From Caldanaerobacter subterraneus (GTDB lineage: Bacteria; Bacillota; Thermoanaerobacteria; Thermoanaerobacterales; Thermoanaerobacteraceae), in assembly GCF_004345675.1 (NCBI RefSeq), contig NZ_SLWU01000016.1:1-64000 (forward strand): DNA of 64,000 nt, given 5' to 3'. The notes under the pieces were generated by a model that did no database searches, was not told where the DNA came from, and saw only the letters and a list, made by a program, of their open reading frames with translations. Positions 1-64,000 of the stretch are shown in pieces. Made by a program: the position numbers and the translations under genes. The first letter of the stretch is position 1, and each line of letters begins with the position of its first letter.

Positions 1-102
1 GTATGCAAATCTCATACATGATGACCATCTTCTCATTAAGTCTAATACTATTTGTTTGTCTTCTTGATTTAGAAAAATGAGTTTAGCCTGTATCATTATC
101 AT
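1..102 (-). CDS. TnpB-like transposon protein, N-terminal fragment cut by window edge
   Basis: An open frame starting at ATG 102 runs off the left edge after 34 codons. The peptide begins MIMIQAKLIFLNQEDKQ and continues through a basic stretch ending RRWSSCMRFAY. This resembles the start of IS605/IS607-family OrfB (TnpB) proteins, RNA-guided nucleases carried by small transposons. A purine-rich AAAGGGGC lies 7 bases upstream, and a second ATG at 96 is also possible. The catalytic RuvC and zinc-ribbon parts and the element's right end lie outside the window, so activity cannot be judged. The family call is recalled from sequence resemblance of a short N-terminus only. Confidence 0.5.
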   Translation of the reverse strand, partial: MIMIQAKLIFLNQEDKQIVLDLMRRWSSCMRFAY

Positions 103-383
103 GTTTTTTGCCCCTTTGCCTCTTTGATGTTCTAACGGGCATTATCAATCTTCCTTTTTCCTCAGTTCATCAATGTAGTTTTGTTTATATCGTATAGCAT
201 TTTAATCTTTTTTATGTTTAATAGCACTTATCATCACTTAATTAAAACTATACCATTTTTTTACTTTTTATTTCAACTGCTGATACCTTCACCTCTCTTG
301 ATAAGAGCGTGTTATTAAATTTTCTGCTGTCTACTATATCACACTTTGCAAGGTATGTCAAATATTTTTGTAAAAACAAAAAA
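103..383. other. AT-rich intergenic region upstream of the TnpB-like gene
   Basis: No convincing gene is seen in this stretch of about 280 bases. On the minus strand a promoter-like pair faces the TnpB-like gene: TTGAAA (271-276) and TATAGT (247-252), 18 bases apart. A small hairpin, CTCTT/AAGAG, sits at 295-307. A 19-codon minus-strand frame starting MPVRTSKRQRGKK overlaps the TnpB start and is probably not a gene. Confidence 0.4.
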
Positions 384-401
384 GCGCGCTAAAAAGCGCA
401 C
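384..401 (-). terminator. Rho-independent terminator of rubrerythrin
   Basis: A 7-bp stem (GCGCGCT at 384-390 with AGCGCAC at 395-401, one G-U pair) has a 4-base loop. On the minus strand it is followed by a T-rich run at 371-383. It begins right after the rubrerythrin stop codon. Confidence 0.85.
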
Positions 402-402
402 T

Positions 403-906
403 TTAAAAGGCTACAAATTTTTCTTTTGGCACTCCGCAGATAGGACATTTTTCTGGAAGCACGTCTACTGATGTATATCCACATACAGGGCATATGTACA
501 CTTTAGAAATTTTTAAGTCTTCCCCTTTTAATGCTGCTTCTTTTGCCTCCGCGTAAAGTTTTGCATGTATCTTTTCTGCCTCAATAGCATAATGAATGCT
601 TTTTTTGGCTCCTGACTCCTGCTGAAGTTCTGCAACAGCGTTATACGCAGGATACATCTCCTCTACCTCAAAAGTCTCCCCTTCAATTGCTTTTTCTAAA
701 TTTTTTACTGTATCCCCTACTTCGCCCAGGGTTTTATAGTGATTTGTGGCATGCACCAGTTCTGCATAGGAAATAGCCCTGAAAAGTTTGGCAATATTAG
801 GCTTACCTTCTTTTTCTGCCACATCAGCAAAAATCTGATACCTCATGTGAGCCTGGCTTTCTCCTGCGTAAGCATCCAGTAAGTTTTTCTTTGTCATCTC
901 TCTCAT
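403..906 (-). CDS. rbr: Rubrerythrin
   Basis: This cytoplasmic diiron/rubredoxin protein of 167 aa reduces hydrogen peroxide in anaerobes using NAD(P)H-derived electrons. The N-terminal ferritin-like domain (about residues 1-130) shows the iron ligands in GESQAHMRY and AELVHATNH, plus the later Glu-rich helices. The C-terminal rubredoxin-like centre has two CPxCG pairs (CPVCG and CPICG, about residues 136-155). I chose ATG 906 because AAGGGGG lies 7 bases upstream; an in-frame extension to 924 has no ribosome site. It is transcribed alone, with its own promoter and terminator. Length and motifs are typical and nothing is missing. Confidence 0.95.
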   Translation of the reverse strand: MREMTKKNLLDAYAGESQAHMRYQIFADVAEKEGKPNIAKLFRAISYAELVHATNHYKTLGEVGDTVKNLEKAIEGETFEVEEMYPAYNAVAELQQESGAKKSIHYAIEAEKIHAKLYAEAKEAALKGEDLKISKVYICPVCGYTSVDVLPEKCPICGVPKEKFVAF

Positions 907-958
907 AAAAATTCCCCCTTGCAAAAATTTATCATGAGAAAATCAGTTTCTAGAAAAT

Positions 959-986
959 ATTATACTACTCTCATTTTTGAAGTCAA
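959..986 (-). promoter_or_regulatory. Promoter of rubrerythrin
   Basis: On the minus strand TTGACT (981-986) and TATAAT (959-964) are separated by 16 bases, about 55 bases before the start codon. Confidence 0.7.
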
Positions 987-1002
987 TAAGGTAAAATAAA
1001 AA

Positions 1003-1018
1003 AGACCTTAAAAGGTCT
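1003..1018 (-). terminator. Terminator of the tRNA operon
   Basis: AGACCTT (1003-1009) pairs with AAGGTCT (1012-1018). On the minus strand the hairpin is followed by TTTTTTATTTT. It lies just after tRNA-Tyr. Confidence 0.75.
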
Positions 1019-1032
1019 CATAAAATAAAAAA

Positions 1033-1118
1033 TGGTGGAGGGAGATGGATTTGAACCATCGAAGGCATACGCCAGCAGATTTACAGTCTGCCCCCTTTGG
1101 CCGCTTGGGTATCCCTCC
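1033..1118 (-). tRNA. tRNA-Tyr (anticodon GTA)
   Basis: This is an 86-base class II tRNA with a long variable arm. The acceptor stem GGAGGGA/TCCCTCC is perfect, the discriminator is A, and CCA is encoded (TGG at 1033-1035 on the plus strand). The anticodon loop reads CTGTAAA, giving GTA. It is the last of three tRNAs on one transcript. Confidence 0.95.
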
Positions 1119-1139
1119 ACGCTTTTATTTAGTTTGAAA

Positions 1140-1215
1140 TGGTGGTCGCGATAGGACTCGAACCTATGACCCCCTGCTTGTAAGGCAGGTGCTCTCCCAG
1201 CTGAGCTACACGACC
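1140..1215 (-). tRNA. tRNA-Val (anticodon TAC)
   Basis: This is a 76-base cloverleaf. The acceptor stem GGTCGTG/CGCGACC contains one G-U pair, the D arm starts TAGCTCAG, the anticodon loop is CTTACAA (TAC), and CCA is encoded. It sits 21 bases from tRNA-Tyr and 4 bases from tRNA-Pro. Confidence 0.95.
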
Positions 1216-1219
1216 ACAC

Positions 1220-1295
1220 TGGTCGGGATGGGGGGACTTGAACCCCCGACCCCATGCTCCCAAAGCACGTGCGCTACCAGCTGCGCTACATCCCG
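1220..1295 (-). tRNA. tRNA-Pro (anticodon TGG)
   Basis: This is a 76-base cloverleaf. The acceptor stem CGGGATG/CATCCCG starts with C1 as usual for tRNA-Pro. The anticodon stem-loop CGTGC-TTTGGGA-GCATG gives TGG, and CCA is encoded. It is the first gene of the tRNA operon. Confidence 0.95.
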
Positions 1296-1313
1296 ACCGC
1301 AGTAGCAAGATAA

Positions 1314-1342
1314 ATTATAATAAAAAAATTGAAATTAAACAA
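1314..1342 (-). promoter_or_regulatory. Promoter of the Pro-Val-Tyr tRNA operon
   Basis: On the minus strand TTGTTT (1337-1342) and TATAAT (1314-1319) are 17 bases apart, 18 bases before tRNA-Pro. The rest of the stretch 1296-1517 shows only AT-rich sequence before the next plus-strand gene. Confidence 0.65.
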
Positions 1343-1517
1343 CAGGTATAAAACCTTAAAAACAGCCATTTTCCTCGCTTATACTCTTTTATTCTCCCTC
1401 TTTTTAAAGAATGCACCAAATTTAATTAAATTTTAATATTTGTGTAACACGGCTGTAATATACCTGTGGTATAATCCACCTGTAGAAGAAAATATATTCA
1501 ACAAAGGAGGAAGAAAA

Positions 1518-3887
1518 TTGAAAATATTCTCAAAAAAGCTAATTTCTATCCTCATCATACTGCTGGTAATCGCATTTTCAGTGGAAAATGTAAAGGCAGC
1601 TTATACTGTCTTAGAATCAAAGGAACAGACACAAATAGTGACTAAAGGAGTCACTCACACAAACCTCCTTTATTTTACCCCTGAAGGATTTATCAATATA
1701 AACATTTTAAAAATTGACTTAAAAGACCCTTATCTGGACCTTTCTGTCATTTTTAGCCCCTCCGGCATAAAGGAAAGGATGCCTATAAGAGAAATGGCAA
1801 ATTCTTATGGAGCTGTAGCAGCCATAAATGGTGACTTCTTTGATACAAAAACGGGATTTGTGATAGGTGCAACAGTCAAAGACGGAAATTTAATAACAGA
1901 CCCTGCTTCAAACGGTAAAATGGCGACTTTCTATATTGACAAAACAGGCACACCCTATATAGATTACTGGACAAAGAAAATGTCAATAACTTTACCTGAT
2001 GGAACCACTATATTCCTCGCTGCGATAAATAAAATAAGCAGTACTTTTCAGTACACGGTAATGTACACAAGAGACTGGTATAGATTTTCTCCTGGTGCTA
2101 ATGAAAATGTGCCGCAACTTGTAGAGGTAGTAGTAGACCAAAATGATACCGTAATAGAAGTTCGACAGGGACAGCCTTCCACTGAAATACCTGAAGGAGG
2201 ATATGTTCTGGCTGCATCAGGGGATATAGGCAATCTCCTTCTTAGGCTAAGCCCAGGGGATAAAATTCAGAAGGATATAACTACCAATCCTCCTTTTGAA
2301 GATATAAAAATGGCTGTAAGCGGAGGGACAATACTGGTAAAAGGCGGGAAAATATACCCATTCACCCATGAAATAAAAGGATATGCTGCCAGAACAGCTA
2401 TTGGGTATACAAAAGATAAAAGGTATGTGCTTATGGTGACAGTGGACGGTCCTCCTTACAGAGGAATGACTCAAGAAGAGCTAGCAAGTCTTATGCTTTC
2501 ATTAGGAGCCTACGATGCTCTAAACCTCGATGGGGGCGGTTCCACTCAGATGGCAGTAAGACCTTTGGGGGAAACAGAAGCTGTACTTTACAATTATTCT
2601 CCTAATTCTTATGAAAGAAAAGTGCCCAACGGGGTAGCCGTCTTTAGCACTGCTCCTAAGGGAAATCTATATGGACTTAAATTAGAAGTCGAAGATAATA
2701 AAGTGTTTAAAGGATTGCACAGAAGTATAAAGGTAAAAGGATACGATGAAAACTACAACCCTATTCCGGTAGAACTTCATGAGGTCGAATTTTCTGTAAC
2801 TGGAGTTGAAGGAAGGTTCGAGGGAAATTATTTCATTCCTTTAAGCACAGGTGAAGGCACTATTGTGGCAAGAGTAGGTGAGGTAACCTCAACCATTAAA
2901 ATTGCCGTTTTAGAAAATCCTGCAGTATTAGAATTTAAGCCTTCTGAGATAGTGTTAGACAAAAACAAAAAAATTGGTATAAAACTTTTTGGAAAAGATG
3001 TAAAAGGATATAGAGCTTTAATAGACCCAATTGATATTGAATGGCAAATTTACAATAACGTAGGTACTATAGACAATAACGGAACATTTACATCTGCTAA
3101 TTTTGACTCAAGTGGTGCAATCGTAGCAAAAGTCTTTGATAAAACTGCGCTGCTTCCTGTTAAAGTAGGAAAAGGGTCGGAGTTTGATTATTCTAACCTA
3201 GTCCCTCAGACTGACTTCACTCAATTTGACCCAGACAATAAAGAAGTTGCTGTCAATAATACTTCAGATTCATTTAAATTTATGATTTTTGGAGACACGA
3301 AGTACAACACTCTTCTAAAGCTTCAAATCTCCTTAAAAGCCGTAGATACCGCTAATAAGGAATATCCATTGGCAATTTTTGTAGGAGATATAAATGAAAG
3401 GGCTCTTGCTAATTTGAAAACAAGGTACATCGCCGTAGGAGATAAATATCAAAGATATGAATACGGAAACTCCACCTTTATAGTATTAAACAATAGAAAC
3501 GGCACTTTTGTAAAGCCAGATCCAAACCAGTGGACATGGTTTAAAGACCAGCTTAATAACATACAAGGAGACAACCTCTTTATACTTTTGTCTAAACCAA
3601 TTTGGGGAAATGAGGGCTTGAAGGATAATAAAGAAGCGTCCTTGTTTGAAGAAACATTAAAAGAATTTCACAAAAAAACTGGGAAAAATGTTTGGGTCAT
3701 ATCAAACAGCAGCAAGAAATTTTACACTTCTTTAGAGGAGGGAATAAGGTACGTGGAAACCTATGGAACAAATGTATCGGGCAATAACAACGACATATAC
3801 AATGATTTTGGATTCGTTTCAGTGATGGTGAACGGAAAAGATATAAAATACCAATTTAAAAGAGTAGTAAATCCCCCTTCAAATTAG
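1518..3887 (+). CDS. Secreted phosphodiester glycosidase (NAGPA family) with C-terminal phosphoesterase-like domain
   Basis: This is a 789-aa exported protein. I chose the TTG at 1518 because AAAGGAGGAAG lies just upstream and a signal peptide follows at once (LKIFSKKLISILIILLVIAF, cleaved near VKA-AYT). Residues about 60-370 form the phosphodiester glycosidase domain, with the family motifs AAINGDFFD and ALNLDGGGSTQM. Family members remove GlcNAc or related sugars from phosphodiesters on glycans. A middle Ig-like region (about 400-560) follows. The C-terminus (about 585-789) looks like a calcineurin-type metallophosphatase fold (FMIFGD, FVGDI), but the usual DxH and GNHD metal ligands are absent, so it may be inactive. 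It is probably a cell-wall or glycan-modifying enzyme; the substrate is unknown. Confidence 0.85.
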   Translation: MKIFSKKLISILIILLVIAFSVENVKAAYTVLESKEQTQIVTKGVTHTNLLYFTPEGFININILKIDLKDPYLDLSVIFSPSGIKERMPIREMANSYGAVAAINGDFFDTKTGFVIGATVKDGNLITDPASNGKMATFYIDKTGTPYIDYWTKKMSITLPDGTTIFLAAINKISSTFQYTVMYTRDWYRFSPGANENVPQLVEVVVDQNDTVIEVRQGQPSTEIPEGGYVLAASGDIGNLLLRLSPGDKIQKDITTNPPFEDIKMAVSGGTILVKGGKIYPFTHEIKGYAARTAIGYTKDKRYVLMVTVDGPPYRGMTQEELASLMLSLGAYDALNLDGGGSTQMAVRPLGETEAVLYNYSPNSYERKVPNGVAVFSTAPKGNLYGLKLEVEDNKVFKGLHRSIKVKGYDENYNPIPVELHEVEFSVTGVEGRFEGNYFIPLSTGEGTIVARVGEVTSTIKIAVLENPAVLEFKPSEIVLDKNKKIGIKLFGKDVKGYRALIDPIDIEWQIYNNVGTIDNNGTFTSANFDSSGAIVAKVFDKTALLPVKVGKGSEFDYSNLVPQTDFTQFDPDNKEVAVNNTSDSFKFMIFGDTKYNTLLKLQISLKAVDTANKEYPLAIFVGDINERALANLKTRYIAVGDKYQRYEYGNSTFIVLNNRNGTFVKPDPNQWTWFKDQLNNIQGDNLFILLSKPIWGNEGLKDNKEASLFEETLKEFHKKTGKNVWVISNSSKKFYTSLEEGIRYVETYGTNVSGNNNDIYNDFGFVSVMVNGKDIKYQFKRVVNPPSN

Positions 3888-3898
3888 AAGGGGGATTT
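3871..3898 (+). terminator. Terminator after the glycosidase gene
   Basis: ATCCCCCTTC (3871-3880) pairs perfectly with GAAGGGGGAT (3887-3896), followed by a short T run. The stem contains the stop codon. The structure is symmetrical enough to act on the convergent minus-strand gene too. Confidence 0.8.
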
Positions 3899-3908
3899 TG
3901 ATAAAATG

Positions 3909-4376
3909 TCATTTTACTGCAAAGTACTTATCTACCAGTTCCAATATGTACTTTATTTCTTCAGGCGTCAGCCTTTCTCTTAAAATTGCCAGTATCTTTT
4001 CATTCCCTTTTCCATCTATCCCTTTTTCAACTAGCTTTATTATCTCTTCCACCCTATCATTTCCTAACTTTTTTAAAATTTCTTCTACTCTCTCCCTCTG
4101 CCCATCATCTAACATTTTTTCAACTTCTGCTATTTTTTCATTGACTTTTAGCCTTTTGTTTTTCTCTCTAATCTCTTTTTTCATGAGTTCTATTTCTTCT
4201 TTTTCCCTGTCCTCTTGGGGCACTAAAAATTTAACTTCACTTTGCGATAAAATCCCCGTCTTTTCAGGAATTATGGTATTTTGTTCTTTCAAAGAAGTTT
4301 TAAACATAAATATTGTAGTAGCAGCAATTAAAACCGCCACAGAAATTGCTGTCAAAAACTTTTTGTATCCTTTCAT
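3909..4376 (-). CDS. Membrane-anchored helical protein, function unknown
   Basis: I do not recognise this 155-aa protein. One transmembrane segment near the N-terminus (residues 7-25, after MKGYKK) is followed by a polar, strongly charged region. Residues 55-105 are rich in Glu/Lys and likely helical or coiled-coil. The last 60 residues contain repeated helix-forming segments (VEEIIKLVEKG, ILAILRERLTPEEIKYILELV), so most of the protein probably lies outside the membrane. Ribosome site AGGAGG is 7 bases before ATG 4376. It stands between the glycosidase (convergent) and yyaC (divergent), as a single-gene unit. Confidence 0.6.
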   Translation of the reverse strand: MKGYKKFLTAISVAVLIAATTIFMFKTSLKEQNTIIPEKTGILSQSEVKFLVPQEDREKEEIELMKKEIREKNKRLKVNEKIAEVEKMLDDGQRERVEEILKKLGNDRVEEIIKLVEKGIDGKGNEKILAILRERLTPEEIKYILELVDKYFAVK

Positions 4377-4467
4377 CAGAAATACCTCCTAAAGTTTGAT
4401 AGCCACATTTCTATTATTCCTTTGAAAATTAGTTTTAATTCAGATTATCGGGCAAAGGGGGATCTTA

Positions 4468-4992
4468 ATGGAAGAGCTGAGATTAAAGTATAATGAAGAA
4501 AAAGCTTCCTTTCAAATAGCTAATTTTTTAAGCCGTCATCTGCTCCCCGAAACAGTCTTTTTGTGCATTGGAACAGACAGATTTATAACTGACTCCCTGG
4601 GCCCTATAGTGGGAAACCTCATCTCTGGGTCCTTACCGCCTATTTACTACGTGTACGGGACCTTGAAAAATCCTGTACACGCTATAAATTTAGAAGAAAA
4701 TTTAAGGTACATAAAAAAGAAGCATCCTTACAGCAAAATAATTGCTGTGGATGCCTCTTTAGGAGAAGAAGAAAACATAGGCAAAATATCTATAAAGAAA
4801 TCTCCAATACATCCTGGCAAAGGCGTAGGGAAAATCCTACCTCCGGTCGGAGACCTCTCAATAGTAGGAATAGTAGATAGTTTCCACGCAAAAGATTTAA
4901 ATTCAATAAGGCTCGGATTTATTTACGAAATTGCAGAAACAATAGCCAATGGAATACTGATTGCTTCATATTCAAAAAGCCTATCATTTTAA
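4468..4992 (+). CDS. yyaC: Sporulation protein YyaC (DUF1256, protease-like fold)
   Basis: This 174-aa protein matches the YyaC/DUF1256 family, present in spore-formers and distantly related to the germination protease Gpr. The family landmarks are visible: CIGTDRFITDSLGPIVG (about residues 29-46), the YGTLKNPVHA segment and IIAVDASLG (about 91-99), followed by the glycine-rich PGKGVGKILPPVGD. Its substrate is not established. AAAGGGGGATCTTA precedes ATG 4468. The 3' end overlaps the convergent GerM-like gene by 9 bases. Its presence supports a spore-forming host. Confidence 0.9.
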   Translation: MEELRLKYNEEKASFQIANFLSRHLLPETVFLCIGTDRFITDSLGPIVGNLISGSLPPIYYVYGTLKNPVHAINLEENLRYIKKKHPYSKIIAVDASLGEEENIGKISIKKSPIHPGKGVGKILPPVGDLSIVGIVDSFHAKDLNSIRLGFIYEIAETIANGILIASYSKSLSF

Positions 4993-6438
4993 TCTCAAAG
5001 GAATAGATACAAGGTTTTGGATAGACCCATCCTGAGGGCTTATAGAAAATACCTGTAGAAGGCCATTTCTAGGCTCTTTTAAAGGCTTATAGGAAACTAT
5101 GGCTTCAAAATCTCCCCATGATGGGGCAGAATTACTAGCCTGAACAAAAGTTTCATTCAATACATTGCCGCTGTTGTCAATAAGCCTTATGTTGACTCCG
5201 CCTTCAAAAACCCTCGCCTTTCCTATCACTTTAAAAGGACTTGACACCGCTTCATTTCTAGCAGGAGATAATACCTTTATATTAGGTTCATAAGGAATTA
5301 AGCTGGGGTCAGAAACTATTATCGCCCTGGCTTCTTTGTCTTTGGTCAGTATTATGCCAAGCTCATCCCCCACTTTAATCCTATTTAAACTTATATCTTT
5401 CTCCGCATATTTAACCCCTGAATCAGGGGTATAGCTTACTTTTGCTAAAAAGTGGATTATAGCGTTTGGAAGTACTTTTATCTCTGGTCCCACTTCGTTT
5501 TTTAAATCTCGAGCGTCCTGATACTCTCTTTCAATAGTGATTACTCTCGCTTCATAATCTATGGCTTTAACTTTACCGTATATGAAGGTCTCGCCCTTTG
5601 TAGGGTCTGTATCTGGAATTGGAGTAAATAAAGGGGTAACTTTGTGTATAAGCCATATATAGTTGCTGCCCTTTCCAAAAGGCTGTATAAGCTCTACTTT
5701 GTACACTTTCCCGTCGTGTACAACTTCTGCTACAGCTTTTCCGCTAAATTCCTCTTTCAAAGCTATCTCGTCCTGCTCTCCAAGCCCTATAATTCCACCT
5801 TCTTTTCTCAAAACTTGAAGCGGGTCAAATCTCCAAGCTTCTTTGCCAAAATTAGCCCTCTCTTGCAACCTTTTTATTTTCTCCGGATTGTAGTACACAT
5901 CTCCTACCACCATGATCCTTTTTAATGGTTCTAGACCAATTTTACACTTTCCTACCTGCTCTACTTTGTTTCCCTCTACTAAAATCTGCACACTGTTTAC
6001 CCCCGGTATATCCGTCAGAGCATTGACCAAAGCTGCCACTCTTAATTTATCAATTTTCTCATCATCGCCTTCCTGCAAAAATTCCTTAGAAAAATTGACA
6101 AAAACTGTGCCCTCCTGCATATCAATTGACAAAAGCTTGGTACCTGCTGGAAATATAGGTCTTGAATACTCTTCATTGGGTCCTTTTATGAGTTCCAGCA
6201 CAACCTGTTTGAGCACATCCGCATCTTTTGGTATGAATCTTTTTTCCATCGTAAGGCTGTTTGATTTGTCATTTAAAAAGTAAAGCGAAACTTCTTTTGT
6301 CTGATTTTCTAAAACCTCCTGAGCTAAAGGCTTGGGATTTATGGGAGGATTATCATCTTTTGCGTTTAAATTCCCCATACACCCTCCCATCAGAATGACA
6401 GCAAGCAAAACAAAAACAGCTAAAGAAAATTTTTTCAC
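4984..6438 (-). CDS. GerM-type spore germination lipoprotein with Gmad2 domain
   Basis: This is a 484-aa lipoprotein. GTG 6438 is preferred: GAGGTGGGG lies just upstream and the signal MKKFSLAVFVLLAVILMGGC ends in a lipobox. An ATG at 6453 adds five residues. Residues about 45-165 form a GerMN domain (VSLYFLNDKSNSL, VFVNFSKEFL, ALTDIPGVNSVQILVEG). A middle region of unknown fold follows. The last 95 residues (IKVLSPARNEAVSSPFKVIG to ISIPLRLK region) match Gmad2, an Ig-like domain found with GerMN. The protein probably sits on the outer face of the membrane and functions in spore formation or germination. Confidence 0.85.
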   Translation of the reverse strand: MKKFSLAVFVLLAVILMGGCMGNLNAKDDNPPINPKPLAQEVLENQTKEVSLYFLNDKSNSLTMEKRFIPKDADVLKQVVLELIKGPNEEYSRPIFPAGTKLLSIDMQEGTVFVNFSKEFLQEGDDEKIDKLRVAALVNALTDIPGVNSVQILVEGNKVEQVGKCKIGLEPLKRIMVVGDVYYNPEKIKRLQERANFGKEAWRFDPLQVLRKEGGIIGLGEQDEIALKEEFSGKAVAEVVHDGKVYKVELIQPFGKGSNYIWLIHKVTPLFTPIPDTDPTKGETFIYGKVKAIDYEARVITIEREYQDARDLKNEVGPEIKVLPNAIIHFLAKVSYTPDSGVKYAEKDISLNRIKVGDELGIILTKDKEARAIIVSDPSLIPYEPNIKVLSPARNEAVSSPFKVIGKARVFEGGVNIRLIDNSGNVLNETFVQASNSAPSWGDFEAIVSYKPLKEPRNGLLQVFSISPQDGSIQNLVSIPLRLK

Positions 6439-6532
6439 CCTTCCCCACCTCATCTTTTTTGTTTCTAACTCAATAATACCATTTTTCTCTTTTCCAATGA
6501 TTAAAAAAATATAAAGAAATTATTAAGAAAAA

Positions 6533-7939
6533 TTAATATTCCTTATTCTTCCTTTTGGGCAGCACAATTTTAAAAGTCGTCCCTTCCCCTACCTTGCTTT
6601 CAACAGTGACTTTTCCCTCATGCATATCAATAATTTCCTTGGCAATAGCAAGCCCCAAACCAAAGCCCCCGTTCTTTTTAGACCTTGCTGTATCTCCTCT
6701 GGCAAAGCGGTCAAAAATCTTGGGAAGCACCTCTTCGCTTATGCCAATTCCATTGTCACTTATCGCAAGGTAGATATTATCTTCATCTTCGTCAAGGCCC
6801 ACTAATACATTTCCACCTTCATAAGTGTACTTAATGCCATTTTCTACAATATTGTACGCCATCCTATAAAATCTGTCCGGATCTACTTCTGCAAAAACCT
6901 TTTCTTTACCGTTAAATGTAAGGTTCACATTCTTCGATTCTGCAAGAGGTGCAAGGCTATCTATTACATCAGATATTACTTCTGAAACCTCTACCCTCTT
7001 TATTCGAGGCGATTTTATCTTGTCAAGTCGTGCCAATTCCAGCAGATCGTTGACAAGCCTTGTCATTCTGTCTATTTCACCGTTTACATCATGAAGTATT
7101 TCTTTATAAAAGGCTATATCCTGACTTCTGCTGTTTATCAAGGATTCTATCAAGGCCTTTACAGAAGCAAGGGGCGTTTTTAATTCATGGGAGGCATCGG
7201 ACACAAATCTTTTCCTCTCTTCATCTATTTTCATTAAACTGTAGCTCATCTTGTTAAAAGCATTTGCCAGCTTGCCAATTTCATCTTTACTCTTTACATC
7301 TACCTTGTAATCAAGCTTACCTTGAGATAAAATATTTGCAGCCTCTGTAAGCCTCTTCAGAGGATTTGTGATGAAAGACGCCACCAAAAGGCTTAAAAAA
7401 CCTACTAACACCCCAATTCCTGAAAAAGTGTATATCATCCTGTATTTTATAGAATTTAAAAGGTCAATCACATTGTCAATAGAGGAAGAAATCAATATAG
7501 CACCTACCACATTGTTTTTTGAAATGACAGGAACAGCTGTGTACATCGCCCACCCTACACCGCTTATGTTGTGAATGCTGGTGGAACTTTTTCCGCTTAG
7601 CGCCTCTTTTATATCTGGATACATTTTTATGCTTTTCCCTTCAAACTCTTTAGAAGGGGCAGAATCCACTATCACCCTTCCGTCTATGTTAGTAAAAAGA
7701 ATGCGGGCGTTTATCTGCTTGGCATATTCAACTATAGTAGGTTCAATGAGATAAGAGGAGGGGGTCCCCACAAAGCGAGACACAAAATTAGACACCATGT
7801 TTGCCTGCATCGAATTGTTTATTTTTAAATTGTCCAAATAGCTTTTTTCAATGTAGTTGTAAAGATAAAGTCCTGTGACAGCCAAAGATATTATCATTAT
7901 CGTCAAATACAAATAAAAAATTTTCCACCGCAAACTCAT
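6533..7939 (-). CDS. Membrane sensor histidine kinase
   Basis: This 468-aa kinase has two transmembrane segments (about residues 5-28 and 165-188) flanking an extracytoplasmic sensor of about 135 residues. A HAMP linker (SFITNPLKRLTEAANILSQGK), a HisKA domain with the phosphorylated His in FVSDASHELKTPLAS, and an ATPase domain follow (N box NIVENGIKYT, G1 DNGIGI, G2 GGFGLGLA). ATG 7939 is chosen because AGGTGATAAA lies upstream; it starts 8 bases after the regulator's stop codon. The architecture resembles WalK/PhoR/ResE kinases. The signal is unknown. It is co-transcribed with the response regulator. Confidence 0.92.
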   Translation of the reverse strand: MSLRWKIFYLYLTIMIISLAVTGLYLYNYIEKSYLDNLKINNSMQANMVSNFVSRFVGTPSSYLIEPTIVEYAKQINARILFTNIDGRVIVDSAPSKEFEGKSIKMYPDIKEALSGKSSTSIHNISGVGWAMYTAVPVISKNNVVGAILISSSIDNVIDLLNSIKYRMIYTFSGIGVLVGFLSLLVASFITNPLKRLTEAANILSQGKLDYKVDVKSKDEIGKLANAFNKMSYSLMKIDEERKRFVSDASHELKTPLASVKALIESLINSRSQDIAFYKEILHDVNGEIDRMTRLVNDLLELARLDKIKSPRIKRVEVSEVISDVIDSLAPLAESKNVNLTFNGKEKVFAEVDPDRFYRMAYNIVENGIKYTYEGGNVLVGLDEDEDNIYLAISDNGIGISEEVLPKIFDRFARGDTARSKKNGGFGLGLAIAKEIIDMHEGKVTVESKVGEGTTFKIVLPKRKNKEY

Positions 7940-7947
7940 TTTATCAC

Positions 7948-8625
7948 CTATTTCATGTAATATCCCGCTCCCCATTTGGTAAAAATGTACTGGGGATTAG
8001 CAGGGTCATCCTCTAATTTTTCCCTGAGCTTCCTCACATGCACTGTCACTGTGTTCGCATCGCCATAAAAATCAACACCCCATATGAGATCTAAAAGCTT
8101 ATCCTTTGTGTACACTTTGCCGGGATTAGAAGCTAAAAGCACTAGTATTTCAAACTCCTTATTTGTGAGCTCAATCTTTTTACCTCTTTTGTAAACTGCC
8201 CTCTCAGGAATGTTAATATACAAATCTCCCCTTCTTATCTCTTCTTTTTTCTTCACATAGGGATTTGACGCTCTTCTTAAAAGAGCCCTAATTCTTGCAA
8301 TCAACTCTCGAGTATTGAAAGGCTTTGCTAGATAGTCATCTGCTCCTATTTCTATCCCGACAATTCTATCCACATCGTCTCCCCTTGCAGTAAGCATTAT
8401 TATTGGAATGTTTGAAAAAGTCCTTATTTCTCTACAAACTGAAAAACCATCCATTTTAGGAAGCATTATATCAAGAATAACCAGGTCGTAATTTCCTATT
8501 CTGACCTTTTCAAGCCCCTCCTCCCCATCGTAAGCCGCATCCACTTCAAATCCTTCCTCTTCTAAAGAAAGTTTCAATCCCTTAACAAACATTTCTTCGT
8601 CATCTATGATAAGCAATCTCTCCAC
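7948..8625 (-). CDS. OmpR-family response regulator
   Basis: This 225-aa regulator has a receiver domain (residues 1-120) with the acidic pair IIDDE, phosphorylated Asp in LVILDIMLP, Thr in IIMLTARG and Lys in YLAKPF. A winged-helix DNA-binding domain follows (about 130-225, ending TKWGAGYYMK). GTG 8625 is preferred, seven bases after GGGAGG; the frame can extend to a GTG at 8634, but that codon overlaps the ribosome site. It is the partner of the adjacent kinase; the target genes are not evident. Confidence 0.92.
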   Translation of the reverse strand: MERLLIIDDEEMFVKGLKLSLEEEGFEVDAAYDGEEGLEKVRIGNYDLVILDIMLPKMDGFSVCREIRTFSNIPIIMLTARGDDVDRIVGIEIGADDYLAKPFNTRELIARIRALLRRASNPYVKKKEEIRRGDLYINIPERAVYKRGKKIELTNKEFEILVLLASNPGKVYTKDKLLDLIWGVDFYGDANTVTVHVRKLREKLEDDPANPQYIFTKWGAGYYMK

Positions 8626-8673
8626 CAATTTCACCTCCCAAAATCTAGTATATCATAAAGGCGAATAAAAAAA

Positions 8674-8690
8674 ATAGCCTCATCGGCTAC
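8674..8690 (-). terminator. Terminator of the LacI-family regulator gene
   Basis: TAGCC (8675-8679) pairs with GGCTA (8685-8689). On the minus strand eight T residues follow. Confidence 0.7.
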
Positions 8691-9693
8691 TTCCTTCTTT
8701 AAATCCCGTAGATTCTCTAACAATCAGCTGATGAGGCAAAATGACATGCATCTCTTCTATTGGCTCTTTGCCCAGAAGCTTTGTCAAAAGTCTCATAGCA
8801 ACAGCTCCTATGTCATAGGCAGGCTGCAGTATTGTAGTTATAGTAGGCCTGAAAATCGTGGAAATATAGGTATTATCAAAGCCCACCACATGTATGTCAT
8901 CAGGAACCCTTAAGTTTGAGTCAAATATAGCGTTTATAGCTGCTGCAGCCATGTCATCTGAAGCCGCAAAAACAGCTGTAACTTTGTGCTCGAGAAGTTT
9001 AAGCATTGCAAGATATGCCTTCCTCGTCTTAAATTCGCCTTCTACTACGAGCTCAGGGTCATATTTTATGCCGTGTTCTTCCAAAGCCCTTTTATAACCT
9101 TCTATTCTTTGAAGACCTGCTATTGGGTCTTGCATTGAACCTGCAATCATTCCTATCTTCTTGTGCCCCAGGGAAATGAGGTACTTCACTGCATCATAAG
9201 CAGCTTTTTCATTGTCAATCATTACACTCGGATACCTTTTCTCTTTGTCCTGTGTGCCTGCAAGCACTACCGGCACTTTAAACTCGTTAAAAGCTTGAAT
9301 TACGCTGTCTCTTACTACATCCCCCATGAATATAATTCCGTCTACCTGCTTTTCTCCCAGAATTTCTATATATTTTATTTCTTTATCTTCTTTCTGGTCT
9401 GTGTTGCACAAGAAGATATTATAATTATACATTGCAGCAATGTCCTCTATACCTCTTACCACTTCAGGGTAAAAGGTGCTTGAAATGTCCGGTATGATAA
9501 GACCAATAGTGTGAGTTTTTTGAATCTTTAAGCTTCTTGCAAGAGCATTGGGTTTGTAACCCGTCTTTTTTATTGCCTCTAAAACCCTCTGTCTTGTCTC
9601 TTCTGTCACAACAGCGCTGTTGTTTAAAACTCTTGAAACTGTGGCAATGGAAACTTTCGCCTCTCTCGCTACATCTTTTATAGTTGCACCCAT
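8680..9693 (-). CDS. LacI-family transcriptional regulator (CcpA-like)
   Basis: This 337-aa regulator has the N-terminal LacI helix-turn-helix (ATIKDVAREAKVSIATVSRVLN) with the hinge helix KPNALARSLK, then a periplasmic-binding-protein-like effector domain. The overall look is close to CcpA/CcpB-type regulators, but nothing in the sequence fixes its effector. ATG 9693 is chosen over a GTG at 9702 that lies in the ribosome site GGGAGTG. Its own promoter carries the decamer GCGAAAACGA, which also occurs at the PTS operon promoter 9.4 kb away, suggesting autoregulation and control of sugar uptake. Confidence 0.88.
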   Translation of the reverse strand: MGATIKDVAREAKVSIATVSRVLNNSAVVTEETRQRVLEAIKKTGYKPNALARSLKIQKTHTIGLIIPDISSTFYPEVVRGIEDIAAMYNYNIFLCNTDQKEDKEIKYIEILGEKQVDGIIFMGDVVRDSVIQAFNEFKVPVVLAGTQDKEKRYPSVMIDNEKAAYDAVKYLISLGHKKIGMIAGSMQDPIAGLQRIEGYKRALEEHGIKYDPELVVEGEFKTRKAYLAMLKLLEHKVTAVFAASDDMAAAAINAIFDSNLRVPDDIHVVGFDNTYISTIFRPTITTILQPAYDIGAVAMRLLTKLLGKEPIEEMHVILPHQLIVRESTGFKEGSSR

Positions 9694-9710
9694 TCCTATC
9701 ACTCCCAGAC

Positions 9711-9762
9711 TTAATCGTTTTCGCCTTTATGTTATTTTACTTGTTCTTAAAACTTTTGTCAA
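9711..9762 (-). promoter_or_regulatory. Promoter and cre-like operator of the LacI-family gene
   Basis: On the minus strand TTGACA (9757-9762) and TAAAAT (9734-9739) are exactly 17 bases apart. Downstream of the -10 box lies GGCGAAAACGATTAA (9711-9725), similar to LacI/CcpA-type operators and sharing GCGAAAACGA with the PTS promoter. Confidence 0.75.
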
Positions 9763-9770
9763 TAGACTTT

Positions 9771-9926
9771 TCAATTTTTTTCATTCATTTTCATGAATTT
9801 TTTTGAAGACTTCTGATGAAAGATGGAATCTAATTCTACAAAAAGGGGAAGAAAAGAAAACAAACAGTAAAGTGCCCCAATAAATAGGATAACCAAATAA
9901 ATAAATTTTATAACCGTCCCTTCCAT
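9771..9926 (-). CDS. Small single-span membrane protein, function unknown
   Basis: This 51-aa frame starts MEGTVIKFIYLVILFIGALY and has one hydrophobic segment (residues 5-30) followed by a short charged tail ending KKFMKMNEKN. AGGTGAT lies 5 bases before ATG 9926. It fills the space between the HAD phosphatase terminator and the LacI-family promoter, and its 3' end reaches the edge of that promoter. I know of no family. The good ribosome site and the hydrophobic pattern support it; no comparative evidence is available. Confidence 0.5.
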   Translation of the reverse strand: MEGTVIKFIYLVILFIGALYCLFSFLPLFVELDSIFHQKSSKKFMKMNEKN

Positions 9927-9950
9927 ATTTTATCACCTGGGAATAAAAAA

Positions 9951-9977
9951 ATATATTACCGCACTGCGGTAATATAT
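9951..9977 (-). terminator. Terminator of the HAD phosphatase gene
   Basis: A perfect 12-bp stem (ATATATTACCGC at 9951-9962 with its complement at 9966-9977) has a 3-base loop. On the minus strand it is followed by TTTTTTTATT. Confidence 0.85.
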
Positions 9978-10004
9978 CATATTCCCTGTTTTATTTTTTT
10001 GTCA

Positions 10005-10829
10005 CTACACAGCTATGGTTTTTCTGTTCAAAAAGAATTTATCTATGACGTGAGCAACGCCATCTTCATCATTTGATAAAGTTGTATAGGAAGCCTTAAT
10101 CTTTACGATATCCGGGGCATTACCCATTGCAACCCCCAACCCTGCATATTCTATCATAGAAAGATCATTCAAATTGTCGCCAATTGCCACTACCTGTTCC
10201 CTTTTTATGTTGTACATATTGGCAAGGGTTTTAAGAGCATTTCCTTTGCTCACACCTTTAGCATTTATCTCTAAATGACCTCCGCCGGAAGATGAAATGG
10301 TCAACTTCTTGGATATTTCATCATACACTCTCGCATCTATGGAGACGGGATTTTTTAAGTCATTTAGAGCGTAAATCTTAGCCGTAACACTGCCTGTGTC
10401 CATCAAAAACTCCATGAGGTCTCCCACAGGATTTACCTTCACATTGTTGTTAAAAGAAAGGTACCACTCTACTCTATCAGTTATTTCTTCCACATAAAGT
10501 TCATCATCAATGTATAAATTTATATGGTATCCATTTTCTTTCAGAAGCTTTATGGCAAACAGGGCATCTTCGGAAGGAATGGGATTGTAATAGTACACTT
10601 TTTTGGTGTATATGTCTTTTATAAGAGCGCCGTTATAGGAAATAACAGGAGCATTTATTTTCAACTCTTCAGCATAGGGCAAGATAGAGGAGAACATCCG
10701 GCCTGTCGCTATTGTAAAAATGACTCCCCTCGATATCACCTCTCTCACAGCCTCTTTAGTTCGATCAGAAATCGCCGAATTGCTATTTAACAAGCTCCCA
10801 TCTGCATCACTGACAAGAAGTTTATACAT
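10005..10829 (-). CDS. Cof-type HAD-superfamily phosphatase
   Basis: This 274-aa member of the Cof/YwpJ group (HAD subfamily IIB) is a cytoplasmic Mg-dependent phosphatase usually acting on sugar phosphates or flavin mononucleotide. Motif I appears as VSDADGSLL, with the usual Thr/Leu after the second Asp replaced by Gly-Ser. Motif II is IATGR, motif III is the Lys in NAKGVSKGNAL, and motif IV is VAIGDNLNDLSMI. The cap domain occupies about residues 85-185. The gene stands alone with its own terminator. Confidence 0.88.
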   Translation of the reverse strand: MYKLLVSDADGSLLNSNSAISDRTKEAVREVISRGVIFTIATGRMFSSILPYAEELKINAPVISYNGALIKDIYTKKVYYYNPIPSEDALFAIKLLKENGYHINLYIDDELYVEEITDRVEWYLSFNNNVKVNPVGDLMEFLMDTGSVTAKIYALNDLKNPVSIDARVYDEISKKLTISSSGGGHLEINAKGVSKGNALKTLANMYNIKREQVVAIGDNLNDLSMIEYAGLGVAMGNAPDIVKIKASYTTLSNDEDGVAHVIDKFFLNRKTIAV

Positions 10830-11049
10830 CCCTCTTCAACCCCTATTTTTATTATCCCTCATCTATATTATAACAGCTTGTAAATTTACATTCTATATCA
10901 TAATTTGTTATAAAACGTTACCACTGAAAATTTTACATTGCGAAAAAAATTTTAACGAATTTTCTTTCCATAAAATGAATTAAATGTAAGTGAATATTTC
11001 TGAAAAATGCCATAAATACTATATATGAAAAGGAGGAAAGGGTGAAAAC

Positions 11050-11724
11050 ATGCTAATACTTTTTTTCCGCACACTAATCTTATATGCCCTAGTGGTAGTA
11101 TTTATGAGAATTTCTGGAAAACAGCAAATAGGACAGCTTCAGCCCTATGAACTGGTAGTAGCAATAATGATAGCAGACCTGGTAGCAATACCAATGCAGA
11201 ACAAGGGAATACCTCTTGTCGCAGGTATTATACCTGTCCTCACTCTTTTAATATCCCAGCTCGTCCTTTCGTACCTCTCAATGAAAAGCCTAAGAGCCAG
11301 AGTTATAATCTGCGGCACCCCTACAATTTTAATTGAAAAGGGTAAGATCTTAACTTCACAGCTTCAAAAAGAAAGGTATAATATAAACGACCTGTTAGAA
11401 GAGCTTAGAGTGAAAGGCTATCCCAATATAGCAGATGTGGAATATGCTATTTTAGAAACAAACGGGAGTCTGAGTGTCATCCCTAAAAGTGATAAAAGAC
11501 CTGTTACTCCAAAAGATTTGAATATAACACCTGAGTACGAAGGGTTGCCCCTTCCTATAATAATCGACGGAAGAATTATGCATCAGAATATGCAAAAAGC
11601 AGGCATTGACCTTGCATGGCTTGATGAGCAGCTTAAAATTTGGAACATAAAAAGTGTGAAAGAAGTATTATTTGCCTCCCTTGACTCTAACAAAGTGCTG
11701 ACAGTGTATAAGAAGGAGGGATAA
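11050..11724 (+). CDS. DUF421 (YetF-like) membrane protein
   Basis: This 224-aa protein has three N-terminal transmembrane segments (about residues 1-80) and a cytoplasmic DUF421 domain. The first segments include the conserved RISGKQQIGQLQPYELVVA, and the domain includes LEELRVKGYPNIADVEYAILETNG and SVIPKSDKRPVTPKDL. Family members such as YetF and YrbG are linked to sporulation or membrane functions, but their biochemical role is unknown. AAGGAGGAAAGGGTG precedes ATG 11050. The stop codon is one base from the next gene, so the two are translated together. Confidence 0.88.
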   Translation: MLILFFRTLILYALVVVFMRISGKQQIGQLQPYELVVAIMIADLVAIPMQNKGIPLVAGIIPVLTLLISQLVLSYLSMKSLRARVIICGTPTILIEKGKILTSQLQKERYNINDLLEELRVKGYPNIADVEYAILETNGSLSVIPKSDKRPVTPKDLNITPEYEGLPLPIIIDGRIMHQNMQKAGIDLAWLDEQLKIWNIKSVKEVLFASLDSNKVLTVYKKEG

Positions 11725-11725
11725 A

Positions 11726-12109
11726 ATGAGATATGTCACCCCCTTAGTGGTTTTCCTCCTAGTTTTTATATTTTTTCTAGACTTTGCATCAATTAAATAT
11801 TTAGACAGCACTTCTCAGAAAATTGACAGTCTTCTTTCAAAAGTCGAAGATCACATAAAAAGCGGTGATTGGGAAAAAGCGAAGGACTGGGTGGAAAAAG
11901 CCGAAAGTGAATGGAAAAAAATAGATAGGAAATGGGCTCTTTTAGTAGAGCACAGGGAAATAGATGAGATTGAAATAAATATGGAGAAATTGAAAAGTTT
12001 TGTGGAGTCAAAGAATAGGGACCAGAGCATGGCACAGCTTAAAACTGTAAAAATGCTTCTTAAATACGTGCCTGAAAATGAAAAACCCACTTTTGAAAAC
12101 ATATTTTAA
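11726..12109 (+). CDS. DUF4363 family membrane-anchored protein
   Basis: This 127-aa protein has an N-terminal transmembrane segment (residues 5-24) and an amphipathic helical body rich in Trp, Glu and Lys (SGDWEKAKDWVEKAESEWKKID, MAQLKTVKMLLKYVPE). This pattern matches DUF4363, a family commonly encoded directly after a DUF421 gene in clostridia. The pairing, with a one-base gap, suggests the two proteins form a membrane complex. No activity is known. Confidence 0.8.
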   Translation: MRYVTPLVVFLLVFIFFLDFASIKYLDSTSQKIDSLLSKVEDHIKSGDWEKAKDWVEKAESEWKKIDRKWALLVEHREIDEIEINMEKLKSFVESKNRDQSMAQLKTVKMLLKYVPENEKPTFENIF

Positions 12110-12166
12110 AATTTGTGTTATAATATAGACATGTGTACCCTTTAAAGAAAAAGGGGGAATGAAAGG

Positions 12167-12958
12167 GTGAAGTCAATACATAATAAGCGCATTATAGTTG
12201 GACCTGACAATTTTAAAAAAGTAGTAGATATAACTTCATCTGGCAAAGTAGGACTTCCAAAAGGGCAGGTAGATGTCCAATTTTTAGCTAAGCTTGCGCC
12301 CGGCACAAGCTTTGAGATTCAGGGAGAGAAATATTATCTCCTTGAGTGCGACACCTTTGATTACATCATGTACTCTCTAAAAAGGCAGACACAAATTGTA
12401 TACCCAAAAGAGGGAAGTTACATTGCCATGAGGTTAGACATTTTCCCGGGCAAAAGAGTTGGGGAAGCCGGAACTGGGTCCGGCGCCTTTACCGTTTACT
12501 TATCTAGATTGGTAGGTCCTCATGGAAGAGTATATACTTATGAACAAAGAGAGGAATTTTTCAAACTTGCCCGAAAAAATCTTGATGAGTTTTGCGAATA
12601 CGACAACGTCATTATGTACAATAAATCCATCTCCGATGGAATTGAAGAAAAAGAGTTAGACGCTTTTTTCTTAGACGTTAGAAAACCCTGGGAAGTGCTA
12701 GAACAAGTAAGTGGAGCTTTAAAGCTTGGCGGGCATTTAGGAATATTAGTTCCGACCACAAATCAAGTTTCAGAAGCGCTTGTGGCATTAGAAAAAAGCG
12801 GATTTTATACCATTGAAGTCAGTGAAATCCTCCTTAGAAAGTACAAAATAAACCCTGAAAGGCTAAGGCCAGAAGACCTCATGATAGGGCACACAGGATA
12901 TTTAATCTTCGCAAGAAAAATATCAGACAGAGGGGACGGTTCCTCTCATCCGATTTAA
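12167..12958 (+). CDS. trmI: tRNA (adenine-N1)-methyltransferase TrmI
   Basis: This 263-aa S-adenosylmethionine-dependent enzyme makes m1A58 in the T loop of tRNA, important in thermophiles. It has a small N-terminal beta domain (residues 1-75) and a Rossmann methyltransferase domain with the binding loop GEAGTGSGAFTVYLSR and the acidic motif YTYEQR. DAFFLDVRKPWEVL follows later. GTG 12167 is the start, behind AAGGGGG. The last 13 residues (KISDRGDGSSHPI) are unusual: they are encoded by a copy of a dispersed GGGGACGGTTCC repeat, so the natural C-terminus has probably been replaced. Confidence 0.9.
   Translation: MKSIHNKRIIVGPDNFKKVVDITSSGKVGLPKGQVDVQFLAKLAPGTSFEIQGEKYYLLECDTFDYIMYSLKRQTQIVYPKEGSYIAMRLDIFPGKRVGEAGTGSGAFTVYLSRLVGPHGRVYTYEQREEFFKLARKNLDEFCEYDNVIMYNKSISDGIEEKELDAFFLDVRKPWEVLEQVSGALKLGGHLGILVPTTNQVSEALVALEKSGFYTIEVSEILLRKYKINPERLRPEDLMIGHTGYLIFARKISDRGDGSSHPI
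12924..12954. repeat. GGGGACGGTTCC repeat, copy 1, inside trmI 3' end
   Basis: The sequence CAGACAGAGGGGACGGTTCC and its continuation CTCTCATCCGA match the left arm of the large inverted repeat at 45905-45976 with three differences. It encodes the end of TrmI. Confidence 0.75.
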
Positions 12959-12963
12959 AAATA

Positions 12964-12984
12964 GGCACCTCTTTGGTGAGGTGC
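12964..12984. terminator. Bidirectional terminator between trmI and aconitase
   Basis: GGCACCTC (12964-12971) pairs with GAGGTGCC (12977-12984). A T-rich run follows on the plus side; the aconitase stop codon is at 12986. Confidence 0.75.
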
Positions 12985-12985
12985 C

Positions 12986-14911
12986 TCAATTTGTTTTATT
13001 TTTACTTTTTACATAATTTATCATTCCACCTGCAATGAGGATTTCCCGATTTCTATCAGAAACTTCCAGTCTTACCTCAAAGCTTTTTCCTTTAGTCAAA
13101 TTCTTTACAATAATGTTTTTTCCACTTCTCACCTGCTCCACTGTATTCTCTATCTTTAGCACATCTCCCATATCAATATCTTCATAGTCCTCTTCTTTTA
13201 CAAAAGTAAGAGGAAGAATTCCGCTGTTTATGAGGTTTGCCTTGTGTATTCTTGCAAAAGATTTAGCTATAACCGCCTTAACCCCCAAGTAAAGAGGCAC
13301 CAAAGCTGCATGTTCGCGGCTTGAACCCTGACCATAGTTATGTCCTCCTACAATTATCCCTCCACCCCATTCAACCGCTCTTTTTGAGAAATTTTCGTCT
13401 ATTATTTCAAAGCAATGTTTCGAAAGCTCTGGTATATTAGACCTCAAAGGAAGAAGTCTAGCATTTGAAGGCATTATGTGGTCTGTTGTAATGTCATCTC
13501 CTACCTTTATCAACACCTTCTTTTCTATATCGGAAAGGGGTGTATTCAATGGAAATGGCTTTATATTTGGCCCCTTTATCACTTCTACGTTTTTCCCATC
13601 CTCTGGCGGCTTTACAATCATATTGTCATTTACTTCAAATCTCTCAACAAGTGGCACTTGAGGTGGTTCTCCCAGTTCTCTAGGGTCAATAAGATACCCT
13701 GTAAGCGCGGCTGCCGCCGCTACTTCCGGACTTGCCAAATACACATATGCAGATTTTGTCCCACTTCTCCCATAGAAATTTCTATTAAAAGTTCTCACAG
13801 AAACGGCGCCTGTAGCAGGAGCTTGCCCCATTCCTATGCAGGGCCCACAAGCACTTTCAAGTATTCTCGCTCCAGCCGCTATAAGGTCTGCTAAAGCACC
13901 ATTTTTCGCAAGCATAGTCAAAACCTGCCTAGAACCTGGTGCAATTACAAGGCTCACATGCTCCGGTATAGTTTTCCCCTTTAAAATAGAAGCGACTTTC
14001 ATCAAATCCATATAAGAAGAATTGGTGCAGGACCCTATCGCCACCTGATCTACCCTGGGCCTTCCAGCATCTTTCACTTTGACCACATTGTCCGGGCTGT
14101 GAGGAAGTGCCACCATGGGCTCCAATTCAGAAAGGTCTATCTCTATGACTTCATCATATTCCGCATCTTCATCCGCACTCAAAGGCACAAATACATCTTC
14201 TCTACCCTGAGCTTTTAAAAATTCGTAAGTCCTTTCATCAGAAGGAAAAATGGAGGTAGTCGCCCCCAATTCCGCACCCATATTCGCTATTGTAGTCCTT
14301 TCTGGCACTGACAGAGTCTTTACTCCATCCCCCGAATATTCGAAGATTTTACCTATGCCTCCTTTTACAGTAAGTCTTCTTAAAAGCTCTAGTATCACAT
14401 CTTTCGCCGAAACCCATGGATTCAATTCACCTTTAAGCCTCACATTTACAATAGCAGGCATTATAATTCTATAAGGCTCTCCTGCCATTGCCAAAGCCAC
14501 ATCGAGTCCTCCTGCTCCTATCGCCAACATCCCCAACCCACCAGCAGTGGGCGTATGGCTGTCTGAACCCAAAAGGGTTTTCCCTGGCACTCCAAATCTT
14601 TCAAGGTGGACCTGGTGACATATTCCATTTCCCGGCCTTGAAAAGTATATTCCGTACCTTGCAGCGACTGTCTGTAGGTATTTGTGGTCGTCAGCATTTT
14701 CCGGTCCCTGCTGCAAAGTATTGTGGTCAACGTAAGAGACAGAAAGCTCTGTCTTTACTCTATCTATTCCCAAAGCCTCCAGCTGAAGATAAGCCATTGT
14801 TCCAGTAGAGTCCTGTGTAAGAGTCTGGTCTATTTTTATCGCTATTTCTTCTCCTTTTGCCATTTTCCCTTCCACAAGGTGCGCCAGAAGTATTTTCTGC
14901 GTCAAATTCAT
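12986..14911 (-). CDS. Aconitate hydratase (iron-sulfur, single chain)
   Basis: This 641-aa [4Fe-4S] enzyme interconverts citrate and isocitrate, or homologous acids. Cluster ligands are visible in AIGSCTNSS and ACGPCIGMG. The swivel domain is at the C-terminus (about residues 480-641) with HNYGQGSSREHAALVP, so both domains are fused. The length fits the short bacterial aconitase type rather than the 850-900-aa forms. ATG 14911 is preferred (AGGAG eight bases upstream); a GTG at 14920 overlaps that site. The stop of homocitrate synthase is 17 bases upstream, so the two form an operon and probably act in sequence. Confidence 0.9.
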   Translation of the reverse strand: MNLTQKILLAHLVEGKMAKGEEIAIKIDQTLTQDSTGTMAYLQLEALGIDRVKTELSVSYVDHNTLQQGPENADDHKYLQTVAARYGIYFSRPGNGICHQVHLERFGVPGKTLLGSDSHTPTAGGLGMLAIGAGGLDVALAMAGEPYRIIMPAIVNVRLKGELNPWVSAKDVILELLRRLTVKGGIGKIFEYSGDGVKTLSVPERTTIANMGAELGATTSIFPSDERTYEFLKAQGREDVFVPLSADEDAEYDEVIEIDLSELEPMVALPHSPDNVVKVKDAGRPRVDQVAIGSCTNSSYMDLMKVASILKGKTIPEHVSLVIAPGSRQVLTMLAKNGALADLIAAGARILESACGPCIGMGQAPATGAVSVRTFNRNFYGRSGTKSAYVYLASPEVAAAAALTGYLIDPRELGEPPQVPLVERFEVNDNMIVKPPEDGKNVEVIKGPNIKPFPLNTPLSDIEKKVLIKVGDDITTDHIMPSNARLLPLRSNIPELSKHCFEIIDENFSKRAVEWGGGIIVGGHNYGQGSSREHAALVPLYLGVKAVIAKSFARIHKANLINSGILPLTFVKEEDYEDIDMGDVLKIENTVEQVRSGKNIIVKNLTKGKSFEVRLEVSDRNREILIAGGMINYVKSKNKTN

Positions 14912-14928
14912 CCTCTTCACTCCTATTT

Positions 14929-16083
14929 TTAGATTGCTTTAGCTTTTCCTTTCACAATCACATCTTCATAAAGGTACATTAGCTCCTTATCAAATAAAGG
15001 CCTCTTTAATTGAATGGCCATCTTCCTAACATGAGGGAGCAGCAAATTAGCCTCCTCTTCAGTTAAAACTCTCCCGTACTCTTTAAACTTGTTTATTAAA
15101 GCCGCAGTGCCAGAATGCTTTCCTATCACTATCTGCCTCTCAAGTCCTACTTCTTGAGGGTCAAACACTTCATAAGTATACGGATTCTTAAGAGCTCCAT
15201 CCACGTGAATTCCTGACTCATGGGCAAACACGTTTTTACCTACAATAGCCTTAGAAGGAGGAAGTGGTCTACCTGATGCTAAAGCTACATACTCGGATAT
15301 CTCTCTAAAGCGGCTGGTGTCAATACCTAAATCCATTTTGTACACGTACTTTAACGCCATGACTACCTCTTCTAAAGCCGCATTGCCAGCTCTCTCTCCT
15401 AGTCCATTAACTGTAACCCCCACAAATTTAGCCCCAGCCTTAACTCCTGCAAGAGCGTTTGCCGTAGCCATACCAAAATCATTATGGGTATGCATTTCAA
15501 TCTCAATATCTACTGCATCTTTAATGGCTTTTACCATCTCATAGGTTTTGAAAGGATCCAAAAAACCTACAGTGTCGCAAAATCTCAATCTATCTGCCCC
15601 TGCTTGTTTTGCACACCTTGCAAACTCAATCAAAAAATTCATATCAGTCCTGGAGGCATCCTCCGCGTTAACAGAAACATAAACGCCTTCTTTTTTAGCA
15701 AATCTCACCGCTTCTGTCATGCTGTCCAATACCCATTGCCTTGTCTTTTTCAACTTGTGCTCTATGTGAATGTCTGATGTAGAAATAGAAATGGCCACTG
15801 CATCTACACCGCACTCAAGAGATTCCTGAACATCTTTTACAACCGCTCTGTTCCATGCCATTATACTAGCCTTCAATCCTAATTTTGCAATTTTAGCTAC
15901 CGTCTCCTTTTCATCTCCTCCCATTGTGGGGATGCCAACTTCCAGCTGGTCTATGCCAATCTCATCTAACATTTGCGCAATTCTGATTTTTTCGTTATTT
16001 GCAAATACAACACCTGCAGTTTGCTCACCATCCCTTAAAGTAGTGTCAACAATGTAAACAGGTTTGTCTTTTTTGAAAGCCAT
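14929..16083 (-). CDS. Homocitrate synthase / NifV-like, LeuA-family condensing enzyme
   Basis: This 384-aa enzyme of the DRE-TIM metallolyase group condenses acetyl-CoA with a 2-oxo acid. Motifs are VDTTLRDGEQTAGVVF (residues 10-25), the HTHNDFG metal site and GLGERAGNAALEEVV. There is no LeuA regulatory domain, and the length fits NifV/homocitrate synthase. ATG 16083 has GAAGGGGG upstream; an upstream extension to 16188 lacks one. Related clostridial enzymes include Re-citrate synthase, so the true product could be citrate rather than homocitrate. The following aconitase fits either reaction. Confidence 0.85.
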   Translation of the reverse strand: MAFKKDKPVYIVDTTLRDGEQTAGVVFANNEKIRIAQMLDEIGIDQLEVGIPTMGGDEKETVAKIAKLGLKASIMAWNRAVVKDVQESLECGVDAVAISISTSDIHIEHKLKKTRQWVLDSMTEAVRFAKKEGVYVSVNAEDASRTDMNFLIEFARCAKQAGADRLRFCDTVGFLDPFKTYEMVKAIKDAVDIEIEMHTHNDFGMATANALAGVKAGAKFVGVTVNGLGERAGNAALEEVVMALKYVYKMDLGIDTSRFREISEYVALASGRPLPPSKAIVGKNVFAHESGIHVDGALKNPYTYEVFDPQEVGLERQIVIGKHSGTAALINKFKEYGRVLTEEEANLLLPHVRKMAIQLKRPLFDKELMYLYEDVIVKGKAKAI

Positions 16084-16180
16084 ATATGATCCCCCTTCAA
16101 ATACTCTTTTACATCCTATTTTACACAGAAGCTTTATCAAAGTCAATAGCATTTTGCAATTTTTATTATAAAAAATTGCA

Positions 16181-16210
16181 GCTCCCAAACTATTTTTTTA
16201 GTTTGGGAGC
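16181..16210 (-). terminator. Terminator of the PTS operon
   Basis: A perfect 12-bp stem (16181-16192 with 16199-16210) contains the antiterminator gene's stop codon. A second AT-rich hairpin (GCAATTTTT at 16156-16164 with 16171-16179) follows directly and supplies the T run. Confidence 0.8.
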
Positions 16211-17022
16211 AAACGTTGAATATGAATTGCAAGATAACCTTTTTCTTCTTCCGGAACTTTTTTGCCCAGTTCCTTTTCAATTTCATTAGCCACTTCTTCA
16301 GCAATCCTATAAGCTTTCTTGAATTTCCTCTTTATTGTGGGAAGAAGTTCATTTGCAACCTCCATCCCTTTGGCTACTCTATCCACAGCAAACCTCAAGT
16401 GAGTAACCAGCCTCAGGTAATCCAGAGAATCTCTGTCTATTTTCCTTGAGAGATTTTTTTCTATTATTGAAACCAACAAAGAAACCAATCTAGTGTTTTT
16501 TAATGTCACAGAAAGTCCTGCATTTTCTACAGCGGCATGGAGGTGCAACGCTATAAAGCCTGCCTCATCCTCTGGAAGGTAAATCCCTAACCTTTCTTTT
16601 ACCATCTCTAAAGCTTTTTCAGCGATAGCAAAGTCTTCCTTATACAAAGCTTTTATTTCGGCTATAAAAGGATTCTTAATGTCTATACCCATGCTTATCC
16701 TCTCAATAGCAAAGGCAAGGTGATCAGCTAAAGCGATGTGAACATGTTCGTTTAATTTTTTCCCCTTTATTTTTTCTGCCATCGCAATTATTTCTTCAGA
16801 AATACCGACAACATCAGTTCTTACCTTTTCCATCAAGTCAGAAAATTTAATTTTATTTTCTGTGTCTTTCACATAAAACACTTTTTCTACGCTTTCTTCC
16901 TTTATTAAATCCCCTTGCCTTTTCCCAAATCCAATTCCCTTTCCGACCAGTATGCACTCAACACCATTTTTGTCATGGGCCATGCACACATTATTATTAA
17001 GTACCTTAACTACCCTGTACAT
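16198..17022 (-). CDS. BglG/LicT-family transcriptional antiterminator
   Basis: This 274-aa protein has an N-terminal RNA-binding CAT domain (MYRVVKVLNNNVCMAHDKNG to FGKRQGDLI, residues 1-55) and two PTS regulation domains (about 65-170 and 175-274). Each has conserved histidines that are phosphorylated by PTS proteins (DHLAFAIERI and LHLHAAVEN in the first, THLRFAVDRV and LAIHIQRLL in the second). It binds RAT hairpins in nascent RNA and prevents termination. Two such targets occur at 19030-19089 and 20169-20220. ATG 17022 is used; another ATG two codons upstream is too close to the ribosome site. It is the last gene of the PTS operon, 19 bases after EIIA, so it controls its own synthesis. 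Confidence 0.93.
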   Translation of the reverse strand: MYRVVKVLNNNVCMAHDKNGVECILVGKGIGFGKRQGDLIKEESVEKVFYVKDTENKIKFSDLMEKVRTDVVGISEEIIAMAEKIKGKKLNEHVHIALADHLAFAIERISMGIDIKNPFIAEIKALYKEDFAIAEKALEMVKERLGIYLPEDEAGFIALHLHAAVENAGLSVTLKNTRLVSLLVSIIEKNLSRKIDRDSLDYLRLVTHLRFAVDRVAKGMEVANELLPTIKRKFKKAYRIAEEVANEIEKELGKKVPEEEKGYLAIHIQRLLPN

Positions 17023-17041
17023 CCCCATACCCCTCTTTTTT

Positions 17042-17536
17042 CTATTTAAGGTACACTCTCATCACTCTGCTTTCTCCCGCTTTCACCTCTTTTGAGTCTT
17101 CTACTTTTTCAATTTTATCAACTATATCGCCGTTAGTAATTATAACAGGTGAAGTCAACGGATGTTTTTCCTTTACCTTTTCTATGTCAAAAGTTATTAA
17201 TTTATCACCTATTTTTACCCTATCTCCTTCTGACACAAAACTTTCAAAACCATCCCCCTTCATCTCTACCGTGTCCATACCTATGTGGATGAGTATCTCC
17301 AATCCTTCCTTCGTCCTGATGCCTAGTGCATGTTTTGTAGGGAAAAGCTGTATTACAGTACCGTCAACCGGTGAAACAACCAGTCCTTTTGCTGGTTCTA
17401 CCGCAATCCCATCTCCTACCATCTTTTGTGCAAAAACAGGATCCGGAACTTCTTCGATTTTTACCAATATCCCATCCATAGGCGAATACACGTCTACGTA
17501 TTTTTTCCTTTTAAAGAGTCCAAACATCACTACCAT
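17042..17536 (-). CDS. crr: PTS EIIA component, glucose family
   Basis: This 164-aa soluble phosphocarrier passes phosphate from HPr to the EIIB domain. The phosphorylated His lies in LIHIGMDTVEMKGDGF (about residue 83) and the second active-site His in FPTKHALGI. The start is chosen at ATG 17536, with GGAG six bases upstream. It is separate from EIICB, whereas in many species the domains are fused. A GC-rich hairpin separates it from the EIICB gene. Confidence 0.93.
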   Translation of the reverse strand: MVVMFGLFKRKKYVDVYSPMDGILVKIEEVPDPVFAQKMVGDGIAVEPAKGLVVSPVDGTVIQLFPTKHALGIRTKEGLEILIHIGMDTVEMKGDGFESFVSEGDRVKIGDKLITFDIEKVKEKHPLTSPVIITNGDIVDKIEKVEDSKEVKAGESRVMRVYLK

Positions 17537-17563
17537 CCCTTTCTCCATTTTCTAAAACTTTGA

Positions 17564-17585
17564 TGGCGGCCCCCATCGGCCGCCA
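17564..17585 (-). other. Intercistronic GC-rich hairpin between EIICB and EIIA genes
   Basis: TGGCGGCC (17564-17571) pairs perfectly with GGCCGCCA (17578-17585) around a 6-base loop. There is no T run, so it is more likely an mRNA-stabilising or processing element than a terminator. Confidence 0.6.
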
Positions 17586-17594
17586 GAATTGTCA

Positions 17595-18986
17595 TTAAGA
17601 TTTTTTCTTCATATGCTTTTTCATCTCTTGAGCAATCAAATCCGCTTTAGTACCCACAATCACTTGAAGAGCATTTTTGCCCATCCTCATTACACCAGTT
17701 GCACCTAACTTTTTCAATTTCTCATCATCTACTATTGTATCGTCTTTTACAGTGAGACGCAACCTGGTAATGCAGGCTTCTAAAGATTCAATATTGTCAG
17801 AACCTCCCAATATCTCCACGTATTGTGCTGCTACATCGCTTATTTCTGATTTAGACATATCTCTGTACTGGTCTTGAGCTTCTTCCTCTAATCTTCCAGG
17901 TGTAGGTAGGTTGAACTTAGTTATAACATAGTAGAAAATTACATAGTACACAACTCCGTAAATTACTCCTATTACTAATAACAATAGAGGCTTTGTGGCA
18001 ATTCCATAGCTTAAAATGTAGTCAATGAGTCCTGCTGAAAAGCCAAATCCATTCTTTATCCCGAGCACGTAAGTTACAGCGAGTGAAAGACCTGTCAAAA
18101 GGGCATGTATTACATAAAGCACCGGCGCTAAAAACATGAAGGAAAATTCAATGGGTTCTGTAATCCCTGTCAAGAAAGATGTCAAAGCAGCGCTTATAAA
18201 CACACCAGATACAACTTTTCTCTGCTCTGGCTTAGCTGCTGCCCACATAGCCAATGCTGCTGCTGGAAGTCCGAACATCATTATTGGGTAAAAGCCTGCC
18301 ATAAAAATTCCTGCCGTCGGGTCTCCCGCAAAAAACCTGTTTAAGTCTCCTGTCACAATTTTACCAGCAGGCGTCTTAAAAGTTCCAAACACAAACCACA
18401 CAAGGCTGTTTATAACGTGGTGCAGTCCAAAAGGAATGAGCAATCTGTTCAATACTCCATACACGAATACTCCCAAAGCTCCTGCTCCTATAATCCATTC
18501 ACCTACGGCATAGATGCCATTCTGTATAGGCGGCCATACATATCCCATTATGAGAGCTAATACAATCGCTGCAAATGCCGTCACAATAGGTACAAACCTC
18601 TTGCCGCCAAAAAATCCCAGGAAATCGGGAAGTTTTGTGTCATGGTACTTATTATAAAGGTATCCAGCTATTATACCCATTAAGATACCGCCTAAAACTC
18701 CCATGTTTATATCTTTGTTTATTGTAGTAGCACCTTTTGTTAGCACGAAATACCCTACAGCTGCTGCTAAAGCTGCTACTCCATCCCCTTCGGCAAAGCC
18801 TATAGCGATACCAACAGCAAATATTAAAGGCAAATTATCAAATACTGCTGCACCTGCCTGCATAATAAATGGGATATTGAAAACATCAGGCGCACCAAGC
18901 CTTAAAAGTAATGCTGCTGCAGGCAATACAGCTACTGGAAGCATTAATGCTTTACCTAGTTTTTGAAGGCTTCCCAGCCATTTCAT
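17595..18986 (-). CDS. ptsG: PTS EIICB transporter, glucose/N-acetylglucosamine type
   Basis: This 463-aa membrane permease has an EIIC domain (residues 1-360) with about ten hydrophobic segments and family motifs (SLQKLGKALMLPVAVLPAAA, LLIPFGLHHVINSLVW, GITEPIEFSFMF). The C-terminal EIIB domain has its phosphorylated Cys in LEACITRLRLTV (about residue 405). ATG 18986 follows AAAGGAGG. Glucose and N-acetylglucosamine permeases cannot be told apart by eye; the gene symbol is provisional. It is the first gene of the operon EIICB-EIIA-antiterminator and lies behind a RAT/terminator leader. Confidence 0.9.
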   Translation of the reverse strand: MKWLGSLQKLGKALMLPVAVLPAAALLLRLGAPDVFNIPFIMQAGAAVFDNLPLIFAVGIAIGFAEGDGVAALAAAVGYFVLTKGATTINKDINMGVLGGILMGIIAGYLYNKYHDTKLPDFLGFFGGKRFVPIVTAFAAIVLALIMGYVWPPIQNGIYAVGEWIIGAGALGVFVYGVLNRLLIPFGLHHVINSLVWFVFGTFKTPAGKIVTGDLNRFFAGDPTAGIFMAGFYPIMMFGLPAAALAMWAAAKPEQRKVVSGVFISAALTSFLTGITEPIEFSFMFLAPVLYVIHALLTGLSLAVTYVLGIKNGFGFSAGLIDYILSYGIATKPLLLLVIGVIYGVVYYVIFYYVITKFNLPTPGRLEEEAQDQYRDMSKSEISDVAAQYVEILGGSDNIESLEACITRLRLTVKDDTIVDDEKLKKLGATGVMRMGKNALQVIVGTKADLIAQEMKKHMKKKS

Positions 18987-19029
18987 ATAATACCCTCCTT
19001 TTAATTTATTTTCAGGCATTAAAACAAAA

Positions 19030-19063
19030 GAGCCGGCAAGGTCTTCTCGACCTTTACCGGCTC
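19030..19063 (-). terminator. Conditional terminator in the PTS operon leader
   Basis: A long stem (19030-19043 with 19050-19063, GAGCCGG pairing with CCGGCTC and AAGGTC with GACCTT) is followed on the minus strand by TTTTGTTTTAA. Its first arm overlaps the last bases of the RAT hairpin, so only one of the two structures can form. Confidence 0.9.
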
Positions 19064-19089
19064 ATGCCTGCTTATGCAGTAACACGCCG
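19058..19089 (-). promoter_or_regulatory. RAT antiterminator hairpin for the PTS operon
   Basis: On the minus strand: outer stem CGGC/GCCG, internal loops GTGTTA and GCATGA, inner stem CTGC/GCAG and loop ATAA. This two-stem layout and the loop sequences are those of RAT sites bound by LicT/GlcT-type CAT domains. It overlaps the terminator by four to six bases. Confidence 0.88.
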
Positions 19090-19092
19090 CAT

Positions 19093-19140
19093 AGTATTCG
19101 TTTTCGCTTTTATTATATACTTTGTATTAAACTTTGTCAA
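19093..19140 (-). promoter_or_regulatory. PTS operon promoter with cre-like operator
   Basis: On the minus strand TTGACA (19135-19140) and TATAAT (19112-19117) are 17 bases apart. Just downstream lies CGAAAACGAATACT (19093-19106), which fits the catabolite-repression consensus TGNAANCGNWNNCW at all defined positions except the first. Confidence 0.85.
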
Positions 19141-19157
19141 TAACCGTTTTTTGTATT

Positions 19158-19190
19158 TAAAAGACCTTTTTAAAAGGAGGTAAAAAGGTC
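19158..19190 (-). terminator. Terminator of the PTS-associated barrel gene
   Basis: An 11-bp stem, AAGACCTTTTT with AAAAAGGTCTT, flanks about ten bases after the stop codon at 19192. A weak T-rich tail follows on the minus strand. Confidence 0.65.
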
Positions 19191-19191
19191 T

Positions 19192-20139
19192 TCACTTGTT
19201 CAAAGAATAAGCCATTCTCCTGTAAGTATGCCTTACACCTCTTATCGCTATGGAAAGAACCATTATGTTTTCTGGAAACGCAATACCTGAATACCCTGCA
19301 TCGCCTATGTGCTGTATATCTGCCCCTGCCATTTTAGATTGAATAGCTATATACTCTATTACGCTTTTTTGAGCTCCTTCCTGAGAAGTACCTATGGCAG
19401 TCATTGCCAGTGCACCTTCTTCATGGATGGCATCAATCTGCTTTTTAGCGAGATCTAAATCAATACCAGGAACAGTACCAGGAGCTGGAATTAGTACGCA
19501 ATCTGCTCCGGCCTTTACAAAATCCCTTAAAACCCTGTCATCGTATATATTGCCTGAACCTGCCCCGTGCATTTTCCCCGCCACAATCATCAATTTGTCT
19601 CCTAAAATTTTTTTGGCTAGCTCTATTCCCTGTATTATAGTTGTCTCATTGACACCTGTATTAGGATTCCCTGTAATTACTATATAGTCAAAACCGTATT
19701 CTCTTGCCCTCTTCAAATTTTCTTCTGTAAGCTTCCTACCTTCAACGTACTTTACTCCTTCAGGTACTGGTTCTAAATTAACTCCTATAAATCTTCCCAC
19801 AATTTTCTTTATCCTTTTTACATATTCTGGATCTTTAGCATTCTTTAATGCAATTTCTTCCATCATACTTAAAGCCCCAGCTCCATCCGAGAGATTTACT
19901 CCAACATCATCTATGCCGAAGATAAAAGGTCTTTGGAAATCAAAAAGATTTAATGTAATCATGTCACTTCCAAAAGCTGCAGCTAATTCTAAATTAGAAA
20001 CTCCGTAAATTAGTGGCGGGACCGTTATTACAGTTTCGGCCATTACCGTCCTGCCTTCTGAATTTTTAATAGTCTCAATTAGCATGTTTTTGTCCATACC
20101 CTCAATATCCTTTAATGTGAGCTCAAAAATTCTCTTCAT
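19192..20139 (-). CDS. PTS-associated (beta/alpha)8-barrel-like protein, function unknown
   Basis: This 315-aa protein shows alternating beta strands with glycine-rich ends typical of a TIM barrel (SDMITLNLF, FIGVNLEPVPEG, YIVITGNPNTG, LMIVAGKMHGAGSG, ADCVLIPAPGTVPG). It resembles a family commonly found beside PTS genes and sometimes mislabelled as a haloacid-dehalogenase-like protein (I believe DUF7916). No reaction is known. It starts at ATG 20139 behind GGGAGTGAAGG. It has its own promoter and its own RAT/terminator leader, so it should be switched on with the PTS operon. A role in metabolising the transported sugar phosphate is an inference. Confidence 0.7.
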   Translation of the reverse strand: MKRIFELTLKDIEGMDKNMLIETIKNSEGRTVMAETVITVPPLIYGVSNLELAAAFGSDMITLNLFDFQRPFIFGIDDVGVNLSDGAGALSMMEEIALKNAKDPEYVKRIKKIVGRFIGVNLEPVPEGVKYVEGRKLTEENLKRAREYGFDYIVITGNPNTGVNETTIIQGIELAKKILGDKLMIVAGKMHGAGSGNIYDDRVLRDFVKAGADCVLIPAPGTVPGIDLDLAKKQIDAIHEEGALAMTAIGTSQEGAQKSVIEYIAIQSKMAGADIQHIGDAGYSGIAFPENIMVLSIAIRGVRHTYRRMAYSLNK

Positions 20140-20168
20140 AACCCTTCACTCCCTTTTATTAAATTAAA

Positions 20169-20196
20169 AGCTGGCAAGGAATGTCCCTTACCAGCT
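20169..20196 (-). terminator. Conditional terminator before the barrel gene
   Basis: AGCTGGCAAGG (20169-20179) pairs with CCTTACCAGCT (20186-20196) with one mismatch. TTTTAATTTAAT follows on the minus strand. It overlaps the RAT-like hairpin. Confidence 0.8.
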
Positions 20197-20220
20197 TGTG
20201 CCCTTTTAGGTTACACGCTG
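20191..20220 (-). promoter_or_regulatory. RAT-like antiterminator hairpin before the barrel gene
   Basis: On the minus strand: CAGC, GTGTAA, CC, a short loop, GG, GCACAA, GCTG. The outer stem CAGC/GCTG and internal loops GTGTAA and GCACAA mirror those of the PTS leader (GTGTTA, GCATGA). The inner stem is shorter. Confidence 0.75.
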
Positions 20221-20229
20221 TTTAACAAA

Positions 20230-20258
20230 ATTTTATACTATATATTCCTAATTGTCAA
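20230..20258 (-). promoter_or_regulatory. Promoter of the PTS-associated barrel gene
   Basis: On the minus strand TTGACA (20253-20258) and TAAAAT (20230-20235) are 17 bases apart; an overlapping TATAAA gives 15-base spacing. Confidence 0.75.
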
Positions 20259-20316
20259 CTTTAAAGCTGCAAAGCTATGTTGGCAATTTTTTGGAGGTTA
20301 TAAAAACCCCCTCAGC

Positions 20317-21612
20317 TTATTCGTATATTAAAACAGGTCTTTCCACTGGTTCATCTGAAAGCAGGATGTATTTCTTAATCTCTTCAAATGCCCAGTCAGC
20401 TTTGCTTTCGTCATTAGCATATATAGTAGCAATGGGTTCACCTTTCTTTATTACTTCTCCTACCTTTCCCCCCAGCATTATTCCAACTGCCAAATCAATT
20501 TTATCTTCTTTTCTTTCCCTGCCTGCTCCCAACTTCATTGCCAAAAGCCCTAAATCTAGTGCCATTAAATCCTTTATATACACATCCCTGTCAGCAATCC
20601 ACGGCCTTACATATTTAGCCTGAGGCAAAAGGGTTGGATCATCTACTACTCTGTCGTCTCCTCCCTGTGCTCTTATGAACTCCTTGAATTTCTGAAGTGC
20701 TTTGCCACTCTCTAAAGCGTCTTTTAATTTGGCTCTTGCCTCATTATCATCTTTGGCAATACCTGCAATCTGCAGCATATCTGAACCTAATAACATGCAA
20801 ACCTCCAGGAGGTCTCTTGACCCATGCCCTTTCAATACCTGTATCGCTTCTAAAACCTCAAGAGCATTTCCTATTGCAAGCCCTAGAGGATAATCCATAT
20901 TGGTTACATGAGCTACTGTCTTTCTGCCAACTGAGTTGCCTATGTCTACCATTAACTTTGCAAGAGCCTTTGCGTTTTCCAAATCTTTCATGAAAGCTCC
21001 TCTTCCAACTTTTACATCTAAGACTATTCCATCAGCTCCTGCAGCAATTTTTTTACTCATGATAGAACTTGCTATAAGAGGAATAGAATCTACAGTTGCA
21101 GTAACATCTCTTAAAGCGTACAATTTTTTGTCGGCAGGAGTCAAATTTTTTGTCTGACCGATAATTGCAATTCCGTATTTATTGACATTATCAATAAACT
21201 CTTCTTCAGAAAGCTCTACTCTCATCCCAGGTATAGATTCTAGCTTATCTATCGTTCCCCCAGTATGCCCTAAACCTCTTCCCGACATCTTGGCAACAGG
21301 TGCACCACAAGCAGCTACCATAGGAGCAAGTACTAATGTGGTAGTATCAGCTACCCCGCCAGTTGAATGTTTATCCACTTTTATTCCTTTTATTCTAGAT
21401 AGATCAAGTACATCGCCAGAGTAAGCCATTGCCATTGTAAGGTGGACAGTCTCCTCAGGAGTCATTCCTCTAAAATATATGGCCATTAAAAGAGCGCTTA
21501 TCTGATAATCAGGAATGTAGTCTTTTGTGTAGCCTGAGATTATAAAATCTATTTCTTCTTTGGTGAGTATACCGCCATCCCTCTTTTTTAGTATAAGGTC
21601 ATACATTCTCAT
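20317..21612 (-). CDS. pdp: Pyrimidine-nucleoside phosphorylase
   Basis: This 431-aa cytoplasmic enzyme splits uridine, thymidine or deoxyuridine with phosphate to the base and (deoxy)ribose 1-phosphate. The family signature SGRGLGHTGGTIDKLESIPG lies at about residues 109-128. The phosphate-site segment DKHSTGGVADTTTL is at about 82-95, and the C-terminal domain starts after residue 340. Length is typical. It is the last gene of the nucleoside operon, three bases after deoB. Its pentose 1-phosphate product is the substrate of DeoB. Confidence 0.95.
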   Translation of the reverse strand: MRMYDLILKKRDGGILTKEEIDFIISGYTKDYIPDYQISALLMAIYFRGMTPEETVHLTMAMAYSGDVLDLSRIKGIKVDKHSTGGVADTTTLVLAPMVAACGAPVAKMSGRGLGHTGGTIDKLESIPGMRVELSEEEFIDNVNKYGIAIIGQTKNLTPADKKLYALRDVTATVDSIPLIASSIMSKKIAAGADGIVLDVKVGRGAFMKDLENAKALAKLMVDIGNSVGRKTVAHVTNMDYPLGLAIGNALEVLEAIQVLKGHGSRDLLEVCMLLGSDMLQIAGIAKDDNEARAKLKDALESGKALQKFKEFIRAQGGDDRVVDDPTLLPQAKYVRPWIADRDVYIKDLMALDLGLLAMKLGAGRERKEDKIDLAVGIMLGGKVGEVIKKGEPIATIYANDESKADWAFEEIKKYILLSDEPVERPVLIYE

Positions 21613-21615
21613 AAA

Positions 21616-22797
21616 TTATACCCCCACTTTCAAAGGTAATTCCCTTAAAAAAGAAGTGCCTGTGTGTATAGGACCCACGTTGAAAATTTCAGCAATTGTA
21701 GCTGCCACATCAGCATATGTTCTTCTCAGCCCAAGATTTCTACCTTCTTTCATAGAAGGACTGTAAACCAAAAGAGGCACGTATTCTCTTGTATGGTCTG
21801 TTCCTGGAGTTGTGGGATCACAGCCATGGTCAGCTGTTATAATCAATAAATCTTCCTCTTTAAGCCTTAACATTATCTCAGGAAGCCTTTCATCAAAATG
21901 CTTTAAAGCTTTTGCATACCCGTTAACATCATTCCTGTGCCCGTACACCATGTCAAAGTCTACCAAATTAGTAAAAATAATCCCTTTCTTTACCGCATCC
22001 ATTGCCTCTATGGTAGCCGTAATGCCCTCGTCATTATTTCCAGTATGAATGCTGTCTGTAATGCCCTGCCCTGCAAATATGTCCTCTATCTTCCCAACTG
22101 CATATACCTGATAACCTGCTTCTTTCAACATGTCAAGTACAGTAGGTCCAAAAGGCTTGAGAGAAAAGTCTTTTCTATTAGCTGTCCTTACAAAATTGCC
22201 CGGTGAACCTATAAAAGGCCTTGCAATAACACGCCCTACGGCATGGTCCCCTTTCAATATTTCCCTGGCAATTTCACACATTCTATAAAGCTCTTCCAAA
22301 GGGATGACTTCTTCATGGGCTGCAATTTGAAACACGCTGTCAGCAGAAGTGTATACAATGGGATAGCCTGTTTTTATATGCTCTTCTCCCAGCTCTTTTA
22401 TTATCTCAGTACCTGAGGCAGGTTTATTGCCTAGGACCTTTCTTCCAATTCTTTTTTCAAATTCTTCAATAATCTCCTTTGGAAAGCCCTCGGGATAAGT
22501 AGGAAAAGGTTTTTCTACAATGAGCCCTGCTATTTCCCAGTGCCCTGTCGTAGTGTCTTTACCAGCGGATTTCTCTGCCATCTTGCCATAAGCACCAATG
22601 GCATTTGGATTTGGAGCCACTGTCTTCAAAGGTATGATATTCCCTAACCCCAGCTTCTCCATTGTAGGAAGCTTAATCCCAGTCTTTTCTACCACGTGCC
22701 CCAAAGTATTAGTCCCTTCATCGCCAAACTTGTACGCGTCTGGAAGTTCCCCTACTCCGACGCTATCCAGGACTATAAGTATAACTCTTTGCAGCAT
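21616..22797 (-). CDS. deoB: Phosphopentomutase
   Basis: This 393-aa alkaline-phosphatase-superfamily enzyme moves phosphate from C1 to C5 of ribose or deoxyribose. Metal ligands and catalytic residues are seen in [16 protein letters not shown] order at the N-terminus ([13 protein letters not shown]), the phosphothreonine site [10 protein letters not shown] (about 85-94), and [19 protein letters not shown] near the C-terminus. AGAGGTGG precedes ATG 22797. It connects nucleoside phosphorolysis to the pentose phosphate pathway. Confidence 0.96.
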
Positions 22798-22827
22798 TTT
22801 ACCACCTCTTTTGTTAGTATAGAATTA

Positions 22828-23235
22828 CTACTTTTCCATATCTTTAGATGTGAAAGCTCCTGGCAATAAATCTCTTACACTCATTATCGCATGGTCACCC
22901 TTCATATTGCTCAATATAACGACCATATCTTCTCCGCCCAGTTCCATCATAACTTGCCTGCAAGCACCACAAGGCGAAACAGGTTCATCAGTATCGGCTA
23001 CAACGGCAATAGCTTTAAGCTTCCTTTTCCCTCCGCTATAGGCGTTAAACATGGCAACCCTTTCTGCGCACACAGTAAGACCAAAAGATGCATTTTCAAT
23101 GTTACATCCTTTGTATATATTTCCATCTTCCGTAAGCACACAAGCCCCTACTTTAAAATTAGAGTAAGGAGCGTAAGCATTTTCCCTCGCTTCTTTTGCA
23201 ATTTCTATTAGTTTTTCATAGTCCCTGTACTCCAT
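22828..23235 (-). CDS. cdd: Cytidine deaminase
   Basis: This 135-aa zinc enzyme converts cytidine or deoxycytidine to uridine or deoxyuridine. Zinc ligands and catalytic Glu appear in TVCAERVAMFNA (CAE) and SPCGACRQVMMEL (PCxxC). The substrate-binding NIENASFG motif is present. AGGTGTGTAA precedes ATG 23235. It feeds uridine to the phosphorylase encoded at the end of the same operon. Confidence 0.96.
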   Translation of the reverse strand: MEYRDYEKLIEIAKEARENAYAPYSNFKVGACVLTEDGNIYKGCNIENASFGLTVCAERVAMFNAYSGGKRKLKAIAVVADTDEPVSPCGACRQVMMELGGEDMVVILSNMKGDHAIMSVRDLLPGAFTSKDMEK

Positions 23236-23249
23236 TTACACACCTACTT

Positions 23250-23975
23250 TCACAATGTTCTTTTTCTGACAATGTAAAAGTCAAATTTAGAGGCATTAAA
23301 ATAATTTGACGAAAACAAAATTGGCGTGTTATTTTCATCATAATGAACTTGTTCTAGAAGCAATATTGAATCGTTTTTGTCCATCATGAGCTTTTTCTCA
23401 ACTACAGGGTCGTGCTTTATAACTCTGATGTGGGAAATAGCATAAGTAATTCTTATAGAATGCTCTGCCTCAAGATAAGCAAAAATTGACTGTTCAAATC
23501 CGGTAAAAGACTCTCCTACGATGTTCTCTGGCAATCTATCTATGCAGTAAACAACAGGAACATTGTCAGCCGTCCTAATTCTCTCTACTTTGTATATTAT
23601 ATCCCCCGGCTTTATCCTCAAATGCTTTGCTTCATTCTCAGTTGCAGGCAATTTATACACAGTAAAATCTTTGGTACCAGGCACCATTCCCTGCCTTTCA
23701 ATTAAAGCAGTAACGCTGAACAACTCCTCCAAACCGCTTTTTATGAGCGGTTTTCTTCTCACAAAAGTACCGACCCCTTGCTGCTTTACAATTAATCCTT
23801 CCTCTTCCAGAATCCTCATAGCTTCCCTTAAAGTGGCTCTGCTTATGCCAAACTGCTTCGCAAGCTGAGACTCAGAAGGAAGTTTGGTGCCTTCCTTCCA
23901 TTGTCCCGTCTTTATAAGTTCCTCCATCTTTTTTAAAGCAAGCTCATACAGCGGCTTTTTCTCAGGCAATAACAT
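23250..23975 (-). CDS. GntR/HutC-family transcriptional regulator
   Basis: This 241-aa regulator has an N-terminal winged-helix GntR domain (residues 8-75: LPSESQLAKQFGISRATLREAMRILEEEGLI) and a UTRA ligand domain (about 95-240). ATG 23975 is chosen behind AAAGGGGCG. The frame extends to 24011, but that extension overlaps the preceding gene. Being inside the nucleoside operon, it most likely controls it in response to a nucleoside or sugar phosphate. This is an inference from position. Confidence 0.88.
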   Translation of the reverse strand: MLLPEKKPLYELALKKMEELIKTGQWKEGTKLPSESQLAKQFGISRATLREAMRILEEEGLIVKQQGVGTFVRRKPLIKSGLEELFSVTALIERQGMVPGTKDFTVYKLPATENEAKHLRIKPGDIIYKVERIRTADNVPVVYCIDRLPENIVGESFTGFEQSIFAYLEAEHSIRITYAISHIRVIKHDPVVEKKLMMDKNDSILLLEQVHYDENNTPILFSSNYFNASKFDFYIVRKRTL

Positions 23976-24007
23976 GACAAACGCCCCTTTTATTTTTAAT
24001 ACTGTGG

Positions 24008-25243
24008 TCATACTTTAGATAAACCTTTAAAAGACACTAACTCTTTTAAAATTTCTGTGTGGTCTCCTGGAATAATTATCTGGTGATTGCCCAAAGGATT
24101 AGATGTAAAATATTCTATTTTATCTTTCAATACCACTTCTATCTGAGTTCTGCACCGCTCTTCGCTCCGTGGATTATCTATTACTTCGCCTGCTGCAAAG
24201 AAAATTTTTGAAAGATTCTTTCCTCCAACTTTAATTATAGTAATAGGTCCTTTTTCAAATTCGCCTTGAACCCCTACCCCTATTCCAGATTCAAAATGAG
24301 ATCTTAAAATATAGTTCCTAACAGCTTTTGTTGGTACAGTACAATGAGCAAAAATTATACTATTTTTCTCTTCGTTTATCGAGGAAGGATTAGCCATAAA
24401 AGGTATCTTCCCAGTTAGCAAATAACTTAACAACATACTAAAAGTAGAAGGAAGATCGCCTTCACATCCTGCAATAATACCTTCATCTGTCAATCTAGAA
24501 AGTGCTAAGCAGCCGGTTGTATTGAACTTCATTAGTAAATCAAAACATTTTAAACTTAAAGCATTTAATTTATATCTTTCTACCAAAATCTTGAGGGCTG
24601 CGTATATGCCATGGGCTTTACTTATATCTTCTTCCGTTGGTTCTATTTTTTTTATTGCTCTTTCGAAATATCCATCATATCCTTCTAACTTGTTATTTGT
24701 TAGTAAATCGTAAAGTTCCTCCAATTTAATATCAACAATATCAACACCCCAAAAACTCTTTACTTCAAAGTAGTCAATTGTACTCGCAATAAGCCACTCT
24801 GAAGGCCCCCCAATGCTCCCAATTCTTGATTCTTTGAGTCCATTTAAAAGATTTACAATTTTACAAAGTATAGTTATTTTTTTGAGTACAGAGTTTTTCT
24901 CTCCATAAAGGAGATAAACTTTATCCTTTTTAGCCTCATTCACAAAAGATATGATTTCCAACGAAGCCGCTAAGGAGTTGTTTATATCCTCGGCAAGCAA
25001 AACTATAGGCTTTGGAAGCCAGTTGTAAATTCTTTTAAATTTTCCTTCCACTCCGCCTGTCATAACCCAAACAACTGTTAATTCTCCTTCTACAGGTTTC
25101 CACTCAGGAGTAATATCTTCATAAGTAAGGTAATTCACTTTGAAATGGTTGTTAAAAAATTCATAAGTACTAGAAAGACTCATTCTCACTTTCTCTTCAC
25201 CGTGAAGAGGAGACATCATCTGAATAACATTTAACCTACACAT
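24008..25243 (-). CDS. L-fucose/arabinose-isomerase-like protein, substrate unknown
   Basis: This 411-aa protein has the layout of the FucI/AraA-like fold. Residues 1-170 form an alpha/beta part (VVWVMTGGVEGKFKRI, PIVLLAEDINNSLAASLE). Residues 270-400 resemble the C-terminal isomerase domain (GCLALSRLTDEGIIAGCEGDLPSTFSMLLSYLLTG, SIIFAHCTVP, GPITIIKVGG). The Glu of GCEGD, a Cys/His region and the late GNHQIIIPGD look like remnants of the sugar- or metal-binding site. It lies between the ABC permease and the GntR regulator, so a ribose or deoxyribose derivative is a plausible substrate, but no reaction can be assigned. Confidence 0.65.
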   Translation of the reverse strand: MCRLNVIQMMSPLHGEEKVRMSLSSTYEFFNNHFKVNYLTYEDITPEWKPVEGELTVVWVMTGGVEGKFKRIYNWLPKPIVLLAEDINNSLAASLEIISFVNEAKKDKVYLLYGEKNSVLKKITILCKIVNLLNGLKESRIGSIGGPSEWLIASTIDYFEVKSFWGVDIVDIKLEELYDLLTNNKLEGYDGYFERAIKKIEPTEEDISKAHGIYAALKILVERYKLNALSLKCFDLLMKFNTTGCLALSRLTDEGIIAGCEGDLPSTFSMLLSYLLTGKIPFMANPSSINEEKNSIIFAHCTVPTKAVRNYILRSHFESGIGVGVQGEFEKGPITIIKVGGKNLSKIFFAAGEVIDNPRSEERCRTQIEVVLKDKIEYFTSNPLGNHQIIIPGDHTEILKELVSFKGLSKV

Positions 25244-25278
25244 CTCAATTTTCCCCCTTTATTATTAATACACTTTTT

Positions 25279-26166
25279 CTAATGCATTTCCCTCTCGTAG
25301 GGTATCCCATCTGCAGCTGGAGGAGTGGATTTTCTTACAACTCCTGCCAATACTGCTAAAGTAAGTAAGTAAGGAATCATTTTTATAAATTGATAAGGAA
25401 TGACATTGCTCTCGACTACCCTAAAACTCAAACTTTCAGCAAAACCGAAAAGCAAAGAAGCCCACATTGTTCCATAGGGAGTCCAGTTACCAAAAATCAT
25501 AGCCGCAAGGGCAATAAATCCTTTCCCCTGGGTCATACCCTCAACGTACATGCCTGTATGTTCTAACGATAGATATGTCCCCGCAAGCCCTGCTAATAAC
25601 CCACTCAATAAAACACCAGCATATTTAAACTTAAACACGTTTACCCCTAAAGTATCAGCAGCTAAAGGATTTTCCCCTACAGATTTGAGCCTAAGGCCAA
25701 AAACCGTCTTCTCAAGAATAAACGCTGTAAAGGGTACCAGTATAAATGCTAAAACTATAATTGGTGAAGTATCGCCTAATACAGGAATTTTAACAGGCCT
25801 CAGTCCTTTTACATGGGGAGAAGTCGTAGCCATTTTAAAAAATACTTGACTCAAAAAGCGAGAACTCCCAAAGGCTAAAATATTTAACGCAACACCACTT
25901 ACAATTTGATTCACTCTAAATGTAACACTCGCTACAGCGTGAATTAAAGCAAGTGCCATTCCTGCTGACATTCCCATTAAAAAACCTACGTAGGGCCCAA
26001 AGTAGAATGAACCCAATGCACCCCAAAAAGACCCCACAATCATCATGCCTTCGAGTCCAATATTTACCACTCCCGCTCTTTCTGTATAAACTGCACCAAT
26101 ACCCGTAAGAAGAATGGGAACAGTCATTCGCAGTGATGAAGCTATTAATTCTACTATAAAATCCAT
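25279..26166 (-). CDS. nupQ: Nucleoside ABC transporter permease
   Basis: This 295-aa inner-membrane permease of the BMP/ribose-type ABC importers has eight to nine hydrophobic segments and the family motif LRLKSVGENPLAADTLGVNVFKFK (about 190). The early motif AVYTERAGVVNIGLEGMMI is also typical. ATG 26166 follows GCGAGGTAAA and begins just after the preceding permease stops. It pairs with NupP to form the channel for nucleosides. The symbol follows the Bacillus nupNOPQ naming and is by analogy. Confidence 0.9.
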   Translation of the reverse strand: MDFIVELIASSLRMTVPILLTGIGAVYTERAGVVNIGLEGMMIVGSFWGALGSFYFGPYVGFLMGMSAGMALALIHAVASVTFRVNQIVSGVALNILAFGSSRFLSQVFFKMATTSPHVKGLRPVKIPVLGDTSPIIVLAFILVPFTAFILEKTVFGLRLKSVGENPLAADTLGVNVFKFKYAGVLLSGLLAGLAGTYLSLEHTGMYVEGMTQGKGFIALAAMIFGNWTPYGTMWASLLFGFAESLSFRVVESNVIPYQFIKMIPYLLTLAVLAGVVRKSTPPAADGIPYEREMH

Positions 26167-26167
26167 T

Positions 26168-27259
26168 TTACCTCGCTCCCTTCTTTTCCAAACGCTTGAT
26201 ATAGTCGCCAACTATTTTGTTTATGATTACTATGGTGATTATCATCAAAGCCTGTAGGATTACAATTGTATCCATAGGCACATTAAGCAATGTCTGAATA
26301 CCTTCTGCACCTCTCCTAAGAAAACCAAAAAGGATTGAAGCTAAAATTATTCCAAAAGGATCATTCTGCCCTATCAAAGCCACTGCAATCCCATCAAACC
26401 CATATCCCCTTGGAAAATCCAGATCCATATAGCCAAAGTAGCTCATCAGATCCGATAATCCAACGAGCCCTGCAATTGCTCCACTTAGCAGGAAACCTTT
26501 GTAAAACACCTTTTCTTTATCTATACCTGCGGTTCGAGAAGCTTCTGGATTTTGTCCCACAGCTCTTAATTCAAAACCAAATGGAGTATAATAAACGATA
26601 TAGTATATTGCTATTGCAAGCAAAACAGCTATAACGAAAAACCAATTCAAATACACATGTTTAGGAAGCTCTATACCAAATAAAGCTAAAACTCCGTGGA
26701 GCTTAGGCATCAATGCACTAGGGGCTAATTTCGGAGTTCTTATTAGTAATTTCTGACTTCTGTCAATAAATATCTCTGAAATCAAGTAGTGTATGAGAGA
26801 ATAAGCTATATAATTTAACATAATAGTACTTATAACTTCGTGTACTCCTTTTCTTATTTTTAGATAAATAGGCAAATACGCCCATATCATTCCTCCTAAC
26901 ATTCCGGATAAAATCAATAATGGAATGTGGATAAAGGGTGGTAAACCTTCCAATGAAAAACCTACAAACGCGGCAAGAAAAGTACCGATTAAATACTGTC
27001 CTTCCACTCCTATATTAAAAAGCCCCATCCTAAAGGCTATAGCCACAGCCAATCCAGAAAATATTAAAGGGGTAGAATTATAGAGGATAATAGCTATACT
27101 ATCCAGTCGTCGGAAAGAAAATTTAAACATTGTGTAAAAAACTTCTAATGGACTTTTGTTAATAGTTAGAATTACAAAAGAACTAAAAAACGCAGCCAAA
27201 AAAATCGCAATAAAAGGAGCTAGGATTTTGAGTGTCAGTATTTTATAATTTTTCTTCAC
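26168..27259 (-). CDS. nupP: Nucleoside ABC transporter permease
   Basis: This 363-aa permease has about ten hydrophobic segments with motifs FRMGLFNIGVEGQYLIGTF and FELRAVGQNPEASRTAGIDKEKVF. GTG 27259 overlaps the stop of the ATPase gene (GTGA), indicating translational coupling. It is the longer partner of NupQ in the heterodimeric membrane part. Confidence 0.9.
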   Translation of the reverse strand: MKKNYKILTLKILAPFIAIFLAAFFSSFVILTINKSPLEVFYTMFKFSFRRLDSIAIILYNSTPLIFSGLAVAIAFRMGLFNIGVEGQYLIGTFLAAFVGFSLEGLPPFIHIPLLILSGMLGGMIWAYLPIYLKIRKGVHEVISTIMLNYIAYSLIHYLISEIFIDRSQKLLIRTPKLAPSALMPKLHGVLALFGIELPKHVYLNWFFVIAVLLAIAIYYIVYYTPFGFELRAVGQNPEASRTAGIDKEKVFYKGFLLSGAIAGLVGLSDLMSYFGYMDLDFPRGYGFDGIAVALIGQNDPFGIILASILFGFLRRGAEGIQTLLNVPMDTIVILQALMIITIVIINKIVGDYIKRLEKKGAR

Positions 27260-28794
27260 GCAGTTTCACCATCCTTATCAGTGTAAACTCCCAACATATA
27301 TAATCCGATTTGCTCTAATGTAGTTTCTTCTGGTTTGAATTCTGCTACTATTTTCCCTTTATACATTACTCCTATCCTATCAGAAAGAGAAAGGACCTCA
27401 TCTAAATCCGCAGAAATAAGCAAAATTGCCTTCCCTTGCTCTCTAAGACTTAGTAATCGAGTGTATACAAATTCAGAAGCTCCTATATCCAGTCCCCTAG
27501 TAGGTTGAGCAGCAATTACAAGGATTGGATCTTGAGAAAGCTCGCGACCAAGTATTACTTTTTGTTGATTTCCTCCAGAAAGTCCTTCTACTGGTTGGTT
27601 AATTGAACTTAGCATTACATTATATTTGTCCACTATACCCCTTGCAAATTTTTGAATTTTTTCTACATTCAAAAACGGATACCTAATAAATTCCCTTTTT
27701 CTGTGGAGCCCAAGAATAACATTTTCCCAGACTTTCATTGGGAGCACTAAGCCCTGCTTGTGTCTATCTTCTGGAATAAAAGCAATTCCTTTTGACCGCC
27801 TTTCCCTAATAGAAAGGTTTTTTATGCTCTCTCCCACCAGCTTTATTTCTCCTTCTGATATCGCTCTTAATCCCATTATTGCTTCAGCTAATTCTCTCTG
27901 CCCGTTCCCTTCTACTCCAGCAATCCCATATATTTCTCCGCTACGGATATTAAAATTTATGCCTTCCAAAAGAATTTGCCCGCTTTCACTCCTCAAATAC
28001 AAATTTTCTACTGTGAGAATGATATCTCCTTTTTTTACTTCCTCTTTATCCAATTTTAACAGAACAGGTTTTCCCACCATCATTCTAGCAAGTTCTTCCT
28101 TAGTGGTTTCATTTGCAAATACAGTACCTATCACTTTCCCTCTCCTTAGTACTGTAACCCTATCTGCAATTTCTAAAACTTCATCAAGTTTGTGACTTAT
28201 AAAAATGATGGTTTTACCCTCTTCTTTTAATTTTCTGAGATTAACAAACAGTTCTTTAACTTCTTGTGGTGCCAAAGTAGCTGTTGGTTCATCAAAAACC
28301 AGTATGTCTGCACCTCTATATAAAACTTTTAGTATTTCCACTCGCTGAGCCATTCCTACCGAAATGTCTTCTACCTTCGCGTCTATATCTACAGAAAAAT
28401 TGTATAAATCGCATAATTCTTTTATGACCTGTCGTGCATTTTCCCAGTCTATAGTAATTCCTTTTTTCTTTTCTGACCCCAGAATAATGTTTTCTAAGAC
28501 AGAAAATCTTCCTACCAGCATAAAATGCTGATGAACCATCCCAATCCCCAACTCTATTGCTCTGTTGGGACTATTTATTTTTTCCTTTTTTCCGAAAACA
28601 TAAATTTCTCCCTCATCAGGCTGATACAATCCTGCTAAAATTTTCATAAGTGTGCTTTTCCCAGCTCCATTCTCGCCCACAATAGCATGAATTTCTCCTT
28701 TATTAATTTCCAGATTTATGTTATCATTCGCAACTATACCAGGAAATCGCTTTGTAATATTTTTGAGAACTATTGCTTTTTCCAATAAAGCCAC
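27256..28794 (-). CDS. nupO: Nucleoside ABC transporter ATP-binding protein (two ATPase domains)
   Basis: This 512-aa protein has two nucleotide-binding domains. The first has Walker A GENGAGKSTLMK, signature DISVGMAQRVEI and Walker B ILVFDEPTA. The second has the degenerate Walker A GVEGNGQRELAEA, signature EGLSGGNQQKVILGRE and B-like LVIAAQPTRGLD, as usual in this class. The start is taken as GTG 28794; a TTG three codons on is also possible, with GGGGTGG upstream. The start lies only 22 bases inside the boundary of the IS element, which now separates it from the bmp gene and its promoter. Confidence 0.92.
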   Translation of the reverse strand: MALLEKAIVLKNITKRFPGIVANDNINLEINKGEIHAIVGENGAGKSTLMKILAGLYQPDEGEIYVFGKKEKINSPNRAIELGIGMVHQHFMLVGRFSVLENIILGSEKKKGITIDWENARQVIKELCDLYNFSVDIDAKVEDISVGMAQRVEILKVLYRGADILVFDEPTATLAPQEVKELFVNLRKLKEEGKTIIFISHKLDEVLEIADRVTVLRRGKVIGTVFANETTKEELARMMVGKPVLLKLDKEEVKKGDIILTVENLYLRSESGQILLEGINFNIRSGEIYGIAGVEGNGQRELAEAIMGLRAISEGEIKLVGESIKNLSIRERRSKGIAFIPEDRHKQGLVLPMKVWENVILGLHRKREFIRYPFLNVEKIQKFARGIVDKYNVMLSSINQPVEGLSGGNQQKVILGRELSQDPILVIAAQPTRGLDIGASEFVYTRLLSLREQGKAILLISADLDEVLSLSDRIGVMYKGKIVAEFKPEETTLEQIGLYMLGVYTDKDGETA

Positions 28795-28801
28795 CCCATT
28801 T

Positions 28802-28816
28802 CTACAAAATTTATTT
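28802..28816. repeat. Direct repeat flanking the IS element (left copy)
   Basis: CTACAAAATTTATTT occurs here and again at 30460-30474, immediately outside the inverted repeats. It is the probable target-site duplication. Confidence 0.75.
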
Positions 28817-30459
28817 TAGACTTGTGCAAAATTCAAAAGCCTTCATTTAAGCGATTCTGCAGTCATACTTTTTTCCTATCACTCTTGAATTTTTTATCTT
28901 TTATGTAGGATTTCCCCTCCCATTTGTCGAATTATTATATATACAGCATGAAAATATTTTTTAAGGAGGAGGAAATCCTACATGTACCAGCTTCAATTAC
29001 TTTTAACTATACCTGAAATCTTTACTTCTCAGTCTAAAATTGATTTCTATTCTTCTATGTTTAAAAATCTAGGCTTGTCTTCAATACCTGAATTCCCTTC
29101 CTCTAGTCCTAGCCGTAAGGGTTATTCTCATCATGCAATGTTTAGAACTTTTATTGTTATGAAAGCTGAAAGATTCGGTACAATTTCTGACCTCCTAGAT
29201 TATCTCCGCAATAATCTTATCATTGCTCATCTTTGTGGCTTCAACATTTTTAAACCTCTTCCTTCTTATTGGACTTTCCGCCGTTTTATTAATGAGTTCT
29301 CTCATGATTATTTGACCTCTATCTTTCAAAATCAGGTCAATATCCTCAAAAATATGGGCATCATCTCCGGTGAGTTTATTTCCATGGACTCTACCCCTAT
29401 TAAAGCTAACACTAAGTTAAATAACCCTAAGTCTTTTTCTAAAAATAAATTCTCTAAAGATAATCAGCCTAAGTCTGATAAGGATTGTAAATTAGGTGTT
29501 TATTCTGCTTCTAATGATTCTTCTAATAAACGATATAAGTTTTATTGGGGCTATAAAAATCATATTATTGTTGATGCTATCTCTGGTTTACCTATCGCTG
29601 AAACTACTACTCCCGCTGATGTTCCTGATTTTGATGTCGGTTTGTCTTTACTTGCTGATACTAATAATTGGTTTAAACTGACTGGTACTAATTTTATTGG
29701 CGATTAAGGGTTATGATGTTAAGAAACTTTATAATTATGTTAGAGATACTCTCCATGGTCATTGTTTTATTCCTCTTAACAAGCGTAATTCTAAAAATCC
29801 CCCACTGACTGATGATGGTTATATCGTTTGTGAAGCAGGTATTAAAATGCTCAAAGACGGCAAGCAATATTTTGATGGTTTTATTAAGCAAAAATTTGTT
29901 TGCAAGTTCTGTAATTCTAAAGATAACTCTGCTTGCCCTATTCAGCATCCTAAATATTTTAATGGCAAAAAGCATAGAGGCTGTACTAAGTATGCTATTA
30001 TATCTTCTGATTATAGGTCCTCTATTAATAGAAACTCCCTATATTTTAAGGCCGTCTATAGATTGAGAATTGAATCAGAAAGATAAATTTAGCTTTAAGG
30101 CCCTAGATTTTGAAAAGGCTTATGTCAGAAATATTAATTCTGTCAGCAACCTTAATACTTTTGGCCATATTACTTTGCTTACTGTCGCTATTGTAGCTAT
30201 TAAACTGGGTAAATTTGATGAGTTTAAGTCTCTTGTTGCTCTGATGCAATCGGCTTAACTTTTACTGAATCTAGTTCATGCCACTTTTTAACATTTGACT
30301 TCTACAGGATATTTATGCCCTTTTTTAGCTCCTCTTTTTGTCTTTTCTTTTCCTTTACCATTTCCTTTATGTTTTATTGCAAGTTTTGATTACTATATAT
30401 TGTATGTCATACATATTATGGTTTTTTGCCATGATTATTTTTATTAATTTTGCACATCC
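28817..30459 (+). mobile_element. IS4-like insertion sequence inside the nucleoside operon
   Basis: This is an element of about 1.64 kb with terminal inverted repeats sharing TGTGCAAAATT (28823-28833 and, inverted, 30446-30456). It is flanked by 15-bp direct repeats and carries one transposase gene opposite in direction to the host operon. The transposase has a DDE pattern and a Y-2-R-3-E spacing like IS4-family enzymes. Exact family and ends are uncertain by a few bases. The 282 bases after the transposase hold only the AT-rich right end. Confidence 0.8.
28982..30258 (+). pseudogene. IS4-like transposase, two frameshifts
   Basis: The first frame (28982-29707) carries MDSTPIKANTK, probably the first catalytic Asp region. 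It ends at GATTAA, where removing one T restores GDKGYDVKKLYNYVR, the second Asp region. The second frame stops at 30084, and one extra base in the AAA near 30079-30081 separates it from the last frame (KFSFKALDFEKAYVRN, ending at 30258). The catalytic Glu lies at YRLRIESE. Both shifts are +1 insertions in the reading frame. The gene has a strong AAGGAGGAGG ribosome site. As read, the protein is broken and the element is not autonomous. Confidence 0.85.
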
Positions 30460-30474
30460 CTACAAAATTTATTT
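30460..30474. repeat. Direct repeat flanking the IS element (right copy)
   Basis: This is a second copy of CTACAAAATTTATTT, identical to 28802-28816. Confidence 0.75.
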
Positions 30475-30494
30475 ACTTTATCAGAGTTGTAAAT

Positions 30495-30522
30495 GGGAGG
30501 CGACATCTTACAGTCACCCCCC
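30495..30522 (-). other. Hairpin after the bmp gene
   Basis: GGGAGGCGAC (30495-30504) pairs over ten bases with 30513-30522 (two G-U pairs on the minus-strand RNA). There is no T run. It probably stabilises the abundant binding-protein mRNA relative to the rest of the operon. Confidence 0.55.
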
Positions 30523-30540
30523 CTGAAATTATCCCTTTCT

Positions 30541-31644
30541 CTATTTCTTTAATCCTTTTAAAAATTCCTCATACTCGCTCTTATCAGCTGGAACTTTTAT
30601 TTCTCCTTTTACAATCTTTTCCTTAATTTCATCTAGTTTAGGAATGATATCAGAAATTAGATCTTTGTTATACTGATTAACCGCATAGCCCACTCCATCT
30701 TCTGCTAAACCGAATACCTTATATCCACCTTTATAGTTCCCCTCAATAAAATCTTTAATGGTGCTGTAAACTGCTACATCTACCCTCTTTAACATACTTG
30801 TAAGGATGTAAGGTCTCTGGTCTTCTTTGGCAGTCAGAGACTGATCTGAATCTACCCCTATCGCAAATTTCTTTTGAGCCGCGGCCGCTTCAATAACACC
30901 TATACCCGAGGCACCAGAAGCATGATATACTATGTCAGCACCTGACTTAAACTGTTTTAGAGCAAGTTCTTTCCCTTTTACCGGGTCTTTGAAAGCATCA
31001 CCTGTAGTACCAATGTAATCTGAGATTATTTCTATATCAGGATTGATGTATTTCGCCCCCGCCATGTATCCAGCTTCAAATTTCTCTATTAACGGAATTT
31101 TCATACCACCAACAAAACCTATTTTCCCTGTTTTAGACTTTAAAGCAGCGGCTGAACCTACTAAAAATGAACCTTCTTCCTCTTTGAACTGGAGACATAC
31201 CACATTAGAATTTTCGTTTAGATCCTCAATATAGCCATCTATTAATCCAAATTTAGTATCTGGAAATTCTTGGGCTACTTTTCTAATGTGGTCAGTGAAC
31301 ATAAATCCTACTCCAAATATCAAATCATACCCATCTTCTGCCAAAAGCCTTAGCAATTGTTCCCTATTTTCTCCACCAGCAGAAGGTTCTAGATATTTAA
31401 CTTCAATCCTATCACCAAATTCTTTTTCAGCTCTTTCTAAACCCGCATACGCACTATCATTAAAAGACAAATCTCCTCTTCCACCTACATCAAATACCAA
31501 ACCTACTTTGACTTTTTTGGGTTTTTCTGCTTGTTGCTGAGTCGTCCCTTCTGAAGGTGGCATTTCCTTTTTCGCACATCCTGCAAACACAAACAAAAGC
31601 ATACTAACTGCCACTATCAAAGCAATTAATTTTTTCAGTTTCAT
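30541..31644 (-). CDS. nupN: BMP-family nucleoside-binding lipoprotein
   Basis: This 367-aa lipoprotein is the solute-binding part of the nucleoside ABC importer. The signal MKLKKLIALIVAVSMLLFVF ends in the lipobox FAGC. BMP-family motifs include VGLVFDVGGRGDLSFNDSAYAG (residues 50-71) and the ligand-binding segments GVGFMFTDH and VYHASGASGIGVIEAA. ATG 31644 follows GGGAGG. It is the first gene of the operon. The transporter genes follow after an IS insertion on the same strand. Confidence 0.93.
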   Translation of the reverse strand: MKLKKLIALIVAVSMLLFVFAGCAKKEMPPSEGTTQQQAEKPKKVKVGLVFDVGGRGDLSFNDSAYAGLERAEKEFGDRIEVKYLEPSAGGENREQLLRLLAEDGYDLIFGVGFMFTDHIRKVAQEFPDTKFGLIDGYIEDLNENSNVVCLQFKEEEGSFLVGSAAALKSKTGKIGFVGGMKIPLIEKFEAGYMAGAKYINPDIEIISDYIGTTGDAFKDPVKGKELALKQFKSGADIVYHASGASGIGVIEAAAAQKKFAIGVDSDQSLTAKEDQRPYILTSMLKRVDVAVYSTIKDFIEGNYKGGYKVFGLAEDGVGYAVNQYNKDLISDIIPKLDEIKEKIVKGEIKVPADKSEYEEFLKGLKK

Positions 31645-31705
31645 AAATTCTAAACCTCCCACAAAATTTTTTTAATTTTGTCAATAATACTTCTGTAAAA
31701 AAATT

Positions 31706-31755
31706 AAAATCGTCTGACATCTAACTATAGTATATGAGATTTTATTTTTAGAAAC
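31706..31755 (-). promoter_or_regulatory. Promoter and possible GntR operator before bmp
   Basis: On the minus strand TTGTTT and TATACT are 17 bases apart. Downstream lies ATGTCAGACGAT, containing a TGTC-AGAC pair like HutC/GntR-type sites. The remaining sequence up to 31852 is AT-rich without a gene. Confidence 0.5.
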
Positions 31756-31852
31756 AATCTTTAAATGTATAGATTTTCACTGTAAAATCTTATTTTTTCT
31801 TATTAAAACGTTTATTTTCTTTGTTTATCTTTTATAAATATTTTTCGTTATT

Positions 31853-32500
31853 TTAACTTTCATTTGAAATTTTGGAAATTACCTTACTTACAATCTCATC
31901 CCTCACACTTCTATATTTATTGAGTAATTCATCGCACTCTTTTTTAGCCTCTTCGGCAAACTCTTTATCCTTGATATAAGGTAGATTGACCTTTACATTC
32001 AAAACTGCTCCTTCCATAGCTGCATATAATAGTATTGCACCAACAGCTGCATCTGATACAGCATTGGGATTGCCATACTCAGCAATTAAAGCAGTGGGAG
32101 TAAATCCTTCGCCGCAAAGTCTTGCAAGTTTTAAAGGAACATTCATTGCATTTATGTATGCCTTCTGCAAAGCCTCACTTCTTATCTTCTTTTCTTCCTC
32201 CGTATTTTTTGGCATTTTTAAAGCTTTCATAACTTCATCATAAGCAGCTGTATCCTCATCTATAAGCTTCATGTATTCCTCTAAAAGCCTATTGCAAATA
32301 TTAAGTCCTTCTTGAATCTCTTCTTTTATGTCCTCTGAATACTCTTCATAAAATTTCTTCCCAATAGTCAAATCGTAAACCATTTTTGATAGAGCAATTC
32401 CAAGGCTTGCAGCTGCTGCCGAAACACTTCCACCTCCCGGCGTAGGTGAAGCTGAGGCGACCTTCTCAATATACCCTTTTAAAGAATCATTGATTAGCAC
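31853..32500 (-). CDS. fchA: Methenyltetrahydrofolate cyclohydrolase / formiminotetrahydrofolate cyclodeaminase
   Basis: This 215-aa protein of the cyclodeaminase family converts 5-formimino-tetrahydrofolate to methenyl-tetrahydrofolate and ammonia. The family motif SASPTPGGGSVSAAAASLGIALSKM lies near residues 15-40 (key residues PTPGGGS), and AVGAILLYAAMEGAVLNVKVNL follows later. GTG 32500 has GGGAG eight bases upstream; the frame itself extends to 32578. It is the last step of the hut pathway encoded here, separated from hutI by a toxin-antitoxin pair and a gene remnant. Confidence 0.88.
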   Translation of the reverse strand: MLINDSLKGYIEKVASASPTPGGGSVSAAAASLGIALSKMVYDLTIGKKFYEEYSEDIKEEIQEGLNICNRLLEEYMKLIDEDTAAYDEVMKALKMPKNTEEEKKIRSEALQKAYINAMNVPLKLARLCGEGFTPTALIAEYGNPNAVSDAAVGAILLYAAMEGAVLNVKVNLPYIKDKEFAEEAKKECDELLNKYRSVRDEIVSKVISKISNES

Positions 32501-32566
32501 AACACCATCTCCCTTCTCAAATGTTTTCACACCACTTATTATACCAATAAACGCGAACCTTTGTAA

Positions 32567-32758
<192 letters not shown>

Positions 32759-32779
32759 TAAGGCTAAATTTAACTAATG

Positions 32780-32818
32780 AGGTGCCATTTGTAAAATCTT
32801 TGTATACAAATGGCACCT
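32780..32818 (+). terminator. Strong terminator after the gene remnant
   Basis: A perfect 14-bp stem (32780-32793 with 32805-32818) is followed by TTCTTTTTT on the plus strand. Confidence 0.85.
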
Positions 32819-32829
32819 TCTTTTTTACG

Positions 32830-33255
32830 CTATTCCGATAGTACTTTATTCTTTATCTCTTTTACAAATTCTTCAATATCGTTAAGGTTAGATGTAATAA
32901 TCTCATATAATTCTTCATCTGTCACTAAATTGTAAAGATGCACCATTCTATTTCTATATCCTGCCATTTTCACTAATTTTTTACTCAACTCCTCATCTAT
33001 ATATCCGTATTCTCCTAACCCTCTCGCAATTGATTTATATTCTTTTGATAATTCGATATTACCTGCCTTTGCTAATATATGCCTTCCTATATCAAAAATT
33101 GCCTCCAAAGTTCTCCTTAAAAAACTTTCTGCAGCCGCAGAATTTCTTTTATCACTTAAAAAAGTTGCTTTATCCATTGAAGACAAAACTTTTAGTTCCT
33201 CCAAATACTCGCTAATAAGAATAAGTCTTTCCAAAATTAACTGGCGATTTATCAT
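32830..33255 (-). CDS. hepT: HEPN-domain toxin HepT (DUF86)
   Basis: This 141-aa all-helical protein has the DUF86/HepT motif RNRMVHLYN (RNxxxHxY, about residues 104-112), the RNase or AMPylation-target site of HEPN toxins. ATG 33255 follows GGTGGGGAAT. It lies 17 bases after the MNT gene, the usual order of MntA-HepT modules. In known pairs MntA AMPylates the HepT tyrosine and neutralises it. Confidence 0.88.
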   Translation of the reverse strand: MINRQLILERLILISEYLEELKVLSSMDKATFLSDKRNSAAAESFLRRTLEAIFDIGRHILAKAGNIELSKEYKSIARGLGEYGYIDEELSKKLVKMAGYRNRMVHLYNLVTDEELYEIITSNLNDIEEFVKEIKNKVLSE

Positions 33256-33272
33256 ATTCCCCACCACAACTT

Positions 33273-33704
33273 TTAATATTTTTCCAGCACCTCTTCAATA
33301 TATTTATCGTACATATATTTGAAGTCTGCTGCTCTTCTTAAAATCTGCATTTCATAACTATCTTTAAACTCTTCAGAGTAGGAATATACGCATATCCCTT
33401 TCAAGGCTTCTAGCTGGAATATGGAATGATTTTCTTGAAGAAATACCAAGTCCAATTTATAAGGTTTAAAGAGGTCTTCTAGCTCATTGTAAATATCCGC
33501 ATAAAGCAAATAACGCTTTTCTATTTTTTCTATATCCTCCAAAAAAACCACGCCCACATCAATGTCTGCCAAAGGGTCATCTATGACTACTTTCTCCCCC
33601 TGGAGTAATTTCAATGCATTTTCTTTTTGTGAACCAAACAGGTACACCAAACCTATTTTATATTTTTCGCATATTTCTGATAACTTCTGGGATACAACAA
33701 ACAT
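33273..33704 (-). CDS. mntA: MNT-family nucleotidyltransferase antitoxin MntA
   Basis: This 143-aa protein has the minimal nucleotidyltransferase fold: LVYLFGSQKENA (GS motif, residues 19-30), then ADIDVGVVF (two catalytic Asp) and KLDLVFL (third Asp). The gap between GS and DxD is longer than usual because of an insert (LKLLQGEKVVIDDPL). It is predicted to AMPylate and silence the adjacent HepT toxin. Both genes run with the hut operon, 33 bases after hutI, which suggests co-transcription. Confidence 0.86.
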   Translation of the reverse strand: MFVVSQKLSEICEKYKIGLVYLFGSQKENALKLLQGEKVVIDDPLADIDVGVVFLEDIEKIEKRYLLYADIYNELEDLFKPYKLDLVFLQENHSIFQLEALKGICVYSYSEEFKDSYEMQILRRAADFKYMYDKYIEEVLEKY

Positions 33705-33737
33705 TCTTCTTCACCCATTTTCATTGTAACATAAAAA

Positions 33738-34985
33738 CTATTTTATTCCAATAACAACCACATCATTTCCTTTTGCCTTTATCACTGTATTTACATGGTT
33801 AATTCCAAAGTGATACATCATATAGTCCAGATTTGGAGCATCAATTAAGACAATATCGGCTCTTTTCCCTTCCTCTATAGTCCCTATTTCATCACCTCTA
33901 TCAATAGCACAGGCAGCATTTAATGTAACAGCTGTTAGGATTTCCTCTGCCCTCATTTTCATGTTAATATAGGCAAATGACATTATAAGCTGTAAATTCT
34001 CTGTAGGGCTTGTACCGGGATTGTAATCTGTACCTAATGCAACAGGCAATCCCCTCTCAATTAATCGCCTCGCATCAGCATAAGGTCTATTCAAAAAGAA
34101 AGAAACCCCTGGCAAAAGGACTGCCACTGTGCCTGCTTTTTTCATGAGCTCTATTCCTTCGTCAGAGACTTCTTCTAAATGGTCAGCACTTATAGCCCCT
34201 AATATCCCAGCCAATTCTCCACCCTTACTGTGGGTAAGTTCATCCGCATGAATTTTTAGTCTAAACCCCAGTTTTTTAGCTTCCTCTAATATTTTCTTCG
34301 ATTGTTCATAATCAAAAGCCCCTTCTTCACAGAATACATCGCAAAACTCTGCTAGGTCTTCCTCTTTTACCTTAGGAAGCATCTCATTTATTACTTTCTC
34401 CACATACCCCCAAGGGTTCTCTTCAAACTCCTGTGGAATAGCATGGGCTCCTAGAAAAGTAGGCACAATATCCACAACAGAAAGGCTTTTTAATTGGTTC
34501 ATAAGTCTTAAAAGCCGTATCTCTTGCTCTGTATTAAGGCCATACCCACTTTTTACCTCTACAGTAGTCACTCCATGAGAAAGCATGATTTCAAGGCTTT
34601 TTAAAGCCTTTTGAAGCAATACCTCATCAGAGGCCTCTCTTGTTGCTCTTACTGTAGAATGGATACCTCCGCCTTGTTTTAAAATGTCAATATAGGAATA
34701 ACCTTTAAGCTTTAGAGCCATTTCATTTTCTCTGGATCCATAATGCATCACATGGGTGTGAGGGTCAACAAATCCAGGGGTCGCAATCATACCTTTCGCG
34801 TCAATTTCCCTCTCTGCAGAAATTGCGGCAGGAGATTTCCCTGCCGCCAAAATTTTCCCATCTTTTATTGCTATGTAAGCATTCTCTATCTCTTCTATCT
34901 TTTCCATATTTTCTCCACAAAGAGGTTTCGTCCCAATCGGCGTATAAATTTTACCTATATTGTATATTAATAAATCTGCTCTCAT
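33738..34985 (-). CDS. hutI: Imidazolonepropionase
   Basis: This 415-aa metal-dependent amidohydrolase opens imidazolonepropionate to N-formiminoglutamate. The metal-binding motif PGFVDPHTHVMHYGSRENE lies near residue 70, with KSGYGLN, LKIHADEL, ISADHLEEVSDEG and LGTDYNPGTSP further on, all family hallmarks. ATG 34985 follows GAATGAGGTG. It lies 9 bases after the formimidoyltransferase gene. Confidence 0.96.
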   Translation of the reverse strand: MRADLLIYNIGKIYTPIGTKPLCGENMEKIEEIENAYIAIKDGKILAAGKSPAAISAEREIDAKGMIATPGFVDPHTHVMHYGSRENEMALKLKGYSYIDILKQGGGIHSTVRATREASDEVLLQKALKSLEIMLSHGVTTVEVKSGYGLNTEQEIRLLRLMNQLKSLSVVDIVPTFLGAHAIPQEFEENPWGYVEKVINEMLPKVKEEDLAEFCDVFCEEGAFDYEQSKKILEEAKKLGFRLKIHADELTHSKGGELAGILGAISADHLEEVSDEGIELMKKAGTVAVLLPGVSFFLNRPYADARRLIERGLPVALGTDYNPGTSPTENLQLIMSFAYINMKMRAEEILTAVTLNAACAIDRGDEIGTIEEGKRADIVLIDAPNLDYMMYHFGINHVNTVIKAKGNDVVVIGIK

Positions 34986-34994
34986 ATGAACACC

Positions 34995-35891
34995 TCATTC
35001 GTAAATTCTATTTTCCAAAACCATATCCATGGAGAAATTTTCCAATCTCAAGTAATAATCGGCAACATCTAGCAATGCTTTTGAAGGCACAAGGCCTATT
35101 ATTTCGCTTCCTACTACGTTCACACCATACCTTGAAGCTTCTGCTTTAATTGTCTCAAAGACTCTGTAAATTGGCGTTTTGTTAAAATCCGTAAGGTTCA
35201 TTGAAACTTGCACTATACCTCTTTCTTTTAATTCAACTCCCATTGCCTTTACATATCTATAGCCACCACTTGAAAATCTGACAGCTTTAGCAATCTTATT
35301 AGCTATTTCAATATCATTTGTGCCAAGGTTTACATTGAAGGCAATCAAAAAATTTCTAGCTCCAATTACTGTTGCTCCACTTTTTGGATTCATCTCGGAA
35401 GGTCCAAAATCGGGCTTCCACTCTGGCTGTTTTATCTTTTCAAAAAAGCCTTCATATTCCCCTCGCCTTATATTCTCTAAATTTTTTCTTTCAGGAGTTG
35501 TAGCAGCTTCTTCATACAAATAAACAGGTATGTTAAGCTCTTTCCCTACTCTTTCTCCTAGTTCCCTTGCAATCTGTACACATTCTTCCATTGTAGCATT
35601 TTTCACAGGAACAAAAGGAACCACATCCACAGCTCCAATTCTAGGGTGTTCTCCTTTGTGATACCTCATGTCAATTATCTCTGAAGCTTTTTTTATGAGC
35701 TTAAAAGCCGCTTCTTTTACCCCCTCTTTATCTCCAACAAAGGTTATAACTGTCCTATTGTGGTCTTTATCTGAAGAATAGTCCAAAAGTTTTACTCCTT
35801 CTGTTGAAACCACTTCTTTTATGAGCTCAGAAATCTTTTCCTGATCCCTTCCTTCGCTCACATTGGGCACACATTCAATTATCTGCTTCAT
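34995..35891 (-). CDS. ftcD: Glutamate formimidoyltransferase
   Basis: This 298-aa enzyme transfers the formimino group from N-formiminoglutamate to tetrahydrofolate, yielding glutamate. The N-terminus [17 protein letters not shown] and catalytic segment [12 protein letters not shown], then [15 protein letters not shown], match the family. It corresponds to the N-terminal half of eukaryotic FTCD; the cyclodeaminase half is the separate gene at 31853. ATG 35891 overlaps the hutU stop codon by four bases. Confidence 0.94.
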
Positions 35892-37561
35892 TTTTCTTGC
35901 ACCCTTTCAAATTCATTTAACATAGGCATTTTTATTCCTTTTTCTTTTGCAGTGTTAATTGCTATTTCATATCCAGCATCGGCGTGCCTTACTATCCCAA
36001 GACCTGGATCCCCTGTCAGAACCCTTTCAATTCTCAAATCTGTCTCCTTTGTCCCATCAGCACACACAACTACTCCTGCGTGGATGGAATAACCTATTCC
36101 TACTCCTCCTCCATGGTGTACAGAAACCCATGTAGCTCCTGATGCAGTGTTTAAAAGCGCATTTAGTATCGGCCAGTCTGCTATAGCGTCACTTCCATCC
36201 TTCATAGCCTCTGTCTCTCTATAAGGTGATGCAACAGACCCTGTGTCATGGTGGTCTCTTCCTATTACAATTGGCGCTTTAAGCTCTCCTTTTCTTACCA
36301 TCTCGTTTATAGCAAGGCCAAATTCTGCTCTCTGACCATAGCCCAGCCAGCAAATCCTCGCAGGAAGCCCCTGGAATTTCACTTTTTCTCTAGCCAACCT
36401 AATCCACCTATTGAGTATGGGGTCATCAGGGAAAAGTTCTAATACTTTCTGGTCTGTCTTGTAAATGTCTTCAGGGTCACCAGACAACGCCACCCAGCGG
36501 AAAGGCCCTTTGCCCTCGCAGAACAGGTCCCTTATATACTCGGGAACATAGCTTGGGATATTGAAGGCGTCTTTTACTCCTTCGTCATAGGCCATTCTCC
36601 TTATGTTGTTACCGTAGTCAAAAACTATAGCCCCTCTTTTCTGCATTTCAAGCATAGCTAAAACATGCTCTGCCATCGCCTTTTTAGCTCTCTTTATGTA
36701 TTCTTCAGGATTGGATTTTCTAAGTGCTATAGCTTCATCTAAAGTCACTCCATTTGGCACATATCCATTTAAGGGGTCATGGGCTGAGGTTTGGTCTGTT
36801 ACAACATCTGGGATTATGCCTCTTCTCACAAGTTCTGGATGAACATCTGCTGCATTGCCCACCAATCCTACAGATAAAGCCCTTCCTTCTTCTTTTGCCT
36901 TCATAACCATTCCCAAGGCTTCATCCAGGTCTTCCGCCATTACATCTAAGTATTTAGTCTCCAGTCTTCTTTTTATCCTGTTTCTATCAACTTCGACTAT
37001 AAGGCAGGCTCCATCTAACATGGTAATTGCCAGCGGTTGAGCACCGCCCATTCCTCCCAGCCCTGCTGAAAGGACAAACTTGCCCTTTAAGCTTCCGTCA
37101 AAGTGCTTTTTGGCTAAAGCAGCAAAAGTTTCAAAAGTCCCTTCTACAATTCCCTGTGAGCCTATATATATCCAGCTTCCTGCCGTCATCTGGCCGTACA
37201 TGGTAAGCCCTTTTGCTTCAAGGTCCCAAAAAGTCTCCCAGTTGGCCCATTTTGGAACCAGCATGGCATTTGAAATCAAAACTCTTGGTGCCATCTCGTG
37301 GGTTTTGAAAATTCCTACAGGTTTTCCCGATTGAACTAGCAAAGTCTCATCCTCTTCCAGGTTTTCAAGGCTTTCTAGTATTTTGTCAAAAGCTTCCCAA
37401 TTTCTTGCGGCTTTTCCTGCCCCACCGTACACTATCAAGTTTGCAGGATCTTCAGCCACTTCAGGGTCTAGGTTGTTCATAATCATTCTGTAAGGAGCTT
37501 CTATCTGCCAGTTTTTGCAGTGAAGCTCTGTCCCTCGAGGTGCTCTTACAACTCTTGACAT
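35888..37561 (-). CDS. hutU: Urocanate hydratase
   Basis: This 557-aa enzyme uses tightly bound NAD+ to convert urocanate to imidazolonepropionate. Family motifs include [17 protein letters not shown] (NAD site), [45 protein letters not shown] and [20 protein letters not shown]. Length is standard. ATG 37561 has GGGGGGAT upstream. It is the first gene of the operon. A histidine ammonia-lyase, which would make its substrate, is not found in this window. Confidence 0.97.
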
Positions 37562-37585
37562 TAAAATCCCCCCATGTTCTTGTTT

Positions 37586-37601
37586 CTATAAAGCTTTATA
37601 G
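37586..37601 (-). promoter_or_regulatory. Palindromic operator at the hut promoter
   Basis: CTATAAAGCTTTATAG is a perfect 16-bp palindrome. It covers a -10-like TATAAA, itself 18 bases after TTGAGA on the minus strand, about 25 bases before hutU. Confidence 0.55.
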
Positions 37602-37664
37602 TATTATTCTATTTAGACTCTCAAAAATCCTGCTAATATTTATACATTTTAAAAAACATTAAAA

Positions 37665-37685
37665 AAGCGGGGGAAAACCCCGCTT
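37665..37685 (-). terminator. Terminator of the chemoreceptor gene
   Basis: AAGCGGGG (37665-37672) pairs with CCCCGCTT (37678-37685). TTTTTTAATG follows on the minus strand. Confidence 0.85.
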
Positions 37686-39663
37686 ACTCTACCTTAAACT
37701 GTTTAATCGCCTCAATTAACGTATTTGCATAGCTCTTCAGTTCATTTGCTGTCGATGCCATCTCTTCAACTATCGCAGACTGTTCCTCTGATGTCGCTGA
37801 GACCTCCTCTGCAGAGGCTGCTGCTTCCTCTGATACTGCCGCTATGTTCTGTATTGAATCTACTATCCTGTTCTTGTGCTCCTCTATCTCCCTCAAAGAT
37901 TTCGTCAAATTCTCTATCTTCTCCACTATGAACTTCACTGCATTTAGTATCCCTTCAAATACGTCCTTTGTCGTATTTACTACTTCGCTCTGCTCCTCTA
38001 TTGACTTCGTCGAATCCTCCACTGTCCTGTGGGTGTTGTTTATCGTAGACTGTATCTCTGCTATCAAATTCGCTATGTTCCTCGCTGCCTGGGAGGACTG
38101 CTCCGCTAATTTCCTAACTTCATCCGCTACAACTGCAAAGCCTCTTCCTGCTTCCCCTGCCCTCGCTGCCTCTATCGCTGCATTTAAAGACAATAAGTTC
38201 GTCTGGTCTGCTATATTTGTTATTGTCTCCACTATCTTTTCTATCTCTGCCGACTTCTCTAACAGATAATTTGTCGCCTCTTTTACGTTGTTGTTGGCCT
38301 CAATTGTGTGCTTTGTCTTTTCTATTAGCTCTTTTATCGTGACAAGACCTTCATTTGAAACCATGTTCACATTTTCTACTTCATGGTTTATTTCCTCAGC
38401 GTTTTTGAGAGAGCTATCTATAAGCTGCCCTAAGACCACAGTTGCATTGGCGCTTTCTTCTGCCTCTTTCGCCTGACTTGATGCCCCTTGAGCTATTTCT
38501 TCAATCGCCTTTGCTACATCCTGTGTAGCCTGAGCTGCCTGCTCTGAAGCGACTGCCAGGTTTTCTGCAGAGTGGTTTACAGATTCTGATACGCTCTTTA
38601 TGTCAAATATTAGCTTCTTTATGCCTTCTAACATTGTGTTAAAGCTATTTGCAAGTACTCCTACTTCGTCCTTTGTCTTTACATCGGCTCTTACCGTGAT
38701 ATTCCCTTGTGAAGCTTCTTCCATAGCAGTTACTACTTTCTTTATGCCTGAGGATATGGAGTTGGAGAAGAAGTATGCAATCACAATACCTATTAGAAGT
38801 ATTACTATGCTTACTGTGATTATAAAATTCCTTATCTTTGTTACATCTCCTGTCAATTCGCTGTTATCCATCGTAACAACAGCTTTCCAACCGAAACTGT
38901 CAAGGTCTCTCACACTAGCAAATTTTAATATATTATTTGATACGTACTGAATCGTAGAATTTTTTGTAGCAAGCAACCTCTCACCAAAATCGTACTTCTT
39001 AATTGAAGTAAAAAGTTTAGTAGAATCTGGATGAGAAATTGTAATACCGTCCTTTGTAACGACGTATATGTACCCTGTTTTGCCAAGTTTTACATCAGAA
39101 ATATTTTTTGAAAGCTGCTCTAAACTTATGTCAATTCCTAAAACACCTATCAATTTTCCACTAGAATCTAAAACAGCTTTTGTCACAGTAATTTCCGGAA
39201 CCTTTGTGTTAAAGTCTTGATAGGGTTCTGTCCAGGTAATCTTTCCATTTGCATTTACCGCCTCTTTGTACCAGGGCCTTTCCGTAGGGTCGTAATTTTC
39301 AAGTTTTTGAATTGGATATAAAATCATTTTCTTTGAAGGAGTTGCAAAATACACGTTCATAGCATCAGGCATAGCCTTTTTTGTCTCTTCTAGCTTCTTT
39401 AACACCGCTTCATCTGAGGCCTGACTTCCATCGTAATTTAAAATCTCATTAGACTCTGACAACATTTGCACTATTGTTTCAGTATCCCGCTTAAATGAAT
39501 TTACATATTTGTTCAGTACAGACAAAGCTGTCTGATTGGAATCGTTTATCTTAGATTTAAGAACAGATTCTGCGATATTTGTAGAAAAGTAACCTGCTAT
39601 CACAAGAGGTATGAGTATAAAAAGTACCATTAAAACCAGAAGTTTTGTCCTGATACTCCTCAT
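37684..39663 (-). CDS. Methyl-accepting chemotaxis protein with dCache sensor
   Basis: This 659-aa receptor has an N-terminal transmembrane segment (residues 6-26) and an extracytoplasmic double-Cache sensor (about 35-275). The second membrane span (about 280-302, [16 protein letters not shown]) leads into HAMP and a long methylation/signalling region. The hairpin tip is typical ([28 protein letters not shown]; key residues [16 protein letters not shown]). Ligand is unknown; dCache domains often bind amino acids or organic acids. TAGGGAGGG precedes ATG 39663. Confidence 0.94.
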
Positions 39664-39676
39664 TCAATTACCCTCC

Positions 39677-40016
39677 CTATATTGATATGAAATACCTCCG
39701 ATCCCCCTTTATCTCCCTCACCACTTCCTCCAATGCCTCTACAATCTTGTAATTATATTTGTAAGGCATTGTCTTCAACTCAAGCATAGCTTCATGCATG
39801 TTCTTCAACCTTTTTTGATTGTAAGGCCTTTTTGTAGTCATGGCATCGAAAGAATCGCAAATTCCTATTATATGAGCGCTCAAAGGAATAAGCCCCAGCC
39901 CAACGTGAAGTAATCCCCACCTTGCAGTTATAAATTTGCTCCTCCTTAGGAAGCCCTAATTTTTTAGAAACCAAATAAGTAAGCTTCGCAACTCTTATTT
40001 CCCTTCTTTTCGACAT
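39677..40016 (-). pseudogene. HD-GYP domain remnant, internally deleted and frameshifted
   Basis: The first frame begins MSKRREIRVAKLTYLVSKKLGLPKEEQ, the opening helices of an HD-GYP c-di-GMP phosphodiesterase domain. The sequence then jumps into another frame that reads ARWGLLHVGLGLIPLSAHI and goes on with ICDSFDAMTTKRPYNQ, the late HD-GYP segment. The HD catalytic motif and the middle of the domain are missing. The remnant is about 110 codons against roughly 190 for the domain. It ends 14 bases before the chemoreceptor start. Confidence 0.75.
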
Positions 40017-40221
40017 AATTTGACAAGAAAAATTATACCATATTCCCCTCTAGAAAGTCAATTTTTTAAATTTTTTCAAGTATTAAATTTTACACGCTGG
40101 AAATACTGTAAATTAGCGACCTTGACAAAATTCCTAAAAAAGTTATATAATACGTTTGCAATATTTTTGTATGTATTAAAATTTTTTTGTAATAAAAATT
40201 TTTATGTAAAGGAGGAAGTTT

Positions 40222-40946
40222 ATGCAGAAGGGTGTAAACGATGCAAAAAACTGGCACTAATTCCACTTATTCTGATGATCTTTACCTCTGTATTTGGCTT
40301 TACTAACATCCCCCGTTCCTTCTACTTAATGGGATATGGAGCTATTCCATGGTATCTGCTTTCAGGAATAACTTTCTTTATACCTTACGCTTTTATGATG
40401 GCAGAGTACGGCTCGGCTTTTAAAGAGGAAAAAGGCGGAATTTACTCGTGGATGGAAAAATCAGTAAATCCAAAGTATGCTTTTATAGGAACTTTTATGT
40501 GGTATGCTTCCTACATCATATGGATGGTAAATGTAAGCTCCTCTATATGGATTCCTCTTTCAAATGCCATATTTGGTAAAGATACAACCTCCACATGGAG
40601 CCTTTTTGGCTTAAAGGCTACACAGACTCTTGGTCTTCTTGGCGTAATATGGGTAATCACTGTAACGTATATAGCATCTCATGGACTAAAAAGTATTTCA
40701 AAAGTGACATCTGTAGGAGGAACAGCAGTCATAGCAACAGTTATAGTAACTGCAACAGTCGCATTTGCAAACTTCTTTACAATAATTCAGCCTGCAATTG
40801 AGGGAGATTTGAGTTCTACCATTTGGATGATTGTAGGTCCAGTATTCTTCTCATTAGTAGCTCTACTCATGTACAATCGTTATGAGCACGTAAAAGAAAA
40901 ATCGCCAGTTAAAGTTTCTACAAAAATAAAACCTGAACACAAGTAA
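40222..40946 (+). pseudogene. APC-superfamily amino acid permease, frameshifted and internally deleted
   Basis: ATG 40222 follows AAAGGAGGAAG, and its frame reads MQKGVNDAKK before a run of six A (40245-40250). One further A would join it to LALIPLILMIFTSVFGFTNI and the rest. The frame as read stops after 12 codons, while the main frame has no proper start. The product shows about six membrane segments of an APC transporter, then jumps after ATVAFANFFTIIQPAIEG to what looks like the final segment (WMIVGPVFFSLVALLMYN) and a Lys-rich tail. At about 240 codons it is half the usual length, so the middle (about TM7-11) is lost. It is a decaying gene. Confidence 0.75.
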
Positions 40947-40968
40947 GAGAGAGGGTTTTTCCTCTCTC
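40947..40968 (+). terminator. Terminator after the permease remnant
   Basis: GAGAGAGG (40947-40954) pairs with CCTCTCTC (40961-40968). A T-rich stretch (AGTTTATTTTAA) follows. Confidence 0.75.
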
Positions 40969-41017
40969 AGTTTATTTTAATTTCACCTAGAAAGTTTTAA
41001 TTTTTACGCGTATATGG

Positions 41018-41150
41018 TATAATAAAGGTGTACCTGTTATAGTAATTTGAAAGCTTTAAAAATCTCAAAAAAGCAGTACTGTTATACAGTGTATAAACAT
41101 CTGTTATATAATATAGCTGTTACACTGTATACTGTACTATAGCAGGTACA
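41018..41150 (+). promoter_or_regulatory. PFOR promoter and nested inverted-repeat leader
   Basis: A TATAAT at 41018-41023 is followed by a 122-base structure. The outer arms TGTACCTGTTATAGTA (41029-41044) and its complement (41135-41150) match at 15 of 16 bases. The inner arms TATACAGTGTA (41083-41093) and 41121-41131 match perfectly. CTGTTATA occurs at 41034, 41079 and 41101, and CTGTTACA at 41117. No clear -35 box is seen. It may be a multi-site operator, a structured leader RNA, or a small palindromic insertion. Confidence 0.6.
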
Positions 41151-41160
41151 ATTTTCTTAA

Positions 41161-44730
<3,570 letters not shown>

Positions 44731-44734
44731 AATT

Positions 44735-44755
44735 GGAGGGGGTCACTCCCCCTCC
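44735..44755 (+). terminator. Terminator of PFOR
   Basis: GGAGGGGG (44735-44742) pairs perfectly with CCCCCTCC (44748-44755). TCTTTTATT follows. Confidence 0.85.
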
Positions 44756-44811
44756 TCTTTTATTCTGTGATATAATCTAATGTGTACAATCAAAGAGAGG
44801 TGACTTAAAAA

Positions 44812-45900
44812 ATGGATTTTCTAGACCAAGCCATCAAATTCTATAGCGAAGAAATCGAGGCACATATGCTTTATTCATACCTTTCTAAAATAGAAAAAAA
44901 TCTGCAAATCAAAAAAGAATTTGAAAAACTTTCAAAAATGGAGAAGGAACACGCAGCTTTTTGGGAAAAATTTTTAAAAGATCGAAAAGCCTACATACCT
45001 AAACAAAGAACTCATCCTATTAAATTATTTTCTTACAAAATACTCCGCAGAGTGCTTGGAAGTAAACTTTTTGTTACAGTTTTAGAAATGAATGAGACCT
45101 CAACTACAGAATATTACTTCAAATTCTTAAAAGAAGCCGCTTTGTCGGATAAAGAAAAAGCGATTCTTTCGAGAATAATCGAAGAAGAGCTCGAACATGA
45201 AAAATTATTTAGCCAGCAAAAAGATAAAATCAGCATAGAAAACATAAGAGACTTCATAATGGGTATGAACGATGGCCTTGTAGAAATCCTAGGAACTGTA
45301 ACAGGTCTTTCTGCTGTTTATCCGAAAAATCCTATTACTGTAGGCACTGCAGGCCTTGTGGTAGGAGTAGCGGGAGCACTTTCTATGGCAATAGGAGCAT
45401 ATACTTCTGTAAGGTCTCAAAGACAGGTAAATGAAGGGATAAAAAAGAAAATGGAGCTACTATTCAAAGTTTCAAAAGAAAGAGCAAAAGAAGAATTTCT
45501 AAATAAGTTGCAGGATTCAGGAATACCAATGGAAGTTGGCGAAGAAATAGCCGAAAAATTAAACAATAATGAGGAGGCCATGACAAATCTCTTGACAGAA
45601 GAAATAACTGAAAACGAGGTAAAATCTGCATTGTACACAGGCATCGCATATCTTGTAGGGCTTGTATTCCCTGTAATCCCTTATTTCTTTATCTCTTCCT
45701 CTTCTCTATTGGCTTTAGCATTTTCTGTGATATTTGCGGCTATAGCCCTTTCCATAGTGGGAACTGTGGTATCTGTAGCATCAGAAAGCCTATCTATCAA
45801 AGGAAAGATAACAGAAATGGTCATCACAGGCCTTGGAGCAGCAGCATTATCTTACCTCTTTGGAACACTGGTACAAAAGGTATTTGGAATAACCGCCTAA
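44812..45900 (+). CDS. Ferritin-like/VIT1 fusion membrane protein (MbfA/Er-VIT1 type iron transporter)
   Basis: This 362-aa protein combines an N-terminal ferritin-like (erythrin) domain and a CCC1/VIT1 membrane transporter. The ferritin part (residues 1-145) shows iron ligands in YSEEIEAHMLYSYLSK, MEKEHAAFW, MNETSTTEYY and EEELEHEKLF. The membrane part (about 150-362) starts FIMGMNDGLVEILGTVTGLSAV and has five hydrophobic segments with a cytoplasmic helical insert (RAKEEFLNKLQDSGIPMEVG). Related proteins move Fe(II) or Mn(II) out of the cytoplasm under metal or peroxide stress. A GAGAGGTGAC site precedes ATG 44812. Confidence 0.88.
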   Translation: MDFLDQAIKFYSEEIEAHMLYSYLSKIEKNLQIKKEFEKLSKMEKEHAAFWEKFLKDRKAYIPKQRTHPIKLFSYKILRRVLGSKLFVTVLEMNETSTTEYYFKFLKEAALSDKEKAILSRIIEEELEHEKLFSQQKDKISIENIRDFIMGMNDGLVEILGTVTGLSAVYPKNPITVGTAGLVVGVAGALSMAIGAYTSVRSQRQVNEGIKKKMELLFKVSKERAKEEFLNKLQDSGIPMEVGEEIAEKLNNNEEAMTNLLTEEITENEVKSALYTGIAYLVGLVFPVIPYFFISSSSLLALAFSVIFAAIALSIVGTVVSVASESLSIKGKITEMVITGLGAAALSYLFGTLVQKVFGITA

Positions 45901-45904
45901 ACTC

Positions 45905-45976
45905 CAGACAAAGGGGACGGTTCCTTTCATCTGAACAACTTAGAATTCAGACAAAAGGAACCGTCCCCTTTGTCTG
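45905..45976. repeat. GGGGACGGTTCC repeat, copy 2, full inverted pair
   Basis: Two 23-bp arms (45905-45927 and 45954-45976) are perfect inverted copies around a 26-base spacer. Each arm contains AAAGGGGACGGTTCCTTT. It can fold into a strong hairpin just after the iron transporter and may act as its terminator. Confidence 0.9.
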
Positions 45977-46064
45977 ATTTTAAAAAAAGTTGATATTATC
46001 ATAAATATCTTGTACAATGAAGATAAGAACAATAAATTTTAACCTCTTCCCGAGGAGGGAGAAA

Positions 46065-46193
46065 ATGTTTAAATTCAACATAAAAAATCTCATTTGGGCC
46101 ATAGCAGGGCTTGTCCTCCTCATAGTGGCTGTATTTTTTATAGTCAACTGGCTTATAAATTCAAAAAATAGCACCTCCAGTGAAAGTGCATAA
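46065..46193 (+). CDS. Small single-span membrane protein, function unknown
   Basis: This 42-aa protein (starting MFKFNIKNLIWAIAGLVLLI) has one transmembrane helix (residues 10-31) and a Ser-rich tail. GAGGAGGGAGAAA precedes ATG 46065, and a terminator follows at once. It lies after the iron transporter and its hairpin repeat, so it is probably a separate small unit. Confidence 0.7.
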   Translation: MFKFNIKNLIWAIAGLVLLIVAVFFIVNWLINSKNSTSSESA

Positions 46194-46203
46194 GCCTATA
46201 AAT

Positions 46204-46234
46204 AAAAAGACCCCGCTTAAAAAGCAGGGTCTTT
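46204..46234. terminator. Bidirectional terminator
   Basis: AAAAGACCCCGCTT pairs with AAGCAGGGTCTTTT with one mismatch. There are T runs on both strands, so it serves the small protein gene and the convergent M42 operon. Confidence 0.8.
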
Positions 46235-46238
46235 TGCT

Positions 46239-47222
46239 TTATTTTTCCAGTATTTTTATCAGGAGGTTAATACTTGCCTCTACGTCCTTCTTATCCACCA
46301 TCTCTGAAACGCTGTGAACATACCTTGTGGGAATAGAAATCACTCCAGAGGGTACTCCCCCTCTTGAAAGGTGAATCGCTCCTGCATCAGTACCGCCAAA
46401 TTCCAGTATTTCTAATTGATACGGAATATTGTTCTCTTTCGCCACTTCAATCATCATATCTCTCACAGAAGGGCTCACAATTATCGATCTGTCCATTACC
46501 TTTATTGCTGCACCTTTACCGAGAGCTACCGCCATTTTCTTCGCTTTAGGAGTATCTCCCGTTGCAGTTACATCCACAGCAATAGCAAAATCAGGATTAA
46601 TACTGTAAGCGGCTGTAGTAGCACCTCTTAAGCCTACCTCTTCTTGCACTGTGAAAACAAAATACAGCTCATTTTCTGTCTTCACGTTTTTTAGCGCTTC
46701 AATCGCCACATAACAACCTATCCTGTCGTCAAAAGCCTTGGAAATTAACCTATCTCCAGCTTCTACAAACTCTCCTACGAAGCTTCCACTCTCCCCTATT
46801 TTGACAAGCTCTTCTGCCTCTTTTTTATCTTTTGCACCTATATCTATGTAAAGCTTCTCCAGTTTAAAATCCTTTTTATCCTCCAAATGCTCTACTCCAA
46901 TTACTCCTACTGTACCATTTTTAAACTTAACTCTTCTTCCTACAAGGTGCTCTACATAAACGCCACCTATCGTTGTGAACCTCAAGAAGCCTTCCTCTTC
47001 AATATGCGTAACCATAATGCCTATTTCATCAGCATGAGCAGCCACCATTATCTTTTTCCCTTTTCCCTTTTTCACACATATCATGTTTCCCATCGCATCA
47101 TGAGTAACCTCATCGCAAAAACCTTTGACTTCCTCTCTTATAATCTCAAAAACCTTCTCCTCACTTCCCGAAGGTCCAAAAGCCTGTGTTAGCTTTTTTA
47201 TAAGTTCCACATTCACACTCAT
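46239..47222 (-). CDS. M42-family aminopeptidase, third of three
   Basis: This 327-aa binuclear-metal aminopeptidase belongs to the TET/endoglucanase-M-like family. Metal ligands and catalytic residues are seen in VAAHADEIGIMVT, ISKAFDDRIGCYV, FTVQEEVGLRGA, IAVDVT and RYVHSVSEMV. ATG 47222 follows GAGGAGG inside the end of the previous gene and overlaps it by four bases. M42 enzymes form large shells that trim short peptides. The exact specificity of each paralog is unknown. Confidence 0.93.
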   Translation of the reverse strand: MSVNVELIKKLTQAFGPSGSEEKVFEIIREEVKGFCDEVTHDAMGNMICVKKGKGKKIMVAAHADEIGIMVTHIEEEGFLRFTTIGGVYVEHLVGRRVKFKNGTVGVIGVEHLEDKKDFKLEKLYIDIGAKDKKEAEELVKIGESGSFVGEFVEAGDRLISKAFDDRIGCYVAIEALKNVKTENELYFVFTVQEEVGLRGATTAAYSINPDFAIAVDVTATGDTPKAKKMAVALGKGAAIKVMDRSIIVSPSVRDMMIEVAKENNIPYQLEILEFGGTDAGAIHLSRGGVPSGVISIPTRYVHSVSEMVDKKDVEASINLLIKILEK

Positions 47223-48238
47223 TTCAATACCTCCTCAATATTTTTAATCACTAAGTCCACAAGCTTAACTGTATTTTCAAAGTCACTCAGCTTAGCTACA
47301 GAGTTGAAAGAATGGATGTATCTACAAGGCACAGAAATAGCTACTGTCTTTATTCCTCCTTTTGTAAGGTGTATTTTACCTGCATCATTTCCACCGCTCG
47401 CTATTCTCCTAAACTGATAAGGTACATTATTCTCTTCTGCTATCCTGACAACCTTATCAATAATCTTTCTGTCATACAAAGTAGTTCTATCCATAAGTGA
47501 AATTGCAGGTCCTTTCCCCAGCTCTGTGGAAACCAGATGAGGCTCTGAATCCACAACATCCGCAGCTACAGTCCCTTCCACAACTATCGCAAAATCAGGC
47601 TCTACATTATAAGCCGCAACACCCGCTCCTCTTAAACCAACCTCTTCTTGCACTGAAAAAGCCGCGCAAACAGGATATTCATATGTATTTTTCAAAATTT
47701 CTATTAATACATTACAGCCTATTCTATCGTCCAAAGCCTTTGCCTTAACATAGCCATCCCCTAAAATCTCGAAATTTGATTCAAAGTAAACATAGTCACC
47801 GGGTGAAATGTGCTTTAAAGCTTCTTCTTTAGATGCTGCTCCAATGTCTATATAGAGTTCATCAAAGTCAAGAGGTTTTTCCTGCTCTCCTTTTTTCTGA
47901 AGATGTATAGGTTTTGCACCTATTACCCCGTTTATCTTCTTCTCCCCTACCTTTACTGCTTTGGCTACCAGAATACGGTTGTCAACTCCGCCCACAGGAG
48001 AAAAACTTAATGTCCCGTCTTCATTTACAGACTTCACCATTAAAGCAACTTCATCCATGTGAGCAGCCAGCATCACCTTTGGCTTTTCCTTTTTCCCTTT
48101 TTTGCAGGCTATCAAATTCCCAATTCTATCCACATAAAGCTCATCCACATAAGGTTTAACTATCTCTTTTATCTTCTCTCTTACCTCTTTTTCATCTCCA
48201 GAAGCACCTAAAAGCTCAGTTAACTCCTTTAATAACAT
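47219..48238 (-). CDS. M42-family aminopeptidase, second of three
   Basis: This 339-aa paralog has motifs LAAHMDEVALMVKS, KALDDRIGCNV, FSVQEEVGLRGAG and CRYIHSFNSV. The metal-binding Asp seen in its neighbours (AVDVT, AIDVT) is Glu here (VVEGT), a natural variant in the family that may change preference. TTGGAGGGAC precedes ATG 48238, which overlaps the upstream gene by ten bases. Confidence 0.92.
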   Translation of the reverse strand: MLLKELTELLGASGDEKEVREKIKEIVKPYVDELYVDRIGNLIACKKGKKEKPKVMLAAHMDEVALMVKSVNEDGTLSFSPVGGVDNRILVAKAVKVGEKKINGVIGAKPIHLQKKGEQEKPLDFDELYIDIGAASKEEALKHISPGDYVYFESNFEILGDGYVKAKALDDRIGCNVLIEILKNTYEYPVCAAFSVQEEVGLRGAGVAAYNVEPDFAIVVEGTVAADVVDSEPHLVSTELGKGPAISLMDRTTLYDRKIIDKVVRIAEENNVPYQFRRIASGGNDAGKIHLTKGGIKTVAISVPCRYIHSFNSVAKLSDFENTVKLVDLVIKNIEEVLK

Positions 48239-49269
48239 AAATGTCCCTCCAATTCCTCAGGCAGATTGGCAATATAGTGTGCCAGCAGTCTGCCGCTTTC
48301 TATTATGTCTTTCATATTAGCAGTTTCCACAGAAGTATGCATGTACTTCAAAGGTATTGACACAAGCCCTGTAGGAACTCCTTTTTTTGACACCTGGATT
48401 GCCCATGCATCAGTGCCTGAATGCCCAGGAAGCGGCTCTATCTGATAATTTATATTGTATTTTTTCGCTATATCTACAAGCCCTTTATATACAGCAGGAT
48501 GAATATTAGGCCCCTTCCCAATCGCAGGCCCTTTCCCTATCTCTATGTCGCGGCTAACTCCCCTCGCTTTCGCATGAGTCACATCAATCGCTATAGCTAT
48601 GTCAGGTTCAATATTGTAAGAAGAAGTTATAGCTCCTCTTACCCCCACCTCTTCCTGAAGAGTAGCTACAGCATACACGTCGTGATAATGGTACATCTTC
48701 CTTAGTTCATCAAGGCATACTGCCATCACCACAACCCCTGCCCTATCGTCTAAAGCCTTTCCTGAAACATTATCATTCAAAAGTTCTCTAAACTCCCTTT
48801 TCACAGTTATAATATCTCCAATGCTTACCAGCTTCTCTACTTCCTCTTTCGGAAGCCCTACGTCTACGTACATATCGTCTATTTTTATTGCCTTCTCCAT
48901 ATCTTCGGAGGATAAGAGATGAGGCGGTTTACTCCCTATAACTCCCAATAATTCTTTTTTACCGTGCACTATGACTTCTTGAGAAGGAAGGGTTCTTTGG
49001 TCCACTCCTCCAACCGGTGTAAATTTTATAAATCCTTTCTCATCAATATCTTTCACCATAAGCCCTATTTCATCCAAATGGGCTGCCAGCATCACCTTAT
49101 ACTTGCCCTTTAAACCCTTCTTTTTAAAAATTAAATTTCCAAAATTGTCCTCTAGAACTTCATCGGAAATCTCTTCAAATTCTTTTTTCAAAAGCTGATA
49201 AATTCCTCTTTCATGTCCGGAGACCCCGTGACTTTCACTAAGCTTTTTTAACAGCTCCTTATAATCCAT
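48229..49269 (-). CDS. M42-family aminopeptidase, first of three
   Basis: This 346-aa first gene of the tandem operon has motifs LAAHLDEIGLMVKD, KALDDRAGVVVM, ATLQEEVGVRGA, AIDVTHAK and MHTSVETANMKD. All metal ligands are present. GGGAAGGGGT precedes ATG 49269. The three paralogs differ enough to be old duplicates, and all are translationally coupled, suggesting a mixed-subunit or broad-specificity peptide-trimming system. Confidence 0.93.
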   Translation of the reverse strand: MDYKELLKKLSESHGVSGHERGIYQLLKKEFEEISDEVLEDNFGNLIFKKKGLKGKYKVMLAAHLDEIGLMVKDIDEKGFIKFTPVGGVDQRTLPSQEVIVHGKKELLGVIGSKPPHLLSSEDMEKAIKIDDMYVDVGLPKEEVEKLVSIGDIITVKREFRELLNDNVSGKALDDRAGVVVMAVCLDELRKMYHYHDVYAVATLQEEVGVRGAITSSYNIEPDIAIAIDVTHAKARGVSRDIEIGKGPAIGKGPNIHPAVYKGLVDIAKKYNINYQIEPLPGHSGTDAWAIQVSKKGVPTGLVSIPLKYMHTSVETANMKDIIESGRLLAHYIANLPEELEGHLCY

Positions 49270-49419
49270 TTTCTACCCCTTCCCATCTAATTTTATTAAA
49301 CAAAGTGGTAAAATTCTGCTTTTGCCCTTCCTGAGTTTATTATTTCTACATAAATCTCTAAAATCCTTCTCCAATTTTTCGTCTTCTAAAGATATTTTAA
49401 AAAAATCAACTCTACCCCC

Positions 49420-49469
49420 TTGACAAAATAGTTTTATACTGTTATATTATAATATAACAGTATAAAACT
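49420..49469 (+). promoter_or_regulatory. YtrA-type operon promoter inside a perfect 40-bp palindrome
   Basis: TTGACA (49420-49425) and TATATT (49443-49448) are 17 bases apart. A perfect palindrome with arms 49430-49449 and 49450-49469 (each containing TACTGTTATATTA) spans the spacer, the -10 box and the likely start point. It is the probable operator of the GntR-type regulator encoded in the operon. Confidence 0.88.
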
Positions 49470-49485
49470 TGGGAGGTCATTTCAT

Positions 49486-50604
49486 ATGCATCAAAATCTA
49501 ATTGAAACAATCGCGTTTTTAGCATCTTTTACACTTGTAGTAGGAGGCTTAGCATTTTTATTTTCAGACAAGGCTTCAAATATACCTTTGCTAAAAACCC
49601 TAAAAGAGAGCTCTATCGCAAAAATAGCAGCATCAGGAGCTTTTGCCTTAATCGCCTGGTTTTTACCCTGGATTTCACTGAAAGTACTTTTTCTCGCTTT
49701 GGCTTTTGTGCTACTTCTGAGCATTTTTCCTCTCAAAAAAACTCTCTCTCCTCTTGGGACAGTTATTCTCATATTTTTTCTTATAATAATCGCTCTGGGA
49801 CTTTTAGCAATACCTGTAGGTTTTTGGACCTATTCTAACATCTTAAAAATCGCCACAGGTACCCTGCCGCAGATAAATATAAACATACCTCCAATAGATA
49901 TTTCTAACTCCTCAGGAGACGTCGTTATTAATCGCTTAGATAAAAAAGTACTTCCTGATACAGAAATACCTCTAGAAGACGTACAAAATATCCAAATTTC
50001 GACATATTCAGGCATGGAATTAGAATTTACAAAAACTAACACTATTGAAATTCCTTCTGATTTTGTCGTGAAAAAAGAGGGAGAAAACTTAATTTTATCA
50101 GAACTAAGCCAAAAAAACGTAACTTATGTAATAAAAGTGGGAACCCTCTCCCCAAAAAACCTTAAGATAAATTGTTCAGGAATTAAAATCACTGGAAAAG
50201 CTGACTTAAAAGATTTCTCACTGAATTGCAATGGCGCTAAAATGAATGCTGACATAACCTCAGAAAAAGAAACTTCAATCCACTGTAGCGGCTTGAACCT
50301 GACCGGAAAACTGCGCGGAGAAAATTTAAATATCGATGCAGACGGCATTAACATGTCTGGAGAATTATATTTTGATAAAATTTCTATCAATTCTTCGGGA
50401 ATAAATATTCACACCTCTGCAAAATTTAAGGACTTTAAAATAAGTTCTTCAGGTTTCAATGGAATTATCGAAATTTTGAATTCCTCAAATGAGAGGGGAA
50501 ACTTATTAATTGACAGCGATGGCGGTTTAGCAAGAGTTATTAACAAAAATAACGCTCCTGTAGAAATAAAAACTCACGGTTTTATAAAACTTGTAAAAGA
50601 GTGA
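49486..50604 (+). CDS. Membrane protein with C-terminal DUF4097-like beta-solenoid domain
   Basis: This 372-aa protein has four hydrophobic segments in residues 10-125, then a beta-rich domain (150-372). Its short repeats (ITGKADLKDFSLNCNGAKM, LNLTGKLRGENLNID, ISINSSGINIH) are typical of the DUF4097/toast-rack adhesin-like fold. No function is known, but such proteins occur with YtrA-type regulators and ABC exporters and may sense or bind the envelope. GGGAGGTCATTTC precedes ATG 49486. It is the first gene of the operon. Confidence 0.8.
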   Translation: MHQNLIETIAFLASFTLVVGGLAFLFSDKASNIPLLKTLKESSIAKIAASGAFALIAWFLPWISLKVLFLALAFVLLLSIFPLKKTLSPLGTVILIFFLIIIALGLLAIPVGFWTYSNILKIATGTLPQININIPPIDISNSSGDVVINRLDKKVLPDTEIPLEDVQNIQISTYSGMELEFTKTNTIEIPSDFVVKKEGENLILSELSQKNVTYVIKVGTLSPKNLKINCSGIKITGKADLKDFSLNCNGAKMNADITSEKETSIHCSGLNLTGKLRGENLNIDADGINMSGELYFDKISINSSGINIHTSAKFKDFKISSSGFNGIIEILNSSNERGNLLIDSDGGLARVINKNNAPVEIKTHGFIKLVKE

Positions 50605-50613
50605 GGGTAAAAG

Positions 50614-50970
50614 ATGTTAAGAAAAGTTGATAAACACAGTGGAGTACCTGCATATTTACAAATAGTAAACATGATAAAATCCGAAATTTTATTGGGAAAT
50701 CTCCAAAAAGGCGCTCAATTACCTTCCGTAAGAGATTTGCAGGTAATTTTCGATGTCAATATAAACACTGTATTAAAAGCACTGGAAAAACTCAAAAACG
50801 AAGGGTATATAGAATCAGAGCAGGGAGTCGGCTATTTTGTAAAAAAAGACATTGATGTAAACAAAGAAGTGATAGAGATAATAAGAGAATGTGTGTCAAA
50901 GCTCAAAAATGGCCGGATAGACTACTATACAGCAATGTTAATTTTTGAGGAGGTCTGGAAAAATGAATGA
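50614..50970 (+). CDS. GntR-family regulator, YtrA subfamily
   Basis: This 118-aa regulator is a GntR winged helix (residues 10-75: GVPAYLQIVNMIKSEILLG, LPSVRDLQVIFDVNINTVLKALEKL) followed by a short dimerisation helix. That short form defines the YtrA subfamily. Such regulators usually repress their own operon of ABC transporters until antibiotics or envelope stress appear. The palindrome at 49430-49469 is its likely site. Its stop codon overlaps the next start (ATGA). Confidence 0.9.
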   Translation: MLRKVDKHSGVPAYLQIVNMIKSEILLGNLQKGAQLPSVRDLQVIFDVNINTVLKALEKLKNEGYIESEQGVGYFVKKDIDVNKEVIEIIRECVSKLKNGRIDYYTAMLIFEEVWKNE

Positions 50971-51553
50971 AATGATAAGTAAAATGGACGTGTATATACA
51001 AAAAGAAGTAAAAGAAAAAGCTGTACGAATATTTCTCCTTACTTTTCTTCTTCTTATACCGGGGATATTCATAAAAACGATAGTTTTGCTATTTTTCTCT
51101 GCCAGCTTTATAGTATACGATATAAGGCACCAGAACGCAGAACTTCTATATTTTCTGCCTTTTTCCAGAAAGGAATTGTTTTTCTATAATCTCATTTTCT
51201 TGAGCCTAATTGTAATTGCAACATCCAGTATTTCTGCTATCTTTGTAGGTATTACTTTAATAGACAAATTAAAAATAATTTTACAAAGTTTAATCCTTCT
51301 CTTTGCAATATTTGGGCTTCAAATGACCTTTTCAGGATTTGAAATGGACGGCCTTGTCTGGAGCGTACTGATAGTGCTTTTAGACATGATTTTTGGATAT
51401 ATTGGCAGCCCGAATATAAACAGCACTCTATTTAATCCCTACAGCTTAATAAGCTTTACTAGACAGGGAAACTTGGTTTTGTCATTTATATACTCTTCTC
51501 TAATCTCCTTTTTGGGTTATTGGTCATATGTAATAAAAGGTGGTGAAAATTAA
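50963..51553 (+). CDS. ABC transporter membrane protein of the YtrA-type operon
   Basis: This 196-aa protein has about six hydrophobic segments (first at residues 20-55, VRIFLLTFLLLIPGIFIKTI). ATG 50963 follows GAGGAGGTC and overlaps the regulator's stop codon. It has no strong family motif that I recognise, but its place between regulator and ATPase and its DIRHQNAELLYFLPFSRKEL loop, common in ABC-2-like exporters, support a permease role. Confidence 0.78.
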   Translation: MNEMISKMDVYIQKEVKEKAVRIFLLTFLLLIPGIFIKTIVLLFFSASFIVYDIRHQNAELLYFLPFSRKELFFYNLIFLSLIVIATSSISAIFVGITLIDKLKIILQSLILLFAIFGLQMTFSGFEMDGLVWSVLIVLLDMIFGYIGSPNINSTLFNPYSLISFTRQGNLVLSFIYSSLISFLGYWSYVIKGGEN

Positions 51554-52347
51554 TGTATGTAGTAGAAGTAAAAAATTTAAGCAAACAAATAGATGGGAAA
51601 CAAATACTCTCAAGTGTCAGCTTTAAAGTACAGGAAGGAGAAATAATGGCACTTGTGGGTCCAAATGGCGCAGGAAAAACTACAACATTAAAATGCATAA
51701 TGAATGCTATGAAAAAAGACTCTGGTGAAATATTCATATTTGAAAAGCCTTTTCACCCCTCCATAAAAAAGGATATAGCCTTCGTCACAGAACACAGAAA
51801 GGTCTTTAGCAATTTACAGTTAGCAGATTACTACAAAATGTACAAAACATTATACCCTTTGTGGGACGATACTTTTTTTAAAAATTTTCTTTCCAAATAT
51901 GGATTCAATCTAAATGATGAAATGCAAAAATTTTCAAGAGGTCAAAAAACTCTAATACTTGCAATTCTGGCTTTCTCAACAAATGCAAAACTCATAATAC
52001 TTGATGAACCTACACAGCACCTTGACCCAGCTACAAGATTTGAACTAATTGAAATTATAAAGCAGTATGTCAATGAGAAAAAAGGCACAATACTTCTTTC
52101 ATCCCATGAAATATTTGAATTAGAAGAATACGCAACAAGTTTTGCTATAATAAAAGATGGGAAAATACTCTATACAGACTCAATAGATGAGGCAAAACAA
52201 AAGCACAGAATAGTTAGTCTAAACGAAAACATAAAAGGGGCAAAAGTAATTGCAGTGATGAATAACGAAGTTTTAGTACAAACCGAAGAAGATATAGGCG
52301 AATATCCTCGTCTAAATCAAATAATCGTAGGCTACCTAAAAACCTAA
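51553..52347 (+). CDS. ABC transporter ATP-binding protein of the YtrA-type operon
   Basis: This 264-aa single ATPase has Walker A GPNGAGKTTTLK (residues 36-47), Q-loop near IAFVTEHRK, signature-like FSRGQKTLILAI and Walker B KLIILDEPTQHLDP. The signature is FSRGQ instead of LSGGQ, as in several YtrB-like exporters. ATG overlaps the permease stop (TAATG). With the permease it forms an exporter whose substrate is unknown. Confidence 0.9.
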   Translation: MYVVEVKNLSKQIDGKQILSSVSFKVQEGEIMALVGPNGAGKTTTLKCIMNAMKKDSGEIFIFEKPFHPSIKKDIAFVTEHRKVFSNLQLADYYKMYKTLYPLWDDTFFKNFLSKYGFNLNDEMQKFSRGQKTLILAILAFSTNAKLIILDEPTQHLDPATRFELIEIIKQYVNEKKGTILLSSHEIFELEEYATSFAIIKDGKILYTDSIDEAKQKHRIVSLNENIKGAKVIAVMNNEVLVQTEEDIGEYPRLNQIIVGYLKT

Positions 52348-52424
52348 GGGGACAGTAATAGAACAAAAACCTGTCCCCCTAACAAACAAAGCAAACAAAA
52401 GGGGACGGTTCCTTTTGTCTGATT
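52347..52424. repeat. GGGGACGGTTCC repeat, copy 3, with degenerate pair
   Basis: AGGGGACAG (52347-52355) pairs with CTGTCCCCCT (52371-52380). Then CAAAAGGGGACGGTTCCTTT and TGTCTGATTTTT follow at 52394-52424, matching the right flank of copy 2. It lies at the 3' end of the YtrA-type operon and may terminate it. Confidence 0.8.
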
Positions 52425-52516
52425 TTTAAATGCATAAAAAATATTAGTGGTTTGCTTTGGAAACTTTCCCATAAAGCAAACCGCTTTTTTTGGTAATTTA
52501 ACCTTTTGAGGTTTTC

Positions 52517-52992
52517 TTATTCTCCCAATTTCCACAGTTCTTCTATATACTCGAAATTTACCTCCCCATTTAATATCTCATACGTATTATGGCTGACATA
52601 TAAAAATAAACGTCTCTCAATTACGTCAGGAGAAATATCTAAAATGCGAGGAGTATCCTTTGCGATGCTTATAGTGAGAGTATAAATTTTGTAATCTTTC
52701 TCCCCTTCAAAGCTAATTGAATAGCCACTTTTCCAGTAATCATAGTTTTTCCCATTGTCTTCTTTTAAATCAAAATTTTTAAAATACCTTAGTATTTCTT
52801 TTATTTTATTCGGATTTTTTATTACTCTCATTTCAAAATCGTTATCTTGATATTTTATTATAGTAGCATCACTAAAGGATATGCCAGAATAGTGGGAAAG
52901 AATTAGATTGTTAAAAGTTCCATTCCGAGGATAAAAACATATACCAGCAAAAATGCCACAGAGAGCAATAGTATTATAAAAAATTTTTTCAT
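52517..52992 (-). pseudogene. Small secreted protein, frameshifted (function unknown)
   Basis: ATG 52992, behind GGAGAGGAGA, opens a signal-like sequence MKKFFIILLLSVAFLLVYVF. A run of five T (52933-52937) is one base short: with six, the frame continues as YPRNGTFNNLILSHYSGISF to the 104-codon main frame ending FEYIEELWKLGE. The mature part (about 130 residues) has alternating beta strands and helices. I do not recognise the family. As read, the product would stop after 29 residues. Confidence 0.65.
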
Positions 52993-53060
52993 TCTCCTCT
53001 CCTGCCTTTTAAGACTTAAATATAGTTATCTTCATTAAATTTTTTCAATATATTTTTAGC

Positions 53061-53644
53061 CTATTTTAATACCTTTCTCCCTTCCTCAGGCAAATTAAAA
53101 CTCTCAATAAATGCTTGCCCATGATATACAGGTATTATACCCGACTCAACAGCAGGTTTTATAGGAACATGTTGCGCAACTATTACAGAACTAGGTGGTA
53201 TATCACCAAACATAGGTACAGGCGGCCAATATCTACCGTCAGGTGGAAAATATAAAAAGACAACTCCTTGAAGTGTGATGTATAAAAACTTATCCTTGGA
53301 ATCATTGTTAATAGATGTAGGGTCTGTTTTATCATCTTGAGAATAAATATATTTTTGCCACACTTTAGGTAATTTCCAATCATCAAATAAAACAGAATCA
53401 ACGCAATAATCTCTCCATATTCCTCCATAAATATCAGAACCATACACTGGTATTTGTGACATATCAAAAGATGGACTTTTCTTTAATTGTTTCAAAATTT
53501 CAACTTGAGAAATTGGATTTGCCAAATCAATGTTTTGTGTATTTTGAGACACTACTTTCTTAGATTCATATTTTGTAAATCCTCGGGATATCAGTATACC
53601 AATTATTAATCCAAGTATAAAAACAAAAAATATCTTATTTTCAC
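53061..53644 (-). pseudogene. Membrane-anchored protein, N-terminal frameshift (function unknown)
   Basis: GTG 53644 has GGAGGTAAAATAAG upstream but its frame stops after 12 codons. Adding one A to a run of four (53638-53641) joins it to KIFFVFILGLIIGILISRGF and then the long frame ending NLPEEGRKVLK. The repaired protein has one membrane anchor and an outer domain of about 160 residues rich in aromatic residues (YGGIWRDYCVDSVLFDDW, PPDGRYWPPVPMFG). Family not recognised. It faces the same way as the small secreted gene downstream. Confidence 0.65.
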
Positions 53645-53767
53645 CTTATTTTACCTCCAATTACTACTTTTAAAGATCTTTCATGTTCCAGCCGAGCATT
53701 CAATACCCCATTTGTACCAAATATTGTACTAAGATTCAATTTAGTGGACATCACAAAAATATTAAAA

Positions 53768-54487
53768 TCAATCTATCTTAAAGTTTTTAAACACATCTCT
53801 ATATTTTTCACTAAATGATATTTCAGCATTTTTTACATATTGGTGTATTACACTGTCAAAATATTTTTTGTATTCATTCTGCACCTCTACAGTCATTTTA
53901 TCTGCTTTTTTCAACTCACCTTTTTTAATTCCCTGGTCTACTATTAGATTATATAGTTTACCAAAAAGCAATATCCTTTCCGCATTGTATTTCTCATAAA
54001 CATTCCAGTATTCCTCTTGCGTCATGCCGCTTTTAGAAATCAATTCCTTTAGCTTCCTCTCTGCTTCCGGATATTCTTTGAATTTCTGCTTTTCTTTTTC
54101 AATATACGAATTTATTTCGTCTTCGGATACCTTTAAATTGTACTTCATAGCAAGATATTCTTCTACTTTTTCTCTTACCAATTTATTTAAGACAAAATTA
54201 TTTATATCGCTTATCTGTTCCCCTGATGCTAACGTCAATCCTTTGCGCAGTTCAAATTCATTTTTGTATATTGGTATTCCATTAACTTTTGCAATTACAT
54301 CACCCTCATTTATTTTTAAAACGCTCTTATTCTCTTTTAAAAAGCTGCCTATCTTTTCAATAACTTTATCAAACTGCAAGTTATTTGAATCGTCGTTTGC
54401 ATTTGAAACTGACAACGCAAATCCCGCCACACCAAGTGACAAAACAATGGCAAGAGTGATTAATAAAAATATTTTTGTTTTTCTCAT
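53768..54487 (-). CDS. SurA-N-domain (PpiC/SurA-like) secreted or membrane protein
   Basis: This 239-aa protein has an N-terminal signal/anchor (MRKTKIFLLITLAIVLSLGVAGFAL region, residues 1-27). The following domain has a segment typical of SurA/PrsA N-termini: VIAKVNGIPIYKNEFELRKG, then FVLNKLVREKVEEYLAMKYNLKVSEDEINSYI (key residues KLVREKV). No parvulin isomerase domain follows, so it could act only as a chaperone-like holdase. ATG 54487 follows GGAGGTGTG; the frame extends to 54496. Confidence 0.78.
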   Translation of the reverse strand: MRKTKIFLLITLAIVLSLGVAGFALSVSNANDDSNNLQFDKVIEKIGSFLKENKSVLKINEGDVIAKVNGIPIYKNEFELRKGLTLASGEQISDINNFVLNKLVREKVEEYLAMKYNLKVSEDEINSYIEKEKQKFKEYPEAERKLKELISKSGMTQEEYWNVYEKYNAERILLFGKLYNLIVDQGIKKGELKKADKMTVEVQNEYKKYFDSVIHQYVKNAEISFSEKYRDVFKNFKID

Positions 54488-54744
54488 TAACTTCACACCT
54501 CCAGATAATAAATCCTACTAACATTATACCATTTATTTCGCTTATCAGATACTACAAATTGGTTACAAATTATTAAATTTTTACTAATTCCCATACATTG
54601 CTTTCATTTTTTCTTTATATTAAAATATGTTTCCCCATTTTACACAGGTAGATTTGAAGTTATTTGAAATTTTCACTACTTTGTGTTATCCTTAATAAAT
54701 AAGCCCGACTGTTCTTCTCATTCTCCTACAAGGAGGCTCTTTTG

Positions 54745-55692
54745 ATGGAAACTTTCTTCTCTGCAGTCCAGGGAGTTCTTATAATCGTATTCATACTGGT
54801 GCTTGGTTATTATCTATCTAAAATAGGGTGGTTTGACAAATCAACATCAGAACTTTTTGCAAAGCTTGTAATTAATGTATCTTTACCTCTTAATATGATT
54901 GTAAACATTTCTACAACTTTTTCTAAAGAACAACTAGAACACTCAGTAAGAGGGCTTTTGATTCCATTTTTATCTATCCTTCTATCCTATGCTGTCGCCT
55001 ACATATTTGCTAGCATTTTTAAAATAAAAAAGGGAAGAAAAGGCGTGTTTGTAGTGATATTTTCCCTTTCAAATACTATATTTGTTGGTCTTCCTATGGC
55101 TCAAGCTCTTTTTGGAGATATAGCAACACCTTACACCCTTTTATACTACATGGCAAATACAACAATACTGTGGACTTTAGGAGTTTATAGCGTTATACGA
55201 GATGTGAATGAAAAAGAAAAAAATGTAGTAAATTGGGATACTGCAAAGAGAATATTCAATCCTCCTCTTTTAGGTTTTATAATAGGAGTAATTTTTGTGC
55301 TTGCAAATATTTCTCTTCCAAAATTTCTCTTTGAAAGCTTTAGAATGATTGGAAATCTCACTACTCCTTTATCAATATTCTACATTGGCATAGTCATTCA
55401 TGAAATGGGTTCTGATAAATTTAAACTTGACAAAGATGCCATTCTAGTTTTCATTGGGCGGTTTTTAATAACTCCTGCATTTGTATTGCTTCTAAACATA
55501 TTCATCCCTGTGCCAAAGCTTATGAGGGATGTATTTGTCATAATGTCAGCAATGCCTGTACTTGTAAATTCAGCAATTATAGCGAGAGTTTACGGGGCAG
55601 ATTATGAATTTGCCACAAGTATGATTACATATACAACAATATTAAGCGTTATCATAATGCCCTTTTACATGGTGTTATTAAGAATAATTTAA
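54745..55692 (+). CDS. AEC-family (auxin efflux carrier type) transporter
   Basis: This 315-aa membrane protein has ten hydrophobic segments in the 5+5 layout of the AEC family. Motifs are YYLSKIGWFDKSTSELFAKL, FSLSNTIFVGLPMAQALFG (conserved NT-FVGLPM) and, in the second half, MSAMPVLVNSAIIARVYGAD. Members export or exchange malate and other organic acids. AAGGAGG precedes ATG 54745. The gene stands alone; its 3' end overlaps the convergent hydrolase gene by 15 bases. The 250 bases before it contain only AT-rich promoter-like sequence. Confidence 0.9.
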   Translation: METFFSAVQGVLIIVFILVLGYYLSKIGWFDKSTSELFAKLVINVSLPLNMIVNISTTFSKEQLEHSVRGLLIPFLSILLSYAVAYIFASIFKIKKGRKGVFVVIFSLSNTIFVGLPMAQALFGDIATPYTLLYYMANTTILWTLGVYSVIRDVNEKEKNVVNWDTAKRIFNPPLLGFIIGVIFVLANISLPKFLFESFRMIGNLTTPLSIFYIGIVIHEMGSDKFKLDKDAILVFIGRFLITPAFVLLLNIFIPVPKLMRDVFVIMSAMPVLVNSAIIARVYGADYEFATSMITYTTILSVIIMPFYMVLLRII

Positions 55693-56619
55693 TACTTTCT
55701 TTTCAATCCATGTGAGAATATCTTTATAAACCTCCTCTTTCCCAACTTCATTGAGGAGTTCATGCCTTTTCCCCGGATAAAGCTTCATATCAACCTGTTT
55801 TAAACCTATACCTTTATATAGGTCATATAGCCTTTTTACCAATTTACCATATTCACCGACAGGGTCTTCTTCTCCTGAAATAATAAATAAAGGTAAATCC
55901 TTCGGTATTTTAACTAACCTCTGAGGCTTATATATATTTAATAGCCCTTTAAAGAAATAATAAAAAAATCCCGCTGTAAAGACGCCCCCACAGTAAGGGT
56001 CTTCTTCATATTTTTTAACTTCTTCTTTATCTGTTGAGAGCCACTCAAATTTGCTCAAGCTATCGCCCTTTATCCTTTTATTATAGCTTCCAAATGTAAG
56101 TCTATCTAAAACTTTACTCCTCTTTTTCTCACCAAAAAGTGTTTTCTCAATAAAAGCCAAAGCATAACCAAATCTAAGAGGCAATTCCTTAACTGCAGAG
56201 GAACCGCTCAATATAACGCCATTAACTTCTTTGCCATACCTTATCATAAACTCTTGAGCCACAAAAGATCCAAAACTATGTCCAAATATGACAATGGGAA
56301 GATTTCCGTATTTTTCTTTCAAAAACTTCATTATCAGATATTCATCTTCTACTATCTTATTAAAGCCATCTTTTCCTATGTAACCTACATTATCCAGGCT
56401 CCCTGCTGTTTTCCCGTGACCTCTATGGTCATCGGCACATACTACAAATCCTTTTTCATTCATATAACGGGCAAAATTTTGGTATCTTCCCCCGTGTTCA
56501 GCCATTCCATGAAATATCTGAATAATACCTCTGTAAATTTCTTCCGGCTCCCACAAATGAACATATATATCTGCCCCATCCTCCCCTTTTATAGAAAAAC
56601 CGTCAAAATTCTCTGCCAT
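55678..56619 (-). CDS. Alpha/beta hydrolase, monoacylglycerol lipase/lysophospholipase type
   Basis: This 313-aa cytoplasmic hydrolase has the nucleophile elbow in VIFGHSFGSFVAQEF (Ser about 116). The acid is in FIISGEEDPVGEYG, the base His in LYPGKRHELLNEVG, and the oxyanion region in QIFHGMAEHGGRY. This is the serine-aminopeptidase-S33/MGL-like pattern. AAAGAGGGGGAGCAAG precedes ATG 56619. It likely cleaves monoglycerides or lysolipids. Confidence 0.9.
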   Translation of the reverse strand: MAENFDGFSIKGEDGADIYVHLWEPEEIYRGIIQIFHGMAEHGGRYQNFARYMNEKGFVVCADDHRGHGKTAGSLDNVGYIGKDGFNKIVEDEYLIMKFLKEKYGNLPIVIFGHSFGSFVAQEFMIRYGKEVNGVILSGSSAVKELPLRFGYALAFIEKTLFGEKKRSKVLDRLTFGSYNKRIKGDSLSKFEWLSTDKEEVKKYEEDPYCGGVFTAGFFYYFFKGLLNIYKPQRLVKIPKDLPLFIISGEEDPVGEYGKLVKRLYDLYKGIGLKQVDMKLYPGKRHELLNEVGKEEVYKDILTWIEKKVLNYS

Positions 56620-56655
56620 CTTGCTCCCCCTCTTTAAACTTCTTTTACATAATAT

Positions 56656-57411
56656 TTATTCTATAAAAATTTCATTTAACCTGCTAAATTTTACAAAGAA
56701 AATTTCCATTGGCAGCCCTAAAAGGTCTTTTTCTTTAAAATTTGTAGGGAAAGAGCATATATCTCCCTCTTTCTTAATAGCCAAAAGCCCTGTTGCAAGT
56801 AAAATCAAAGCATCCACTATATCGTCTCTTCTTAAGCCTTTAATTTTATCTTCAACTATCTCACAGTCAAACTTTCTAAAAAGTATTCTTAAAAACTCCA
56901 TTCTCTCTTTATACCCTTCCTCATCTCTTTTACTAAATTTTGCTACCTCACCTTTTAATCCTTTAAAAGCCACCTCTGGATGAGATTCTTTTAGAAATTT
57001 AACTGCTTCTGGATTTTTAATTATAAATTCATCCACTTCCTTTATTTTAGGAATAATATTCCAGGCCTGTTTTGACAACCCTTTCCCCAAAATCTTTTTA
57101 TTTATAGCTAGTGCCTCTTTATAATCTCTGGCCTCAAAAACTTCTCTACAGGGAGGAGAAAATATACTGGAAGAGCGAGGATGCCCAAGAAATTTCCTTG
57201 CTTCTTCATCACAGCTTCTATACCTTTTCTCCGAATGAGGAAGACCAATGGGAATATCAATAAGAACAAGTTCTAATTTATCCCTGTAAAAATACCATAC
57301 ATCCTCAATTTTTTTAAAAAATTGCACAAAAGCCTTCCCATTTTTACAAGTAGCTACAGCCCATCCGCCACAAGCACCGTCTATACCTAAAACTCTTTCG
57401 TCAATATTCAC
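56656..57411 (-). CDS. DUF429 family protein
   Basis: This 251-aa protein of the DUF429 family has an RNase-H-like fold. It opens with VLGIDGACGGWAVATCKNGK and contains LVLIDIPIGLPHSEKRYRSCD and the invariant GHPRSSSIFSPPCREVF, with RRDDIVDALILLATG near the end. Acidic residues in GIDG, LIDIP and RDDIVDA resemble a nuclease site, but no activity is proven. GTG 57411 follows AAGGGATAGCA. Confidence 0.85.
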   Translation of the reverse strand: MNIDERVLGIDGACGGWAVATCKNGKAFVQFFKKIEDVWYFYRDKLELVLIDIPIGLPHSEKRYRSCDEEARKFLGHPRSSSIFSPPCREVFEARDYKEALAINKKILGKGLSKQAWNIIPKIKEVDEFIIKNPEAVKFLKESHPEVAFKGLKGEVAKFSKRDEEGYKERMEFLRILFRKFDCEIVEDKIKGLRRDDIVDALILLATGLLAIKKEGDICSFPTNFKEKDLLGLPMEIFFVKFSRLNEIFIE

Positions 57412-57426
57412 TGCTATCCCTTCTTT

Positions 57427-58335
57427 TTATCCCAATTCTACTTCTTGCACTTTCCTGTATCTTTCAAAATAATAGTACAGTATTAAAAAAGTAATTAAAA
57501 TAACAAGAGTAGCAATTATTCCACCTTCTAGTCCAAAGTCCCCACCAGAGAGAAAATTGTTTTTCGGAAAAGCATTGTAAATACCTCTTATAGCATTGCC
57601 ACTTACATTAAACCCGAATATGTAACCTTGAAAATAATTCCATGATATGTGATATCCAATCGGCATCCATAAATTCCCTGTTTTTAGATACATATAGGAA
57701 AACAAAACACCTATAAGAAATATATTTAAAAGCCCAAGAAAAACTATATTAGGATTTAGAATATGCATAAATGAAAAAATAATGGAAGAAATCAAAACAG
57801 AAACCCACGGCCTTTCCATCTGGTTTAACGCATTTATAAAATATCCTCTGCTCATGAGCTCTTCTTCCAAACCCACAAGAATAAAAGCGTACATGCCACC
57901 AAGTAAATAGTAAGCACTTATATTACTATTTCTTTCGATTGTTACAGCCCCTATTATGTAAAGTATCAAAACAATTATTGCAATGGAAAAAGCTCCAATA
58001 AAAAAGCCTGCTATTAAGTTCCTATAACCCTCTTTTATAGAAATAAAGCCTATATCTTTAAATCTTTTCCTGTCTATAAATTTTAGCATTAAAGTTATCA
58101 TGATTACTGTAGACAAAAAACTTATAGTAGTGAAAAGATAAAATCGCTCTTCTCCCACCATCAATAAAAGAAGCAATTTATGCATTGTATATTCTGAGTA
58201 CTTACCTATCAAACCAATTATTAAAAAAGCTAAAAACGCAAGTAACAATGTAATGACAAAAGTTCCTGCTATCAAAATAGCAATTTTCCATCCCGAACGC
58301 ATTTGCCCGTTTTTATTTACAAACATTTTCTTCAA
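57427..58335 (-). CDS. CPBP-family intramembrane metalloprotease
   Basis: This 302-aa membrane protein has about eight hydrophobic segments. The CAAX-protease/bacteriocin-processing motifs appear in order: LEEELMSRGYFI (EExxxR), FSFMHILNP (FxxxH) and GYHISWNYFQG (H). TTG 58335 is chosen because GGAGGG lies six bases upstream; the frame itself extends to 58398. Substrates are unknown. Such enzymes sometimes protect against bacteriocins or process membrane proteins. Confidence 0.87.
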   Translation of the reverse strand: MKKMFVNKNGQMRSGWKIAILIAGTFVITLLLAFLAFLIIGLIGKYSEYTMHKLLLLLMVGEERFYLFTTISFLSTVIMITLMLKFIDRKRFKDIGFISIKEGYRNLIAGFFIGAFSIAIIVLILYIIGAVTIERNSNISAYYLLGGMYAFILVGLEEELMSRGYFINALNQMERPWVSVLISSIIFSFMHILNPNIVFLGLLNIFLIGVLFSYMYLKTGNLWMPIGYHISWNYFQGYIFGFNVSGNAIRGIYNAFPKNNFLSGGDFGLEGGIIATLVILITFLILYYYFERYRKVQEVELG

Positions 58336-58417
58336 GGCAATCCCTCCAATGTACAAGTAATCTATTACCATAATATACAAATTTAGAGCAAAAAACAAGA
58401 GAAATTTATTTTATCAA

Positions 58418-59614
58418 TTACTTTACTATCGCATAGAAATAATGGACCATATCTGCTATATACACTGTACCATCTCTTCTAATAGCTGGAGATGAATACA
58501 CCTCATCATATAAACTAAATTTCCACTTCAACCTACGCTTAAATCAATTGCATATAAAACATCATGGCCATCTGTCCCACCTATATAAACTGTTCCTCCT
58601 TTTGGAATAGCAGGTGATGAGACAATTGCCGAGCTATTTGTCGTGTATTTCCACTTTAATTTTCCGTCAGCATCAATAGCACATATATTTTTATTTTTTT
58701 CTTCTTTCTGCTTTTTGTCAAATATATTACCTCCATCTGCCACATAAATAGTACCATCTGAGGAAATAGCAGGTGAAGAAAAAATCCCGTTACGCGTTTC
58801 AAATTTCCATTTAATTTTGCCAGTAGGTTCAACTGCGTATAATCCATCTGACCCTACGTAAACCGTCCCATCCTGAGACACAGCTGGAGTAGAAATAACG
58901 CCTTCGCCTATATCAATTCTCCACTTGAGAGTACCATTTGGATTGACTGCATAAAAACTTACAGTTGAACCCGCATAGATTGTCCCATCTGTTGCAATTG
59001 CAGGAGAGGAAAGAATCCTCCCAGATACTTTACTTTTCCACTTAATTTTACCATCTGTGCTAATTGCGTAAAGATAAGAGACATCTTCATTTGCCTCATT
59101 CTCCCCTAATGTTCCAACGTATATTGTGCCGTCTGAAGCAATAACAGGCGAAGAAACAGCCAGAGTCCCTAATTTTAATTCCCATTTAAGTTTTCCATTG
59201 GGTTTTATGGCATATAAATTTCCAGAAACTAAATAAATTGTTCCATCCGTTCCAATAGCAGGAGTTGAAAAAAATATCGCCAAAATCTGTTTTAAATTTC
59301 CATCTGATCTTTCCATTAGGGTTAACCGCATATAAATGTTTGCTTGTTCCAATATAAATAGTTCCATCTGCCCCAATGACAGGTGATGATATTGTCCCTC
59401 TACCTCCGTCTAGCTGTATCTTCCATTTTAATTTGCCATTGTTATTTGATGTACTATAAAGGCACTGGCCTGTACGTTGGGCATTGTAGTGAAACACTGG
59501 CCAAACAGGGGAACGCATATTAACTTTAAGTAAAAACAAACTAATGCCTATTAAAACTACCACAGTAAATACTGCTATCATAAAAGTTAAAGGAGTAAAT
59601 TTAAACTTTCCCAT
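58418..59614 (-). pseudogene. Membrane-anchored PQQ-like beta-propeller protein with two frameshifts
   Basis: From ATG 59614 the frame encodes a signal/anchor (residues 10-30) and the first propeller repeats. A run of seven T (59268-59274 on the plus strand as A) throws it out of frame at GDIF. With six T it continues into FSTPAIGTDGTIYLVSGNLY. The long frame holds repeats of the type SSPAIxxDGTIYVG...LYAxNPxGKLKW and stops at 58528. A missing base at about 58531-58534 separates it from the last repeat (RLKWKFSLYDEVYSSPAI, ending YFYAIVK at 58418). The repaired protein would have about 8-9 repeats, an eight-bladed propeller resembling BamB/outer-surface binding proteins. Confidence 0.8.
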
Positions 59615-59730
59615 CTCCCACCCTCCCTACCTTCCATTATACCTCTTTAAGTGTCAAAATTTATTAAAAAATTCTTAAATCTGATTACCGAGTACTTCCA
59701 ACGCAAAATGGCATTATATACTAAAAAGAA

Positions 59731-59760
59731 AAAATACAGGGTTTCCCCTGCATTTTTAAT
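59731..59760 (-). terminator. Terminator of the NatAB-like operon
   Basis: TACAGGG pairs with CCCCTGCA-type sequence across a 3-4-base loop. TTTTTTC follows on the minus strand. It lies shortly after the permease stop at 59774. Confidence 0.65.
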
Positions 59761-59773
59761 CATAAAAAAGTTT

Positions 59774-60958
59774 TTACACTCTAAATAGTGCCCATTCCTG
59801 TTTAAACATTAGTGCTGCTATATATATACTAATAGCCACATATACTATTGATGAAAATACAAATATCCCTATGTGTGTCATATTAATAATTCCATAAAGT
59901 AATTCTTTAAATATTGAAATAGTCCCAAATACAGGTATTGCAAAATAAGATATAGGTATTTCATTTGGCATTTTATACATCACCAAATATGCCGGAATTA
60001 TTGCAATAAACATTAAAGGTGAAATATATGTCTGCCCTTCTTTAAAAGATTTTGCATATGCACTTAAAGCAAGCTCCAGTGCAGCAAATATTGATGCTGT
60101 AAAAAAGGCAGCCACGAACATGACAACTATTGCCGTTGTACTCAACCTAAAATCGGCATTTAAAGATGCCATATCTTTATTTAAAGAAAAGGAAGCAAAA
60201 AGTCCCAAAAGTGAAGCAATAGCACTTATAAGTGCCATGGTTGTTACAGCTAAGTATTTGCCTGCCATTATAGAAAGCCTTGATGCAGAAGTCGTAAGTA
60301 AAGGTTCTAACGTACCTCTTTCTTTCTCACCTGCTGCCAAATCAACAGCTGCTCCCATACCTCCTGTTGCCGTCCATAAAGTCAAAAGCATTGGTACAAT
60401 GAATGCTAAAAAAGAACCTGCCATTTTACTTTGTGAAGCTATGTTTTCAGTTTTTACTTCAATTGGATCTAATATTTTAGGATCTATCCCTTTTGCTATA
60501 AGTCTTTCTTTTACAATATTATTCGCATATTCTTTTATAAGACCTCTTATCATATTCTCTGCATTTGAAGATTTCATATTTGACATGTCTACCTGAATTG
60601 TTAAATCAGCGTTCTTGCCTTCTTCTATATTTTTATCAAAATCAGAAGGTATAACTACAATTGCCCTTATATCGCCTTTTTCAAGACTTTCTTTGGGATT
60701 TTGCAAACCCGTTACTATACTTATTCCTGTCGATTTTAAATAATTTATAAATTTTGCATTATTTCCTTCATCTATAATTGCTATTTTTGTCTCGCTTATT
60801 TTTTGTTCTGATATGCTTTCTGCTCCACCTATTACTATGTACATCATTATAGGAATAAACAAGGCAGGAAGTAAAATTGTAACAATCCATGTCTTTTTAT
60901 CTCTAAAAATGTCCTTTAGCTCTTTTTTCAAAACTATGTATACATGCTTAAACTTCAA
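59774..60958 (-). CDS. natB: ABC-2 type permease, NatB-like
   Basis: This 394-aa permease has a first membrane segment (residues 20-42), a large extracytoplasmic loop (about 45-175), then five more segments including GSFLAFIVPMLLTLWTATGGMG and the conserved ERGTLEPLLTTSASRLSIMAGKYL loop. This is the NatB/YhaP architecture. TTG 60958 with TAGGTGA upstream is preferred; a GTG at 60967 overlaps that site. It pairs with the ATPase, whose 3' end it overlaps. NatAB exports Na+, but related systems export peptides. Confidence 0.87.
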   Translation of the reverse strand: MKFKHVYIVLKKELKDIFRDKKTWIVTILLPALFIPIMMYIVIGGAESISEQKISETKIAIIDEGNNAKFINYLKSTGISIVTGLQNPKESLEKGDIRAIVVIPSDFDKNIEEGKNADLTIQVDMSNMKSSNAENMIRGLIKEYANNIVKERLIAKGIDPKILDPIEVKTENIASQSKMAGSFLAFIVPMLLTLWTATGGMGAAVDLAAGEKERGTLEPLLTTSASRLSIMAGKYLAVTTMALISAIASLLGLFASFSLNKDMASLNADFRLSTTAIVVMFVAAFFTASIFAALELALSAYAKSFKEGQTYISPLMFIAIIPAYLVMYKMPNEIPISYFAIPVFGTISIFKELLYGIINMTHIGIFVFSSIVYVAISIYIAALMFKQEWALFRV

Positions 60959-61679
60959 TTTTCTCACCTACCAATTCCATAAATAATTCTTCAAGATTGT
61001 CTGTTTTGTATTTCTCCTTTAAATCTTTTATAGTCCCTTCCTCTATAAGTTTTCCTTTGTGTATTATACCTATCTTGTCGCAAAGTTTTTCTACCTCTGA
61101 CATGCTGTGGCTTGAGAAAATAATTGTCTTTCCTTCTTCTTTGCAAAACCTTATAAAGTCGTGCACTTCTCTTACTGAACCTACATCGAGTCCTGACGTT
61201 GGCTCATCAAAAAGCATCACCTTAGGGTCATGTATTATTGACCTCAAAATTGCTACCTTTTGCTTCATTCCTTTTGAAAGCTTACCTGCTGGTCTATCAA
61301 TAAATTCAGTCATATCAAATTTACGGGCTAATATATCAATTTTTTTATCTGCCTCCTCTTTATCCATATCGTGAAGCTCTGCAAAATAAAGTATATTTTC
61401 CCTTGCAGTAAGCCTGTCATATAAACCGCTTTCTCCTCCAAAAAGTATTCCAACTTCTTTTCTTATCTCTTCTGGTTTTTTTATTAAGTCTTTCCTATTT
61501 ATAATGGCTGTTCCACTTGTAGGCTTAAGCATTGTTGCAAGCATTCTTAAAGTTGTGGTTTTGCCTGCACCATTTTCACCTAAAAGTCCGTATATTTCTC
61601 CTTCTTCTACTTTAAAACTTAAATTGTCTACTGCTTTTATGTTTTTAAACACTTTAGTAAGTCCAATAACTTCTACCAA
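60948..61679 (-). CDS. natA: ABC transporter ATPase, NatA-like
   Basis: This 243-aa ATPase has Walker A GENGAGKTTTLR (residues 35-46), the signature GKLSKGMKQKVAI, Walker B KVMLFDEPTSGLDVG and the switch His in IIFSSHSMSEV. TTG 61679 is the start, with GAGGGG six bases upstream. It lies 15 bases after an unknown gene and overlaps the permease gene. Confidence 0.9.
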   Translation of the reverse strand: MVEVIGLTKVFKNIKAVDNLSFKVEEGEIYGLLGENGAGKTTTLRMLATMLKPTSGTAIINRKDLIKKPEEIRKEVGILFGGESGLYDRLTARENILYFAELHDMDKEEADKKIDILARKFDMTEFIDRPAGKLSKGMKQKVAILRSIIHDPKVMLFDEPTSGLDVGSVREVHDFIRFCKEEGKTIIFSSHSMSEVEKLCDKIGIIHKGKLIEEGTIKDLKEKYKTDNLEELFMELVGEKIEV

Positions 61680-61694
61680 AATTACCCCTCACCT

Positions 61695-62225
61695 TCAATT
61701 TTTATCATTTTCTAGGTCTAGTACCAATTTAGATAATGCTTCTTGAATCGCCTGACGGACTTCTTCAAGAAAATCTTTTGAAATTCCCTCTGATTTAATT
61801 TCCGGTTCTGGAATAGGTTCAAACCAAGTAAGAAAGAGTTTTTTCATAAATTCTTTAGCAAAATTCTCCGTCACGATGCGATCATCAAAATCTGAAACTG
61901 ATAGAACTTTCCTTCCATCTCTAAAAAGTATAAAATCCCAAAGCCTTATTCTTCCAGTTTCTATAATTTGTAAGAATAATTCTCTTGCCTCTTTTGTCAT
62001 CTCCCCTTTTACAGCAATAGCTCCCTTCATACCGCTCCATGGCTCCACAAAAACTTCAGGTAGCCCAAGAAATTCTTCTTTCCCTTCAGAAAGTGTCATT
62101 GTTGGGTCATCAGGAAATCGAACTTCAAAATGAGATGCTGAAAGTACACCATATTTAAGTATAAGTTTCCATATATCAGCACCTCTTCTCTTTCCTATGT
62201 AATAATATTCTCTTTCTTTCGACAT
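61695..62225 (-). CDS. Conserved-looking protein of unknown function
   Basis: I do not recognise this 176-aa soluble protein. It starts MSKEREYYYIGKRRGADIWK and contains FPDDPTMTLSEGKEEFLGLP and LWDFILFRDGRKVLSVSDFDDRI, with an acidic helical C-terminus. The mix suggests an alpha/beta fold without membrane segments. GGGAGTGAGAG precedes ATG 62225. It is the first intact gene before the NatAB-like pair, and a truncated ABC ATPase lies directly upstream. A role tied to that transporter is only a guess. Confidence 0.65.
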   Translation of the reverse strand: MSKEREYYYIGKRRGADIWKLILKYGVLSASHFEVRFPDDPTMTLSEGKEEFLGLPEVFVEPWSGMKGAIAVKGEMTKEARELFLQIIETGRIRLWDFILFRDGRKVLSVSDFDDRIVTENFAKEFMKKLFLTWFEPIPEPEIKSEGISKDFLEEVRQAIQEALSKLVLDLENDKN

Positions 62226-62247
62226 AGCTCTCACTCCCATCTCACTA

Positions 62248-62397
62248 TCAAATCTTTAAAGTAGTGCTTTTACCTGCACCATTTGGACCTATAAGCCCTA
62301 CAACTTCTCCAGGATACATCTTGAAAGAGATCCCATCAACTGCTTTTACCTTGCCATAATACTTTTTTAGATTTTTTACAGAAAGCACACTATCCAT
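62248..62397 (-). pseudogene. Truncated ABC transporter ATPase (N-terminal 49 codons)
   Basis: ATG 62397, behind GGAGGTCGCAG, opens [20 protein letters not shown] and reaches Walker A ([13 protein letters not shown]), then hits TGA at 62248. Everything after Walker A is missing and the next gene begins 23 bases later. This looks like a deletion that removed the rest of the ATPase. Confidence 0.85.
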
Positions 62398-62715
62398 CTG
62401 CGACCTCCGTTTATGCAAAATTTATACAAATTATAATCTCTCAAACTATAATAAAAAACAACTACTGGAACACAATACTATAAATTCTACAAAATTCCCT
62501 AAAATCCTTCTTCTATTTCCAATCTACAGTAAAATTTAACGTAAATTTAACATAGTTATACCCTATTACCTTTTTATATTTCTAACAGTTAAAGCGTAAT
62601 CCAAATCATAAAAATATTGCAGCAGGTAGTGGAGTAATTTCTTTTCATCTCCCATAGGTTAATTATGTACCAATTGATAATTCTGTTATAGGCTGATAAA
62701 ACAGAGGTCTGAGTT
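62398..62715. other. AT-rich intergenic region
   Basis: No gene is seen in this 318-base stretch. It contains a tandem repeat of TAAATTTAAC near 62534-62554 and several A/T runs. On the minus strand it should hold the promoter of the truncated ATPase unit. Confidence 0.5.
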
Positions 62716-63054
62716 TTATTTTTGATTACTTCCTGTGTATTTATAAAGTAAGTACGAATCTATAATAAAAATTAAAGCAAAAACAATGCAAAATGTAGCT
62801 TTAAAAATTTCATAACTTACGTTTAATATAAGCATTATTAACATGAATGATAAGAAAAAACTAGTCACAACAAAACTGATCGAATGAGCTTCTGCCATTT
62901 TGTTTTGAAGTTGTTTATCTTGTGGGATGTTAATATATCGACTAGTAAAAAAGTTAGAGAAAAAAGCAAAAAATGCAAAATACATATAAGATTTAAAAAA
63001 TCCTAAAAAGCCAAGAAAACCGAGAAAGCCTAACAACCAAAATAATTTTTTCAT
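62716..63054 (-). CDS. DUF3796-like membrane protein with GFLGFLG repeat
   Basis: This 112-aa membrane protein starts MKKLFWLLGFLGFLGFLGFF, the in-frame hexamer/nonamer glycine-phenylalanine repeat typical of DUF3796 proteins. Two more hydrophobic segments follow (about 57-75 and 82-102). ATG 63054 follows AGGAGGG. Function is unknown; the family is often seen beside small regulators, which are absent here because an IS fragment follows. Confidence 0.75.
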   Translation of the reverse strand: MKKLFWLLGFLGFLGFLGFFKSYMYFAFFAFFSNFFTSRYINIPQDKQLQNKMAEAHSISFVVTSFFLSFMLIMLILNVSYEIFKATFCIVFALIFIIDSYLLYKYTGSNQK

Positions 63055-63091
63055 ACAATAATCCCTCCTAACATTGCACAATTATAATCTT

Positions 63092-63235
63092 ATGTTAAAA
63101 TTATACCAAATTACCAATATTTTTCGCAATAAGAAAGATGGTTTGAAATTAAAAGAAAAATTGATAAAAAAATATACTGCAAATACATTAGGACATACTA
63201 TAACAATTTTTTTGCTGGTTCTGCTTTTTGGCTAA
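63092..63235 (+). CDS. Possible small membrane peptide or gene remnant
   Basis: This is a 47-codon frame, starting MLKLYQITNIFRNKKDG and ending with a hydrophobic tail (HTITIFLLVLLFG). No ribosome site is visible. It may be the remnant of a membrane protein cut by the nearby transposon. Low confidence. Confidence 0.25.
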   Translation: MLKLYQITNIFRNKKDGLKLKEKLIKKYTANTLGHTITIFLLVLLFG

Positions 63236-63369
63236 ACTAAAATGAAAAGGTAAATAGAAAACAATTAGTTAAGTCTATATAATTGTGTAAAAAGGAGTTG
63301 AGCCATTCCCCACCCCTGGTTAGAATAGAAATAGAAACGAACCAAAAAATCTAACCGGAGGGATAGGAA

Positions 63370-63744
63370 ATGGCTCAATACAATATTACCATAGATTCTG
63401 AAATTTTGCATTACCTTTTTGTAAAAGGAACAAAAGATGAAAAGTTAGCTAAATTATTAGAGTCTGTACTTAATCAAATTTTAGCAGCTCAGGCTACTGA
63501 ACAAGTTAAAGCTGAACCTTATGAAAGGACAGAAGAAAGACAGGATTATCGTAATGGTTATTATTCAAGAAGTTTAATTACCAGAGTTGGAACTCTCACC
63601 TTAAGAGTTCCAAGACTCCGCAATGGCAAATTTACCACTGACCTTTTTAACCGTTACCAGAGAAGTGAGCAGGCCCTTTTGTTGGCACTAATGGAACAAG
63701 ATGAAAAATGGGCTTCAGGGGGGGAAGTATCTAGATATGACTGA
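63370..63744 (+). pseudogene. IS256-family (mutator type) transposase, N-terminal fragment
   Basis: The first 110 residues (MAQYNITIDSEILHYLF, YERTEERQDYRNGYYSRSLI, VGTLTLRVPRLRNGKF, YQRSEQALLLALME) match the N-terminus of IS256 transposases. After LLALMEQDEKW the sequence leaves the family and stops at 63744, so the DDE catalytic part is lost. CCGGAGGGATAGGAA precedes ATG 63370. Confidence 0.88.
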
Positions 63745-63808
63745 GTATTTCGAGTGGCAAAAAGAAATTTCAAAAAAATCAAAGGATAAGGTTATTTCAA
63801 TAAAATGA

Positions 63809-63942
63809 TCTTTATCACCACCATTAGTTTTTGATAACTGCTGGAGCCCCATGGTGTCAAGGATACGCTACGCCGGGTTTTTGCCCGTCCTTGACACCAT
63901 GGGGCGGAAGCAGTACAATGAATTGAACGGTGGTGATAAAGA
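63809..63942. repeat. Large nested inverted repeat within the IS256 remnant
   Basis: Three concentric perfect arms are seen: 14 bp (63809-63822 with 63929-63942), 6 bp (63837-63842 with 63909-63914) and 17 bp (63847-63863 with 63888-63904). A CGGG/CCCG tip is at 63874-63887. The 17-bp arm contains CCCCATGGTGTCAAGGA. It can extrude as a cruciform or fold as a long RNA hairpin. Confidence 0.85.
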
Positions 63943-64000
63943 ACATTCATATTCTAACAACTAACCAGGGGATTTTACACAAAAATTTGGACTTGACCAT

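Follow-up and report, generated by a model that had tools for sequence, protein, structure and literature searches.

What reads the repeated boxes and nested inverted repeats that follow the promoter of the pyruvate:ferredoxin oxidoreductase (PFOR) gene in the window, i.e., the whole analysed stretch of 64,000 nucleotides? PFOR turns pyruvate into acetyl-CoA in the anaerobes considered here and forms the gate from glycolysis to acetyl-CoA, ferredoxin, hydrogen and ethanol in biofuel anaerobes. The first-pass annotation had described a -10 element, nested inverted repeats and four CTGTTAYA boxes before this gene, and it had offered three readings: an operator array for a shared regulator, a structured leader RNA, or a small palindromic insertion. 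All of the described elements are present in the sequence, with CTGTTAYA boxes starting at 41034, 41079, 41101 and 41117, and the region is organised as follows.

41015-41023, + strand: extended -10 element TGGTATAAT of the PFOR promoter, assigned from the sequence and its conserved alignment (TATAAT at 41018-41023, extended by TG)
41029-41150, + strand: outer inverted repeat of 16 pairs (arms 41029-41044 and 41135-41150)
41034-41047, + strand: box 1, CTGTTATAGTAATT, with a perfect left half-site
41079-41092, + strand: box 2, CTGTTATACAGTGT, 45 bp past box 1
41083-41131, + strand: inner inverted repeat, 11 bp and perfect (arms 41083-41093 and 41121-41131), in the window genome only
41101-41114, + strand: box 3, CTGTTATATAATAT, 67 bp past box 1
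41117-41130, + strand: extra box CTGTTACACTGTAT, the right arm of the inner stem, found in the window genome only among those compared
41132-41145, + strand: box 4, CTGTACTATAGCAG, 98 bp past box 1, a hyphenated dyad CTGT-N6-GCAG overlooked in the first-pass annotation
41209-44730, + strand: single-chain PFOR, the putatively regulated gene (TIGR02176, 2030 bits), with the Shine-Dalgarno sequence GGAGAGGAG ahead of it

The position of the -10 element predicts a transcription start at about 41030, and conservation makes 41209 the most likely start codon. A strong bidirectional terminator lies at 40947-40968, between an upstream permease-like gene and the PFOR promoter, and PFOR is therefore probably transcribed from its own promoter.

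The box core CTGTTATA occurs nine times in the 64-kb window, where 2.7 occurrences are expected, and the array itself is unique in the 2.58-Mb genome: no second copy was found, the best other blastn match covering 25 bases, and the paired-box pattern CTGTTATA-N{8,38}-CTGTTATA had no match in the genome outside the array. In a DNA similarity search with the PFOR upstream region, run without the box pattern, nine congeners and eight genomes of a second genus were recovered. The array stands upstream of PFOR in all 10 Thermoanaerobacter genomes and in all eight recovered Thermoanaerobacterium genomes, and in oriented alignments the boxes follow directly after the -10 element at equal offsets in both genera. 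Boxes 1 and 2 are degenerate in a single congener, G006. The fourth CTGTTAYA box (41117) and the inner stem are confined to the window genome among those compared. The comparison of PFOR upstream regions in relatives thus found the array in all congeners, and the idea of a small palindromic insertion is refuted, as the element occupies the same place in all of them, occurs in one copy per genome and has no empty site. In G008 and G009, a stretch resembling the PFOR leader (TATGGTATAATAAAGG...TCAAAAAAGC) lies upstream of a gene for a CBS-domain protein, with the boxes absent; considered as a second copy of the element, it was dropped as a weak match without boxes.

Beyond the two genera, further carriers were found in four families and one unclassified MAG. 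A two-box pattern search detected the array in another family of the home order (f2), where it precedes the gamma subunit gene of a four-subunit por operon, and wider scans placed it before four-subunit por operons in f41 and f92 (eight genomes) and in G431, a Clostridiales MAG (DUOD01000039), while in f55 it precedes a 2-oxoacid:ferredoxin oxidoreductase (OFOR) operon. Altogether, boxes at fixed offsets precede PFOR, por or OFOR genes in at least seven groups. Most chance matches of the box pattern fall in coding DNA. In the phylum scan outside the home order, two of nine loci were at por/OFOR operons, and a reversed-pattern control gave a similar match rate there; true occurrences are told from background by their position in front of one and the same enzyme. 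Of the non-coding matches in the order of G114, nearly all lie at por/OFOR operons. The array was not found in Caldicellulosiruptor por promoters, nor was a clear array found in the PFOR promoters of Thermoanaerobacterales g3 and f3.

The recurrences are not all independent, because the groups partly share ancestry at the bofA-por locus. In f2, f41, f55, f92 and the MAG, the gene order is recR-yaaL-bofA-[array]-por or near it. The Thermoanaerobacter and Thermoanaerobacterium arrays are at another locus, before the differently built single-chain PFOR. That the same geometry stands before differently built versions of the enzyme suggests control tied to the reaction, not to the gene lineage. The por/OFOR operon of f2, f41, f55, f92 and the MAG follows dnaX-ybaB-recR-yaaL-bofA, an old conserved neighbourhood whose genes were named by reading the sequences.

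Aligned across lineages, the array comprises five 14-bp sites with the consensus CTGTNNTATAACAG, each keeping at least one half well. Their offsets from box 1 (41034 in the window) are -22 (-20 to -23), 0, +42 to +46, +63 to +68 and +92 to +98. The discovery pattern fixed only one box pair per lineage; the other offsets agree nonetheless, and the chance of each site falling in its offset window is approximately 0.01-0.04 in resampled sequences. Of the 27 arrays that were aligned on box 1, 26 read CTGTTATA there and that of G006 reads CTGTTAAA, and the CTGT of box 2 appears at +42 to +46 in 18 of 18 representatives. Box 0 overlaps the -10 element as CTGTTATA or CTGTTACA in f2, f41, f55, f92 and G431 and as CTGTGATA in Thermoanaerobacterium, and it is degenerate in Thermoanaerobacter (ATGGTATA). 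The left half is best kept in boxes 0-2, and both halves or the right half in boxes 3-4: box 3 in other lineages frequently forms the full palindrome CTGTNNTATAACAG or retains the right half of it, and several lineages preserve the opposite half, TATAACAG, in the downstream sites, as would fit a protein site with dyad symmetry. At a strict threshold, weak sites are box 2 in f92 and in G162/G286, box 3 in f2, G263 and G431, and box 4 in f41, f55 and G431. Compared pairwise, the lineages average 32% identity in the spacer and 100% in the box 1 core. Expressed in turns of 10.5 bp, the spacings drift (2.1, 4.3, 6.4 and 9.3), and strict phasing on one face of the helix is therefore not supported. 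At the level of sequence, these comparisons establish that the sites exist, that they are spaced in a fixed manner, that they recur across several lineages and that they are linked to the function of the enzyme. They likewise identify the boxes, not the hairpin, as the best-conserved part of the element.

Such sites could be read in DNA or in RNA. The second proposal of the first-pass annotation was a structured leader RNA. Such a leader, at the 5' end of PFOR mRNA, would act in the manner of a riboswitch or through an RNA-binding protein and set the stability or translation of the message. The structure begins approximately 4 nt past the predicted start, inside the predicted transcript, and in the window genome the RNA strand folds at -41.3 kcal/mol, compared with -23.9 +/- 3.1 for shuffled sequences (z -5.65); the fold of G007 is also strong (z -4.8). 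This strength is not conserved across relatives, with z near zero in G006 (+0.1), G015 (-0.5), G426 (+0.8) and G427 (+0.5) and weak values of -0.7 to -1.0 in G114, G162, G286 and G431. Congeners keep 12-14 of the 16 outer pairs, which speaks for an RNA, but only 9-13 of 18 inner-stem pairs, the inner stem itself being peculiar to the window genome. Thermoanaerobacterium alone yields a separate fold (RNAalifold, -32 kcal/mol); it differs in position from that of Thermoanaerobacter, and the common fold of the two genera amounts to almost none (-4.3 kcal/mol). Operator halves in inverted orientation would by themselves account for the better-kept outer stem: the left half-site is the reverse complement of the right one, so that box 1 forms the outer stem with box 4 in several lineages. 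No Rfam family above the gathering threshold was found for the leader, a permissive E-value search giving sub-threshold chance matches only, and no intrinsic terminator was found in it. One box, moreover, sits on the -10 element, outside the RNA. The strong fold of the window genome stands. A conserved fold with compensatory changes in the stems, which would have favoured RNA, is not borne out among the homologues, and we regard a leader RNA as unlikely, though not negligible.

Still less credible is a reading that takes the boxes not for regulator sites but for sigma-dependent pause sites or for the -10-like sequences of several promoters that overlap. It would draw on the resemblance of CTGTTATA to the extended -10 sequence TGNTATAAT and on the coincidence of box 0 with the -10 element; however, the final T of a -10 element is not kept in boxes 1-3 (TATATA, TATACA and others), whereas the outer C persists and the reverse half ACAG is retained at the downstream sites. 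We give this reading almost no weight.

DNA is favoured over RNA because a box lies on the -10 element, outside the transcript, in most lineages, because the downstream sites keep the reverse half, because the spacing is near-constant while the spacer sequence is free, and because the fold energy is not conserved. We infer that a DNA-bound protein reads the array. Recurrence of a dyad-symmetric site at conserved intervals across the promoter is the arrangement of an operator array for a dimeric factor, and the element is probably a DNA operator with several sites for a dimeric transcription factor apparently dedicated to PFOR. Against this reading, most of the region is predicted to be transcribed, an unusual location for this number of operator sites, and the degeneracy of box 0 in Thermoanaerobacter is also unfavourable. 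In the proposed mechanism, a dimeric factor would recognise the 14-bp dyad-symmetric consensus, in which one half-site may be weak. Its sites, at -22, 0, about +45, +67 and about +97, would reach across the -10 element and about 110 bases into the transcript. Bound dimers may cooperate, neighbouring sites being 22 or approximately 31 bp apart with one gap of 45, and the presumed outcome would be repression, with the -10 element covered and early elongation hindered. The signal might be pyruvate, acetyl-CoA, the redox state or the iron-sulfur supply, all of which are guesses.

Several known systems resemble this arrangement in part. Rex, the clostridial redox repressor, was reported by DAP-seq upstream of the Clostridium thermocellum PFOR operon Clo1313_0020-23 (PMC8457756), and its consensus in Thermoanaerobacterium saccharolyticum is NTTGTTANNNNNNTAACNNN, i.e., TGTTA-N6-TAAC (PMC5886521). 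The likeness lies in an AT-rich dyad with TGTTA/TAACA halves, in the control of fermentative redox genes and in PFOR being a target enzyme in another clostridium as well. In contrast, the array halves are arranged as TGTTA-N2-TAACA with an outer C, and five sites form a fixed array; membership in the Rex regulon was rejected, as the sites read CTGTNNTATAACAG and not the TTGTTA-N6-TAAC dyad. The CggR operator of gapA in Bacillus consists of two CGGGAC-type repeats, which are tandem and located downstream of the promoter, where binding can block elongation. The array resembles it in placing tandem sites past the promoter of a gene of central carbon metabolism, but differs in its motif, in having five sites rather than two repeats, and in that CggR is encoded in the operon it regulates. 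GlnR/TnrA boxes (TGTNA-N7-TNACA) likewise have TGTTA/TAACA halves and an AT-rich centre, but are 17 bp long, not 14 bp, with another spacing of the halves. PdhR, which controls pyruvate dehydrogenase in enterobacteria through a motif of the GGTNNNACC type, is a dedicated regulator of pyruvate oxidation and thus a possible working analogue, although enzyme and motif are different and FadR-type regulators do not track the array here.

No described motif matching the array was found in Rfam or in the literature searched, nor was a description of a matching regulator or of transcriptional control of PFOR in Thermoanaerobacter and Thermoanaerobacterium found in that literature; a full-text search for CTGTTATA gave nothing relevant among the matches listed. 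The recurrence of the array before PFOR in distantly related groups points to a widespread fermentation regulator. On balance, we lean towards an undescribed dedicated PFOR regulator in several clostridial orders, one that would read a fixed five-site array, preserved as a four-subunit enzyme gave way to a single-chain one. Being conserved over several orders, the cis-element may serve as bait in the search for this regulator, and since T. saccharolyticum is naturally competent, the array is directly testable there. No regulator gene conserved beside the array was found in the por/OFOR neighbourhoods of f2, f41, f55, f92 and the MAG, a result that counts against the operator reading.

One candidate for the factor is a FadR-type (FCD) GntR protein such as Tsac_0749 of T. 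saccharolyticum, which was repeatedly lost when the reoxidation of reduced ferredoxin was blocked and whose targets are unknown (PMC13277313). An FCD GntR occurs in every array-bearing genome tested and is absent from the array-less family member G011, and in G006, which alone among the Thermoanaerobacter genomes shows degenerate boxes, the sole copy is frameshifted. These correlations made the candidate attractive at first. However, the single FCD protein of the array-bearing f55 genomes and of G431 belongs to other subfamilies, with less than 45% identity to the Tsac_0749-like clade, while the array-less G021 and G024 possess that clade, and a clear fermentation phenotype was not reported for the Tsac_0749 deletion (PMC13277313). 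The candidate thus became unsupported, as no FCD subfamily is common to all array-bearing genomes, and we consider it very improbable that such a protein is the regulator of the array. The G006 frameshift lies near the 3' end of the gene (G006:C1:2188500-2193500) and may be a coincidence or a sequencing error.

A second candidate is encoded in the window itself, together with a palindrome.

49430-49469, no strand assigned: 40-bp exact palindrome over the promoter of the YtrA-type operon, judged to lie outside the PFOR array
50614-50970, + strand: YtrA-type GntR regulator (PF00392)

In this explanation, the YtrA-type GntR of the window, or another YtrA-type paralogue, would control PFOR through the common CTGTTATA half-site. 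As the first-pass annotation had pointed out, this core is indeed common to the PFOR boxes and to the palindrome at 49430-49469, and other YtrA-type loci have palindromes with similar half-sites, TGTTATAT or TGTACTAT. The palindrome is probably the YtrA-type regulator's own operator. Although YtrA-type operators share the half-site TGTTATA with the PFOR array, they consist of a single inverted pair over the regulator's own promoter and not of an array of 14-bp sites. The pair is TGTTATAT-N4-ATATAACA, where relatives have G at the outer position as often as C, and it is absent from the PFOR leader; in the window genome, CTGTTATA-N{0,12}-TATAACAG occurs only at 49439-49460. Among the 17 array-bearing Thermoanaerobacter and Thermoanaerobacterium genomes in which the orthologue was sought, seven that keep the array (G002, G007, G012, G013, G015, G016 and G018) yielded no close orthologue (85-91% identity), and no YtrA-type protein at E <= 1e-10 was found in the array-bearing G162, G286, G420, G426 and G431. 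With these orthologue absences and the different operator palindrome, YtrA was rejected as the shared regulator, and a role for it or a paralogue at PFOR seems a very long shot. Of the operator array for a shared regulator that had been proposed, the array is strongly supported by the fixed offsets in at least seven groups, whereas the window's YtrA as the protein that reads it is not. YtrA-type regulators of several paralogous groups lie behind long palindromes whose half-sites are near the por half-site, and two f2 genomes (G020 and G022) carry a short palindrome, CTGTTATAATATAACAG, just upstream of a MATE-type-transporter-like gene.
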